Shown here in pieces: positions 1 to 64,000 of a DNA stretch of 64,000 bases (its first letter is position 1; every line of letters begins with the position of its first letter). The position numbers and the translations under genes are program-made. The notes beneath the pieces were generated by a model. That model was not told where the DNA came from. It did no database searches and saw only the letters and a list, made by a program, of their open reading frames with translations. Source of the DNA: Apostichopus japonicus (taxonomy: Eukaryota; Echinodermata; Holothuroidea; Aspidochirotida; Stichopodidae); assembly GCF_037975245.1 (NCBI RefSeq), contig NC_092576.1, forward strand, positions 30,730,611 to 30,794,610. The letters run 5' to 3'.

Positions 1-551
1 CTCTGTTTAGATGGTGTCATGATCATGGTCCCTTTCCTCGAACCTACTAGAAAGGTGAGGATACCCCCAAAAACAATACTTACACACCTCATGAGGAATA
101 TGGCCAAATCATACATTTCTGTTGCTTCAAAAGTAGCCAAAGTTATATATTTTCTGAAAGGTCCTATCTGTTGGGATTTTTTTTAGGTCTGACGTCACCT
201 TATTTGCATATAATTAGCATAATAACGTGATATGTGAATTTCAAGGACAAATAGCATAGATAATACAGATTCGAATAACTCATTATCCATATTATATTTG
301 TATCTAAGACTGCATACAACTTAACAAAAAATAATAAGTAAAACATATGAGAGGATTTGTCAACCTAGATCTTACAAACCAAATACTATTTAAAAAAGCT
401 CTCATAGGATTATTACAAAGATCAACATTCCTGCCAAATTTCATGCAGGTCATAGGTCACAGAGTTATTTAAATTTGTATGCAGCCGACGCCCATTTTCG
501 GGAAATGGGATATAAAGTCTATTTACTACAAAAATATGAATCGCGAAACGT
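1..551. other. AT-rich intergenic DNA, no gene seen
   Basis: I see no supported gene here. The stretch is AT-rich, with octamer-like ATTTGCAT near position 200. The phrase 'gaggatacccccaaa' near 56 recurs in inverted form near 11185, so it is probably dispersed-repeat material. Confidence 0.5.
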
Positions 552-612
552 TTAGTTCAGGTTTTCTCTGCAATTCAAGGCAATTATGCCTACCAGGAAC
601 GACCAGGAACAT

Positions 613-970
613 TTAGAAGCCTCCAGGAGTGTAGAAAGGCCCCTCTGCTCCCTTTTGGGGTTCCTCTTGCCTGATTTTTGCGAGCTTTTCATGCTTGCGA
701 CGGCGCTTGGTATGTTCGGTGTAAATTTCGACAGGCCTTTCCACACGCTTCAAGTCCTCTCTATCGTGGTGCTCCATCGAAAACGTGCCAGGAGGAATTC
801 CTAATTCTGTCATTAGTTGCTCGCGGCTTGATGTACCTTTGTTCCATTGCAGAACTGCACGACGCACCATTTTCGGCCCAACAGATTTGTCCTTCAGACA
901 GCGTTGCCAAAGCACGTTATTGAATGCCTAACTTTGATTTTACGTCAGTCCAGGTAGACATCATCAGACA
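613..970 (-). pseudogene. Mutator-like transposase-type gene relic, C-terminal piece
   Basis: This is the 3' end of a minus-strand gene whose earlier pieces lie at 1077-1430, 6404-6545, 9545-10167 and 10506-10786. The last 100 residues are open and contain a basic LKRVERPVE..TKRRRKHEK stretch. They end at a natural-looking YTPGGF-stop, resembling the C-terminal Lys/Arg-rich tail of the Mutator-like transposase-type domain common in marine invertebrates. Upstream of 915 the frame is broken by a stop and an indel. The SINE at 987-1076 separates this piece from the next and duplicates 16 bp of the coding sequence. Assignment rests on family resemblance read by eye and on collinearity of the pieces. 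Confidence 0.55.
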
Positions 971-986
971 ACCTTTCACAGACTGG

Positions 987-1076
987 CAAGGGGACTGGGG
1001 CTGAGAGCGGATCAGTCGTTTGGTAGTTTGGTTTTCGTGCCCAGGTTCTTTCCTGGGTGACTTTTTCTTAAAAAGT
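987..1076 (+). mobile_element. 5'-truncated U2-family SINE (90 bp)
   Basis: This is the 3' half of the SINE family seen complete at 35406-35590. It contains GGGGACTGGGG, the TTTGGTAGTTTGGTTTTCG stretch, the hairpin CCCAGG-TTCTTT-CCTGGG and the terminal ACTTTTTCTTAAAAAGT. A perfect 16-bp duplication, ACCTTTCACAGACTGG, brackets it at 971-986 and 1077-1092. That pattern is the signature of target-primed reverse transcription with 5' truncation. It lies inside the minus-strand Mutator-like relic, so it post-dates that gene. The perfect TSD suggests a fairly recent insertion. Confidence 0.88.
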
Positions 1077-1430
1077 ACCTTTCACAGACTGGCTGCAGTT
1101 GAGCTAAGAAACTATGTGGTAGACTCTTTCCTTCGTTGTAGGTACGTGTACCTTCCCACATGTCAGTGCGGTATTTACACTAGTTATCGTCAGGACAATA
1201 CTGGTGTTGTGCGTCAACATCATGGAGGGCGTTGTGGTACAGTCCCGCCATTATTTCCAGCTGCATCTGTTGCACGATATTGGTTATTTCATCATCATCC
1301 TTTGTGTTTGTGACATATTTACAGATTTTATTACGGTAGTAATCACCCAGTTTAGTGATAAATGGGTTAGTAAGTCCATTTTGCCCTCCCTTCACCTCCT
1401 TATTTCGATCGCGTACGCTTTTGAAGTTTG
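1077..1430 (-). pseudogene. Mutator-like transposase-type gene relic, middle piece
   Basis: Minus-strand reading gives an open stretch with FKSVRDRNKEVKGGQNGLTN, then KLGDYYRNKICKYV and YCPDD. This is the LT-x-IDKL-x-YYG-like segment seen in Mutator-like transposase-type domains. It joins across the large LINE to the piece at 6404: the reading MYTN continues directly into FKSVRD when the LINE and one copy of its 16-bp TSD are removed. The piece shows that the LINE inserted into coding sequence. It carries no transposition activity of its own in this state. Confidence 0.55.
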
Positions 1431-1695
1431 GTCCACTGGTCCACTGGCGTTCGTGGAGTGCAGACGTGTTTTTGCTCTCGCTCTCCATATACTACACTTC
1501 TACTATATTAACCTATACTGTTTTGCACTGTACTGTACTGTGCTTCCCGCCAGGCGGGAGTAGTATTTTTTTTTAGTACGTGCGTGCGTGCTATAGGCGT
1601 TGTTTTGTTTTCAACATATTGTTCTTACTTTACTGTCACTACTTTTGTTTTGGTTCGTTTCTTGCTCCTCCGTGGCCTAGCCACCTTGCGGTATC
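1431..1695 (+). promoter_or_regulatory. LINE 5'UTR, presumed internal promoter
   Basis: The segment between the 5' TSD and the ORF1 start begins near TTCGTGGAGTGCAGACGTG and includes GTACGTGCGTGCGTG and a TTCCCGCCAGGCGGGAGTA hairpin. A related sequence forms the body of the mini-LINE at 41796-42079. The opening TTCGTGGAGTGC also starts the ORF1-only elements on the minus strand (5' ends at 30611, 36171 and about 60375). Conservation of this segment among subfamilies suggests that it holds the promoter. No core motif is decisive. Confidence 0.5.
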
Positions 1696-2814
1696 ATGGC
1701 GTCGCGCCGTGATAGCCGTATTGTTAAGTTAACTTTTACCGGTGAACAAGCGGTTCCACCGGTCCAAGTGTTCAGTATTTTGAAGAGTAAGGGTGTTGCG
1801 GTTCCTGGAGAGGTTGACGCTTTGCAGGCTCTCCAGGGTCGTAACACGTATGACTTACGGTTCACCAGTGACGTGACCCGGCAGAAGGGTGTCACGTTGC
1901 TGAGTAATGTCGATGGTTTGACAGTTACGCCATACGAACGTTCCGTATGGGTAACTGTCATCCACGTAGGACTAGAGGTGCGTCAGGAACTTGTCGCAAC
2001 TGTTTTAGGTCGGTTTGGGGCTGTCAAGGCTACCAAAATGTGCTCCTACGCACAGGCCCCTGGGGTTTTGAACGGGCACCGACAGGTTCGGATCGACCTA
2101 AAGCAGGACATTCCCTCCTTCCTGTTTATTGCAGGGCATAAAGCTCACGTGCGCTATCCCGGTCAGCCCCGCACCTGCTTCAGGTGTGGAGAGACCGGGC
2201 ACGAAGCCAAGGGCTGCCCAAACAAAAAGTGTGGGCGCTGCCTTCGTCTTGGGCATGATGCCTCTGCTTGCCCAAGCGAAGTTGTGTGCTCACTCTGTGG
2301 GAAGGAGGGACATGTTTTTCGCGCTTGTCCCTCCTCTTATGTATTTATGACAAAGAGCAGGGGTCAAGAAAAGTCGCACAGTTCTGACGCACCTACTGCC
2401 TCGGAGGAAGCTCCACGCAAGGAGGGGGAACCGGGTGAGGATTCACCTTCCGCACCTGGTTCACCCTCCCCTGTAGTTGCAGACCCTAACCCCGTGCCCG
2501 CACCGAGAAAGTCTCCACCAGCTTCCCCCATCAACTCGTCCAGTTCCGTCCCCAGTCCGCCGCCGGTATCGCCAGATCCGGAGACTCTGTCCGACGGCGA
2601 CTCCGGGGACTCGGTAGTCATCGGGTCTCCGGAGGCTCTGTCTGACAGCGACTCCGGAGACTCGGTGATCGTAGAGCCGAAACGTGCCACCGGGACGAGC
2701 TGGTACGACGAGATGGGGGAACCCTCTCTAAAAAGGTCGGCCTCAAGCGACGACTCAGACGACGATATGTCGTCTAGAGCTCGCTTGAAGCTTACAGAAT
2801 CGTCGTCGGCGTAG
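1696..2814 (+). CDS. LINE ORF1 protein with three CCHC zinc knuckles
   Basis: This 372-residue protein is the RNA-binding ORF1 product expected to package LINE RNA with ORF2. Residues 1-150 form a region with alternating hydrophobics that is plausibly an RRM-like fold; that fold is inference. Three C-X2-C-X4-H-X4-C knuckles follow at about 161-174, 179-192 and 198-211. Residues 220-372 are Pro/Ser/Asp-rich, with a duplicated ETLSDGDSGDSVVI-like unit at about 296 and 312. The ATG at 1696 is the first in frame and aligns with MAARRDSKIV in the ORF1-only copies. The stop lies 20 bp before the ORF2 ATG, in a different frame, so ORF2 probably depends on reinitiation or a similar mechanism. The frame has no breaks. 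Confidence 0.9.
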   Translation: MASRRDSRIVKLTFTGEQAVPPVQVFSILKSKGVAVPGEVDALQALQGRNTYDLRFTSDVTRQKGVTLLSNVDGLTVTPYERSVWVTVIHVGLEVRQELVATVLGRFGAVKATKMCSYAQAPGVLNGHRQVRIDLKQDIPSFLFIAGHKAHVRYPGQPRTCFRCGETGHEAKGCPNKKCGRCLRLGHDASACPSEVVCSLCGKEGHVFRACPSSYVFMTKSRGQEKSHSSDAPTASEEAPRKEGEPGEDSPSAPGSPSPVVADPNPVPAPRKSPPASPINSSSSVPSPPPVSPDPETLSDGDSGDSVVIGSPEALSDSDSGDSVIVEPKRATGTSWYDEMGEPSLKRSASSDDSDDDMSSRARLKLTESSSA

Positions 2815-2834
2815 TTTTGCCTCATTGCCCTCTC

Positions 2835-5800
2835 ATGGCCCATACATTTTCAGTTGCCACTTTCAACGTCAATGGCATGAGGGATCATCGCAAGCGCAGT
2901 CGCATTTTCCAATATTGTATTTCAATGGAGGTCGACTGCGTTTGCCTGCAAGAAACACATATTTTGGAAGAAGATGTCCCTCTATGGGCTTATGAGTGGG
3001 GTGGTGGGCTGCATGCTTCGTTTGGTTCGTCTTCATCCTGTGGCACTGTCATCCTTCTGTCACCTCGTCAGGCGGGGTTTGCCACTAGGGTGGAGACGGA
3101 TCACGAGGGCCGATTGGTTTGCATTCTATTCAAGTATCCACAGGGTAACATCTCCCTTTGCAATGTGTATGCTCCCAATCGGCCTTCTGCTAGACGAGAA
3201 TTTTTTAACACGCTACCTTCCTTTGTTCCTGGTAGTGCACCATGTGTCATGGTCGGAGACTTTAACTGTGTCCCAGACTCGGGTCTTGACAGACTCGGGG
3301 CTCCTGTGTCTGCTAGTCCTGACGCTGGGATCACAGAGCTGGACAGATTCACTTCGGCACACCTTTTAGCCGATGTCTGGAGGCATATGCACCCGTGTAG
3401 TAAGGCGTATACGTGGGTGAGGCCGAACGGAGAAGATGCCTCCAGGATAGATCGAGTGTATGCGCCCGTGAGTTTTAAATTTTCGGGTTGCGAGACGCTC
3501 AGCTGTCCGCTCTCTGACCATGACACTGTAGTAGCACGTTTTGTTTTGCCTTCCTTTTTCCCGATCGGGCGGGGCCTATGGAAGCTTAACTGTCGGATTC
3601 TTGGCGAGGCAGAGTTCCGCCAAGGTTTCGAGACCAGGTACAAAGGATGGCAAACATTGAAGCCGGCCTTTGCCTCTACATCCCAATGGTGGGATGATGT
3701 CAAGTTGCGCATCAAACGCTTCGCAATTCAGTATTGCGTGACCCGCGCACGGCGTCGAAGAGAACATTTTTCGAAGCTGTGTGCGGAGGTGAAGTTTGGC
3801 GACCCTTCGGCTGTCATCGCTTTGCAGTCCTATCTCGACGAAAAGTACCACGGTGCCCGCGTCAGGGCCCGTGTCGAAGCGGTGGAAGCCGAGGAACGCC
3901 CTTCACTGAGGTTTTATCAGTCCGTAAGCTCATCGGCGTGTGACAGACGCGTCCCATCTGTGCGCGCTACTGATGGGACCGTGGTTAGTGACCCTCACGG
4001 CATTGTCCGCGTATACAAGGATTATTATTTGAGTTTGTTTACGCGTGGCAGTGTCGACTTGTCGGCACAGGCCGATTTATTGAGGGGAATCTCAAAAACT
4101 GTTCCCCACGATGTCAATGATATTTTGGGGGGCGGAATAACCACTGTTGAGCTTTGGAAGGCGCTTTCGAAGATGAAGAATGGCAAGTCCCCGGGTTCGG
4201 ACGGGCTTCCGAGGGAGTTCTACCGAACCTTCTGGGCATTAATAGGACCCGACCTCAGAGCCGTCTTCGAGGACGCCTTCCAAAACGGACTGTTAAACCA
4301 AAGTCAACGTCTGGGCATGATTACTTTGCTGCCCAAGTCTGGGGACCCCCTGGACCCTCATAACAAGCGTCCAATCACCTTGTTAAATGTAGACTACAAG
4401 TTGTTGGCTAAGGCTTTGTGCAACCGCCTTGCACTGGCTATGCCGCATCTTGTGGGTGATCTCCAGACTTGTGCAGTGAAGGGTCATTGCATCCAGCAAA
4501 ACTTGTGGTTGATGCGCGACTTGACCGACTTTGTTATTGAACGAGATCTGCCATGTGCATTGGTGTCTCTGGACCAGCAGAAGGCCTTTGACATGGTGGA
4601 TCGGGGGTTTTTAATGAATGTATTGGAGACGTTTCAGTTGCACCCGGTTTTTCGTAAATGGATTTCTGTTTTGTATCAGGACAGTTTCAGTTCTGTTATC
4701 GTAAATGGGTTTTGTTCGGAGGTTTTTAGCGTGGAGAGGGGGGTGCGCCAGGGGTGCCCTCTGTCTCCATTACTTTATGTTTTGTTTAGCGAGTCCCTCT
4801 CTCGTCTTTTGGAAAGGGACTCAAGACTTGTTCCATTCGTTGTGCCAGGGGGTGCCAAAGTGAAGTGCGTTCAATATGCAGATGACGTCACGTGTGTTAT
4901 TTCGAGTCTGGGCTCCTTTCGTGCCCTCTCGCAGGATTTATCTATCTTTGAGAGAGCTACCGGGGCGAAGTTGAATCCGGAAAAGACAAAGGGCCTTCGC
5001 CTTGGTAGCTGGAGATACAGAGACTTACCATTCGGTGCATCGTGGTCGGATCAAAATATCAAAATTAATGGTATATGGTTCGGCTATGATGCACCTTGTG
5101 ATGTAACCTGGAACGAGAGGGCTGAGGTGCTTGAGAGCAGGCTCGAAACTTTTGGCACCCGCTGGCTTTCGATCCTAGGGAAAGTCACCGTAGTTAATCG
5201 TTTTCTTTCGCCCATCTTGTGGTACCCGGGCGCGGTGTATCCAATTCCGCATCGCGTCCTGGTGCGGTTGGAGAGAGCGATATTTTCATTTATTTGGTCG
5301 GGTGGTACAGAGCTTGTCAAAAGGGCGGTAATGTACCAAAAACTGGAGAAGGGTGGGTTAGGGGTGGTTCATCTGGGAAGTAAATTGACCTTTTTGTTAT
5401 TTAAGCAGTTGTTTGTAGCGGTAACTGACCCAGGGTTGCCTTGTTCATATTTTGTACGTTTTTGGGGCGGTTTGCACCTGCGTCGATGGGTCCCGGCGCT
5501 GTTTAGCAACAGAGAACCGCATAGTAGTACTCCAAACAGGGTGGTGCGTGTCATCTGCTCCGCTCTGATTGAGTTGCCCCCTGTTGACCTGTCACAGCCG
5601 GCCCTCGTTCACAGTTCGTTGCGAGATAGGGCCTTGAATGCAATTTTTGTCCAGGGACGTCATTCTGCCGAAGTATGGCGTTCGGTGCATTCAAGGCTGA
5701 ATGGTGGCAGGCTCCGTGATCTTGCATGGAGAATTGCACACGGTGCCTTGGTGACCAACCTAAAAAGATATCATTGGCGATTGGGTGATGGACTGTGCCC

Positions 5801-6227
5801 AAGGACCGGCTGTGACAGCTTAGAGAGTACCGCTCATGTTTTTTGGCATTGTTGCTTTGTAGTTAACTTATGGGAGTGGTTCCAGACCTGGACCGACCGT
5901 GTTACGGGAGACCGTTCATGGTCGGTAGGGCAGGGCTTTATTTTATATGGGGTAGACCCTCCAGTTTGTTCGGTTGCTGTTTTGCATCGCATTATTTTTG
6001 TTTGCTCTATTGTGAAAAAACATGTTTGGCGGAATAGATGTGATGTGGTTTTTAGGGGGAAATTTGCCACTTGGCGGGCGGTCCTGGAGGCGGTGAAGTC
6101 TGACATTCGCCTTCAGATTGAAGGTGATTTTCGCCGTTTATCTGGGGCTGCCTTTTTTGGACGGTGGTGTGTTGGGGAGGGGTTTTTCGTTTCGATCCGT
6201 GCTGGTCGTCCTTTTGTGTTTTTTTGA
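2835..6227 (+). CDS. LINE ORF2 protein: endonuclease and reverse transcriptase
   Basis: This 1130-residue protein nicks target DNA and reverse-transcribes the LINE RNA. The N-terminal apurinic-type endonuclease shows FNVNGMR, QETH (near residue 40), VYAPN, GDFN (near 141) and SDHD (near 228). The reverse transcriptase shows GKSPGSDGL (near 450), RPITLLNVDYK, LDQQKAFD (near 580), RGVRQGCPLSP and the catalytic QYADD (near 682). A C-terminal CPRTGC...H...C cluster (about 988-1006) is the usual cysteine-histidine motif after the thumb. I chose the ATG at 2835 (MAHTF); the frame is open from 2817 but begins there at TTG. No stops or frameshifts are visible, so catalytic competence is plausible. 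The family looks like Tx1 rather than RTE or CR1. Confidence 0.92.
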   Translation: MAHTFSVATFNVNGMRDHRKRSRIFQYCISMEVDCVCLQETHILEEDVPLWAYEWGGGLHASFGSSSSCGTVILLSPRQAGFATRVETDHEGRLVCILFKYPQGNISLCNVYAPNRPSARREFFNTLPSFVPGSAPCVMVGDFNCVPDSGLDRLGAPVSASPDAGITELDRFTSAHLLADVWRHMHPCSKAYTWVRPNGEDASRIDRVYAPVSFKFSGCETLSCPLSDHDTVVARFVLPSFFPIGRGLWKLNCRILGEAEFRQGFETRYKGWQTLKPAFASTSQWWDDVKLRIKRFAIQYCVTRARRRREHFSKLCAEVKFGDPSAVIALQSYLDEKYHGARVRARVEAVEAEERPSLRFYQSVSSSACDRRVPSVRATDGTVVSDPHGIVRVYKDYYLSLFTRGSVDLSAQADLLRGISKTVPHDVNDILGGGITTVELWKALSKMKNGKSPGSDGLPREFYRTFWALIGPDLRAVFEDAFQNGLLNQSQRLGMITLLPKSGDPLDPHNKRPITLLNVDYKLLAKALCNRLALAMPHLVGDLQTCAVKGHCIQQNLWLMRDLTDFVIERDLPCALVSLDQQKAFDMVDRGFLMNVLETFQLHPVFRKWISVLYQDSFSSVIVNGFCSEVFSVERGVRQGCPLSPLLYVLFSESLSRLLERDSRLVPFVVPGGAKVKCVQYADDVTCVISSLGSFRALSQDLSIFERATGAKLNPEKTKGLRLGSWRYRDLPFGASWSDQNIKINGIWFGYDAPCDVTWNERAEVLESRLETFGTRWLSILGKVTVVNRFLSPILWYPGAVYPIPHRVLVRLERAIFSFIWSGGTELVKRAVMYQKLEKGGLGVVHLGSKLTFLLFKQLFVAVTDPGLPCSYFVRFWGGLHLRRWVPALFSNREPHSSTPNRVVRVICSALIELPPVDLSQPALVHSSLRDRALNAIFVQGRHSAEVWRSVHSRLNGGRLRDLAWRIAHGALVTNLKRYHWRLGDGLCPRTGCDSLESTAHVFWHCCFVVNLWEWFQTWTDRVTGDRSWSVGQGFILYGVDPPVCSVAVLHRIIFVCSIVKKHVWRNRCDVVFRGKFATWRAVLEAVKSDIRLQIEGDFRRLSGAAFFGRWCVGEGFFVSIRAGRPFVFF

Positions 6228-6387
6228 ATGTTTGAGTGGGGGGTTGGGCGTTTTGTCTCTGCAGGTCGGCGGGCGTATGTTTTTATTGGCTCGCTTGACC
6301 TGAGTTTCGTTTTTCAGAATGGGATGGTTCGGTAGTGCCGTTTGGCCGTGACGTTTTATATCCCGCATGGCGGGTCACGTAAAAAGC
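6228..6387 (+). other. LINE 3'UTR and hairpin tail
   Basis: This 160-bp 3'UTR ends with ATCCCGC-ATG-GCGGG (hairpin at 6362-6374) and TCACGTAAAAAGCAC. The same end, truncated to different lengths, recurs at 13139-13267, 33949-34085 (minus), 41656-41721 and about 50384-50421. It is therefore the sequence the reverse transcriptase recognises. There is no poly(A) or simple-repeat tail. Confidence 0.8.
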
Positions 6388-6403
6388 ACGCTTTTGAAGT
6401 TTG

Positions 6404-6545
6404 TATACATCCTCTTATGGACATGATTTATGCAGTCCATTTTCCAACTCTCCATAGGGTTTCAATTCATTTAGCCTGCGATGTGTGTTACTGTCCCCAT
6501 CTGACACCACTGCTGTTTATCTAAGTTTATGCCTATCAATTGAAC
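6404..6545 (-). pseudogene. Mutator-like relic, piece with DGDS motif
   Basis: Minus-strand reading gives RSIDRHKLR-stop-TAVVSDGDSNTHRRLNEL, then, after a frameshift, KMDCINHVHKRMYTN. The SDGDS motif and the following C-x-NHV-x-KR motif are characteristic of this transposase-type domain, and SDGDS holds an acidic residue expected in the active site. The piece continues into 1430 across the LINE and joins 9545 across the CR1-like LINE. One nonsense codon and one indel show that it is dead. The left border with the CR1-like LINE is approximate. Confidence 0.6.
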
Positions 6546-9544
6546 GGCACATTGTTAAGTTTACCTCCTATCGTTGAAGAGCTATGTTCACGAAACGGAA
6601 CAGATTTCAGAAAGAAGATTGAGTGAAAATGCTTCATTGCTTGCTCTCTGGCGGTCGATTGCGTTGGTGAATCAAGTCAACACAGATACCCTGTTATGGT
6701 ATAGATATTTGAGATTTATATTTGAATGTTACCTACATTCAATACTTTAAGTGATAATAATGATAACTTAAATTTAACCGACAATGGATCTCGAAATTAA
6801 CAATAAATAAAAACTCAATTATGTAATCCTGCCACAATTAGCTTTATTGACATAAATAGCCGCAGTTTATGGAAAAACCATGATCATATAAGTCAATTAC
6901 TTTCACAGTGTCGGGATGACCTAATGCACAATTCTACTAATTTTGAATCAATGTTTCTTAAAATAATCTCAAATAAGAGTAAAAATACTATTGTTGGTGT
7001 AGTTTATCGTCCCCCAGCAAACTCAATAGCGACTTTCATCGAGGACCTATCTCCTTTATTAGATACTATTAATAACACGAATAAAAACATAATCCTATTG
7101 GGTAATTTTAATATAGATTTAATAAAGTATGGTACCGACAATACTTCAACGAATTTCCTGGATATATTGTACTCATCTTCTTTTTTACAATTGATTACAA
7201 CACCCACTCGCATTACTGAAAATTCTGGAACTTTGCTGGATAATATTTTTGGCAATAATTTAATCGGTTCATTTACTTCGGGTATTTTACTTTGTCTATT
7301 ACATTGAAAGTTTAAATCAACCTACTAACTCTGGCAATAACCATTCTGTATTTTATAAAAGGAAAATTACACCTACAATTTTGTTTAACCTTGTTGCAGA
7401 ACTTGATTGTGTAGATTGGGAATGGCTATATTCAACAAACGATGTTGACATATGTTATGATGGTTTTATCAATACATTCTTACTTATTTATAATAAGCAC
7501 TGCCCTTTACAAAAAGTTACTTCTAAGAGTAGACGAGTTTCATCACCGTGGCTAACAAGAGGTGTTTTGAAATCTATTAGACATAAGAATAATTTATTTA
7601 AGAATTATATAATAAAATCCTTCTCCTGAAAATAAAGTCAAATATTCAGTCTACAGAAATCAAATAACCAGTGTTACCAGGAAGGCTAAAGAATTATATT
7701 ACCTTAATATGTTTCAGAATAATAAAAACAATTTGAATAAAACATGGAAAATAAGTAATAAACTAATTACAGACAATTGTAAGTTACACAAAATGTCAAA
7801 GATTAATCACAATGGAAGCGTTTTGACTAATGAGAATGATATTGCAAACGCGTTTAACGATTTCTTTACACTTATTGGTCCTTCCCTGGCTGAGAAAATT
7901 CCTACTTGTAATGCGGTGTTTAATGATTTCCTAAGAGGCTCTTGTAGAAATTGTTTATTTTTGTCTCCTAGTAATCCTTCAGAAATTATCAATATTATCA
8001 GTAAACTGAAGAGGAATTCTGCATCTGGGGTTGACGGTATATTAGTACGCATTGTACAATCTATTTCACATGTTATTGCCCGGCCATTATCTCATATTTG
8101 TAATATTTCACTATCAACTGCTATATTCCCAAATTCTGCCAAACTTGCTAGAGTAACACCTATATTTAAGACCGGTAAAACTGATGAATTTCAGTACTCA
8201 CTTCTCTATCAAAAGCTTTTGATCCAGTCAATCATGATATATTATTAAACAAACTAAGTCATAATGATATTATTAAACAAACTAAGTCATAATGATATTA
8301 TTAAACAAACTAAGTCATAATGGGATTAGGGGACTTGCGTTGATCGTAAACAGAGTGTTATTTTTGGTGAACACGCTTATTGTAATATAACTTGTGGTGT
8401 TCCTCAGGGATCTATTCTAGGACCGCTCCTTTTTCTCATTTATATCAATGATCTCCCTAATTGTTCAAGTATTCTTAAATTTTGTCTTTTTGCTGATGAC
8501 ACTAGCATACTATTTAAGAATAATGATTTCAATGCATATAATCGTATTTTAAACAATGAACTTTCTGCTATTGCAGATTGGTTTTGTGCTAATAAGTTGT
8601 CTCTTAATGTCAATAAAACTAACTTCACAGTTTTTCACACTTACCATTCCACCAAACCCAAACTAAAACTTATCTTGAACAATACAATTATACATGAAAC
8701 AGAAAACGTTAAGTTCCTTGAAGTTCAACTTGACCCACTCTTAAGCTGGAAAACCCACATTGATTTTATTTGTACTAAAGTGCCTAAGACGATTGGCATT
8801 CTTTATTAAATTAGGCTTCAGGTTCCTCACCAGGTATTATTATCCCTTTATTATACATTGGTTTATCCTCATCTTTCGGTACTGTAATATTCTTTGGGGC
8901 AATGCGCATACTGTTCACCTGAATAGATTATTTGTGCCCCAAAAGAAGTTGATACGACTGATTAGCAAATCAGATTATCTTAGTCATACTACTCCTATTT
9001 TTAAGAATTTAAGGATCTTAACAGTTTTTGACATATATCAACTCCAACTTGCAAGCTTTGTTTTCAAATATCTTCATGATTTACTTCCACCTGCGTTTTT
9101 TTTTAATTCAAATAATCAACTCCATAGTTATAACACTAGACACTCAACTGCCATTCATTTGGATTACCCACGATTAGTTTTAAATACTAAGTCTGTAAGA
9201 TTTACTGGTGCCACATTTTGGAATACTCTCGAACCCTAGCTTAAAAAATCACCAACCTTATCAATATTCATAAAGGAACTGAAGCTATATTTGTTAAACA
9301 ATGATTTCTAATATATGCGTTAAAGTAATCACATTTAATAATGCTACTTGTGCTTCCCGTTTGGGAAGTGGGGGAGGGGGGTGTAGTTAGCGTATTGTAT
9401 TTAATTTGTTCATGGTGAATCTGCACTTTATGAGTGTACAAGCGTAGCTTTTTCAGATTTTCCATGCTTTTTGTCTTTCTTTGACATTGGTATTATACAT
9501 TATTGTGCATGTAATTGTAAAAAAGTGAAATAAACCAAACGAAA
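6546..9544 (+). mobile_element. CR1/L2-type LINE relic
   Basis: This is a degenerate, AT-rich non-LTR element. Endonuclease fragment 6924-7307 shows GVVYRPP, LLGNFNID and a TRITENSGTLLDNIF segment. A linker and RT start lie at 7381-8248 (NSASGVDGI). The RT core at about 8370-8800 reads GVPQGSILGPLLFLIYINDLP and FADD, and C-terminal residues lie at 8818-9239 (YNTRHS, FWNTLEP). Multiple stops and frameshifts, and missing sequence around 8240-8330, make it non-functional. The 3' end at about 9535 (GTGAAATAAACCAAACGAAA) has no long poly(A). It separates two pieces of the minus-strand Mutator-like gene. I saw no clear TSD, and the 5' border near 6546 is inferred from where that gene stops. Confidence 0.72.
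8238..8323 (+). repeat. 28-bp tandem repeat, about 3 copies, inside LINE relic
   Basis: The unit AAACTAAGTCATAATGATAT plus ATTAAACA repeats three times head to tail within the RT region of the CR1-like relic. It replaces part of the RT palm. It looks like replication slippage after the element died. Confidence 0.85.
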
Positions 9545-10167
9545 CGAAATGTGCGCTAAATTCGATTCCATCGCTGGACTGGAGCCAGTGTAATTTGCCT
9601 GGCACAAACCACTTGCAACATGGTCGCATTGCCACTTCTCATATTCCTCACTCCTTTCGTCTACGCTGGACCATTTCTGGTAAACTTCACACACTTTTGA
9701 CGCAACTTTTATGTCCAAGATTTCCCCAGTGTCTACTGAACTTACAACACCAACACCAAAATTGAAGGTATACCCTCTTTTATGCCATGTTCCATCATAC
9801 GATACCATAACATCAACCAGCGAGTTCTCATCCTTAAACCTCATGTAATCGTTCACCTGCTGCACGTCGCTCTGATGCCAGTTCAGTATCCATGGTGAGC
9901 GAAATGAAGTTAGCATGACTGGCCCGGTTTTTGGGCTGTACTGGACCAGGTATATTGAATACACTGCAAACCCCAGTCATTCCTGCTCTTCCCATGCCCA
10001 GTTCAGTCATAGCGAAGCATGCCCTCCGGTTGACATCGTAAGCTTTGGTGCCCTCGGTCCCAAATGCTGTCATAAATGGTGTCTTTCGGCCACACCGGGA
10101 ACAACATGCGTAAAAAGAGGATGCTTAACCTTGTCGTTCCGACATATCTTCCTTTACGGTAATTCGT
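9545..10167 (-). pseudogene. Mutator-like transposase-type gene relic, N-terminal exon
   Basis: Minus-strand reading from a TTTTTTCAG acceptor at 10168 gives CSRCGRKTPF, YDVNRRACFAMTELGMG, then VMVSYDGTWHKRGYTFNFGV, DIKVASKVC and ANYTGSSPAMESN. These are signature blocks of the Mutator-like transposase-type domain: an NRR..AMRE..G block, a DGTW-x-KRG block and a GSS-x-AME block. One frameshift lies near 9835-9850 and a stop lies upstream of the zinc-finger-like CSRC. Coding resemblance ends at about 9545, where the CR1-like LINE begins, and resumes at 6545 in the same order. With exon 10506-10786 it forms the 5' half of one gene now spread over 10 kb. Confidence 0.65.
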
Positions 10168-10505
10168 CCTGAAAAAACACACATATTATAACCTACAACA
10201 AATTTATAGGCCAGTTATCACCAACCTATATCATTAGTTTATCATATGGACAAAAAAGGCAAGATATGTTTTAGGAGTTGGCCTATAGGCCTAGGTTAGG
10301 CCACTGTACGATAACTATTCCTAACACAAGCCTAAGCCTAAACCCCCCAAAAATCTAATTTCATGCCTTATTTGTGTAGGCAAAATTGTGTAGGCAAATT
10401 GTTTCAACAAAAGTTACTTGTCCGTACCTCAAAAGGGACACCGGAAAAATTATTTGTGCAAAACAAGGTACTTTTCTACTGGGGTAAAAGTAAAATTCAA
10501 CTCAC

Positions 10506-10786
10506 CGTTTTGACAAACATAGGTTACCTTCTCCGGGTGTGAGACCTGTATTTTCACTGGAAGTGGGAGGTCTAACATATTCACTTATAGCTCTGGAACC
10601 TTGTAACTTCCTCAAAGTAGCCGTTTCAATCTCTTTCTCCTGGTTTTCAGTATATGTTTGTTCGTGTTGAGGAGTTTTGAACAATACACTCTCTCTGCCC
10701 TCACTAGTACATTGTTCGATTGCCATGTTACCGTCAGCAAAACTGCCTGAAAATTCACCCTTTCTTGCTTTTTCCTTTTCTCCCAC
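10506..10786 (-). CDS. Upstream exon of the Mutator-like gene (tentative)
   Basis: An open stretch of about 94 codons begins with ATG at 10786 and ends at a GTGAGT donor (10500-10505). It faces a pyrimidine-rich TTTTTTCAG acceptor at 10168, giving a 338-bp intron. The encoded peptide is Glu/Lys/Ser-rich and of low complexity, with no recognised domain. I link it to the transposase exon only by position, strand and splice sites. Confidence 0.35.
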
Positions 10787-13131
10787 TAATTACTGGAAAT
10801 TGATGTCCAATACGATGTAGGGAGAACGATGCAATCAGATTATTATAAGGGTAATTGTTTTGACATTCCACTTGTTCACTTGTGACAGACTGGAATGTTA
10901 TGGTGCAATAGAACAGCTGTGCGGTCATGTGTCCATGGCAGGCTGAGACCAAATTTGACATTTCTTGGCCGTTTGTGGATCGATTTTAGTGATAAAAAAG
11001 CTTCCGGTTCACAAAATGAACTTCCGGTTTATGGGACTAATTTTGTGGAAAATCTGGACCATTTTATTGCCATTTTTTTATACTTAGCAAGACGATTTTT
11101 CACTTGATATTTTTGGAACTTATAATAGACATATTATAGAAGGTAAAAACAGCAAAAGATGAAAATGTTAATTTTGGCCTCATTTGGGGGTATCCCCAAC
11201 CTTAACACATTTAAACTAACCCTTGGAATTTCCCTAAAAAAATTTCACCCCCACATTAAATTACCAAAACTCCCCCATGAAGTTCATAAGCCAAGTTTAT
11301 AAATAGACCAAACACACTCACTGTCATCTTTTTGGAGGCCGGCGGCCAACCATAGCTGTCTACCCAATGGGTAGCCCCCCCCCCTCTTTTTGTACCAGTG
11401 TTAGCAGGTCGTCATCCTGGTCACACTCTAAAATCTGAAGAAGAAAAAAGAGAACGATGACGTTATCCACAATTTACGTTAGTTGAATTCTTTTAGTAGT
11501 ATCATCTGAAATATGGAAAAGTAGCAAACCCATGTGACATGAGTTCTTTAATAAATAAATACTAATAACCACCAGAACGGGATTTTTGTGCAAAAAGTTC
11601 TGTACCAAGTCTCAGCCCAAGAAACCAATCAGCAACTTTCTGACATATGGAAGTTGAACACTCTAACCCAGGTTTAGTAACCAATTACATGGAAATAACC
11701 AGCTCCTCAGCCCAGCTTCTGCGCTGCCACAGAAGACACATTGGAGGGAGGTTTGCAGAAGAGTGAGGGAGAAGTTGCAAGCCACATGGCTGCAAACAGC
11801 CCAATCACCATCTCTGTAATACACCGTAAACTCTAACACACCATATTTCACCCAGAAACCCTATGAATGTACTTGCTACTGTACTAAGTAGAGCACTACT
11901 CAAATACAAGGTGACAATAAATAGGTGCCAAACAGATGCAAAACTAGTAATTCAATGCAGGATTATGTTACTTCCTACTAAACAACATTATAGGAGAAAG
12001 AAGAGAGGCAGAACAGATCTCAACATGCATGTCACAATGAAGCATGGTGACCCCCTCCCTGCTCTCTTGCCTACCAACTTCCTGAAAGCAGAGCTATGCC
12101 AAGGCCGGCAAGCAGCAACTAAGTGAACTAACTATGGAGTGCCAAAAGGGCAAATTTCCACTTTATCACAACATATACTCATGTACTGAATAGTTTCTTT
12201 CATAAAACAGTAGATAACAACAGCATCTTATCTGCACATATTGAGTCATTGGCTTCTGGATGTAATGCTATTCTTGAAAGTACAAAGTTCTCTCATTCAA
12301 ATTTACATGTTTATATCCATTAAATAATATCTACCAGGGGTAAGATGAAATCCATACTTAACAGATTTAATAACATTTTCTGTTTCACCAGTAGACGAAA
12401 ATTGTCCCGTAAAGGCCCACCTGCATCAACAGCCATCTCTCTATGAAACTTGACTTTGATGGGATTTTAAATTTTCTACTTCTTTTTAAAGAAGGCAATA
12501 TTGTCATCCAAAAGAGGATCCATATCAACATAAAGTGTTTGACTAGGATTATCGTGAAAGCCTAAAATGTCTTTAATCATTCTTGAACCATCCTTCGTCT
12601 TGGATGGTGCCTGCATGTTTGTTGGGGAGCTTTGCTCCACAAGAGGATCTTCTGTATATCAGATTGCATACGTAAGGAAAAGTACATGAAATGTATCAAT
12701 GCAATATAATAAAGATCACTCGCAAAGTTTGCCATAATTCTTCTTCAAATTCCTTCATTGAAAGCCGACAAATCATAGCAATTTTTCCACTTTTGCGACA
12801 TTTGTCTAATCCTGCCATTGTAAGTCAGCACAACTTTAATAGTGTGTGTTGCATACCCAGCATCATTAAAAATAAAAAATAAAAGACATATGAAGAACAG
12901 AAGTAATTTTAGCTACTGTTTCTTTCTAACGATAAAATAGAAATTACAAAATCAAAATAAGGAATCGTAAGCAAAAACAAGAATTCAACACCTTGAAATG
13001 TAATAATACGTTGATTCATGACCTCACACAAACCAGTCTTTGTTAGTGATTGTGGCGTTTTTAAATAAAAGCCCCCTTGTATAATTACTTCTGTGACAGA
13101 GGATGGATTTATGAATGTGCATCTTTCACAA
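10787..13131. other. Gene-poor stretch
   Basis: I see no supported coding sequence. There is a C9 run near 11374, a CTACCCAATGGGTAG palindrome near 11360 and AT-rich DNA elsewhere. Short open frames here show no recognisable motif. Confidence 0.5.
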
Positions 13132-13138
13132 ACAAATG

Positions 13139-13267
13139 GCAGGTCGGTGGGCGTATGTCCTTTTTTTGGCTCGCTTGGCCTGAGTTTCGTTTGTAAGAAT
13201 GGGATGGTTTCGTAGTGCCGTTTGGCCGTGACGTTTTGTATCCCGTATGACGGGTCACGTGAAAAGC
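13139..13267 (+). mobile_element. LINE 3' tail copy (5'-truncated)
   Basis: This matches the last 130 bp of the full-length LINE, from GCAGGTCGG-GGGCGTATG to the GGGTCACGT-AAAAGCAC end. A 7-bp repeat, ACAAATG, at 13132-13138 and 13268-13274 is the probable TSD. The hairpin arm is CCCGTATGACGGG. A few substitutions separate it from the full-length copy. Confidence 0.8.
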
Positions 13268-13704
13268 ACAAATGTTGCAGAGGGTTGCTCTGTGAATAAG
13301 GAACACAACTAAGTATTAAATAGTTCCAAATGATAAATAGCTGCCCACAATATGTTAAATAATGTACATTATGAAAGGACATTGCATGGGGGGTTGGGCA
13401 CACAATTAGGATTTGGGCCACTTATCTTGTTAGGGCTGGTTTATAAAGGTTAGGGACAACTCCTCTATTAGGAAGTTGATTTAGATCAATAGAGAACAAA
13501 ATTTGGATTTGAAAAAATAAAATAATATGCAAATTAATAATATGCAAATTAGGTTGCCATTTTGTTTTTTATGGAAATCCCCAAAATACCTCAAAAAATC
13601 ACTAATTACTTCAAAATTGACTTCAAAATATATGATTAAGTTTCTTTTGGGGTTGCTCTTTCAGATGATACCAACTTTTCTGAAATCTGTTGAGGATTGA
13701 CAGA

Positions 13705-14795
13705 TGTTACAGGCCCCAAAGTAATCTCAATAATTTGTATGATTTTTGCAACAATTAGTTGTATTATAAATCAATATTACAAAATGTTATAAATTAATCT
13801 AAGAATCATATTATAGAACTGCCTGGTGTGTGTGTATATCTGGTGTGTGCAGAATATTTGGAAAAGTTGAGAAGCTTCTAGAAGAGTTAGAACATTTGAG
13901 AACAATTTAGACCATCTCAACACAGTACACATTGGAACATACTAGAACATTGGAGTGCTGCCAAGGGGACATCCCCTGTGCTATTTTTAGAACATTAGGT
14001 GAGGATTTCCTGGGAAGGTCAAGTGACCTTTTGGATTGCTTGAACTGAGCTGGAGTTACTGTAAGATGCTTCTAGAATGGATGGACATTGCAAGATCTTT
14101 CTGGACTTGTGAAAATGCTATATAAGCACCTGATAATTTGAGATCAAGAGTTTTTAACCATCTTGGCTCCAGGAGTTTAATAACCTGTCGCTCAAGTGAA
14201 TCCTACAATTCCAGTGTGAGTAAATACTCACTTAGTTTGACAGTAAAGTTATAGCTGTCTTTTCATTAGTGGATTTGCTACAAGTTTACCGGCTTCGAAG
14301 TCGCCCATCGTTGTGTAGCCGTCTTCGGTTCTGTGCCAGTCAGCACTACTTATTGTGGCCTCTGAGTTACCCAAGGTCAGGAATCCAAGGATAAACAAGC
14401 TTCAAGCACAACTTGGACATTCATTAGTAGTCGACCTCCGAAGTGGAAGTCATCAAGTTGGGAGCTGGATTTCTTCAATATTGGACATTCGTCCGTCGAC
14501 AAGTTTCGCTGGAATATTCGCCAGGACTTTTTGTCACTGGACTTATGCTGCAGCTCGCGTCGCGGCACACACCAGGTCGTGAGTAAATTATAGTATAACT
14601 TATTAAATCTGTTTAAGTGTAAACTGCTTAGATATTGATAAATGATCTTTGTTTGATTTTAATTACCTTGAACACACAATTAAATAAATACTTATTGTTA
14701 TATTTAAAGTTAAATTTTACAGTGTGCTGTTTAGTCATTTGAGTTGTGAACCCAAGGGGAGGTGTATTCTGGCCTTGATCGAATTGATCGTAACA
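13705..14795 (+). mobile_element. Probable solo LTR of about 1.09 kb
   Basis: The segment starts TGTTAC and ends GTAACA, a 6-bp terminal inverted repeat in the TG...CA form usual for LTRs. A 4-bp direct repeat CAGA lies outside it (13701-13704 and 14796-14799). Inside are a TATA-like CTATATAAGC near 14119 and AATAAA near 14690 in the order expected for U3-R-U5. No pol or PBS/PPT sequence flanks it, so it would be a recombination product. Strand is inferred from TATA and polyadenylation order. The short TSD leaves moderate doubt. Confidence 0.5.
13871..13883 (+). promoter_or_regulatory. Heat-shock-element-like motif in the LTR
   Basis: GAAGCTTCTAGAA is three alternating GAA units at 5-bp spacing, the canonical HSF site layout. 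TTCTAGAA recurs near 14070. Both lie upstream of the TATA-like box, in presumptive U3. Confidence 0.45.
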
Positions 14796-14799
14796 CAGA

Positions 14800-15690
14800 G
14801 TTATGACTGATTTCATATTTAGTACACATGTTAGGTTCGACCCACTTTTATGACCCAAATTTATGCAAATGAGGCTGCCATTTTGTTTTTCACAAATCCC
14901 CCAATTGTAAGTTATTCAAATCTTATCTGTATGTAACGTATGAATGTGCTATATATCTATATATATGAAACACTTATGACATATACTATATTATATATAA
15001 TAAAATAAAGGAAGAAAAGATAAATGTTGAATTTTCAGTCATTTTTATTCATCATTTTTGTTAATTAAATTTATGTAGGATTATAATGTAAATAATGATA
15101 GTTCAAAAATCCCCCAAGTTGTAAATCCCCCTCCCCCAAGTTCCAAACCCCCTCCCCCTCCCCCAGTTCTAACTCCCCCCCCCTTCTAAATAATAATCGT
15201 TTCCAGTGGGTGATAAGGCTGTACAGTTTCCAGAGGGTGAATCTTCAGTTGGGTGAAGTTGGTTGAGGAATTTCAAGAGCAGCAAGAAACAAAGCAGACT
15301 TATCTGTATGGTCAACAAAGAAAGGGAGAAGCATCAAAGTATTGGTATGGACTTCAATAACAAGGAAAAAGTCCATCACAATACTTGTGGGTTGTTATTG
15401 GCATTTTAGAAAAGTAAAACTCTCTGAGAAACAAATGGTTTCAATTGTAATCTATCATCAATCAATGATACTACCCCCCATCAGTAGTATCAAGTACAAG
15501 AAAAAAGGGTTCCAAGTTTTCACACAAGTTTAAAGTTCAAGAGAATGTATAGTGTTTATCATAGCCAAAATGGGAACACAGTGAATATTATTGTTGAAAT
15601 AGAAGGTGTACAAACAGCATTTATTCGATTGCTAGATATGAAACTTATGATTTTGGAAGTTGAAGCATTCAGGAGAGAGATCAGAGGGAC
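14800..15690. other. AT-rich and C-rich spacer
   Basis: No gene seen. A C-rich tract (about 15108-15184) consists of repeated 'cccccaagtt' and 'cccctccccc'. The phrase GGCTGCCATTTTGTTTTT at about 14872 resembles one near 13553 before the LTR, so a short dispersed repeat flanks the LTR on both sides. Confidence 0.5.
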
Positions 15691-15693
15691 AGC

Positions 15694-17126
15694 TTTTAGC
15701 CTGTGTAATCATGTTTTGTATACTTGGCAAAGCATGACATTTGGCCATCATCCATGCAGAAGTGCAGGCGGATGGTATCACCGCAGTTCCTACAACCACT
15801 ACTTGTTTTGCGGTTGGTATCATGGCAGACTGCACATGTTTTTCGAGGGGTGTATGAGGTTGGATCAGAGACGTGCTTCCTTCGGTTTGGTATCTGTCGA
15901 CTCTGAAGTGGGTGGGCATATCTCTCTCTGAAGGGGGAAACGAATTGCTCAGCAAGTGCAATTCTAAACTTTTTGTGACTGTTCAGTCGGAGGGGATTGA
16001 CCTGCTTCAGCTTCCAAAGAGCATAGGAATTCACAATTGTCATATCTATCAATCGAAAAAATATTTGTATCCACCAACGCTTGTGGGTGTTGTAGTCAAA
16101 AACCATCTTTGGTTTCTGAATATCTTCCATTTCACCACGAGTACCCCTCTTCCTACGAGTAATCGTATCAAATGTGTTGCCATGAACTGTAGATAAACAA
16201 AACACATATCTCTTGTCCTTCCACCGACAAGCTGTCATCTTGTGGCTATTGTAGAAAACAGATTGATCCGGCTTGAAGACATCGACAGATGTCCTCATCC
16301 GCATTGGCATACTGAGACGATCCTGGCGGACCGTTCCAACAGCCAATGTGTCGTGAATGAGCAGGTGAGCTAGTAACTCTGGAGAGGTGTAATAATTATC
16401 AGTGTACAAATGATGAAATTTACCCAGGTACGGACTCATCAGCTCATTCACGACACGGAAGCTCAATCCTTTTTCTCCAGAACCACCTGTGTAAATTTGG
16501 AAATTCAAACAATAGCGAACTTGCGCGTCACAGAGGACCCACGATTTCACTCCTCTTTGTGGGCTTGTCCTTCATGTACTGGATGAAGCTGCAACGGGCC
16601 TTGGTCCCAAGCATCTGTTCATCCAGACTGAGATTCTTACCCGGATGATAGTGCTGAGGGAAAGATGTGAGTAAGGAATCAAGTAAGGGTCGTACTTTGT
16701 ACAAGTTATCACAGAGCTTTCCATCAGCAGTCAAGTCAGCCCTAGTGTTATCCGCAAGATGCAAATACCTTTGAATCATGGCGAAACGATGACCTGACAT
16801 TACAGAAGGAAACCATGGTGTTTCTAAGAGTGATGTAGTTCACCAGTATTCTCTCAATGCACCTTTGTGGACAATACCCATGGCAATAGCTACCCCAATG
16901 AAGGCCATTACCTCCTCTCTAGTAACGGGCGACCAGCGCTCTTTACTATCTCCTTCCTTGTCCCTTTCTTGCGTCGCATACAGATTCGTCTGCTTGACCA
17001 AATTTGTCAAGACTTCTTTGGTGAGAAACAACAAATGTAGTTCAGTCACTGCCCTCTGGGCCGCTCCTGAAATACCTCGCGGATCCTCTCCCTCTCTGGA
17101 AAACTGCCCCTCTTCGTTGATGTAAG
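15694..17126 (-). pseudogene. piggyBac-type transposase relic, main exon
   Basis: This is the minus-strand exon of a PGBD-like transposase. Block 1 has NLVKQTNLYATQ and EEVMAFIGVAIAMG. Block 2 has TPWFPSVMSGHRF, then SLDEQM (first catalytic Asp), YMKDKP and, after a 1-base frameshift near 16540, KSWVLCDAQVRYC. TDNYYTS holds the second Asp. The C-terminus is a Cys/His-rich finger (CAVCHDTNRK, CRNCG). Three lesions are visible: a TGA after GALREYW near 16840, the frameshift, and an in-frame loss between DYNTHK and RWWIQIFFRLID. That loss removes the GVD block holding the third catalytic Asp. The start is a splice acceptor at 17127. It is inactive as it stands. Confidence 0.82.
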
Positions 17127-17223
17127 GCTGTTGAATAAAAGGAACATTCAATGTATAAATAGCAAAAATATATCGATATTTTATTTTGTACATAAATAGT
17201 ACATAAATAAAACTCAGGTTTAC

Positions 17224-17252
17224 AGTTGGCAGGTTTTCCGGTCCATGGTAGG
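17224..17252 (-). CDS. piggyBac gene, 29-bp micro-exon
   Basis: The reading YHGPENLPT between a TTTTTTTTGGCAG acceptor (ending at 17253) and a GTAAAC donor (17218-17223) bridges the flanking exons in the position of the usual aromatic-GP segment. The exon is short and its call depends on the splice-site reading. Confidence 0.45.
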
Positions 17253-17298
17253 CTGCCAAAAAAAAAAATTGGTTAGTAAAGTAACAGTGATTACTCAC

Positions 17299-17646
17299 TA
17301 TGTCTTCAGTTAAACTCTCCCATTTCCAGTCCCCGCAGCAGTTGTGACGATCGTCCTCGTCCTCAACCAGAAGAGCCATCTTCTCCTGTACATCAACCTT
17401 CCCAAGAGCGGAGAGGGTGGCTTTCCTTTGTCGGACCCTTTCTTTCAAAGCCTTCCGCTCCTGGGTCGAGATGGGTGGTGGTGGTGTTGATGGCCTCTTC
17501 GGTGGAGGTACTACCACTGGTGCAGGCCTTGTTGGGCGGCCTCTCCTCCGTTTGGCTGGAGGTGCACCAGCGGCTTCAGGCACAACTGCTACGGGTGCCT
17601 CATCTGGCAGCTCCTCAAAAGCTGGTGCCAGCTGAACTGTGTGTCC
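17299..17646 (-). CDS. piggyBac gene, N-terminal exon 2 (basic/proline-rich)
   Basis: An open exon runs from a TTTTTTCAG acceptor (at 17647-17648) to a GTGAGT donor (17293-17298). It encodes GHTVQLAPAFEELPDEAP, then a KRRRGRPTRP segment that resembles an AT-hook or nuclear-localisation patch, then a Pro-rich linker and a Lys/Arg-rich helix. It precedes the transposase exon in phase. Confidence 0.55.
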
Positions 17647-17689
17647 CTGAAAAAAAAAGGAATGTCAGTTTTGTAAATTCACTTGGCCC

Positions 17690-18300
17690 CAAAAAAGAAA
17701 TGCCAATGGTTCCCCCTATTTTGTAAATTCATTTGCTAATATCATAATTATTTTCTTTGTTTACATTCCAGAATTACATACATTTCTATACAATAGCATT
17801 AGCCTAGCATTGGTATAACATTAGGCCTAACCTACCCTAGGCCTATTCTTTGTTCATTTGACCACCCCCAAAAATGATTAAAAAAATACCATGGATTCCC
17901 CTTATTTTGCAATTTTATTTGGCCCCCTGTTATATTACTTTTCTAACAGTATGTAACAATAATTCTTGGTTATCATCATTATTCCAAGTTTTTTCTTTGT
18001 TTACATTCAAAAGTAACATACATTTCTATACAATGGCAATGGCCTAACATTGGTATAACGTTAGGCCTAGCCTACCCAAAGCCTATTCTTTGTTCATTTG
18101 GCCACCCCCAAAAATGATACAAAATACCATGGATTCCCCCTATTTTGCAATTTCATTTGGCCCCCAGTGTTATTTTTACTTTCATTACAGTATGTAACAA
18201 TATTACTTGGTTATCATCATTATTCCAAGTTTTGTTTACATTCTTCAATTACAGCCTAACGTTGACATAACGTTAGGCCTGGCCTAGCCTAGCCTTTGTT
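17690..18300. repeat. About 240-bp tandem repeat, 2-2.5 copies, in piggyBac intron
   Basis: TTCTTTGTTTACATTC near 17753 recurs at 17993 and, shortened, near 18230. The intervening block carries 'ccaccccccaaaaatgat', 'taccatggattccccc' and 'taggcctagcctac' phrases each time. Copies differ by several percent. It fills most of the intron between the two first exons. Confidence 0.8.
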
Positions 18301-18322
18301 GTAAACAACGCAATTGACTTAC

Positions 18323-18475
18323 AATTTCTGCATCTTCAAAAAGTAGCGAATCTTGGTAGATGGGGTCGTTTAGATCATCGTCCTCACCATCTGACCAATC
18401 GTCCCAAATGCCAAGGACCTCTTCCGCCTCTTCCGCTGTCTCGTTTGTTTACTTGTCGACGCCATTTTTCAATTT
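18323..18475 (-). pseudogene. piggyBac gene, acidic first exon
   Basis: Minus-strand ATG at 18475 begins MASTSKQTRQ. After an apparent 1-2 base shift the frame reads AEEAEEVLGIWDDWSDGEDD and ends at ATT|GTAAGT (donor 18317-18322), in phase with GGA at 17646. Acidic N-termini of this kind are common in piggyBac-derived proteins. The frameshift agrees with the lesions downstream. Confidence 0.5.
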
Positions 18476-19150
18476 GTGTGTGCACAGTTGACACGAGAGC
18501 GACACGAGAGCGGCGGTTGCAATCAATTTTCAAAGGAATGTGGGGCGCTATGCTATCAATTAGAAATGTTGCAGTGGCCTAAATATCTAAAATAAGAAAA
18601 AAAAAAAACACGTACGTAGGTTGAAGCGTTCGGGACTGAGAATTTTCTCAAAAATGAACGGATTTGGACGATTTGTGTCAAATTACAGGAAATTTCAAAG
18701 TCATTTGCATTTTTCTCAGAACTCTCTATTCCTGAAATGCTCAGAATATGTTCAAAACATGTTAGGGTTTATACCAAATATAATGGGGGGGTTTGTTATT
18801 TTCTGTCACGATTTTTATGAAGCGAACATCGATTTTTAGCCAAATTACGTCATTTTCAGATTGACCTTTGAGCCCCACCCACTAAAAAAAATCACAGTGA
18901 CCCCCCTTTTCATTTGTTTTATACACAAACGTATGGTCTTAGCTGCATTTCAAATGAATGTTGTAGGATGTAAGATGGCTGAGTACTATTTTTTTTTATA
19001 AATTCAATGATTATTTGGGTCGATATCGACCCAGTTTGCATATACATTAAATAAACTGTTCTGAATATCCCAGTTTGCATGTGTTGCTTTTTACCATTGT
19101 GTTGCATTGTGGCAAAACCAACATGAAACTCAAGCATCCAATGCTTACGA
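18476..19150. other. Spacer without recognised gene
   Basis: No supported feature seen. It includes GCGACACGAGA repeated twice at about 18495-18515 and a poly(A) run near 18598. I could not identify piggyBac terminal repeats or TTAA duplications with confidence. Confidence 0.4.
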
Positions 19151-19152
19151 TC

Positions 19153-20059
19153 ATTTCTCACATGACCTTTGGCCTCCTTGAGTAAAATTGGTGCACCTTT
19201 CTTTCATCAATTTATTGTCTTTGTCGCCACTTGACATTGAATCATTACACTTATGAGATGAAAGGGAAATATCTGTCTTTTTCAGAGCCCGCATTTGGGA
19301 ACGTTTTGCAAATAAGTTACATCGATATTGTGAGCATAACTCACATCTTTTGTTCACATGTGCAATATCTGCAACTGCTATGCCGAAGGGTTTGTCCCAT
19401 CCATGAAAAAATTTCTACAGCAAAACCTTCTTTTCGGAGTTCAGAATATTCTGTGGAACCGAAGATGTCACTATTTCCAAAACAAACATCGATGTCCTTG
19501 GTACATATCAACAAACTATGGACATCCTCCTCAGTTGATAATAGGTCAGGAATCATGAAACCTAAATCAACAATATCTTGCCTCACTATTACCTTCTCCT
19601 TTACATGAAATGTCCACCTGCCGTCTCTTTCAACACAAACTTGTTTCATAATGGCAGTGCCAGTAGTGTTTATTTGAGCAAGAAAAGAAGAATCCAAATA
19701 CACAAGTCTATAATCTTTGCAATTCTCAAATCAAATTCTGAAGTTCAGTTTCTTTCGTAGCAGTACTACAATCATCTGGTGGACATGAAGTACACAAATT
19801 GCTGTGAGGTTCATAAGTGGCAACAGAAATATTTAATGCATATTTCTGTTTTTTTGTTGTCCTTTTTCTTCCATCTTTGCAGGTTCAAGATGCAACAGCT
19901 ACAAAAAAGAAACTCAGGATGTACTCCTTCAATGTCATCTTTAAAGTCAATAAGGTCCATGTATGAAAATCCAATTTGCTTTTTGGTGGCCTGTCCCCAG
20001 GAATTGCCTTGGCACTCCCACATAATCTGCACATTTTTGCTTGTGAATGCTCGCCATAT
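19153..20059 (-). CDS. Unrecognised cysteine-rich exon group
   Basis: Two open stretches on the minus strand (20059-19811 and 19703-19160) follow the P2X7-C-like exon downstream. The second contains QVCVERDGRWTFHVKEK, ICTKDIDVCFGN, then CRYCTCEQKM and, after a frame change, CELCSQYRCNL. The C-x2-C and C-x2-C-x3-RC spacing resembles small zinc-binding modules in invertebrate transposon-associated proteins. I do not recognise the family. A TTTCAG acceptor precedes 20059. Whether these exons belong to the same transcript as 21148-21397 is unknown. Confidence 0.3.
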
Positions 20060-20080
20060 CTGAAAAGAAATAGAGGACAA

Positions 20081-20925
20081 AATATTGATTAAAGGTGACT
20101 TTTTTCTTTAATAAACCCCTACATGTAACCATGAAGCTTCTTTTAACAAAAGAAGTGACTCCATTTTAACTAGTAATTCCATTTTGTTTTGAAATTATAT
20201 TTACTTGGTGAACAATTTGGTGGACTATTAAAGACCTTCAATTGCCAAAAGTAACAAAACTGTGTACAGTAGACGCCTAGTGCCAATATTACTCCTATTC
20301 AAATGTAACAGAAGATCTTCCCTGCGAGAAACAAACTTTGCAGTCTGGGCAACCCTGGACAACCCTGGACAACTGCGGTCTCCATGGTTGGCCACGAAGA
20401 ATTCTTTGTTGGCAATAAAATATAAAACTGATTGATTTTGGTCACCAGCGATTTAATACTTAATGTCCATATGGCGATTGAAGTTTTAAACTATTGCCGT
20501 AGAAATAATCAACTAGGCCTAAAACATCTTTTCAGCATTGGTGAGTAACTTTTTGTGTTGAAACAATTGAATCGCCAGCCATTACATGGGTTGGCAACCC
20601 CCCCCCCCCCAAAAAAAGGTGCAATTTTCGTGGGTTAGGACAACCAGAATAAAACAATAAGGCCTAGGCCTAAAAATTTGCAAATTTTCATGAACAGAGA
20701 ACCCCCAGGGCAACCCTCATACAAAAGCAAATAAAACATTTCAACAACAGCATTCATTCTAAATATCATTAGCAAATATATGACATTAATTTTGAACACT
20801 TAACGATGGCTATGTTGCAGGCCCATTACAATTGTATGGCAGGGGCCTAGGCCCTATGCCTAACTTTTAAGTTCTATTCATTTTCCATAAATAGGGTGAA
20901 GGATTCGCGGCGGGATAATTGAATT
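20081..20925. other. Spacer without recognised gene
   Basis: No coding sequence supported. There is a C11 run near 20599 and a duplicated 'caaccctggaca' near 20349. Confidence 0.45.
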
Positions 20926-21147
20926 TTACGAGCTTTCTAGTCTTTTTAGTATATCAAAAATGTGATATAAAAATAAACATGATTTTTGATGGAATAACAA
21001 ATGAACGATAAAGAAGTGAAATAATAGTCTGATCCATGGCAAGTATAAAAACATATATGTAAATAAATAGAAAAATGTGGAAAAGAACAAAATTAATACC
21101 GGCAAGAATAGCTTACAAAGATAAATGAAAACGTTACAGCAATCTAC

Positions 21148-21397
21148 CTGGAATGTACCCAACATAGTTATCATGCGGCTCAGGAAAAGTGGACCTGATC
21201 CGCCAGACCACACAACTGGGAACTGCTGTCCTATTTCTGTTGCCAAGGCGACCATAATGCCACAGTACAAATTGTCTGTATGCAGCATGTCTATTGGCTT
21301 TGTTGGGCTGTTCTCCTCTGTTTCCGCCACAGATGGCTCTTCTGAGTTCTCGGGCAACACCAAGGACCAAAGGGTCAATCACCACAGTATCAATTAA
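21148..21397 (-). CDS. Exon encoding a P2X7-C-terminal-like domain
   Basis: The minus-strand exon has a TTTTCCAG acceptor (21398 onward) and a GTAGAT donor (21142-21147). It reads LIDTVVIDPLVLGVARELRR, then ANRHAAYRQFVLWHYGRLG and VPSCVVWRIRSTFPEP, ending NYVGYIPG. The YRQF-x-LW-x-x-GRLG-x-x-NR and IP-x-C-x-V-x-x-IR-x-FP pattern is typical of the P2X7 cytoplasmic-tail (P2RX7_C-type) zinc-binding domain. That domain occurs in many non-receptor genes of marine invertebrates. No channel domain is present, so this is not a P2X receptor. The exon is unbroken. Confidence 0.65.
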
Positions 21398-22016
21398 CTG
21401 GAAAATATGAAATTGTAGAAAGTTATGCCCAATTATTAAAAGGGTGATATCATTTACCATGAAGGTCAAATTTTGTGAAAACACCCTTAATGGAAATGTT
21501 ACTGTTTATGGACACCCATTATACTATTTCAGTTCTTGGTATAAGCTTGCACAAAACAACAGAGTGAGGGAGATTATTAAAAGGAAAGAATACATTGACC
21601 TTCAAGAGAAAGGGGGGATATTGGTTGACAAAAGGTGTCACTGACGCCATATGCTATAAACTTCTTAAACTGATTGCTGAACACTTTAGTCACGCAAGGT
21701 TATGTCATTACAACATATTGTAAATTTGGTCTATGCTGTCATCACTGAGTACTATTGCTAGCCACAAAGAAGTACTGACCGGTCTAAGAGAGAGACAGTT
21801 GTCACCTTCTCATACAAAGATGCTCAAAACTAGCAAAGTTAATTTCATGTAAGTTAAGCAATAGTATTGGTACCCTTTCCACACAACTATTTTTTTTACA
21901 CACCCAGGGACTCAGCTGCATTGGGTACATGTTCTTGAGAGGATTTGTAATGAAAGCAAAGAAACATAGTAAATGAGAATATAGCCACTTTATGTACCCT
22001 GATATTTTCTGCCCTC

Positions 22017-22167
22017 TCCTGCTGTTGATAAGCAACTTGCTGTCTTGCTGCAGCTGCTGTCAACCGAGGCGTAGCTGTACCTTTTCCTCCACGGCCTGTA
22101 CCCCTCCTTCCCCTTCTCCCAGATGTCCTATTTGATGGTGTTTCCGGTGAATCACCTAATGACTGCT
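22017..22167 (-). CDS. Candidate upstream exon with Arg/Gly-rich AT-hook-like motif
   Basis: Minus-strand reading gives SLGDSPETPSNRTSGRRGRR followed by GTGRGGKGTATPRL and a Gln-rich helix ARQQVAYQQQERAENIR, ending before a GTACAT donor. The GRRGRRGTGRGGKG patch may bind DNA or RNA. It lies about 620 bp upstream of the P2X7-C-like exon on the same strand. Linkage is inferred from spacing only. Confidence 0.35.
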
Positions 22168-22199
22168 ACATTATGAAAGAAGGAAATAAGACAGTTCTT

Positions 22200-24490
22200 T
22201 TACAGATAATCTTTGGAGCATATTTGCTTCTGATCCATCATAAATCATGGGTCAAAGTGACATTCCTGAAGCCTAGCTAACATTAAATCTAACTACTCAC
22301 TGCACAAGACGACATTCATTTTAACTAAGCCAATATTCACAAACGTCACTACACTACGTAAAGTTCGTCGTAATATGGATTTGTTGTTAGGCCTAAAGTT
22401 ACCCTAACATCGGTACAGTAGTTTGGTCACACATGTATATAGGCATAGTCTAGTGTATACCCCACGATATGGCGATCACGGAAAACGGAGAGTACATCTG
22501 CAAAGATGAGGAATTTTCTGATAGTCTTGGTAAATGATGAGAACTTACATCGGTATTTCTCGTGTCCATGCTAAGGGTGAGCGAATTTCTTCTTGCGAAA
22601 TTCTTCTTCTTAACGAATATCAGACTGAAGTAACGCTATGTAGCCTGCCTACACTATCTGTCGCTTCGCGATGCTTGCAATCAGCTGATCATTGTTTATT
22701 ATTTACCACGTTATGCAATGACGTTCATAGAGTTTAAATATTCATATATATAGGCGGGGTTTACTGAGATCCTAACGGAAAAGACCTTCGAGAAAAACAA
22801 CGTTGACAGTTCTAAATTTTGCGACCGATATGAAGTCACAGTTGAATAGATAAGCTTGTTATGTATGTCGTTATTGGCATGGTGGGGTCAATGAGGTTGA
22901 GAAAATCATCGAAGAATTACGCAAAGTGCTGCTTTAAAGGAAACTTTACCGATGAACCTTGTCCCATTGGTTGACGACATTATAATTGTATGTGCAGCTC
23001 TTCTGAACTTGCTTCCACCCTTGGTTTCGAGATGAACATTAGGAGAAATAGTTCTCTGAAGGACTGTCATTCAGAGAGAGTCAACATGAAGCAAATTATT
23101 TAAATAAAACAAAATTCTCTGAATTTATTCCATTAATTGACATTTAAAACATGCTGCATTTTTTAATTTATGAAAGCAGTGTTCAAATTCGTACAGAAAG
23201 GTTTGGGAATTGTTTTGGAAATTTTGTCTTATTTTTAATGTTTGGAGAGTTATTACGATGAAATGTCATGGCTTTTTACGTGTTTTTTTATTAGTTAGCT
23301 AATATGTTATAGCTGATGTTGACCCTTAACTTCCAAAGACTTAAATGTAGTTAAAAGTTACTGAGTACCCCACTTTTCAACGTCCTTTACTGTAAACTTT
23401 TAATAAAAAATTATTATGGTTTTTTGCTGTCAAAATTCAATACCATTTTGCCCCTTAGTAACATGTTCTATTTACATCTAAGACATATTGAATCTGGCAG
23501 AAAGGTGTACTCTTTGCCACTGCTACAAATAAATGAATTGCCAAGTGATTTAAAAAAAATCCCTTAGGTTAATTTGAATTTAAGTCAAGACAATGGCCAT
23601 AACTGTTAAATATGCATGGCTATCGGTAGCACTGGATTAACAATCAAAAGTAGTATAATTCACAATCCTACATGAATGGTCCCATGCTCTAAACATGTAT
23701 TTCATAAAATACAGGACCATTAAAGAAACAAAAATTACAAGACCCATTTTCAAATCATGTTCTGTACAAGAGAGATGAATTTGTAGAGATCAAAAAGGGC
23801 TTTAAAAGACATGGTACAGTAATTTTGCTTCATTTATGCGATGTCATACATGCAAATCGATGACAATTGTTTGTGTTCCTTTGAAAATTACCTTTTTGAA
23901 CATTAAAATTTTTTTTTTTCAAACAAATCTTTAGGTTTGTGGCCATTTATCCAATGAATTTTCTGCGTGTACTGCGCTAGTGTTATTAAAGTGCGGCCTG
24001 GGATAATAGTCTAAGAAACAGTGCATCAATGTATTCCAAAATTTAACTCATTTTAGACGGCGAATGATGATATCTTTTTTTTTATGAGAAGAGCCAGACT
24101 CTTTTAAGTGTTAACACCTTCTTGCTCTAACATGAAACAAAATTTTCAATATTCAGGTACTTAAGATACAAAGTATATGAAAAGGTCAAGGGACATGTGA
24201 CTTAATGTTTGCAGTATGTTTTAAACCAATTCTATTTTGTTGCTACAGTAACTATGTATTTGGCTTGGAAGTAATTTGAAAATAATATCAACCTCGGTTG
24301 CTGTTTCAACCTGATGAAGGAACATTCTGTTGAGCAACGCAAACATTTCTTCGTTGCGTTTAGTTTTAAAACTCCGCGTATAACGTATTAGTTTGATCCA
24401 TAAGCTCTTGATTTTCCTTGTGGATAATACTATGTACACAATACTAATGGTTTGAAGAAACACAATGACATATTTGTTATGAATGAACAA
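22200..24490. other. Gene-poor AT-rich stretch
   Basis: Nothing recognisable on either strand apart from short open frames. A CGCAAAGTGCTGCTTTAAAGG segment near 22920 is unremarkable. I found no TIR, LTR or RNA gene. Confidence 0.45.
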
Positions 24491-24493
24491 GTA

Positions 24494-25281
24494 TTATTGA
24501 TGAAAATCTTTATCTGTAACTTGGCTTACATTACTTGCCACAAATGTTTTCTTCACAAGTCCATAGGCCATATGCTTTGTAAAAAAGAATGTGGCAGATG
24601 CTTTGAGTTCTAACCACCTAGCTTGGTCAAAAGGAACCTCTTTAATATAAGATACATTTTTGCTACTTGCAACTGTGTTTGAAATACTAAATGGACACTT
24701 GATTTCCAGAACTCCTCTCCCACAACACATTACATTCAACAAGCCCATCTTGACATGCCACTAAATAAATCATGTTTGGCACAACACAAAGTCCACACTC
24801 TTTGACCTCAACTTCATGTCCAGTTGATTGCATCAGCTTCAAGTATGACTTCATTTCCCTCCCATATTTCCAAGCTGGCAAGTAAGGGTTCAAATGTGTG
24901 TGGCCTAAAAGCCTCCTTAGCAGGGAGATGTTATCAACTTCTTCATTTGCCAGCAACCTTCTGGACCTTGTCATAACAGCATGCACAACAGATCTGCCAA
25001 AATGGAAATTGGGGTGGAAGCTTCAATAAAAGCGATATCTTCATAAATCCTACATTAAAGTTGGACTCTGGGACGGTAGATGCATGCTGCTGGTTCCTGT
25101 GATGCACAAAACGAAAATGCGCACGCTGTCTCAAGGTCTGGATAAATTGCTGCCAGTATGTCATCCAGGTTTGCTGCCTTTTTGTAGTGCTGGTTGATCT
25201 ACATGAAACTGGTGAAAACAGCTGTCGGAAAATTGGGTTGATTCCTTCACATTTGTCTATTAAGAAAACGAAAGAGTCCAA
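24494..25281 (-). pseudogene. YqaJ-like nuclease exon (broken)
   Basis: Minus-strand reading gives LLRRLLGHTHLNPYLPAWKY, GREM, then GHEVEVKECGLCVVP and CQDGLVEC. After a frameshift near 24740 it reads GRGVLEIKCPFSI. The D...E-x-K arrangement (QDG...LEIK) is the metal-binding core of the YqaJ/lambda-exonuclease-like fold. A preceding segment LAAIYPDLETACAFSF is in another frame. At least two frameshifts make the copy inactive. It is the 3' part of the SWIM-YqaJ gene on this strand. Confidence 0.65.
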
Positions 25282-25959
25282 ATTTAATCATGATATATAA
25301 TGATTTGTTGTTGTTTGATACATAATGAAGTATAAATTACATTGGTTTCCGCAACACACTACATTATGATAAAACTACTCATTAAATTACCTTCAGAAAT
25401 CATATATTGAGGATTGTAAACCACAAATTTTGATATTAGAATTTGGTGCACATTATATCCACGGCACCGATATTTTTACTCTATGTTAAAGCGTACCAAC
25501 AAATTAAATGTTAGTATAAGTTATACTATCTCTCATTTCACACCCAAATTTGGAAATTTCAAATGATATTTCACAGTGAACTTTGAAGCCTTTGTTGTTG
25601 CAAAGATCACTGTGGATATAAAATTTTGTAGCACATATCCACGGCTGTCGTGGATGTAACCAAATCCTTTTTTTTGGGTAACGACTTATTTTCCAATCAC
25701 CGCTTGTTAGATTTAGCACTCTGAGAATATTGAGCATGTTTTTACCAGAGAAAATTAATATACATGAGTTAAGTTAAACTTGGTTAATACCACAATGTGT
25801 GCCCTTGACAAAAGAAGCTAGGGATCTGCATAAACAATCCTATTATTACAGTAGAAAAAATGCAAAAGTTTCCCTAGGAGCAGGAACCAAAATTGAATAT
25901 TTCTTTTGAGGGGTGTGTCAGCTCACAGTTTGACAAAGATTCATTTTGTGAATAAATAC
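25282..25959. other. Presumed intron of the SWIM-YqaJ relic
   Basis: AT-rich non-coding DNA lies between the SWIM exon pieces and the YqaJ exon. I see no other element. Splice borders could not be fixed because both flanking exons are degenerate. Confidence 0.35.
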
Positions 25960-26135
25960 CTTTTGAGAAATCTGGCTTCAACAGTGTCATCTCTGAGATT
26001 TAGGTTGAACAGTTCCTTTTGTCCCAAATGCTGCCCATTCACTCTTTTGAAGTACAGACTGGCTTGTTCAAACCATTGCGCCAAGCAAAATCAACCTTGA
26101 AGAGAAGAGCTGCAATGTGGTTGCATGTTCATTTA
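25960..26135 (-). pseudogene. SWIM zinc finger, second half
   Basis: Minus-strand reading gives CNHIAALLFKVDFAWRNGLN followed by KPVCTSKE-stop. CNHIAALLFK is the C-x-H half of a SWIM finger; the first half (CACLAG) lies in exon 26423-26949. The finger is split by an intron ending just before this block. A stop and a frameshift follow (EWAAFGTKGTVQPKSQR in the next frame). Confidence 0.6.
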
Positions 26136-26422
26136 ATCACTTTAGAGAGATTGATGCAAATCTGAAAATTCCATTGCCATGGGCCAATGATTATTATTTA
26201 ACCTTATGCATTTTTAAGGTTCACTTTTCAAACAATCAAATTTTCATGTAGGTTAACATTATTCATGTGTTTCCAGTGACATTAGTGTCTATAAGATATA
26301 AAGCCATTTTCATAAAGGAATTTTTATAGATCTTTAAATTGAATTTTCACTGCATGAAGATGGGTCTTTTACAGAGAAACTCTTCTTTAATTTGATAATA
26401 ATTAATAATAAAAAAGACTCAC

Positions 26423-26949
26423 CCTGCTAAACATGCACAAAAGGCACTATGAATTTCTCCCGACTTCTTTGCTATGCACACCCACACTTTCCGAGGGATG
26501 CTGTTAATACTCTGGGACGGCCTACACTCAGTCCTGAGGAAACAATAATGACTCTGAATTGATGCCATGGTAAAAAAGTCCTGGAGCCAAAGTGAAGCGA
26601 AATATGAGTAGGCCTTTCCTTTCCTTCCTTATAGTCTGTCATTAGCCTTATGGGTTATGTTCCTTATAATAGTTCCCAATGTCAAAGGCCATAGTTGGTG
26701 GCTACTTTGTTAACGACATTTTCCTTTTCCTTTTCCCAATCTTCTGTTAGTTTCACAGGCTTCGGCAACTTTCCTTCTTGAGTCTCTAGCTTGGAACAAT
26801 AATGACCCAATTTCGTGATTTCCTTATTATATTCTGTATCACCAACGAGGTCTGGCATTCGCTTCTCGGCGAAAACGAGAGCTACAAGTTCGTCCTTGAG
26901 CATTTGAATTCCATAGTTTGATATCATCAATCGATGTTTGCTCCTCCAT
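26423..26949 (-). pseudogene. SAP-like and SWIM first-half exon of the YqaJ gene
   Basis: ATG at 26949 begins MEEQTSIDDIKLWNSN. After a shift it reads LKDELVALVFAEKRMPDLVG, which looks like a remnant of a SAP-type helix pair (LKDxL...ELVALVF). Further down it reads PKPVKLTEDWEKEKE, then YCFLRTECRPSQ and WVCIAKKSGEIHSAFCACLA, ending at a G|GTGAG donor (26418-26422). SAP, then SWIM, then YqaJ is a recurring architecture in invertebrate mobile-element-like genes. Several frame changes show decay. Confidence 0.55.
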
Positions 26950-27499
26950 CGCGAAAAATATCAAATTATTAAGGAAGAAAACAGTACAGTACGAGTGCTC
27001 TCTCAGTAAAAACGCTTAGCGTCCGTACATACTGTACTATTGCCTAAGTACGCCAAGCGTTTTTGTGATTTTCATTCACAAATGACTTTTTGAACGATGA
27101 CGTCATTACAGGCCATCGCTAACTCCGAAGTAACTTATTGGTGTTTCAGTCCACCCAATGCCTTAAAAATAAAAACGTGGTGCAGTCTACAGGCTCTTGA
27201 CCCCCATAGTCCTTGTGAACTTCCAAATTTAGAGAAAAATGGGAATTGTATAAAAAATGATGCCCCACAGCTCAACCAACTCGTCTCCTCCATGTATGGT
27301 AAATATGTGCTGTGTAATAGCTTGACTTTTTGGTATTTCTTTCATGGTTACAGAATATCACTGTAGAGGAACAGGACGATCTGCACATTCCCCAACCTCC
27401 CCTTGTAGCAATGTTGGCACTACTGGTGAAAAACAACCAGCACCCCCCCCCCCAGAGACGCCCAGTGGTTCTATAAATATGTGGTTCATTAGGGAAGGG

Positions 27500-28209
27500 G
27501 TGCAGCCCTGTTCCTTCTCATTGTTGTTTGGCCTTGTGTCATTGTCTCGATGGAACACATTCCACAACTGGGAAGGAAAGTTTCCATTGTCGCTGATGTA
27601 GTATTTCTCCAGGTATTGAATGAACGGCGGCATTTAGGGTAGCGAGCCACCAGACGTTCAGTGGAGTTATTAGTCGCCAAGGGCAAGTGGCAGGTAGCCG
27701 ATGAACTTCCTGATTCGCTTCCTCAGGCGCCGGCTCCGCCTGTATTTGCCAGCCAAGTGAAGCTTCTGAACGCTCTTCCATAGGCTTTGGCAGAAGTGAA
27801 AGTAGCAGCCGAAATAATAGCTTATCTAAACTCAGTCTCGTTGGGAGTAATCAGAGCCAGTTCAAATTCTATCACAACTCTTAGCCTCGGTCGATGGCCG
27901 GATACTTCCCTCACTTTGGCTTTTACGTGTTGTAGGATTTGACGGTAGGCGCCAACATTCCAGTCCGCACAGTCATGAGTCCCATAACGAATAGAATAAC
28001 TCGGACGTGGTATAGCCCATGGACAGTGAAAAACTGGATGTAAGGTGTAGAGCAGGTTTTGAATGTACCATCCATGTAAAGTACGCTCCACTGCTGCAAC
28101 TGTCAGCATCCGATGAATTCATCCTCTGCCGTTGGGAATCTGACACCGTGACCCGACCAATTTGTCGATTTCTGACGTCACGAAAATTGAAATCTTGCCC
28201 GCCTGCCAA
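27500..28209 (-). pseudogene. MULE-type transposase relic (second family)
   Basis: Minus-strand frames read in order: GRVTVSDSQRQR; AVERTLHGWYIQNLLYTLHP; VGAYRQILQHVKAKVREVSG; VVIEFELALITPNE; LHLAGKYRRSRRLRKRI; PFIQYLEKYYISDNGNFPSQ; LWNVFHRDND. This is the series of an MULE transposase: catalytic core, FELA block, and a Y-x-E-x-x-Y...LWNV-x-x-R block before the usual substrate-recognition segment. The D expected before FELA is replaced (IEFELA) and the frame changes at least three times. It is unrelated in sequence to the Mutator-like relic at 0.6-10.8 kb. Confidence 0.6.
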
Positions 28210-29046
28210 ACAGAAAAGTGGAACATGAATTTCAAAACCATATTTCTTCGAGATAAGCCTTCAGAATCAAATACATCTCATGTTTGACCACGTAGTAGAA
28301 ATGTCCGTTTTAGTTTGAAAAATAATAACGAAACTTTCGTAAATATGTTGAAACACAGAAACCACACGTTCTCGTTACCCTCCAAATTTTGGTCTAGTAA
28401 ACTCGTCCATTCCTGAACATTCACCAAAATATGCCCAAATCCTTTCATTATCAAAAAGCGATCAATTATTATTACCTTCGGAACGAAAGAATGGCTTATA
28501 CGGACAGTCACAGATTTTTTCGATTCACGTAAGCCAAAGCAACTCAAATAAGCAGTACCACCTCATGTACGGTAGAAAAATTTCGTATTCGGCAGAGAGT
28601 TTCCAAGGGTGTTAACACATTAAAGAAAAGATGGACGAGGTTTCGAATGGTATTTGAATAGTAATGTCTATATTCTACAAATACAGAAAGAAATAAGTTA
28701 TCTATTACGACTGGTCTGAAGTCGATGAACTCGATGGTGTCGTAGAGCTGGGCCTTCGAGATGATCAGCGATAAAGAGTACCGTACTTCTTCAAAAGGCG
28801 CGGCGCGGAATTAATAAATGATCGAGAGTTCATCCAAGGGCAGGTGTAATAGTTCTACAGGGATCCTCTTCAATTCACTGGATATTGTATGGAAAAGGGA
28901 AGGTCAATTCCGTGGAAGAAGTGAAGATAATTATATCAAAGAAAGTCACTAAAGTCTTGAAGATCCTTCAGTCAGAACATAATGTAGTAATTATAGGAAT
29001 AAGTCAGGTAACGCAGTGTTACGGCAAAACAATGAAAAACCGTGCT

Positions 29047-30611
29047 GTGTGCTTTTTATGTGCAAAGAACGGACACGGACCAACAAAACCAAAATTAACC
29101 CCATTCTGTCAAACAACCACAAAAACCCAACCGAAAACCCACAAACAGAAACCTCTCACGAACCCACAAACGTATACAATGCAGCGTTCAACAAAGGACA
29201 CGGACCCAAAGGCCAACAGATCCAAAGCAACAAAGCTCTACAACCCAGCCCCCAAAACTCAACTCCAAGCCACAAACAGAATCCACCCCCCCCCCCACAC
29301 CTAACTCACTCCAATATTCATCCGGTACGCCGTCCCGATCGTAGACGACAGGCTTGCGCATTACCTGCGAAGTTTTCCCAACACGGGTCTTCTCAGGCCC
29401 CTGGCAGTGTTCCTTCCCCCTTTTCCGACGAGCTAGCAGTCCTTAGCTCCTCGTGAACCTTGACCGAGTGGACCTCCCTGTCAGGATCAGGAGGTCCACT
29501 AGCGACCATGGTGTCCGATATAGCGGAAGCTGCTGCGGGCAGGGTGGAAGGGCCACTCGAGTCAATGAAGATCAGTGGCCTGTCTCGTCTCATGAAACCA
29601 AGCGGAGGACTCCTTAGCCACAGCTACTAAGGCTGTAGTGCAGTCCTCCATTGGCGAGTCAGAATCTGGGCCACTTAATGTATCTTGGGCTGGTTGACTC
29701 GGGGCCCAACTAGTACCACCGATAGCGGGCGTAGCTACCGGTGAACCAGTACAAGCGGCAACCTGCGCCGCATACCACTACGCTAGTACCATCTCCGCAG
29801 TTTTGTCCTGCTCTGCCTCAGTGGGCAGGCTGGCAGTCTCGGCAAGTTCGATCAGGGGAAAGGTTAGACACGAAAGAGGGAACAAAGCATCCACTGGGGC
29901 GCTAGTGTCGGACACTGGGGCGATGACAGGATGTCAGAGGCCGATGTCAGAGGCTGGGACGGGGACCGCTTCAACCACGCCCGTAGCCACTCTCGCGGCG
30001 TATGAGCGGTCTTTGCATAAACTGGCGAGCTGGCCTGTTTTCCCACACGAGTTGCAAACGATATCCCCTTTACACTCGGCCAGGGTATGCCCAACCTGTA
30101 AACAGCGGCTACACCGCTTGTTTGGGCACAACCCGGCCTCATGCCCTTCTAGCCCACACCTCCAACAAGTGCGAGGCTGGCCCGGGTATGCAATGTGGGC
30201 CCTGTGCCCATTAGCCCACAAGGTAGAGGGGATATCGGACTTGAGTTCGACTGTAACTCGTCTAGTCCCGGTCCTGACACCCTTACATTCAAGGAATTCC
30301 GGCTCCTCGTAGCCGGTCACTTTCCCAAAACGCCCAAATCTAACATCAAAACAATTCATGCTCCCCCGAAAAACTCACAATACGATTTTGCTGTCACGGC
30401 GAACCGCCATGACAGCTAGGAGTATGGCAAGCCACGCACCTAAGAAAACCAAAAACCACACAACAAAGCCAAAACTACACTAAACAAACTACAAACTATT
30501 GAAAGGCCAAGGTAAAAAACACAGTGTGTGGTCAACGAAAAGTGGAGAGCAGCCGAAAGCACGTCCGCACTCCACGAAAACCAACTACCAAAACCAACTA
30601 CCAACTACAAG
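29047..30611 (-). mobile_element. ORF1-only LINE derivative (HAL1-like), copy 1
   Basis: This 1565-bp minus-strand element has a 5' end with CGTGGAGTGCGGACGTG, an ORF1 remnant, no ORF2 and a 3'UTR ending ..GCACATAAAAAGCAC (one change from the family end). A 9-bp duplication, AACCGTGCT, occurs at 29038-29046 and 30612-30620. The structure matches copies at 34461-36171 and about 58613-60375, so it is a family. It lies inside the gypsy LTR and is younger than it. Confidence 0.82.
29393..30419 (-). pseudogene. ORF1 relic of copy 1 (CCHC protein)
   Basis: ATG at 30415 begins MAVRRDSKIV. An internal deletion removes most of the RRM-like region, joining NCFDVRF to GRFGKVTG. Knuckles CWRCGLEGHEAGLC and CSRCLQVGHTLAEC are intact. 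The third, CNSCGKTGQLASLC, has Gln in place of the zinc-binding His. Later parts change frame and end near LPG-type C-terminal residues before the 3'UTR. Non-functional. Confidence 0.75.
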
Positions 30612-31080
30612 AACCGTGCTATAAGAACGGGGTGAGAGGCGATGATTCCCCAAGAACGGTGTATAGACCTCTGGCTGGTACCAGGACGCGGTACTAGCGT
30701 GGACTGCTACGAGGGCGATGACGTAGAGATGACGTCATCAGTAAATGGGTAGTTGTGAATATGCAAGAGGTAAAGCATGCCCATAACACCTCCCTCTTAA
30801 AGGAAAAATTGGGTCAAAAATGGGCCAAAACTTTGATTAAATATGCTTTAACTCGTGGTAACAAGCATGTAATACCAAAATTCTTCTTTACGTGATATCT
30901 CTGAATGCGTAGCGAAGAACCATACCACAAGCAATAACAAAGAATAATAGTCAGCTATAATATAATAGATGGACAAGAATCCACAAATGCTGACATTTGT
31001 TAAAATAGTATGAAAACAACAATATAAAGTCGTTGGAAGTAATGATAAAATACAATGATATGTGCGTAGCTTAAAAACCA

Positions 31081-31390
31081 AAATAACTTAAATCTGCAAA
31101 GATATTATTCTTTCCCCGAATATGTTGGATATCCAAGTTATACTCTTGAATTATAAGACTCCAACGCAATAATATGTTATAAGGATTTTTCATGTTGTGG
31201 ACAAATGTGAGAGGATTGCGATCAGTAAGCACAATCACAGGAAAAGGTGTTGTCCCTTGATACACATCAAACATTTGTAAACTAAGTAATAGAGCTAAAG
31301 TCTCTTTCTCAACGGTTAAATAATTCTGTTGAGGCTTACTAAATTTCTTACAAAAATAGCAAACAGGGTGGCCTATGGCCTATGCCTTGC
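31081..31390 (-). pseudogene. RNase H domain of the gypsy-type element
   Basis: Minus-strand reading has CKKFSKPQQNYLTVEKETLA, VLTDRNPLTFVHNM and HIRGKNNIFADLS. These correspond to the E and D active-site blocks (EKE, TDRN, FAD) of retroelement RNase H. The usual ADALSR ending is altered to FADLSYFGF-stop. It is followed within about 300 bp by the polypurine tract, so pol ends here. Confidence 0.7.
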
Positions 31391-31450
31391 TTGGTCTATG
31401 TAATAAAATAGAAGCGGCACCAATCCGATGCATCTACAGCTAGTTTGCAT

Positions 31451-32390
31451 TCAAATTGCCTTAACGCTTTCAAACGCGTTTTGGCATGCATCTCTCCACT
31501 GAAACTTAACCTTCTTACTCAATAAGTTTGTCAAGGGGATCACTACATCAGAGAAAATGTGGCAATATCTCATGTAATAACCAACCATGCCTAAAAAGCG
31601 CATGAGATATTTCCTCAACTCATCAATTGCCTCAACTTTCGCTCTAATTGGTCGAACTCGATCGTGTCCCACCACATGACCTAAATATACCACCTGAGCC
31701 TGTGCGAACTCACTCTTCACGAGGTTAACTGTCAGGTTCGCAGAACAGAGTCTCCCCATCAGATCTGATTTGAGTCATGTGCTCTTGCCAAGTTTCACTA
31801 TAAGTAACAATGTCGCCAATGTAAACGCTGCAACCTTAAAGATCACCCACAAGGGTATTAATGAAACGTTGAAAGCAGCTGGTGCATTTCACACCGAAGG
31901 GCATGACCGTATACTGATATAACCCGCAAGGGGTAACAAACGCCGAAATTCTCTTTGGGGCATCTGAGAGGGAATTCCCAGTACCCTTTCAAAAGGTGAA
32001 ACTTATTCACATACTTACAACACAGTCATCAATTCTAGGAATTGGATATGAATCAGAACGAGTAACTGAATTCACCTTTCTATAACCAAAACCGGAATAT
32101 GCCATCTGGTTTTGGAACAAGAATAGATGGAGAGCTCCAGGGAGTATGACTGGGCTCAATTATATTATTTTCTAACGTGTACTTCATTTTATAAGTGTTT
32201 CATCTAAATAGGACTTAGCCTATATGGATGCTGCTTAACATTGACACACTAGTTGCGTCCTTCGTGGAATGTCAGTAAACAGATCAACATGTTAATTAAA
32301 TCGGACATCTCGATTTGATGTTGCTTACATAAGTGAGCCAATTTCTCACTAAGATTAGGTAAAACATCAGAATTTCTTATTTTAACAGAA
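31451..32390 (-). pseudogene. Reverse transcriptase of the gypsy-type element, frameshifted
   Basis: Fingers appear as EPSHTPWSS, SILVPKP and YRKVNSVTRSDSYPIPRIDD. Palm fragments ISAFVTPCGLYQYTVMPFGV and SVYIGDIVTYS (equivalent of YIDDI, with G in place of one catalytic Asp) follow in other frames. The thumb is LTVNLVKSEFAQAQVVYLGH and GMVGYYMRYC. At least three frameshifts and the IGD change mark it as dead. It begins only about 60 bp after the integrase C-terminal module, in the same orientation. Confidence 0.7.
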
Positions 32391-32415
32391 ATATCTGGAA
32401 TGTTCGGAGGGAGTC

Positions 32416-33780
32416 TCAATGCTCAAGTCGCAAGACTCCTACTGGAGTCGCAAGGGCGACTCCAGTAGGAGTATTGAGAGATTTCACTTCCGGTGAAGGA
32501 AGAGGTGTCAGAGGTGAACATGAATCCTCTCTTTGGCGGTATGCCTTAAGCATATCGACATGGCAAAAACGTTGGTTTTTCCTCCCGTCAGGGGTGCAAA
32601 TAATGTAGTTTGTGTCGCTTGTTTTATCTTTCACGACATACGGACCGGAGTGGCGCACTCGAAGAGCCTGCCCTTGTATCGGCACTGCCCTTATATTAGC
32701 ACTAGCAATTGATCCCCTGGGGCAAATTGCCTGTCAGTGGCTTTGGTATCATACCAAGTTATCTTTTTGGTTTGGGACTCCTTCAAGTTATTCCTTGCCA
32801 ACTCCCATGCATACATAGGTCAGTCTACTGTTAAAATCTGCCACGTAGACAAGGACATAAAATCAGTTTCATGTGCAGTATCTGTCTTGTTGCGAGGGGA
32901 ATGGTGATGCACACCTGACGATGATCACACAGTTACAGTCCCGATGCAAGGGGACTGGGGTTAGGAGCGGATCAGTCGTTCTGTGGTTTGGTTTTCGTGC
33001 CCAGGTTCTTTCCTGGGCGACTTTTTCTTAAAAAGTTTCATGAACTAATTTCTCCTTCAATATTTTTAATGGCCCACGGACATTGTGTCCAAATACAAGT
33101 TGAAATGGGCTAAACCCTGGTGACTCCTGGACGGATTCACGGGCTGCAAATAAAAGGAAATGCATACATCATGCCACTGTTTTTCCTTATCAAAACAACA
33201 GTAGGTTTTATCATACTCTTAAGAGTAACCAAAACGTAGTAAATTTTTTTAGTAAAGCAGTCGAAATTAGCCTTTATATTCCTGAGAGGTATTGCCTCAG
33301 GAAATCTCGTTGGCGGCACACATAATACTTAGCAAATATTCGTGACCAGACCGAGTTTTTGGTAGCGGTCCAACACAATCTACGATTACCCGACTAAACG
33401 GTTCTTCGAAAGCCGGAATTGGTTTAAGTGGTGCCTTGGGAATCTTTTCATTAGGTTTCCCCACAATTTGGCACACGTGACACGACTTGCAATAGTCAGT
33501 GACAGCTGAACATACACCAGGCCAAAAGAAATTCTCCAAAATTCTGTTGTAGGTTTTAGTGACCCCTGAATGACCTGCAAATGGAGTGTCATGAGCGACA
33601 CCTAAAATTCCTTTACGGTATACCGGAGGAACAACAATCTGATGGATAGTGCGCCATTCGTCATTTGACGAGACATCTCGTGGTCGCCACTTTCGCATTA
33701 AAACCAACAGAGACACTCGGTAACTGTTCTTCAGTTACAGCTTCCTGAAGCAACTTGATTAATTCACGGTCTTTTCTTTG
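32416..33780 (-). pseudogene. Integrase of the gypsy-type element, split by a SINE
   Basis: The zinc finger reads HDTPFAGHSGVTKTYN...CKSCHVC (H-x-H-C-C). The core starts IVDCVGPLP with the first catalytic Asp. Downstream, one frameshift near 33297 leads to FPEAIPLRNIKA. The C-terminal GPYVVKDKTSDTNYIICTPD segment ending HVDMLKAYRQR is the GPY/F module of gypsy integrases. The U2-headed SINE at 32874-33034 cuts the core from the C-terminal part; deleting it and one TSD copy keeps the local frame. Confidence 0.75.
32874..33034 (+). mobile_element. U2-headed SINE, 5'-truncated, in the integrase relic
   Basis: The copy starts within the U2-like head (TGCAGTATCTGT, branch-recognition region). It then follows the family consensus: GGGAATGGTGAT-CACACCTGACGATGATCAC, GGGGACTGGGG, CCCAGG hairpin and CTTAAAAA end. 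TTCATG is duplicated at its borders (up to AGTTTCATG if the terminal AGT is counted as target). The insertion is antisense to the gypsy element. Confidence 0.8.
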
Positions 33781-33948
33781 TTCAGAAATCAGAGTGTTCT
33801 TGGAAATGCTAATGGGTGTGGAATGAGTAGTAGGGTCGGCCTTTGCTTTAACCGACACTGCGGTTGAACTCTCAAGGTGAGGCTCAGTGGTGTCATCCAA
33901 TAGCCCCATTACATTTCTCCCAACTCCAAAAAAAACCGTCATCCTTGT

Positions 33949-34085
33949 GTGCTTTTTACGTGACCGGTCATACGGGATACAAAACGTCACGGCCAAACCA
34001 TCCCATTCTTACAAACGAAACTCAGGTCAAGCGAGCCAAAAAAAGGACATACGCCCACCGACCTGTCTCTATTAAAAGATCTGAA
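33949..34085 (-). mobile_element. LINE 3' tail copy (5'-truncated)
   Basis: This minus-strand copy of the last ~130 bp of the full-length LINE begins with reverse-complement GTGCTTTTTACGTGACC at 33949. A 10-bp TSD TCATCCTTGT lies at 33939-33948 and 34086-34095. Its hairpin arm is CCCGTATGACCGG, slightly degraded. It inserted into the pre-integrase part of the gypsy element. Confidence 0.82.
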
Positions 34086-34819
34086 TCATCCTTGTTTCGT
34101 AAAGTTATAATCCAATTTCCAGATGACATCACTTGCCCTTTCCAATATCGTTAATTATTGATTTAAGCACATCCTTGACTTCATATAATCGTCCAACTCT
34201 TACACTACACTCCTTTAATGCACCCATCCTTTCATGTTTCGCGGAACCCATCTCAATGAACCGTCAGGCAGACGAACGCCGCAAAGCGTCGTTGCAAAAG
34301 TAAAACAATTAAAAAAATTCCGCACAGTGTCCGCAAACGATAAATTAATGGTGCAAGAAACCATGAGGGCAGTCCTCCAGCAAATTCCCGTAAAAAACAC
34401 CAATATTTTGGTGCATATGATACAGAAAATATTGAAAATAATGAGGTGCTGAAAACGATGTGTGCTTTTTACGTGCAAAGAAACGGACACGGACCAAAGG
34501 TCAACAAAACCAAAAACAATCCCAGTCTGTTAACAACCACCAAAAACCCAACTGAAAACCCACAAACAGAAATCTCTCACTAACCCAGAAATGTATAGAA
34601 AACTCCAAACCACAAACAGAACCCCCCCCCCAACCCATATTATGTAACGACCACACAAACCCCCCATCCCACACATAACAACTAACTAACTCCAAAATTC
34701 ATCCGGGGTACGCCTTCCCGATAGCAGACGACAGGCTTGCGCATTACCTGCGAAGATTTCCCAATACGGGTCTTTTCAAGCCCCTAGCAGTATTCCCCCT
34801 TTTCTTACGAGGGAACAGA

Positions 34820-35998
34820 GTTCTTAACTCCCCGTCAACCTTGATCGAGTGGACCTCCCTGTCAGGAAGAGGAGGTCCACTAGCGACCATCGTGTCCGGT
34901 ATAGCGGAAGCGGCCGCGGGTAGGGTGGAAGGGCCACTCGAGTCAATGAGATCAGTGGCCTGCCTCAGTGGGCAGGCTGGCAGTCTCGGCAAGTTCGATC
35001 AGGGGAGGGGTCGGACACGAAAGGGGGAACAAAGCCTCCACCGGGCGCTAGTGTCGGACACTGGGGCGATGACAAGAGCATCATGTGATACGGTGTCAGA
35101 GGCCGGGACAGGGACCGCTTCAACCACGCCCGTAGCCACTCTCGCGGCGTATGAGCGGTCTGGGCATAAACGGGCGAGATGGCCCGTTTTCCCACACGAG
35201 TTGCAACGATATCCCCTTTACACTCGGCCAGGGTATACCCAACCTGTAAACAGCGGCTACACCGCTTGTTCGGGCACAACCTAGCCTCATGCCCTTCCAG
35301 CCCACACCTCCAACAAGTGCGAGGCTGTCCCGGGTATGCAATGTGGGCCCTGTGCCCATTAGCCCACAAGGTAGAGGGGATATCGGACTTGAGTTCAACT
35401 CTAACCTCTCGGCCTTTTGGCTAAGATCATGTGTAGTATCTGTTCCCTTCGGGAATGGTGATACACACCTGACGATGATCACACAGTCACAGTCCCGATG
35501 CAAGGGGACTGGGGCTGAGAGCGGATCAGTCGTTTGGTAGTTTGGTTTTCGTGCCCAGGTTCTTTCCTGGGTGACTTTTTCTTAAAAAGTAACTCTAACT
35601 CGTCTAGTCCCGGTCTTGACACCCTTACATTCAAGGAATTCCGGCTCCTCGTAGCCGGTCACCTTCCCAAAACGCCCCAGTGTCCGCACAACAACCTGTT
35701 CAAACATGACCAGAGGGAGATGGAGGACTGTCACCCACACCGAACTGTCATACGGTGTGACCTTCAATCCCTCAACTCCCTCCAACATATGGACACCTCG
35801 GACGCGGGCAGCCTCCGAGGTGAACCGAACATCAAAAACATTCATACCCCGGAGAGGCTTACGCTGAAGCGCGTCAACCTCTCCAGGGACCTTTAAACCA
35901 ACAGAACGCAAAACTGAAAAAAAAATTGTCCGGGGACGACCTTAGCCTCCCCCGAAAAACTCAACAATACGATTTTGCTATCACGGCGAGCCGCCATG
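34820..35998 (-). pseudogene. ORF1 relic of copy 2
   Basis: ATG at 35998 begins MAARRDSKIVLLSFSG. A T-tract length change near 35925 shifts frame before VGLKVPGEVDALQ. RRM-like, GRFGKVTG and two CCHC knuckles (CWRCGLEGHEARLC, CSRCLQVGYTLAEC with His to Tyr) are readable. A deletion removes the third knuckle. The C-terminus FPRKKRGNTARGLKRPVLGN-LRR is basic and ends at the TAA that coincides with the CAG|GTAATG junction. A SINE interrupts the ORF at 35406-35590. Confidence 0.75.
35406..35590 (+). mobile_element. U2-snRNA-headed SINE, near-complete copy (185 bp)
   Basis: The first 40 nt match U2 snRNA positions 5-45, with one missing T and A30 changed to T. They include CTCGGCCTTTTGGCTAAG and the branch-point recognition stretch GTGTAGTATCTGTTC. 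The body is unrelated to U2: a CCCTTCGGGAATGG hairpin, GATGATCACACAG, GGGGACTGGGGC, TTTGGTAGTTTGG. The tail is a CCCAGGTTCTTTCCTGGG hairpin plus TGACTTTTTCTTAAAAAGT. A 9-bp TSD AACTCTAAC lies at 35397-35405 and 35591-35599; the empty site is preserved in ORF1 copies 1 and 3. No pol III A/B boxes are obvious. Confidence 0.9.
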
Positions 35999-36834
35999 AC
36001 AGCTAGGGGTGTGGCAAGCCACGCACCTACGAAAAACAAAAATCACGCAACAAAGCCAAAACTACACTAAACAAACTATTGAAAGGCCAACGTAAAAAAC
36101 ACAGTGTGTGGTCAACGAAAAAGTGGAGAGCAGCCGAAAACACGTCCGCACTCCACGAAAGCAAACTACAAGCTGAAAACGATGACTACTATCGATGAAT
36201 CTTAGGCCTTATAGTTTTAATTTTAATCTACGAGACACTTTTTTAACTCCATGAAGCCACGGTTACAGGCCACCATTGGCGTAGGAAGGTACTTTTGAGT
36301 GGGGGGGCTGAAGACTGCTAGTCGGTCTGGGGGGTCTAAGTGGAGGGGGTGTCCCCTCCCCTTTGGATTTTTTTTTTTGCATTTGCAGGTGAGCTCAGAT
36401 GCAATTTGGTGCAATATAGCACTCTTCAACACCCACTCCATTGTGTAAATAATTTTGCATTTTTACCTGGCCTTAGATGCAATTTGGTGCTCCAAATGAG
36501 ATTTTTTTCAGCCAAAATGTTCTGAGCACCAAGGGCAGTTAGTTCCTTACTGATGATTATCCACAATCGCATAAAAAAGTCATCACCATATTGAGAATAA
36601 GATTGGAAAAATCATGACAGATTTCTTTTAATTTTTTAGTGCTATATTAGACTCGATCACTCCCTGGTATACAGGAATAATGGCGGCATCATCAACTACA
36701 GAACAGATTTGATGGATGAACCAGTCACCAAAGCGGGAATCCTACCTGGGACTTACTATAGGGGAAACCTCATGGGTACTACCCATGTTGATACAATTTC
36801 CAACCGTTATATCTTCAATGCAGAGTTACACATC

Positions 36835-39033
36835 TCATTCAAATTTACCGAAGAACCCCAGCCTTCGATCATTTGCTGAAACAAAGTCCTTGGCAACGAG
36901 ATTCATTTTAACCATGTCCAACTTCTCTTTATGGCAATGTGCCAAGGCAACATTGTTCAATCTTTGTTGCGTCATTGTGGTTCTCAAATACGTCTTCAAA
37001 CGACGTAGGGCGGAAAATGACCGTTCTGCCGTCGCAGTCGAAACAGGGATGGTCATCAATATTTTGGCCAACTTGACAACTTCGCTGAACATCTGCCCTC
37101 CTCCTGGGGCTTCTAGCAGAATGTCCAGAACTGTCTGAACCTTCGTGACTAGGCGCTGGTGCACTCCGTGAGTCTGCTTTGCGACACGGATCAGCTCTGG
37201 TAGCATGTTGAGCTGCCTCTGCAATCGTTGGCAATCGTTGCTTGTATAGATCAGCCACCTGTTGACTTGGTGTAACTTCGGGCCCAGTGCCGTCCCAGTT
37301 CGCAGCAGAGAGCAAGGTCTGCTCAATGTCCCTTGGAATCTGGAAGGACTCTTGGGAAAATCGACGTTCCATCTCACCGATGACTGTCGATGGCTTCACA
37401 GTACAGATGGCGGTAGTAGTCCTCTGGGGTTGCATATCTGTGAGCCGGCCCTCCATCATCAAGTCGCCGTGGTGGAGCTCGTGCTCGTGGAAGGCAGGGT
37501 TCAGCACCAACGACCCTCATGCAGCTATCACGGACACCTTGGTAGAAACCTGCAAAGGTTGCCTCTTCTCGCTGATGTTTCAGGAATCTTGCTAGAACCT
37601 TCGCAGCTCTGGATGCCTCATCCAATGTGGTCTTCTTGTTCTGAAGCAACATGGACAGCTCTTCAGTGGTGCTGAAAATTAAATAGCACATCTTCAAACC
37701 AAACAAAGTGTGGAACTTCTCCAGCTGGTTCAGGAGTCCTTTGGCCCTGGTGCCATATTCATCATGGCATTCATCGTTGATCTGTGCCATAGTGTCGATG
37801 AGGACATCATAGTTGGAGAGAATGCCTAGTAATGCTCCTGTACGGACAGTCCATCGTGTAGGGCACAGCGGCCGCAGACCGGGTGCATCTGGGGATACCT
37901 GATCCTTCAGTTTGAGGAACACAGCAGAGCGCTTCGGTGAAGCCCTGATCAGCTTCGCTATTTCGCTTACAAGGCACAGACTGTCCCGGATGATATGGCA
38001 AGACTTTGAAGCTTCCTGTAAGCAAAGATTGAGGCAATGTGCCCAGCAGTGCACATGGATGGCTGCAGGCTCCTCCTGTCGTATCCGAGCGGCTACACCC
38101 CTCAGGTGACCCATCATGTTTGCAGCCCCGTCATACCCCTGCCCACGACATTGCGAAAGTGGCAGAGCACATCGGATCAACACATCCTTTATTGCCTTGC
38201 TCAAGGTTTCGGCATCAGTGTGGATCACATGAACAAATCCGATGAGGTCTTCGTGGATTTTGAAGCCAGAGTCCACCCACCTGATGCATATCGACAGCTG
38301 CTCTTTGTTGCTCAGGTCACTTGTCTCATCAGCCATGATGGCGAACATCCCAGCCTCTCTGATGTCACTAAGCAGATCCCGCAGAACTGAATGGCCGATG
38401 AGTTGAATCATTTCATTGACGATTACAGGAGACAGATAGTCCTTGTTGTCTAGCCAGGTCCTGGTGTCCTTGTTGTCAATTGCAACCAACATTAACAGCT
38501 GCCTCAGGTTTTCTTCAATTTCTTTATGCCCCCTGATGGCTAGTCCTTGGCGAAGCAAGAATCGCAGGCAGTCCAGCTGTTTTAGCAGCATTTGCCTTCG
38601 TGTGGAATGGAGTATGCTTCCATGGTGCTCCAGCAAGCGATCCACACCATGCCCGGCCTGCATCTTCTTGAACACTACTTCTCTATGGAGGTCACTCTGT
38701 TGATGTCGCTGGAATGCAGAAAGGGCCTTTTTCCAATTATCGAAGCCTTTATCCGTGAAACTGGCTTCCACTTGTGTATTTCCAGCGATTATGTTCATGC
38801 TTATCGCGGACATACAGGTGAAGCAGAATATACTCCTTCTGGTGGCACACAGATGAAGCCATGGGAATTTATCGTACCACTGTACTTGGAACGAGCGGAA
38901 TTCGTTCTTGTTTCCCACCCTCTTCTTTGTGGACAGGATAACTGCATCATCCTTGGGCTGGAACGGAGATTCTCGCCCAGAGCAGCATTCTGCATCACAA
39001 GCTTTTTCACGGGAGATGTCGTCTTCACATGCT
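36835..39033 (-). pseudogene. hAT transposase, main exon (frameshifted)
   Basis: Acceptor CATAG at 39034. The zinc-finger-like start has FQVQWYDKFPWL, FCFTC and HQQSDLHREV, as in TTF-type/ZMYM-like hAT proteins. The catalytic region has FAIMADETSDLSNKEQLSIC (first Asp), QGYDGAANMMG and HVHCWAHCLNLCL. Near 37385 the frame shifts into GEMERRFSQESFQIPRDIEQ and near 37220 shifts again. The C-terminal dimerisation block ILMTIPVSTATAERSFSALR with LRTTMTQQRLNNVAL is intact. Stop near 36835. The close match to active-family residues suggests recent death. Confidence 0.85.
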
Positions 39034-39124
39034 CTATGATAATGGAAACAAATGTATGAGCGTAAATGAAAGAATACCAAAATATCTCACATTTTTACAG
39101 TGCCTTTCGTCCCTAGAATTTTGA

Positions 39125-39195
39125 CCCAACCAAGATTTGAATATGCCCCCTGGTGAAAGACAGCTGCTCTAACCATTGGACCACGCACTTGGTAC
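39125..39195 (-). tRNA. Degenerate tRNA-like sequence (tRNA-Glu-like or tRNA-derived repeat)
   Basis: On the minus strand GTGGTCCAATGGTTAGAGCA resembles an A box/D arm. TCTTTCACC resembles a Glu (TTC) anticodon loop and ATTCAAATCTTGG resembles a mutated B box. The acceptor stem does not pair well. It lies in the intron of the hAT gene between exons 3 and 4. It is most likely a tRNA pseudogene or SINE head. Confidence 0.35.
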
Positions 39196-39275
39196 ATGGT
39201 TTTCGACACCTTCACAACCTAAGGTTTCAATTCACTTCCGTCTTGGATGCAAACCAAAATAATGGACACTCTTAC

Positions 39276-39425
39276 CTCATAGGTGGCCGTTCGGGCTGGG
39301 GGACAGCAGTGTCTGTGTTGCCTGCACTTCTCGGGGTGGCACTGGTTGAATCTGGAGTTGTAGTGTCTTTCCCAGTATCGGTCTTGTCTCCACTCACTGA
39401 ACCACCTGATTGCCCATGGGAGGTT
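39276..39425 (-). CDS. hAT gene exon 3 (linker)
   Basis: An open 150-bp exon runs between a TATATAG acceptor (39426-39427) and a GTAAGA donor (39270-39275). It encodes GQSGGSVSGDKTDTGKDTTT and a Pro/Arg-rich end QPERPPMR. Low-complexity linkers of this kind precede the zinc finger in ZMYM-like hAT transposases. Confidence 0.5.
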
Positions 39426-39682
39426 CTATATATAAAAAAGAGGAATATTATATGAAATGCATGTCTCTATTCTAAAATTATAATGCATAGAATGGTGGAT
39501 GAAACTTCAACCTTTAGGTAAATTTGAGGCATCCCGAGACTTGGTTTGTACTTCGTACACATCCGCATTCTCCATTTGCCTTTTCATGTATACAAGAAAG
39601 TAACACACAGTCACAATGACATGCCTGGCAAACCATTATAGATCTGGCCTCTGGCAAGGAATCACAAAAGAGACAATCTCAC

Positions 39683-39830
39683 CTTTCATGTGTGCTTGCT
39701 CTCGCAGTTGTGGTGTCGTCGTCGGCATGAATCTCTGCCGCTGCCGTGGATCTAAACCCCGTTGCCTCCTTGGCTGGCACACTGGTTTCACCAACTTTCA
39801 TAGATAGTGAGGGGTTATCTGTGACATCTT
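39683..39830 (-). CDS. hAT gene exon 2 (linker)
   Basis: Exon between acceptor TTACAG (from 39831) and donor GTGAGA (39677-39682). It encodes DVTDNPSLSMKVGETSVPAK and an Ala/Thr/Asp-rich end. No domain recognised. Placed by splice sites and by lying between the ATG exon and exon 3. Confidence 0.5.
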
Positions 39831-40896
39831 CTGTAAGGAAATGTACATTTCGTTATGAGAGCTGTGTTTGTTGTGTCAAGACTTACTGTAATTCGCACAT
39901 TTTTTTGCCCCCCCCCACCTAACCCACTCCCACCCGCTCCCCCCAAAAAATCCGAAGTCTGGTGCTGCCACTGCCCAAGAGAAACATGTAGGCTTTATGT
40001 CAAAGCAAGTTGCAAATGCTATAATGCACTTGTCAATCGTATTACCCACCCGGCCACCTCCTATACCCCTGTTTCTATTTGCTTATCTTTCTTTCATTAA
40101 CTTCTTAATAACTTAATAATTTATTTATAATTGATATTACTACTAACATCGCACTGCCGCCGCTGCTTATGCTTGCTCTCCACGTCTATTGGATCAGGGT
40201 GACCATATTAATATCCAATTTAGCTCTTAAACAGTTCTTACTACTATGCAGGCCCATGGTTCGCATTAGCCGCGAGATTGCGCGGTTCGCGCAATTTGAT
40301 CGCATTTGGAATAAACGATTAGTAAAAAGCCACTTGCGATTATTATTTTTCAGTTATCCCGTCTATAATCCATAAACATCTCGTAAAATTCCATGTCAGC
40401 CTTTCCTTCTATGAAATAAACGAATGAATATATCATAAATTCTTCCACGTGGTATCCTAACACCACACTAAGTCAATGAGAAATCTAGCTAAGCCTAACC
40501 ATCTGTTTATTCGCTGAAATTGTGACGCAGTTATAAGATATCCATGGAATACTTTCCTTATTGCTGTTATCTTCGACCACATGGTAGCCTAACACCACAC
40601 TAAGTCAATGGGAAATCTGCCTAACCGTCGGTTTGCCAATTTTTTTTGGAATCACACTTTGCGTAGGATTCGGGTAAAAAATTATGAACCGGCTAATATC
40701 GCCTCGGGCGGGTACCCGGATAACCCGTGCAAACAATTCAATTTACCCAGACTAGGCTAGGTGTTCGAATCGTAAGGGATTAATTTTGTGGAGCTAAGGC
40801 TTAGCCTAATGTACGGGAATTAAGTACAATACACGGCTACATGTCCTGTACAGGGGAGTAACGAACCGACGGTCATAGTTTATATTATATACCAAC

Positions 40897-40972
40897 CTGT
40901 AGGTTTAGCGACTTTCTTCCGGAAGAATTCCTGGAGGTTGCACTGTTTGCGGAGACGTTTTTTCCCACTCAT
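40897..40972 (-). CDS. hAT gene exon 1 with start codon
   Basis: Minus-strand ATG at 40972 encodes MSGKKRLRKQCNLQEFFRKK VAKPT, then AG|GTTGGT donor (40891-40896). A basic KKR-x-RKQC-x-L-x-x-FF start is frequent among ZMYM-like hAT transposases. It lies about 350 bp inside the right terminal repeat, where a promoter would be expected. Confidence 0.6.
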
Positions 40973-41340
40973 TTTCGTTGCTTTCAATGATTTCCCCGGC
41001 CGTCATCGATATCGCTCACTCACGGAATATCGCTCACTTACGTGCAAAATGGCAAAACGGCATGCAACGGCATGCATGGTTTTGAACTTCCGGTTCTGAG
41101 ATCGAGAACGCGGGTAGGGTGGCGAACAAATTCGTGCAATTCGGGAAGCGGGAATACCATAATTAAATGAGTAAAATGACGAATGTTGTTATCATTTATT
41201 GAGAAATGAAAAAGGGTTTTTTTGACTCGTGAAGTGGGGGGGGCGGAATGATACTTCCGCCCCCCATGTTTTTCACTGGGGGCGCTGGCGCCCCCCCAGC
41301 CCCCCCGGTTCCTACGCCCTTGCAGGCCACGAGACCGAAG

Positions 41341-41489
41341 GCTCCGCGAGACCGAAATTTAAAAAAAGTTCCGCGAGACCGAAGTTCCGCGAGACCGAAG
41401 TTCCGCGAGACCGAAGTTCCGCGAGACCGAAGTTCCGCGAGACCGAAGTTCCGCGAGACCGAAGTTCCGCGAGACCGAAGTTCCGCGAG
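41341..41489 (+). repeat. 16-bp minisatellite, 8 copies
   Basis: TTCCGCGAGACCGAAG repeats at exact 16-bp spacing from 41369 to 41489, preceded by a variant at 41341. Copies are nearly identical. It starts 11 bp beyond the right TSD of the hAT element. Because 16 is not a multiple of 3, all frames stay open and produce spurious Arg/Pro/Ser-rich ORFs. Confidence 0.95.
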
Positions 41490-41655
41490 GGGTCGACTTT
41501 TAACCTCTAGCCCGTAACAGTTCACACAATTTCCTCAAAATAAACCAAACGTCCGCTTACTGGTCAAATTCCTTTCTTATTTGCGTGACACCAACTGCCG
41601 GAGAGCGTCTTCAGCCGTTCGTTAAGCTAAGGATGTAGATTTGTTGACATCATCC

Positions 41656-41721
41656 ATATGATTCAGAAGTGCCGTTTGGCCATGACGTTTTGGATCCCGC
41701 ATGGCGGGTCACGTAAAAAGC
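41656..41721 (+). mobile_element. 66-bp LINE tail insertion
   Basis: ATTCAGAAGTGCCGTTTGGCC to GGCGGGTCACGTAAAAAGCAC matches the last part of the full-length LINE, with a short internal gap. ACATCATCC is duplicated at 41647-41655 and 41722-41730. It shows how short a templated end can still be integrated. Confidence 0.8.
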
Positions 41722-41795
41722 ACATCATCCTGAACATTGGCGTTCTCCATTGCAGGACTGTGTAACATTTGCTACTTCCTGAAAGTACGAGCCGG

Positions 41796-42079
41796 CTTTC
41801 GTGGAGTGCAGACGTGTTACGCTCTCGCTCTCCATGTACTACAGGTCTGTGATATATATATATATCTACAGTACTGTGCTCCTCGTCAGGCGGGCGTGGT
41901 TATTTGTCTTGTCTTAGTACGTGCGTGCTACAGGCGTTTGATTTTCTTCTATACAAGATATCGTTCTTACTTAACAAGTCTTTTCATTACTTTTGTTTTG
42001 TTTCTTCGAACAGGGATATGTACATGCAGTAGTACAGTGAACCGTGGAATTCAGCCCGCAGGGCGAGTCACGTAAAAAG
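41796..42079 (+). mobile_element. Mini-LINE: 5'UTR joined to tail
   Basis: The first ~250 bp match the LINE 5'UTR (TTCGTGGAGTGCAGACGTG, CTCTCGCTCTCCAT, GTCAGGCGGGCGT, TAGTACGTGCGTGCTA). The last ~32 bp are a tail version, CCCGCAGGGCGAGTCACGTA, ending AAAAAG. ORF1 and ORF2 are absent. I could not find a clear TSD, so it may be an internally deleted SINE-like element or a rearrangement. Confidence 0.6.
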
Positions 42080-42211
42080 TAATGGAATTTAGCGACATAT
42101 ATGCACACTGTAGGTACTGGGAATTGGAAGAGTTGGTTGTTGGAATCGATGAAAGGTCAAAGCACGGAGCTACTATGGATTTGGCGAGTAGGGAAGGAAG
42201 GGGTGGGGTAA

Positions 42212-42425
42212 AATCAGTTGAAACGGCAGGGTGGGGAGAGGAGCGCCAGGGGTGTCCCCATTAGGTTGTGTCTATCGACTTTGGAAAGGACTCGAGATTT
42301 GTTCCATTCGTTGTGCCAGGATGCGTTCAATATGCAGATGACGTCACGCGAGTTGTTTTGTAGTGTAGGCTCCTTTCGCGTCCTCTCGGAGGATTGAAAG
42401 CTGAATCAGAATGCCTTAGCTGGAA
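42212..42425 (+). pseudogene. LINE ORF2 fragment around the YADD motif
   Basis: Similar to 4730-5010 of the intact LINE: GAGCGCCAGGGGTGTCCCC, GACTCGAGATTTGTTCCATT and CAATATGCAGATGACGTCAC (QYADDVT) are in order, with small deletions. A short isolated RT remnant of the same family. Confidence 0.75.
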
Positions 42426-42428
42426 GTA

Positions 42429-42492
42429 CAGTCGTTTGGTAGTTTGGTGTTCGTGCCCAGGTTCTTTCCTGGGTGACTTTTTCTTAAAAAGT
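42429..42492 (+). mobile_element. U2-family SINE, 64-bp 3' end
   Basis: CAGTCGTTTGGTAGTTTGGT through the CCCAGGTTCTTTCCTGGG hairpin to CTTAAAAAGT, nearly identical to the copy at 35406-35590. No clear TSD seen. It abuts the RT fragment on its left. Confidence 0.75.
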
Positions 42493-42499
42493 ATCGTTA

Positions 42500-42870
42500 A
42501 TTATGTCAGGCAACGCTTTCGACATACTGTCCAAGGCAATGAGCATGCGTATGTCTTATAATCAGTATTTAACAGGGAAATAGGCCTTTTGTTTGCGGGC
42601 TTTTTACGATCTCCTTTCTTATGGAGAACCGTAACAACTGCAACTCTCTGGGAAAGGGGATAACGAACCCCGCATCCAAGATTCATTATGCAGTTCCAAC
42701 AGGCCAGCACCGATGAATTCCCAGCACTCAAAATAAAACTCACTTAGCAACCCAACCCGTTGCTGCCAGGCGATTTGTTTGAGGCCATCGTCTTGACCGC
42801 AGCGAAAAGGTTCCTTCGAGGGCTCTGCTGATATCGGGGTAGGTACCGTTGTTCCCAAAGATGATAAATA
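42500..42870 (-). pseudogene. RT fragment of another Tx1-like LINE
   Basis: Minus-strand reading LLSEFYFECWEFIGAGLLEL, then SQRVAVVTVLHKKGDRKKPA and NKRPISLLNTDYK. The pattern parallels LPREFYRTFWALIG and LLPKSGD...KRPITLLNVDYK in the intact LINE but is clearly diverged. Two frames are used. It continues the ORF1 relic upstream on this strand with the endonuclease region missing. Confidence 0.65.
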
Positions 42871-42889
42871 TTCCTCTTTTAACTCTGTG

Positions 42890-43780
42890 TCGACGTCTTG
42901 TTTTATAGAAAATGTCCACGCACAGGGTCGTATGGGAACATTAGAGGGCTAAGGGTTTTCCTCCACGACCTCGCTCTCAACCACATCCGTGGATACTCCC
43001 TTTTCCTCCTGTGGAATAGTGGCAACGGCAGGCTCCAAAGACCCGGATGGAGCTGTTGGTGCTGCGGGGGTGACCACCGTCAAGTCGGCGGCAGGCTCCA
43101 CAGGCACGGGTGGAGTTGCACGGGCTGTGGGGTACCACCATCGAGTCAGTCGGATCCGCCGAATCCGATCCGATTCAAGTTGGGATACTCCTTGATACGG
43201 TGGTCTTGGCCCACATATCGCAGGCAGGTAAACGGCTGCCCAGGATAGCGAACCGATATGTTTCGAGCGCCAATCCGCAGGGACGAGGGGATATCCTTTT
43301 CAAGTACAACCTTGTACTGTCGGTTACCGTTAAATATACTGGGATATTCTAGATTCACACACCATCGGGGAGCGACCACCTTCCCGTACATCCCCAAGGC
43401 AAACTTCACGATGTTGTCGTTCAACTCGTGTTCTACGTTAAGTACAATAAGAACGACATAGTCGTTACTGTACGGGCTCCACCACTACACTGGCCAACCT
43501 CCTCAAAACCTTTACAAAAGCTCGCTTCAATGCTACGGTCTTCAACGTATTATCCTGGGACTTATTGGACAGGACCTGCACTGCATCTAGAACAGACGGA
43601 ACAGTACCTACCAACACTTTCCAATACATCAAAAACCTGCCTCCGAGTACAAACACCATTTGCACACCGAAGCAACACACTACAGTTGCGCCTGACCGAT
43701 GAGGCCATCGCCAGGCAAACGAATCCGAGGAAGAGGAAAAATTCACGGAATGCTAACACGCAAACCGTTAGATGATGAGA
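42890..43780 (-). pseudogene. ORF1 relic of the diverged LINE
   Basis: ATG near 43778 begins MASSVRRNC. Later FDVLESVG, NKSQDNTLKTVALKRAFVKV, LEYPSIFNGNRQYKVVLEKD, IPSSLRIG and YPGQPFTCLRYVGQDHRIKE follow. The last is a CCHC knuckle equivalent to YPGQPRTCFRCGETGHEAKG in the intact LINE, with the second Cys lost. Several frame changes. It is followed on the minus strand by the RT fragment and preceded by a U2 5' fragment. Confidence 0.65.
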
Positions 43781-43901
43781 GGGAAAACGCCTCTCTTGGG
43801 GGAGGGGAACGGGAAACACGAAAACCACAAATCCGACAAAAAATACAGTAAGAAAACACTCCTTTGGAAAACGTTCCAGTAAAACATCTGGTGAACCGCA
43901 A

Positions 43902-43930
43902 TGATCTTAGCCAAAAGGCCGAGAAGCGAT
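43902..43930 (-). ncRNA. U2 snRNA 5' fragment (29 nt) at LINE 5' end
   Basis: The reverse complement is identical to U2 nt 1-29 (ATCGCTTCTCGGCCTTTTGG plus CTAAGATCA). Similarity stops exactly where the LINE 5'UTR-like sequence begins (TTGCGGTTCACC). Either this is the remnant of a U2 gene hit by a U2-targeting LINE, or U2/SINE RNA was joined to LINE cDNA by template switching. No U2 body lies nearby. Confidence 0.8.
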
Positions 43931-44129
43931 AACGATTAGTAATATCACGTTATTGATTCGTCTCTGTTGTCACGCCATGTCTTAGCAATCACGTTTTTGC
44001 GACTAGTAAGCAATGTACGGGTTTGGTTACCTGAAGTGGTGGCCTCTGTGCAGTGTTGTCATGGACCCCCCTGGCCTGTGGCAGTGTCATTAGTTGCGTG
44101 TAATATGGGTTAATGGGTCGAGGGGTACC

Positions 44130-44465
44130 CCCAAAAGGCCTGTCGTGTGCACTCGGGACGGCGTTCCCCGGTTGGGGTTTGGAGTGATGGGGGGGTTGTG
44201 TGGTCGTTACATAATGAGTTGGGTTTTTTTTCTGTTTGTGGCTTGGAGTTGGCTTTTTGGGGCCGGTTTGTAGTGTTTTATGGTTTTGCTTCTGTTGGCC
44301 TTTGGGTACGTGTCCTTTTCATGTCACGTTAAAACGCTACGTTAGTGAGAGATTTGTGTTTGTGGGTTTCAGTTGGGTTTTTGCTGGTAGTTTTACAGGT
44401 GGTTGTTTGTGGTGGTTGTTGACCTTTGGTCCGTGTCCGTTTTCTTTGCACGTAAAAAAAACCTT
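44130..44465 (+). mobile_element. 3'UTR of the ORF1-only/long LINE subfamily
   Basis: This matches the 3'UTR of the ORF1-only elements in plus orientation: GGGACGGCGTTCCCCGG, GTGGTCGTTACATAATG, GGCCTTTGGGTACGTGTCC, GACCTTTGGTCCGTGTCCG, ending CTTTGCACGTAAAAA. Upstream ORF sequence is absent. It is followed by 110 bp of transposase-relic DNA and by a second tail CGTAAAAAGCAC (twice) at 44575-44602. Confidence 0.75.
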
Positions 44466-44602
44466 ACTGCATTGCTTGCCAAACATGTCTACAACAGGGG
44501 GCGACAATGTATCTATTGTCTCTACGGTTTTGCAAAAGTGTGTCATCTCAGTATACTGTTTCCTGAAAGACGTAAAAAGCACGTAAAAAGCACAATACAT
44601 AA
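44466..44602 (+). other. Transposase-derived block carried after a LINE tail
   Basis: TTACTGCATTGCTTGCCAAA through ACTGTTTCCTGAAAGA is repeated at about 46588-46708, where it is part of a minus-strand transposase relic. Both copies directly follow the same LINE tail. Here it ends in GACGTAAAAAGCACGTAAAA AGCAC, a fresh tail. Confidence 0.7.
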
Positions 44603-44701
44603 ACCGTGTATTCGTGTGTAACACGTGTATACGTTTCAGATTTTCTCATTACTAGTGGGCTGTAAACAGTACAGGTCACGGCCGAGTTGTGCATCAGGCG
44701 T

Positions 44702-44783
44702 TGCTTTTTACGTGCAAAGAGAACGGACACGGACAGAACCAAAAAAGCAATTCCAGTCTGTATAACAACCACAAAAACCCCAC
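44702..44783 (-). mobile_element. LINE tail copy, 82 bp
   Basis: Reverse complement of the ORF1-only subfamily tail (TGCTTTTTACGTGCAAAGAG at the left). TSD CAGGCGT at 44695-44701 and 44784-44790. Confidence 0.75.
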
Positions 44784-44814
44784 CAGGCGTAGGATTTTAG
44801 TTTTACTACATGGT

Positions 44815-44932
44815 GTGCTTTTTACGTGCTAAGAAAAACGGACACGGACCAAAGGTCAACAAAACCAAAAACAAACCCAGTCTGCAAAACAACTGAAACC
44901 CATCAATCTCTCACCAACGCAGCGCCCAACGC
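44815..44932 (-). mobile_element. LINE tail copy, 118 bp
   Basis: Reverse complement of the ORF1-only subfamily 3'UTR end, GTGCTTTTTACGTGC at the left. Perfect 15-bp TSD GTTTTACTACATGGT at 44800-44814 and 44933-44947. Confidence 0.88.
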
Positions 44933-44947
44933 GTTTTACTACATGGT

Positions 44948-45374
44948 ACGCAGTCGAAATCCGAAATGTATTGCATTCATGCAGTTCTTAAGCAATTCCA
45001 CTTATTCGTTACCGTTGTATTGATCAATAAAAATCGGATTGAAAAGCTAAAATGCTGTTACCCATTCTAATGCAACCATAATGAAAACTAATGAGAAGTA
45101 TTGACTACTGTATCATCATAGTCTACTTGGTTCAATATCTGATAAGAGGACTGAATAAAGCTTAAAATTCTCAAACCAAATTCTACTACATAAATATGTT
45201 TCCCCATTCTAATGCAACCAAGATGAAAAGTTCTCCAATCAAATATGTGAAATTCTACTACATAAATGAATCCTCACATTCGTCTCAATTTTCTTCATGA
45301 TCATATTCCCATAAGCCTAATAAATCCGGGGGGGGGGATGACATTTTGCAACATACTTGACTTAGTTGGACGGC
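44948..45374. other. Spacer with short direct repeat
   Basis: No gene. Phrases 'ccattctaatgcaacca' and 'attctactacataaat' occur twice about 130 bp apart (45063/45194 and 45180/45253), a weak tandem duplication. Confidence 0.45.
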
Positions 45375-45379
45375 TCAAA

Positions 45380-47102
45380 ACGGCTGTAATGACGCTGTAT
45401 TAGCTCTTGAACAGGTGGTCTTGGCAACAGATATTCGTGGATGGATCCTTTTGGGGTCATTTTCCTTCAATGGTACTTGCTGGTTAATATGGCCAGGTGT
45501 GTTTGCACGTTGCCAATAGATGAGTCCCATCAGCTCTGGTAGATAGCCATAACTCTTTCGTCCATGAGAGAATCTTCCGGTGCTCTTACTGAACATGCAC
45601 TGAAAGCGAGGGGTGCCATCCACCTGTGTTGCTTGCTGTCTGTTTGTGTGGTAGTTATGGTCAATACCAGCCAGCTTATTCCTAATGGTAAATCCAACAT
45701 AGCCATACGAATGACGTTTGTGGCATATATCGGTAGATAATTATTAAAGGTTGCCTTGAAGTTTTTGTAGTACTTCAAGCCGCTGAAGCAACGCCGACCT
45801 GTCAGTTCAGTTGCCAGGGTCTTATGTGGAACGGAGCCTTTCTTTAACCAGCGTTTCAATCTCTCTGCATCCTGTAGCTCTTTATGAGCCTACTTTCATG
45901 GACGTCCGTCAGTCCAAAACATCTACACATTGCTCGTCCACAATGTGGTGCAGAATCCCAGGGAACGTAGCTTTCATCCTTGCATCATCACCGTTGGAGG
46001 TCTTTAGGGAGAAAGAAAAATGGTTCCCAAATGGAAGGTAACCAGCTCTGCAACACACATTTTTCTCCTTGAGGCTTTCTTCATTTTTCTGGCAATCCTT
46101 TGCCCCATGCCATGCATTATGTTGATGGGTGACACTAATTTGTGAATGAGCATTTCACAAGTTCTTCAACGTTAATCTGTCTCATAAGGAATTTCATTCC
46201 TCGTTCGAACGCCATCTTTTCCATGTTTGGGCTTTTACCCCCAACTTCTCTTACATTAACAACTTCCACATGAAGAACTCTGTGGCTTCATCAGTAAAAA
46301 CATAGCTGCAGTACTGCGCACAGTATTTAGTAATCGTATCTTCCATCTCCAGCAAGAACAACTTGTTGGTTACTGTTTGTGGTTTGGGGTTGGCTTTTTG
46401 GGGCCGGTTTGTAGTGTTTTATTTGTTTTGCTTCTGTTGGCCTTTGGGTCCGTGTCCTTTTCGCGTCACGTTAAACGCTGCGTTAGTGAGAGTTTGATGG
46501 GTTTCACTTGTTGTTTTACAGACTGGGATCGTTTTTGTTTCTGTTGACCTTTGGTCCGTGTCCGTTTTCTTAGCACGTAAAAAAAACCTTACTGCATTGC
46601 TTGCCAAAACATGTCTACAACAGGGGGCGACAATGTATCTATTGTCATGCCCTTGAAACCTACGGTTTTGCAAAAGTGTGTCATCTCAGTATACTGTTTC
46701 CTGAAAGAATAACACCTGATGCAATCAGAAGGTTGCCGGCATACATTACGTTGAAAAATGGTTGTGAGAATCATTGACCAGGGCTATGTCCCTCAAAACA
46801 TTCCCATGGCAATTTCAAGCCTAAAACAGTGAAAGTGTATTTGTATACCAGCATTCATTGGCAACTGGGGTTAGGGCAAGTTCTTCTATTTTAGGCACCC
46901 ATACCATTACTTTGTCTTCTTTAACACAGGAGTCCATGAAAGGTTGCATGTCTTCCTTAGGTTGGTTTGGTTCAGCAACCGGGGTTTCCTCTGAATCTTT
47001 GTCGTATCCTTGAAAACTGCAAACCTCCACATCCACCTGCAAACTAGCTTCAAGCTGGTTTGTGAGGAAAAAATAACATCCAAATTTATTCCCAAATGTC
47101 AT
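45380..47102 (-). pseudogene. DDE-type transposase relic, family uncertain
   Basis: Pieces in order on the minus strand: EVCSFQGYDKDSEETPV (47102-46821); FRKQYTEMTHFCKTVGFKG and DTLSPPVVDMFWQAM (46774-46589); QVVLAGDGRYDY, CAQYCSYVFTDEATEF (46370-46280); VREVGGKSPNMEKMAFERGM KF and INVEEL (46260-46150); MKRWLKKGSVPHKTLATEL and KYYKNFKATFN (45859-45720). The AGDGRYD, GGKS-x-NMEK and WLKKGS-x-x-HKAL blocks mark a transposase-like gene widespread in aquatic invertebrates. I cannot name the superfamily (Kolobok-type is one possibility). Many frameshifts. A LINE tail interrupts it at 46376-46582. Confidence 0.5.
46376..46582 (+). mobile_element. LINE 3'UTR copy inside the transposase relic
   Basis: TTTGTGGTTTGGGGTTGGC to CTTAGCACGTAAAAAAAACC, in plus orientation, antisense to the relic. 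TTACTG at its two borders is a possible 6-bp TSD. The same tail-plus-flank junction occurs at 44455-44575. Confidence 0.7.
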
Positions 47103-47165
47103 GTTTACGATGGAAATAAGTACACAATCTTGCAGTTAACAATGTATACCAGATAGACAGTACAT

Positions 47166-47360
47166 ACTTTTTTAAGAAAAACCCGCCAAGGAAAGAACCT
47201 GGACACGAAAACCAAACTACCAAACGACTGATCAGCTCAGCCCAGTCCCCTTTCTATCAGGACTGTGAATATCTGATCATCGTCGGGTGTGCATCATCAT
47301 TCCCATCGAAAGGGAACAGGTACTACACATTATGTTAGCCAAATAAGGCCGAGAAGCGAC
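47166..47360 (-). mobile_element. U2-headed SINE, longest copy
   Basis: The reverse complement begins GTCGCTTCTCGGCC, so it reaches U2 nt 2-3. It has a 2-base insertion in the stem-loop (CCTTATTTGGCTAA), keeps GTGTAGTACCTGTTC, then runs through the family body and a CCAGGTTCTTTCCTTGG hairpin to TTTTTCTTAAAAAAG. It is more diverged than 35406-35590, and no TSD is evident, so it is older. It confirms that the U2 head is a fixed part of the family. Confidence 0.85.
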
Positions 47361-47419
47361 GTGTTTTTGCATATTATGTTTTGCCACAGTAGATTGTTTC
47401 ATATGTACCACGTTTGAGT

Positions 47420-47860
47420 GGGTGATTGCCAGTAAACACAATAACGTTTTAAAAATACCAGGAAAACGTTTGGTGAAACGCTCGGAAAATGTTTTGTTCC
47501 AATATCATCACGTTTTTAAAACGTTTTCCCGCTATTTCTAAGACTCAACATTTTACGTCTTTATAACGTCTTTTAAGGACATTTTCATAACATTTGACCA
47601 AAACATTTTCCTGATATTTTCATATAACGTTTTAAAAATGTGGGATAGAAACGTTTGGAAAGTATAATATTTACCATTATTTACGTTTACCTAACATTTG
47701 ATCAAAACGTTTACCTGATATTTTAATAATAACGTTAACAAAATATCTGACGAAACGTTTGTAAAATATTATGTTAACGTTTATAGCAAATGTTATGAAA
47801 ACATTATTTCCAAATGTCTTGGAAATGATTGGATGACATTGACAAAACGTTAATAGATAT
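47420..47860. repeat. AACGTT-rich non-coding block
   Basis: At least a dozen AACGTTT/AAACGTT/AACATTTT variants occur at irregular spacing on both strands, with 'cctgatattttca' and 'catttgaccaaaac' phrases repeated at about 115 bp. It reads as a decayed tandem or MITE-derived array. No coding potential. Confidence 0.55.
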
Positions 47861-48829
47861 CTCCATAACCCCCCTCCCCCTTTAGCTCACATCTGGGTCG
47901 TATGTGTCCTACCTCTTCCCCTGGCCACGCGCAGCTCGGAACTGACAGTAGGTACCCGGAAATTCTGGCAGCGGGATGCCGGGGCACTGTAGCGTGACAA
48001 CTGGCGTTCTTGCGAACACAAAGGGGCGATACCTGAGCCTACTCTTGGTGATTGTCGCTGAACTCCCACCCCGATTAGCGATCAAATATGATTGAAACGT
48101 TTTGAAATATTTCGACATTTAAACAGAACATTGATGCTATCCTTTAGTGTATGGATAACAGACATGACTTTCTTTCTACAAATGAATATCTTAAAACAAT
48201 GACAAGACGTTTGTGCTAAAAATCATCGAAAGGTTTTGATATCTTATGTAGTGTTGAATATATGGATGTATAAAATGTTTATATACATACATGTATAATG
48301 TATGTTGAGTCTTAAATACAATCGGAAAAGCTGTCCTACATATAATAAAAGTATTTCAGAAATGGTAACTGCGCATAACATGATGAAAAAATTATAAACA
48401 AATATAAGGGTCATTTTATTTATGTTTAATGTAAACATGTTTATTTCTGATAACAAATCATACAGAACACAATACTATAACAATGAGGGTTCAATCGCTG
48501 GAGTTGCTTGTCTCATCACGAAAGGGTTAAAGTGTGATTATTATGTCATAGTTGATCTTTGATGTAGAAAATGAGAGCAGAAACAGCAGGTATCTGGTGA
48601 CTCATCTGATTCAACCTCAGATCCATACACCTCCTGTGTGTTCCTCTTGAAATGGGGGTGTAGGCGGTTTTACACTATCTAACGCAACGTAGTGGCTAAC
48701 AACGTAGATTCTTATGACAGACCGGTTTCTGCTCTCAACCGTATAGGAGGAGCTTCACCAGTAGTGAGCCTTTGAATATTTTATATTCGGCATGAGCGTC
48801 TCGTTCTCAAAATGCATGTATTTTCTGTG
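47861..48829. other. Spacer without recognised gene
   Basis: No feature with support. A C-rich run lies at 47868-47880 and AT-rich DNA follows. Confidence 0.4.
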
Positions 48830-49660
48830 CACGACTTTTTATGGACTCATAGTGCATCTATAAGAGCATCTAAAAGAGCTTTGTGTGAACCTTGAGAGTC
48901 AGCTGATTCTTCGTTAGTACGAAACCTTGAGTTAACAAGTAAATCTTTGAGATTTTGGGCGCTTTTGTAGGCAAGAATAGGTTATTTCGAAACAGTTTCG
49001 ATAATTCCGCGTGTGGCGAAATTAAGTGCCAATGTTTCAAAAGTGTTTTTTTTTATCAAATGCGTGGTTTTGATATGGGGTGTATAGGTAAGCTTGAACA
49101 CCAGTGGTGGTTCCTTTTGTTTAGGTTTGGTAGTGAGGTAATGGTTACGGTTTTCAAATTTTATGCCTTTAGTGGCTGTGGCAATTTCCTCGGTGTGTGA
49201 TATTTCTACCGTAAACTTTAACAAAGCGGTGAATTTCAATCAACCTTTTTACTAGGTATTCAAGTTCCTGATGTGTACCGTCGTAGAGCAATAGAATGCC
49301 ATCTCTATAGCGGAGCCATTTTAAGATTTTATTATCTGTCGGTAAAATCTCGTTTTCAAGTCTATGCATGACGATATCGCAGAATTCCGGACAGGCTTGG
49401 CTAACCACGGCGCAACCGATCTTTTGTAGATAGAATTGGTTATTGAACTCGAAACAGTTTCTTGTTAAGATTAGATCAATTAGTAGGCGCATGGATATGG
49501 AAGATATTTTAATTATCCCATATTCGCTTTTTTCCGTCTTTTCATAGAATTCTTGACATATATCTTTTGGGAGTATTGGTATAAATTGGTATACATTTAG
49601 TGCAAAGCGCTCCGCTTTATGCGTGTTGCTATTGGCGTTTCGGATAGTAACACGTGCCAC
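48830..49660 (-). pseudogene. Penelope-like element RT relic
   Basis: Minus-strand reading gives LLIDLILTRNCFEFNNQFYL QKIGCAVVSQACPEFCDIVM, then LENEIL and LKWLRYRDGILLLYDGTHQE. The spacing N-x-F-x-F...YLQ-x-x-G then W-x-RY-x-D matches Penelope-like reverse transcriptases. The catalytic YIDD equivalent reads YRDG, so the active site is lost. Further down HTEEIATATKGIKFENRNHY and NLKDLLVNSRF resemble the RT-to-nuclease linker. No GIY-YIG domain is readable. Confidence 0.6.
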
Positions 49661-50383
49661 TTGTCATGTTAGGAGAGATGTGTATAAGTTTTGCGTAGAA
49701 GGTAGACGGAATTTTGTAATCCCTTTTTGCATTATATGTTGCATGATGAAGCGGATTCTCATTTTTCTTTTTGGGTCTTTTAATGAAGCAATAAACTCTA
49801 TATTGCACATGTTTCTGTCTGATAGTTGTTTTTAGTGTTTCTGCTTCTTTTCGAAATTTTTGGCCTTTAGTGACTACGTATAGTCTGTAGCTTTTATTAG
49901 CTTTCACGGATCGGACATATTTGCGTTTTTTAGATAACGAGGGGAGAGGTAGAGAAGAGAAAGTACATTTTGCATGTTGGAGGAGAGGAAAGTAGCTCTT
50001 TCTGGAAAATTTCGTGGCCCTATAAAGGGCCGTTTTTCTCGAGCAAACTCGAGCTTTCGATGATTGGCCTTTGGCGGCTCGCCGTGCCAGCAAAATCGTA
50101 TTGTTGAGTTTTTGGGGGGAGGCTAAGGTCGTCTCCGGACAATTTTTTTTTCACTTTTGCGTTCTGTTGGTTTGAAGGTCCCTAGAGAGGTTGACGCGCT
50201 TCAGCGTAAACCTCTCCGGGGTATGAATCGTTTTGATGCAAGGTTTACCTCGGAGGCTGCCCGCGTCCGAGGCGTCCATGTGGTGGAGGGAGTCGAGGGA
50301 CTGAAGGTCACACCGTATGACAGTTCGGTGTGGGTGACAGTCCTTCATCTCCCTCTGGACATGTCTGAACAGATTGTTGGCCG

Positions 50384-50421
50384 GGGCGTTTTGTATCCCG
50401 CATGGCGAATCCCGTAAAAAG
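50384..50421 (+). mobile_element. Very short LINE tail insertion (about 40 bp)
   Basis: GCGTTTTGTATCCCGCATGG with CGAATCCCGTAAAAAGC interrupts ORF1 at the point where copies 2 and 3 read GTTGTTGTGCGG. AGATTGTT flanks it on both sides (about 50370-50377 and 50423-50430), a probable 8-bp TSD. Confidence 0.7.
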
Positions 50422-51086
50422 CAGAGATTGTTTTGCGGACACTGGGGCGTTTTAAGAAAGTCCAGGTTGTGCCCGAACAAGCGGTGTAACCGCTGTTTAC
50501 AGGTTGGGCATGCGGTCCCCGTCCCGGCCTTTCACACCGTAACACCTCATGCTCCTCTCATCGCCCCAGTGTCCGGCACTAGCGCCCCGGTGGGGTGGTC
50601 AACTCCCGTTCGTGTTCCACCTCGTCCCTGGAGGAAGTTGCCGCTCCGGCCGAGACTGCCAGCCTGCCCACTGAGGTAGAGTAGGACAAAACAGCGGAGA
50701 TGGTATTAGCGGAGTGGCATGCGGAACAGGATGCCGCTTGTACTGGTTCATCGGTAGCTACGCCCGCTACCGGTGATACTAGTCGGGCCCCGAGTCAACC
50801 GGCCCAAGAGACATTAAGTGGCCCAGATTATGACTCACCAATGGAGGACTGCACCTCAGCCTTAGTTGTTGTGGCTAAGGAGTCCTCCGATTGGTTTGAT
50901 GAGACTCGAGCGGCCCTGCCCTTCCACCCTGCCCGCAGTCGCTTCCACTATACCGGAAAGGATTGTCGCTAGTGGACCCCCCTGTGCCTTGTGACGAGGA
51001 GTCGAGACGAGGAGACGAGAAGTCTCCTGGGTCGTAGCAAAAGGGGTAACACAGCCTGAAAAGACCCGTATTGGGAAAACATCGCA

Positions 51087-51380
51087 GTGGATGTGGTCCT
51101 TTTGCAAGAGACCCACATATCTTGTGAGAGTGATGTTCATCTTTGGTCCTTGGAGTGGGGAGGAGGCCTTTATGCCTCCTTTGGATCAGGGGCATCTTGC
51201 GGGACTGTAATTTTAGTGTCCCCAAAACTGTGTCATTGTGTGGGAAAAGTGGAGAAAGACCATGAAGGTCGGGTGGTGTGCATACACTTAAGGCTCACGC
51301 GGGGTGAGTTGGTGGTCTGCAATGTGTATGCCCCCAACCGGCCAGCATGTAGGAAATTTTTCACGGTCTTGGAATAGACG
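51087..51380 (+). pseudogene. LINE endonuclease N-terminal part
   Basis: VDVVLLQETHISCESDVHLW, SLEWGGGLYASFGSGASCGT and VCNVYAPNRPACRKFF align with VDCVCLQETH...CGTVILLS...VYAPNRPSARREFF of the intact ORF2. The first 30 or so endonuclease residues (FNVNG block) are absent because ORF1 sequence joins directly at 51087/51088. Confidence 0.7.
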
Positions 51381-51399
51381 TTCGAGGAAAGAGTGCCCC

Positions 51400-51990
51400 A
51401 ATTGTACCACCGGCATGATTGAGCTAGGCTTGTTTGTCAAGCACCGAGATCTTGTGGATGTTTGGAGGTCCGAAAATCCCCAGGTGGTTGCTTGTACGTG
51501 GCATCAACCAGATGCATCAGTTTCATCCAGACTCGACAGGTTTTATGCCCCGCGCAAGTTTCCTCGATCTCGGTGCTCGATTATTTCATGTCCTTTATCT
51601 GATCATGACGCAGTTGTTTTGCCCTTGCAGCTGCCGGAGTCCTTTCATGTGGAGAAGGGACTTCGACGGCTGAACACGGAAATTGTTAAAGAGCAAAAGT
51701 TCAAGGAGCAATTCGTCGAGAAGTACAGAGGATGGCAATCCCTCCAGCCTGCTTTTCACAAAACGTTAGTGTGGTGGGACGAGGTCAAGTCCCTCATCAA
51801 GCAGTTCGCAATCAGGTATTGTGTTGAGAGAGCTCACCAACGGAGATTCAAGTTCCACTCCTTGTGCAATAGAGCAAGGGATGGTTCTTCATCGTCTGAT
51901 CTGCATGCACACTTGGAGTGTTTCCCGATGAGAAACTGCACGGAGCCCGAGTGCGTGCCAGAATCCAGTTTGTTGAGGCGGACGAGAAGC
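51400..51990 (+). pseudogene. LINE endonuclease C-terminal part and linker
   Basis: RDLVDVWRSENPQVVACTWH, SSRLDRFYAPRKF, CPLSDHDAVVLPL, LVWWDEVKSLIKQFAIRYCV. SDHD is the conserved endonuclease end motif. The GDFN block is deleted between 51378 and 51415. Confidence 0.7.
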
Positions 51991-51992
51991 CT

Positions 51993-52690
51993 GTTCGAAG
52001 GTGTCCATTTCGAACCAACCACTCTTGGTGCACGCATATATTGTCCCTTCTGGACCGACCGCCTTTCCACATCTTTGAGTGTTCTTGCACTCTTTCAACC
52101 CTTCTTTCCCCCCTGGGAACAAGAACTTGCTTTTCCCAGGGTTGTCTGTGATGTTTGTTTCGTCCAAGTTTAAAACACAATTTCACGGTAAATCCTTAGC
52201 AATTTCCTCCAAATTTTAAAAGTATTCTTTATTTGTGTCACTGTCAACTTTTGCTCTGGCTCGTTTTATATTCGCAGCAATTCCATGGGAAAGACTGTTC
52301 CGTGTTATGAAGGAACGAATTAAGTCATCAGCAGGAACATTGTTCTTGAATCTGCTTTCTACCCTCTCCGATCCAGGTAGCTTTTCATCAGGAGCTTCAT
52401 ATCTATTGGGGTGAGAGGATATCCCCAGTTACTGACTTCAGCGACAGTCCTGATAATTGTCGTCTCCTCCACAGGGAAACGCACACAAGGCCTGCCAACG
52501 GCACCAGCATGGGTCTTGCTGCATCGATTCTGTTATGAGCTCTTGGTGACTTGCTTGGTGGTTTTGCTTGCCTTTGCCTGGGACATACCATTCCTTACTG
52601 CATTTACAGCTGCCTCAAATCTATTGGGTTGTATGCCTGATAGCGACGTTCTATCTCTGACCTTTCTTGTATGTGCAAGGCATCATGCTG
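51993..52690 (-). pseudogene. pogo/Tigger-like transposase relic (HTH and DDE_1)
   Basis: Minus-strand pieces in order: a psq-type helix-turn-helix FEAAVNAVRNGMSQAKASKT (about 52640-52570); HNRIDAARP; VSNWGYPLTPIDMKLLMKSY LDRRG; ADDLIRSFITRNSLSHGIAA NIKRA; then VLNLDETNITDNPGKSKFLF PGGKE and TKSGWFEMDTF. LDETN carries the first catalytic Asp. Later DDE residues are cut off at the LINE junction near 51997. Several stops and frameshifts. Confidence 0.72.
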
Positions 52691-52699
52691 AGAAAGATA

Positions 52700-53750
52700 T
52701 ATAAACAGCAATTCAAAATTAGCTTCTTCATTTAGAAAATGTAACAGTAGTACACAGATAAAGGATAAAATATTGGCACTGGGCTTAGAAAAACAGTAGC
52801 AGCTCACTACTACAATAAAGAGTGATGTTCCCTCAACTGGAAACTTGTACTGTTTAGGTTAAACCAAAGCGTTTCTCAAAGCTGTGCCTTTGTAGTATTT
52901 GTAGTACCGGTACCTTAGTAAAATTTATGAAAAGAATATAAAAAAAGGAAGAAACATGAGATGCAACATGAGAAATATGCTAGATATGCTCCTTAATGAA
53001 GCAATATCCACAACAAAAACAAAATACTCGGAGTGTAAAGCAATATTGTTTACATTTAACCCTTCACAGTTAAGTGTAAGATATGCTTTATCTTGCGAAT
53101 GGAGAAGTGTGAAAGATTACATGTGAAGGTTGTATTTTGTGATTGTACTTACTGTTATAGTGGACTGGCTACTTGTTGCTAGTGCAAGTTGCCTCGAGTA
53201 TTTGTCATCTTTCACTGTAACATGTGACAGTGATCCTGTCACAAGACTTTGCAGGGTAAGTTGACGCAGTATTCCATAGGACCACTGGTCTTGTGGTCCC
53301 GTCCTGCATCATATTTATATTTCTAACTTCCTGTCCGCTGGCCACTCTGCGTGTGGTTTCATCCTGTAAGAAACCAAGAACATTTTTCGTGTAAACAGTG
53401 TGATTGGAAACTCATTGTCAAAACTTCAAAGTAATTCATTACATAAAATTAAAGTTCAAAATGGGGCAGGCAGTGGGACTTGCTCGCTCATGAAAGGTTG
53501 TGCAACTGTTGTTTGCTTTGTGGTAGCATATATTAGGGTAACTTATGGTTGCACGGTTACTTGGTCTGACCATGAAACCTGTTTTAACCATGGTTACATT
53601 TTAACTGAAAATATCTTGTTAACCCGAATAATCAATTCTTAATAATTGCACATTAACCAGAATTAAAATTGAATGCTACAGCTGAGGCTCTAAACTCGAC
53701 CATTAGATCACCCAAGGACAAACAGGATCTAACGTGTGTAACGGTTGGAC
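52700..53750. other. Spacer without recognised gene
   Basis: AT-rich DNA. I see no domain, TIR or RNA gene. A short palindromic GTACCGGTAC lies near 52907. Confidence 0.4.
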
Positions 53751-53762
53751 ACCAAACCATTC

Positions 53763-54378
53763 GGGGTACACCCCTCAGTCCGACAAGTTTTCAGTCCGAA
53801 AATGAAATAGACGTTTTCAGTCCGAAAATGTTTTCAGTTGGGGAATGAAAGCAAGTTTCAATGCCATAATATCACCAATTAGCTGTGACAACCCGAACTG
53901 ATAGTAAAGAAATCGATTGAATCTTTCGTATATACTCATAATTGACAAATAAGGAGTAAAGGTTTAGAAAATATATTGGAATTTTCGGTCCCCTGGGACC
54001 TTAGTCAGCAATATTGGCAGTCGAATGAAAAGCACAAAGTGTAACACAATGAAAGTATGACGCTAGGTTTAAAGTGTAAATTGCATTGATGGAATTAGAA
54101 CCAAACAAACCATGAATATACAGGATGCTGATTAAGGAGCGAACAAGGGATTACAGATGTTTGTAGAACTGATAGTTGTTAAGGGTCCCAAGACTTTCTT
54201 GAGGCCGGTGATGTTAGACTTCAGAGACATCAGTTCGGGCTGTCACCGTTTATTTTCGGACTGAAAACGTGTATTTCATTTTCGGACTGAAAACGTGTCG
54301 GACTGAAAACTCGTTTTTTCGGACTGAGAACGTGTATGTTATTTTCGGACTGAAAACATGTCGGACTGACGTGTACCC
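53763..54378. mobile_element. 616-bp MITE with 8-bp TSD
   Basis: Ends GGGGTACACCCC.. and ..GTGTACCC form terminal inverted repeats that continue with CAGTCCGAC, TTTTCAGTCCGAAAATGAAA and, further in, ACAACCCGAACTGAT versus ATCAGTTCGGGCTGT. AACCATTC is duplicated at 53755-53762 and 54379-54386. The motif TTTTCAGTCCGAAAA recurs several times in the subterminal zones, mostly at the right end. It has no coding sequence. An 8-bp TSD suggests hAT (or P) mobilisation. Confidence 0.82.
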
Positions 54379-54399
54379 AACCATTCTACCATCGATACA

Positions 54400-57090
54400 T
54401 GCCACTGGAGACATTACAATGCACATGACTGTCATGAAACATTCTAAAACTGTGGCACATTATAGGGTCAAATTAACTTCCTTTAAGGTGAATATGCTAT
54501 TTATTAGTTTTACTTCTACTTAATTTTGGACACCAAATGTTACACATGTTAGATTCTTTATTCTTTCCCACATTTCAGAAAAACAAACTGTATCTGGCTT
54601 AAACCATTTATTCTATATGCATTCAAATATTTCAGTCTAAATACTTTTTGGTACTGGAGTATTCTTACAGTTTCATCTAAATATGTTGTATCAAATTATA
54701 AACTTGCACCTGAACAATTTTTCCGGATACGGTCATCATCTTCTGTCGAGTTCCTGGCTTTGGGAGCTTTACATCCTTTAATGGCACAAGCTGTGGTTGT
54801 GGTGGATTCACTAAGTGTCTGGCTGTATCCAGTATGTTGTCACTTATATTATTTATTGCAAGGGCATTTTGTTTAATTGTTAAATATCAGGCAAGATCTA
54901 GCTGCCTTTTTGAAAGTTCCGTATGAGGAACGTTTTGCCGGTCATCAGTTTTGGTTGGATGTCTTTGTTGTAACATACTGCTTTGGTTGTAGCTGTTACA
55001 TCTGCGATACCTTAATTTAGAATATCACCTTGAAATTTGGTTTCTTACAATGAGAACTTTAGTTCCTTTTGGATATGGACCAGAGGACTGCCCAGACTGC
55101 AGGATGTTCTGTAAGGTGTCCATCTGTATGGAATAGAAACCAAGATATGTAAGTATTATATATTTTCTAATAATAACAGAAATTGTAATTGAACAAATCA
55201 GTTCAACTGTAGTTTTGTTTGGCACAATTGTGTATAGGACCAGGGGTGAATTCGAGTAATTTAGGGGCAGGGACAGTTGACTGTGGTTTAATGAAATTAC
55301 CTCAATATTTAGCATGTAGCAAGTTCCTTGTAGATTCAACTTCGGTATAAATTTTGATTGTGAAGCGAACCGCGGATGGCGGTGGCAATTACCAGATTCA
55401 GGGGTCTTCGCTTCGAACTCACAAGTGATAAATGAGGATGCAAGAGTGTTCTTGCGTTGAAACAACGGCTGACGATTGCATTACAAACTGTTAATGATAA
55501 ATATACAAAGATGAACAAATCATGATACATGAAAATATAAAATGGCTTAAAGAGCTCTTTACTCAGGGAAACTAAATTCAAGAACGAAAATATTAATACA
55601 ACATAGCACCCGTACAATACTTTAAAATGTATAATGAACATAATGAAGTAATCTGCACTTTAAAATAATGAAATACGTCTGCCAACAGGCGAGGACTTTT
55701 AGCACCTCAATAATGGTCAGGGCAACACATGCCAGCTGCAACCATTATAGGAAATCTCTGAGACAATAACCATAATAAACAACAGTAACAAATAATGTTC
55801 AGAATACAAAATAAGTATAAACTCTCGACAGGTACAATAATTAACTGTCAATACACTTAACTGTCAATTACACTACAGTATAATAATAGTAAATAATATT
55901 CAAAGTACGCAATAGCACGCACGTGCTTAACGATTAACAATACACGCTATGAACCCCTAGGACCAACGTCCAAAAACATAGCCGTACATATGTACTTTGT
56001 ACAGTAAAGCACAGCCTAGCCAAGGGGCAACATTTTAAAGTACAATTCAATTAAATAACAATATTTCTGGCTAAATCTCTTACTAAAATGAGTACAGCTC
56101 GCTCGCGGAAAAGGAGAAGAAGACGCTCGCGGCGCGAAAGATCGCGTACATCGAGACTCCATCAGGTGCAAGCCAGCTCGCTGTATGTTGGTAATAGTAC
56201 CTTGGATACCAGTCGCTTCGAGCCTGAAGCCGAAACCCTGCCTCTTTAGAAGGGGGACATCTCCTTATTAACTCCAGACAGCACAGATATGACTATTATA
56301 GTAGTATAGAAATATGATAGAGCAATAAAAATATGAAATACTACAGGGTTTACGAGGCGAACCCCGGGGCTCCGCAGAGACGCTTCTAGGAATAATCACA
56401 GCGCGTACAGAACTAACAAAAAACACGTGCAAAAGCTATGGAGACAACTAACGCTACAAACTGACTATTACGTAACACATAAATATTCAAGTGTGAAAAC
56501 AAAAAAATTTCACTTCATTACAATTGCAATGACCTAGAAGTGACTTTTAAGGTATTTTTGGAACTAAACTAATTGTTGACTGACGATTTCATATCACCAT
56601 ACTATATTTTAAGATAATGCATTCAATCAGTTGTTAAGGGGACTGTGGCATTGCCAGGGGGTCACTTGGGGGGGGGCTGTGTTTCCCATAAATAGTGTCC
56701 TTTGTAGTGTTAAAAAACTCCCGAAAAATTTTAGAAAAAATCAAGTTCTTTAATACAGCACCAGATTGCTTTTAAAGGACATGCGACACGAAAAACGAAA
56801 CTCTACTGAACTCTTTTTAACGTGTTACAATTATCCCAAATCGAATTCGATGGTTTTCGACAGAAAAATCCTTCAGATTCAAAATTGGTGAAATATAACC
56901 GCTGATATCAGGCCATCGAATGCCATGTAATTTCGTATTCATTTTGGATGACATACGGTATTGAAGCGCGCAGAACGTCGATGAAGTTGTCACTTCTGCG
57001 CAGTATATTTTAACGGACGAATTCACGCTAATACCAGATATTTGTTATTATTGTAGTAGCAGCTCACTGCTTTAAACCGAAAACAAACAT
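54400..57090. other. Gene-poor stretch
   Basis: No coding region supported. GC-richer patches at 56090-56270 (CTCGCTCGCGGAAAAGGAG, CTCGCGGCGCGAAAG) and 56340-56400 could be part of an unrecognised LTR or UTR. A G8 run lies at about 56670. Confidence 0.4.
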
Positions 57091-57094
57091 CACA

Positions 57095-57334
57095 GTGCCA
57101 TATTTTCCTCTCAATACCGAAGTAGAGAGCTCAGATAATGACAAAAGTAGCGAAAATGGTGCTGAGAATATCGCCGATCCACAATATTTACCTGGCGGCG
57201 GAGATATCCAACCTTACATGTACCAACCAGAAACAGATGATTCCGGTGACGAGAACGATGGCCAGGGCCGTGCTGGAGGAGATGTACACGGCGATGAAGG
57301 AATCGCCAAAGGAAGTTGGACTGGTACGTACTCT
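57095..57334 (+). CDS. Candidate acidic first exon (P2X7-C-type gene)
   Basis: Open from ATG 57095: an acidic segment ESSDNDKSSENG, then GGDIQPYMYQPETDDSGDEN and GDEGIAKGSWTG ending at a GTACGTAC donor. IQPYM-x-x-P-x-x-D-S followed by an acidic stretch is the usual beginning of invertebrate genes with a P2X7-C-like domain, such as the exon at 21148-21397. No downstream exon is visible on this strand, so it is an orphan. Confidence 0.4.
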
Positions 57335-57399
57335 AATAATGAAGGATACGTGAGTAGGTCGAACATTCCCCCCATTCACCAGCAAATATTTGGGAAATT

Positions 57400-58600
57400 A
57401 AGGGTCCTTCATCAGTGTCAATATCATTGTTTGCATTTTGATAAGAATTATACTTATACCAATCGAACCCCGCTAGACTGCTTCATCATATCGACCCTAA
57501 GCTACACTGGCCTATTCAGGCCAGTCAACGTTGTAGTTGTGTTACGTTGTAGAAAGCGTTGTAGCCTAGGCTAATTTGGACTCAATCGAAGGTTGTTCAC
57601 TTAGTTGTGTAACTGATCAGTATTCATGATGAGTACCAAACACAATAGGGTTATTTACTCCCTATAATATGTACATACAGTATTATCACCAAACAACATC
57701 AGACCAAGTTCCATTACAATGGGACTTGTCATTATTTGAACTTTGTCATGTTTGACCCTGTGACCAAGCAAGAAGAACAACAGATCACTTATACCCATTA
57801 GATTGTGTCTACATAGTGAACTATCAAAAGTGTCACATATGCATAAACACAAACATCAACTTGAGCCTTATTGAATGCTTAGGTTCCTGTACTTTCTGCA
57901 AGGAACAAAAGATGCACAAATGACTTTGCAGTCCACCGCAACATTTCACCATGGACATAAAAAACAACCACATGCAATTACATCAATATTTGACACATGA
58001 TGTATCACAAAGAAGATAATATGGTTGGGTTTTTATTTTAAACTTTGCATATTTGTTGAGACTCTGAATATTGTAAAAACTAACACATTAAGGAAGCAAC
58101 TTGGAAGTAATTGCAGGCTACAATTTTCTTGAATATTGATGCATGTACTATATCCCAAGTGTCCACATAGGAGAATCCAACCCGCAGATGCAGAAAGAGT
58201 CCTGAAAATGAAAGAAAACAAAAATATCAAGTCACATGACGAATGACTTCACATTGCTTTTAAATGCAACAGGAAAAGATTACTTGCAAGAAGCCGCCCA
58301 TATTACATAACATTGTAGCGGAACTTGTAAATGCATTTTCTCTCTGAAATTGTCAGAGACACAAAGCAGTACAGGGTGAAGAACTTCCAAAGAAAGTGAA
58401 ATATGAACTCACACACAAAGGAATACTAGCAAAATGCGTTGCGAACAATGTACGAATATTCAGTGCAGACTTATCCTTTGCCTTATCTTTTGGACAAAAG
58501 GTTCACCGGATAAAATCACACAATGGTAAAACTACTTAATACTAACCAGAGCCGACTAAGGCAGTACCTTTATTAATATAAGCTTATTTAATTGTCAAGT
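57400..58600. other. Spacer without recognised gene
   Basis: Only short unsupported open frames. CTACACTGGCCTATTCAGGC near 57502 contains a short GGCC inverted repeat. No element identified. Confidence 0.4.
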
Positions 58601-58612
58601 ACTATTATATGT

Positions 58613-60375
58613 GTGCTTTTTACGTGCAAAGAAACGGACACGGACCAAAGGTCAACAAACCAAAAACAATCCCAGTCTGTTTAACAACCACCAAATACCC
58701 AACTGAAAACCCACAAATGTATAAAATGTAGCGTTTAACGTGACGTGAAAAGGACACGGACCCAAAGGCTAACAGAACCAAAACAATAAAGCTCCACAAA
58801 CCAGCCCCAAAAAGCCAACTCCAAACCACAAACAGAAACCCCCCAACCGATATTATGTAAACGACAAACCCCCCACCCCACACATAACAACTCACTAAAA
58901 AATTCATCCGGGGTACGCCGTCCCGATAGCAGACGACAGGCTTGCGCATTACCTGCGAAGTTTTCCCAACACGGGTCTTTTCAAGCCCCTAGCAGTATTC
59001 CCCCTTTTCTTACGAGGGAGCAGAGTTCTTAACTCCCCGTCAACCTTGATCGAGTGGACTGTCAGGAACAGGAGGTCCACTAGCGACCATCGTGTCCAGT
59101 ATAGCGGAAGCGGCTGCGGGTAGGGTGGAAGGGCCACTCGAGTCAATGAGATCAGGGGCCTGTTTCGTCTCATCAAACCAATCGGAGGACTCCTTAGCCA
59201 CAACTAATAAGGCTGTAGTGCAGTCCTCCATTGGGGAGTCAGAATCTGGGCCACTTAATGTCTCTTGGGCCGGTTGACTCGGGGCCCAACTAGTATCACC
59301 GATAGCGGGCGTAGCTACCGGTGAACTAGAACAAGCGGCATTCTGCGCCTCATGCCTCTCCGCTAGTACCATCTCCGCCGTTTTGTCCTGCTCTGCCTCA
59401 GTGGGCAAGGCTGGCAGTCTCGGCAAGTTCGATCAGGGGAGAGGTCGGACACGAAAGGGGAAACAAAGCCTCCACCGGGGCGCTAGTGTCGGACACTGAT
59501 GACAGGAGCATCATGTGATACGGTGTCAGAGGCCGGGACAGGGACCGCTTCAACCACGCCCGTGGCCACTCGCGGCGTATGAGCGGTCTGGGCATAAACG
59601 ATATCCCCTTTACACTCGGCCAGGGTATGCCCAACCTGTAAACAGCCACCGCTTGTTCGGGCACAACCTGGCCTCATGCCCTTCCAGCCCGCACCTCCAA
59701 CAAGTGCGAGGCTGTCCCGGGTATGCAATGTGGGCCCTGTGCCCATTAGCCCACAAGGTAGAGGGGATATCGGACTTGAGTTCAACTCTAACTCGTCTAG
59801 TCCCGGTCTTGACACCCATACATTCAAGGAATTCCGGCTCCTCGTAGCCGGTCACTTTCCCAAAACGCCCCAGTGTCCGCACAACAACCTGTTCAGACAT
59901 GTCCAGAGGGAGATGGAGGACTGTCACCCACACCGAACTGTCATACGGTGTGACCTTCAGTCCCTCAACTCCCTCCAACACATGGACACCTCGGACGCGG
60001 GCAGCCTCCGAGGTGAACCGAACATCAAAAACATTCATACCCCGGAGAGGTTTACGCTAAAGCGCGTCAACCTCTCCAGGGACCTTTAAACCAACAGAAC
60101 GCAAAACTGAAAAGACTTGTCCGGGGACGACCTTAGCGTCCCCCGAAAAATGCAACAATACGATTTTGCTGTCACGGCGAGCCGCCATGACAGCTAGGGG
60201 TGTGGCAAACCACGCACCTACGAAAAACAGAAACCACGCAACAAAGCCAAAACTACACTAACACAAACTGCAAACTATTGAAAGACCAACGTAAAAAACA
60301 CAAAGTGTGTGGTCAAGGAAAAATGGAGAGCAGCCGAAAACACGTCCGCACTCCACGAAAGCAAACTACGACTCT
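58613..60375 (-). mobile_element. ORF1-only LINE derivative (HAL1-like), copy 3
   Basis: Same layout as copies 1 and 2: 3' end GTGCTTTTTACGTGCAAAG at 58613, 3'UTR, ORF1, 5' end with CGTGGAGTGCGGACGTG at about 60345. I found no TSD. The 5' end abuts an unrelated LINE ORF2 fragment on the same strand, so the 5' junction may be chimeric. Confidence 0.82.
59610..60188 (-). pseudogene. ORF1 of copy 3, best-preserved N-terminus
   Basis: ATG at 60188 and an unbroken frame through PGQVFSVLRSVGLKVPGEVD, DSSVWVTVLHLPLDMSEQVV, GRFGKVTGYEEPEFLE and the first knuckle CWRCGLEGHEARLC. A small deletion after CPNKR removes the second knuckle start and shifts frame, ending at a stop near 59610. The C-terminal third remains readable in other frames down to about 58950. 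This copy shows the ancestral start MAARRDSKIV. Confidence 0.75.
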
Positions 60376-60384
60376 TAAAATCTT

Positions 60385-60660
60385 AGCTTGAGCGGGGGCT
60401 CGCTCCTTGAAATAAAAATACCCACGAGTTTCCGCATCCTCCAAAAATCTCTCCCTCGAACGTATAAATGCGTCCTCAGCGGGGATAGGAACAACAACTT
60501 CATTATCCCCATAGAGACAACGAGGCTGAAGCTCTTTTAACACGTGGCGCTTTTCCCGAGCTCGGCGAACGCCATAAGCAATACACAGATCTCTGATTGT
60601 AGACTTTATGGTTTCCAACCATTCCGCTACAGAAACAACAAATCCTGCTTTAAGTGTACA
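60385..60660 (-). pseudogene. LINE ORF2 fragment (EN-RT linker)
   Basis: WLETIKSTIRDLCIAYGVRR AREKRHVLKELQPR and RSRERFLEDAETRGYFYFKE correspond to WWDDVKLRIKRFAIQYCVTR and the following charged linker in the intact ORF2, but diverged. A fragment of a third Tx1-like lineage. Confidence 0.6.
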
Positions 60661-60769
60661 CCACAAATGTAAACACAATGACAATTCTTTTTTTGGTTTC
60701 GATGATAATCGTAACGTTTGCAATCATGGGAGTGTGTATGTGTGTGTGTGTGTTCGTTTGTGACGCCCA

Positions 60770-61060
60770 GCTTTTAAACACGATATCTCAAGAAGGGAAG
60801 CTTGGACAGTTCTCATATTTGGTACATAGGAGTACCTTATTGAGTACAAGAAGCCTATTGTTTTTGGTGTAGGTCAGAGGTCATTTAAGGTCACCAGGGG
60901 TGAAATAGTGAAAAGCTTGTAAACATGATATCTCAGCAATCAAAGCTTGGACTGATCTCATATTTTGTATGTAGAAGTACCACATTTGTTACATGAAGCC
61001 TATTGTTTTTGGTGTAGGTCATAGGTCACTTGGGGTCACCAGGGGTGAAATAGTGAAAAG
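60770..61060 (+). repeat. About 145-bp tandem duplication
   Basis: GATATCTCA-GAAGGGAAGCTTGGAC at 60782 recurs, diverged, at 60929. AAGCCTATTGTTTTTGGTGT followed by AGGTCA and CACCAGGGGTGAAATAGTGA end each unit. Confidence 0.85.
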
Positions 61061-61320
61061 CTTGTTTACTAAAAAGCTAAATTTCATTTTACTTAAGTGA
61101 AATTGAAAAGCCGTTTTGCTTAAGTAGAATTGCAGGCAGAATTGTATTTTACTTAAGTAGAATTGTATTTTTGTTAAGTAAAATACGATGTAGACAAAAA
61201 CCGTTTGAATACAATTAAGCTTCAGTAAAACGCAATTCTACTTAAGTGCAATTCATTTCAATTGAGCTTTATTGTATTGTACTTAAGTGGAATTCTACTT
61301 AAGTAGAATAGAGAGGTAAA
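61060..61320. repeat. ACTTAAGT palindrome cluster
   Basis: About seven copies of TTACTTAAGTAGAATT-like 16-mers lie in both orientations within 260 bp, with variants TTGCTTAAGTAG, TTGTTAAGTAAAAT and CTACTTAAGTGCAATT. The block can fold on itself extensively. No coding sequence. Confidence 0.75.
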
Positions 61321-61580
61321 TGTTAAAACGGCTTGCCGTAGGTGCGTAGACATTACAGATACGAATTGAGGAATTTTGAAATGTACAAAGTACCGAAATA
61401 CAACGCCCAGCCCACCCTGGTCAGATCTTACTTGTGAATAAGAGCACCGACAATAAGCACCACATGAATGATTCGACAGAGTCGAAGAATAAAACACCGA
61501 TCCCTTCCAAATATTTAGAAAATGAACAAATTCACCAGCAGATAAATACGTTTCTTGCAACAAAATAATCACCCACAATC
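61270..61580 (-). pseudogene. LINE endonuclease fragment
   Basis: ILLQETYLSAGEFVHFLNIW KGSVFYSS followed by SNHSCG resembles the QETH...W-x-G...SCGT segment of Tx1-type endonucleases. Frames change after that. Confidence 0.45.
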
Positions 61581-62118
61581 TTCTAGATAGATTGATGGCA
61601 ACATAAATAGATCCTGTCTGTCATCAAGTTGTTCAAATTGATCCTCTGTTTTCTACAATAACTGCCTCCTCCCATCCCTTTAAACACTCTCTGTCCCTGC
61701 GGAACATGGATTGCTGTGAGCAACATTTATACCAGAAGGGTCAGTGTTGGCATGTTTGCTGACTGATTCCATTCAAAAGTTTGTTCTGCTTATAGAATAT
61801 TGTGGCACGAGTTACACCGTGTAATTGTACACTACTATTATAAAAACAGGACTGAATGATATGGTTTATGGACATGTAGCTATAATATTTTGCCATGCTT
61901 TTGGAAGAATAAACACAGTCTCACTCATCACCTACTCAGCATGCGTCACGCACTCATACATACACACACATGCCAACTTCAATGCAAAAATTACAATTGG
62001 CATGAAAAGCACAAATTGTAGTGCTTTTTACAAAGTCTGTTGCAATTTTATAATATTCACATGCTTCATTGGCATCTCTAAATTTCTGGTTAGGTTAGTT
62101 TAGGTTAAATGAAGTGAT

Positions 62119-63763
62119 TTAAAGTGTCATGTTGAATAAAAATAGATGCTCTGTATACAAAGGAGCTTCTGAAATGAATGTTAATTTGTTATCTATACGC
62201 ACTCCAAGATACATGGTATGAGACACACGTTCAACTTGAGAGTCCTCAATTACAAGTTTTTCGGATTTAGTTCGAACAATATTTGAAAATCCACCATGGC
62301 ATTTCATCACAACCCGAGGGAACCCCTTTCTTTACTCGTTTGAATAAATGTCTCACTTCATTTTCTTTAACCGTAGGCATGTTCGATATTGACTCGTCTT
62401 TGTCTGGTAAGGATAATACGATATCTTTGTTTTCCAATTCATTGAAGCGTCAAAAGTGTTCATTCAGTTCAGCCCCAAATTCACTGGATTTTTCCCTGGG
62501 TGACAGGGCTTCCTGGTGATCTTTAGGAGCCACCGGAGGGCATCTGAGTATGATGTTATCTCTTGTAAATGATCACTTCTGTTCTTTTGGATATATCGGT
62601 TGATGTCTCGCTGTAATTTGTTCCTCTTTACCCTGTTTCCGTTGTCAATCGCTATCTTCTTTTCCCTTTCTAGTTGTTTGATTGTGTTATCTGCTGGAAG
62701 TCTCTTCATTAATCCCACCAGTGGTTTGGGATTCTTGGGTATGCATACATCAGCGGCAAAGTTAACATACACACTGACTACTTCGGTCATCTCCTCTAAA
62801 TCGCTATAAGTCTCAGTTAATACCGCCCAATAAGTCGAATCCAGCATACTTTGTAAGTTGTTTATGTTAGCATCGTTCAGATCTCTTGCCACTTTCTTCC
62901 GTTTATTCTGCGTGCCTCCCGATGTTTCTAAGTGTATTTGGGCAGTGTGCCGTGGTGAAATGATCTGAAGTAGCCAATGCATGTAGTTGCTTGGAGATAT
63001 AGCAATCATCCTTCACATATATGCCGTCGAATGGACTGGGAGCGAAGATAGGTAATGAAGTCTTCAAGGTTCTTATAGTTGAAAGTGCCAAGAGTGGGTA
63101 CATGCTCCCTGTTGAAATCTCCCATTATGATGATGTGTGAGCGAGGGTTTTCTACCATTACATCTGTTAGTACTCGCTTTAGTTCTTTATCAGCCACTGC
63201 AAAGTTTGAAGTAGGGCGGGTATACACATTAACGACGTGTATCTTGGAGACGGAACTTGGAAGAAAACGGGGTCGTTCACTCACAGCGAGTAACTCAGGC
63301 GTAGAGATGGTATGCCCAATTCTTGGATGAGTAACCGCCCATTCTTTGGATATATAGCTTATCAGTCCACCCCCATTAGCTGTAAATTGTCTATCATGGC
63401 GAAACATAAAATAGTTAGCAATTTGTAATGCCTCATCGGTCATCAGATGTTGAAGGGGGGGGGGTTGGCTGGTTCATTCAGCCATACCTGTTCGTGACGT
63501 TGTATCTTGGTTTCCTGGAGGCTCACGAAGCATAGGTGGTTGACAATAAATTCTTCCAAATGTGTGAACTTTCCTTGAATACTGTTGATATTCGCCGATA
63601 CACCATAGGGATAGCTGAAGTTCGACGATTTGGTGTGAATGATCCTGGATTGTATTCCAGCACGCTTACCTCTCCGTCTTCGAACAATACCAGGATCCTT
63701 CAGAGAGTTCAGTAGCTGCGAGTCGATCATGTAATCCGTCATGTATGATTTGATCCTATTCAA
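62119..63763 (-). pseudogene. LINE relic with EN and part of RT (Jockey/I/CR1-like)
   Basis: From 63763 down: SANINSIQGKFTHLEEFIV and VSLQETKIQRHEQ; GGGLISYISKEW, VVNVYTRPTSNFAVADKEL and IIIMGDFNREHVP (endonuclease QETK and GDFN blocks); a long linker with RNKLQRDINRYIQKNRSDHL; then, after a large deletion, an RT late segment HTMYLGVRIDNKLTF at 62220-62170. At least two frameshifts. It is clearly different from the Tx1-like elements. Confidence 0.6.
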
Positions 63764-64000
63764 AAGGTGTTAGCGCTGTATTGTCGTCTGTATCCAGCAG
63801 TCATATCGATTGATGAGTAGCAGCTCTCTATATAATATGTGCGTGTGTCAATGCATAGGCAAAGGCCTAAGCTTAGTAGAGCCAACGATGAAACGACAAA
63901 TGACTTTGCTTGACGAATGTTACCGTACTCCAAAAACATCTTCATACTCCAGTTACATGAAACATACCACTACCACCAACAACAGGGAATACTCCAGGCG

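Follow-up and report, generated by a model that had tools for sequence, protein, structure and literature searches.

A SINE family headed by nt 1-45 of the host U2 snRNA is probably moved by U2-targeting LINEs with an APE-type endonuclease (Keno-like) and transcribed from copies that reside in U2 genes. In animal U2 genes the promoter lies upstream of the transcript. A U2 head therefore cannot act as the internal promoter of most SINEs, and the transcription of U2-headed SINEs is consequently a puzzle. The finding of SINE copies in U2 genes, beneath the U2 promoter, suggests how a promoterless element of this kind gets copied and spread, as a parasite that uses a spliceosomal RNA gene as its landing site and, probably, as its promoter. 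A single genome shows copies beneath an intact-looking U2 promoter, identical dispersed copies and, at that same base pair in one gene array, plausible helper LINEs. Since promoter-borne and identical dispersed copies occur together, the idea of source genes is directly testable with RNA data.

The SINE copy in the window

The window (C16:30730611-30794610, the whole stretch of 64,000 nt that was analysed) belongs to a genome of 671.6 Mb in 35 contigs. It contains a SINE copy with the following features, all on the forward strand.

35397..35405, +, 5' TSD AACTCTAAC (from the sequence and two empty sites)
35406..35590, +, SINE copy from which U2 nt 1-6 are absent (family unit 190 nt)
35407..35445, +, head, an exact match to nt 7-45 of the host U2 snRNA, with the insertion site at U2 nt 37/38 (GTGTAGT^ATCTG) inside it
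35446..35590, +, body of 145 nt, without U2 similarity past nt 45
35553..35572, +, predicted 3' hairpin GCCCAGG-UUCUUU-CCUGGGU (folding; z = -4.3 for the whole unit)
35574..35590, +, predicted terminal hairpin ACUUUUU-CUU-AAAAAGU (folding)
35591..35599, +, 3' TSD AACTCTAAC (from the sequence)

A sequence-only reading of the window had described the head as 40 nt matching U2 nt 5-45. The match to U2 stands, with limits that were off by a base or two: the exact identity in the window unit is 39 nt long and covers U2 nt 7-45. The covariance search which that reading had proposed as a check did find U2, Rfam RF00004 matching 35401-35484 with 48.2 bits (gathering score 46, E 1.6e-6), and no ribozyme was listed at the SINE unit in the Rfam scan of the window. 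The T at nt 30 is common to the host U2 gene and the SINE head. A decayed or composite head of tRNA- or 5S-like origin, with a resemblance to U2 arisen by chance, was considered and is already refuted by 39 to 45 nt of exact identity that include the host T30 and by an Rfam U2 score over threshold; nothing in support of a tRNA- or 5S-like head was found. The body had been called unrelated to U2, and no U2 similarity was seen beyond nt 45. The claim that the copy moved as a unit agrees with the perfect 9-bp TSD AACTCTAAC on either side of it and with two empty sites, at 59393-60298 and 29813-30335, to which the flanks joined without the SINE unit align across the junction at 91.0% and 92.6% respectively.

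The family across the genome

The exact 48-nt junction of head and body is present at 59 places genome-wide (34 forward, 25 reverse) and its reversed control at 0. A whole-unit search gave, as a rough count, 2699 first-look candidates, and many of the 50 whole-unit matches that were scored are 99-100% identical. The family is young and dispersed; TSD, empty sites and genome copies together bear out the earlier suggestion of a mobile SINE family with the U2 5' end as its head. Contig C17 is rich in young copies, with 15 of the 59 exact junctions, 14 of them within 16.7-25.5 Mb.

An exact 25-nt stretch of the head, U2 nt 21-45, has 280 occurrences, U2 genes included, with a pattern that also required a non-G tenth letter afterwards; the first 100 of the 280 were listed. 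Head and body are consistently joined, as had been supposed, for 95 of the 100 matches listed run on into letters of the SINE body by a motif test. Among the five remaining, three are SINE copies (L085, L087, L088) and one is a head stub before another SINE (L086). The letters that follow U2 nt 45 among the 100 listed are CCTTCGGG in 36, CCTTAGGG in 21, TTTTCGGG in 8 (four of these form two inverted pairs, hence not all are independent) and TTTTAGGG in 7, others being rarer, and in 19 of the 100 the U2 match extends to nt 48-50. These variable junction letters look as if the joint between SINE and U2 had been remade more than once.

All but one of the 59 exact-junction copies (the exception being C15:6480070) were read with their flanks, a sample of 58 that is selected for an intact head. 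Of these 58, 25 start exactly at U2 nt 1 and the others at nt 2-11, so the RNA intermediate apparently begins where U2 transcription does. Upstream sequence resembling the U2 promoter was found in 0/58 by a criterion of at least 18/30 upstream bases matching. A TSD of at least 6 bp was detected by script in 43/58 copies. In 37/58, representing 36 distinct sites, it was at least 8 bp long (8-25 bp, 25 being the ceiling of the script); in 15/58 the script found none, in one case for want of an exact tail.

The 3' end of the SINE is fixed as AAAAAGT. No consensus match to an A or B box was found in the unit, the best B box having 4 mismatches and the best A box 3, and an internal T5 run stops 10 nt short of the unit's end. 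Because boxes are lacking and the T5 run precedes the conserved end, transcription by Pol III looks unlikely.

An older subfamily has 76 exact matches, 20 of which were fetched. In these 20 copies the body differs from the young one by several substitutions and an indel, and headed copies carry a U2-like head. The notion that the head is better conserved than the body between subfamilies was dropped, 20 old-subfamily copies being too few for any claim. One locus (L117, C2:13099500-13103200) is a palindrome of ~3.6 kb with 1.72-kb arms 99.65% identical and an old SINE in each arm; more +/- pairs of old SINEs, 1.7-3.2 kb apart, were seen on C3, C7, C16 and C19.

The U2 gene array and its LINEs

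The Rfam U2 model gave 46 scored matches, 42 of which lie on C16 at 31.015-31.156 Mb, many of them spaced 645 bp. This array is broken by inserts of about 5 kb. Three loci in it (L067, L070, L072) contain two-ORF LINEs, here called A, B and C, whose 3' end adjoins U2 nt 38. The ORF2s of all three have Exo_endo_phos and RVT_1 domains over the Pfam cut-off; zf-RVT passes the cut-off in LINEs B and C but falls slightly short of it in LINE A, and a zinc knuckle was found in the ORF1s scanned (LINEs A and B). The U2 sequence on the 5' side comprises nt 1-30 for LINE A and nt 1-50 for LINE B. Before ATCTG, LINE B ends in GAAAAGT, LINE C in GAAAGT and LINE A in AAAAGAA, so that the AAAGT end seen in the SINE occurs in two of the three LINEs (B and C). 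Insertion is at U2 nt 37/38, with one base ambiguous. Because they are of the APE type and insert at this site, the three LINEs may be termed Keno-like.

At two further loci in the array (L069, L076) U2 nt 30 is followed directly by the 5' end of a fourth LINE-like element, with no blastn match to LINEs A-C. A 5-kb array element (L071) was tried as another nt 37/38 insertion and rejected, as it sits in the spacer.

SINE copies resident in U2 genes

The end of the SINE is joined exactly to U2 nt 38 onward in at least six places, a lower bound as the search used an exact pattern, and all are in the C16 U2 array. The U2 promoter lies upstream in five of the six junctions: two full-body copies and one truncated copy at L073, one full-body copy at L082 and one stacked pair at L081. 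Three of these are thus full-body copies directly beneath the promoter. Upstream identity to an intact U2 unit is 399/400 for the L073 copies, 108/108 for L082 and 167/168 for L081. The full-body copies at L073 have the junctions CCCTCGGG and CCTTAGGG, and the third copy there is 5'-truncated to CCTGACG; the L082 resident has the CCTTAGGG junction and one base change in its head. U2 nt 38-53 flank the truncated L073 copy on either side as a 16-bp TSD, which implies insertion at nt 37/38. L081 reads as a truncated SINE inserted into the head of an earlier resident. The sixth junction (L080) lies behind a LINE, and consists of the LINE end AAAAGT, U2 nt 38-53, a truncated SINE ending in AAAAAGT and U2 nt 38 onward, so that a LINE and a SINE are stacked at one site. 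In the stretches that were read, no SINE copy outside the array has the U2 promoter above it.

One resident with the CCTTAGGG junction (C16:31132317-31132509) matches dispersed copies on C20, C17, C9 and C7 without a difference over 193 nt, and among 40 candidates scored 19 further rows are 100% identical to it over 189-192 nt. Eight identical dispersed copies, chosen for a match starting at U2 nt 1, were fetched. In seven of the eight a TSD was seen by eye at the head, in one case three bases off; the remaining copy (L114, AT-rich) is ambiguous. Resident and dispersed SINEs are one and the same element. Identity gives no direction, and the resident may itself be progeny.

An alternative is that this is an ordinary SINE of the SINEU type, transcribed from its dispersed copies by an internal promoter or a fortuitous flanking one, the copies in U2 genes being on-target dead ends. 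Dispersed copies are indeed far more numerous than residents. In addition, CCTTCGGG, the commonest junction variant (the 59 exact places), has no resident in the assembled array, as this alternative would allow, and two truncated residents have no exact progeny. Against these points, the unit has no A or B box and its T5 run precedes the conserved end; 25 of the 58 dispersed copies start exactly at U2 nt 1, yet U2 promoter sequence was found above none of the 58; and one resident shares all 193 nt with four dispersed copies. We regard this alternative as unlikely, though it is the strongest of those considered. The truncated residents were also examined as a route of head capture. The joints of U2 nt 1-53 to CCTGACG and of U2 nt 1-40 to AGTCCC each occur once genome-wide, at the resident itself, and a head-capture route through these two is therefore unsupported.

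Target sites and stacking

An exact 20-nt SINE tail, in a pattern that required a non-G 15 letters on, has 200 occurrences. The 100 tails listed of these 200 gave 93 distinct sites, of which a few stacked ones are not independent. After the SINE end the listed sites favour A-T-C-T, which corresponds to U2 nt 38-41, with the U2-like letter at positions 2-4 being T in 60/93 (p 1.2e-12), C in 52/93 (2.4e-13) and T in 44/93 (1.3e-4); the leading A may belong to the SINE. The dispersed target motif resembles U2 at only about four downstream positions, and upstream of the dispersed SINEs no clear U2-like signal was seen.

The bases next to AAAAAGT are usually AT or AC, and each insertion accordingly rebuilds a GT^A(T/C) site. 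As the SINE 3' end (AGT^ATC) restores the target in this way, insertions can stack at one site. Several SINEs with differing 5' truncations are stacked at single sites in L074 and L075, and seven adjacent tail pairs less than 300 bp apart are present among the 100 listed tails. At L019 a SINE is inserted at nt 37/38 within the head of another SINE. A dispersed SINE at L051 is preceded by ~U2 nt 17-37, a lead that is expected of RNA from a doubled copy with an insertion at nt 37/38.

The insertion base, U2 nt 37/38, is common to the SINE residents and LINEs A, B and C, so that the SINE shares its target preference with LINEs of the same genome. Neither this common base nor the residents beneath the U2 promoter had figured in the sequence-only reading. 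Local alignment of the SINE body with the UTRs of these three LINEs gave nothing above shuffles, and an origin of the body from U2-targeting LINEs, on the model of the SIDEs discussed below, was rejected for LINEs A, B and C on this ground. The SINE tail has only a short terminal stretch in common with the LINEs, not above shuffled controls.

The insertions in U2 genes also bear on the suggestion that the copies are retropseudogenes of a single chimeric U2-SINE transcript, issued by one or a few interrupted U2 genes, with no self-renewing element involved. The confinement of the upstream U2 promoter to SINE copies in the array, among the stretches read, would be expected if this were so. It sits badly with the many junction variants, with old and young subfamilies, and with insertions into U2 genes that have TSDs, truncated copies included, and that stack. 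Variants, U2-gene insertions and stacking together suggest that the element has entered and left U2 repeatedly, and we consider the suggestion very improbable.

A proposed life cycle

The account that we prefer, a U2-headed SINE transcribed from its residents and moved by the U2-targeting LINEs, may be set out as a cycle. RNA polymerase II would start at U2 +1 of the resident genes and produce an RNA of U2 nt 1-45 followed by the body. The LINE enzymes would then nick U2 or U2-like ATCT sites and reverse-transcribe this RNA from its AAAAAGU end. Because the SINE and LINE tails share only their terminal letters, the assignment of helpers rests on the shared target base. Off-target products would be the dispersed U2-headed copies without a promoter; on-target products would land beneath the U2 promoter again. 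At such a site the U2 head of the cDNA may anneal to the U2 5' end already present in the gene and so give a single-headed copy, its head renewed from the host gene. The head would in this way be both a borrowed transcript start and a copy of the target site, and the direction of movement would be from resident source to dispersed progeny.

We would give even chances to a fuller statement of this cycle as that of a two-phase retroposon. Its genes, in the U2 array, would use the U2 promoter; its head would act as transcript start, as promoter-restoring homology arm and as target-site copy; and its dispersed copies would be promoterless by-products. If this is true, snRNA-headed SINEs in general would be passengers of LINEs that target snRNA genes, with heads taken anew in each cycle, and the same account may hold for the SINEU of crocodilians.

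Comparison with known systems

The crocodilian SINEU of Kojima (2015) are reportedly short non-coding SINEs with U1 or U2 snRNA heads, and are said to show recurrent addition of such heads and to share their target with a LINE of the Tx1 clade. The present element is like them in having a U2-derived 5' head and in being short, dispersed and flanked by TSDs. It differs, as far as descriptions can be compared, in its echinoderm-type host, in inserting at U2 nt 37/38 and stacking by way of a target that it rebuilds itself, and in having copies in U2 genes beneath the U2 promoter; we know of no report of SINEU copies resident in U2 genes. The strict definition of a Pol III SINE does not apply to it, as internal A and B boxes are absent.

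As to the host, contig C35 under code 9 has COX1, ND4L and COX2 without stops, each confirmed by Pfam, and the COX1 codons include TGA 14, AAA 11, AAT 2 and AAC 1 times. The order COX1-ND4L-COX2 together with code 9 is one that we take to be echinoderm. An origin separate from that of the crocodilian SINEU fits this echinoderm-type mitochondrion.

In the abstracts and passages surveyed, neither an invertebrate SINE with a U2 head nor a SINE lodged in U2 genes was found. The snRNA-headed SINEs are a known class (SINEU), of which this is a new lineage with features undescribed in the literature found.

The nearest mechanistic parallel is that of the R2 and R2/R1 SIDEs of Drosophila, which are non-autonomous, lie in the multicopy target gene of a LINE and depend on transcription of the host gene (PMC3414825). 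The present SINE likewise resides in the multicopy target gene of a LINE. The SIDEs are described there as derived from the LINE by internal deletion and as having a 5' ribozyme (PMC3414825), whereas the SINE body resembles the UTRs of LINEs A, B and C no more than shuffles do, and the element is headed by the retained 5' end of the host gene and spreads beyond the target gene.

Among autonomous elements, Keno (APE) and Utopia (RLE) share a 3' flank at the U2 site, and the downstream junction of oomycete Utopia is at nt 39; Utopia is recorded from sea urchins and a starfish, and Keno from frogs, fish, lancelet and hydra, in the portions consulted (PMC4640811). LINEs A, B and C resemble Keno in their APE endonuclease and their position at the U2 nt 38/39 site. 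Keno and Utopia differ from the SINE in being autonomous LINEs, and the same portions describe no SINE partner for them (PMC4640811).

Other elements in the window

The sequence-only reading had listed other copies near 987-1076, 32874-33034, 42429-42492 and 47166-47360, and all four were recovered in the window, with a LINE relic beside one of them.

986..1080, +, SINE copy truncated at the 5' end and flanked by a separate TSD, CCTTTCACAGACTGG
32869..33036, +, older SINE copy that begins near U2 nt 27 and shares 88.7% identity with the unit at 35406-35590
42429..42493, +, 3' portion of a SINE copy, adjoining the LINE A relic (sequence match)
42494..43930, -, fragmented relic of LINE A, not a SINE, whose 5' end carries U2 nt 1-30
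47169..47360, -, older, nearly complete SINE copy that has a U2 head (sequence match 47354-47169; U2 score of 27.0 bits, under the gathering score)

The segment 43770-43930 (-) was tried as a SINE, or as a second SINE family, and rejected, as it is U2 nt 1-30 fused to the relic of the U2-targeting LINE A. This relic, at 42494-43930 (-), lies ~0.2 Mb from the U2 array. An intact-looking two-ORF LINE occupies 1696-6227 (+) of the window. Its ORF1 of 372 aa has zinc-knuckle-like motifs by eye, and its ORF2 of 1136 aa has endonuclease and RT domains over the cut-off and zf-RVT below it. A match resembling a histone 3' stem-loop was seen at 49991-50036 (-), scoring 25.1 bits against a gathering score of 34 and thus under it.
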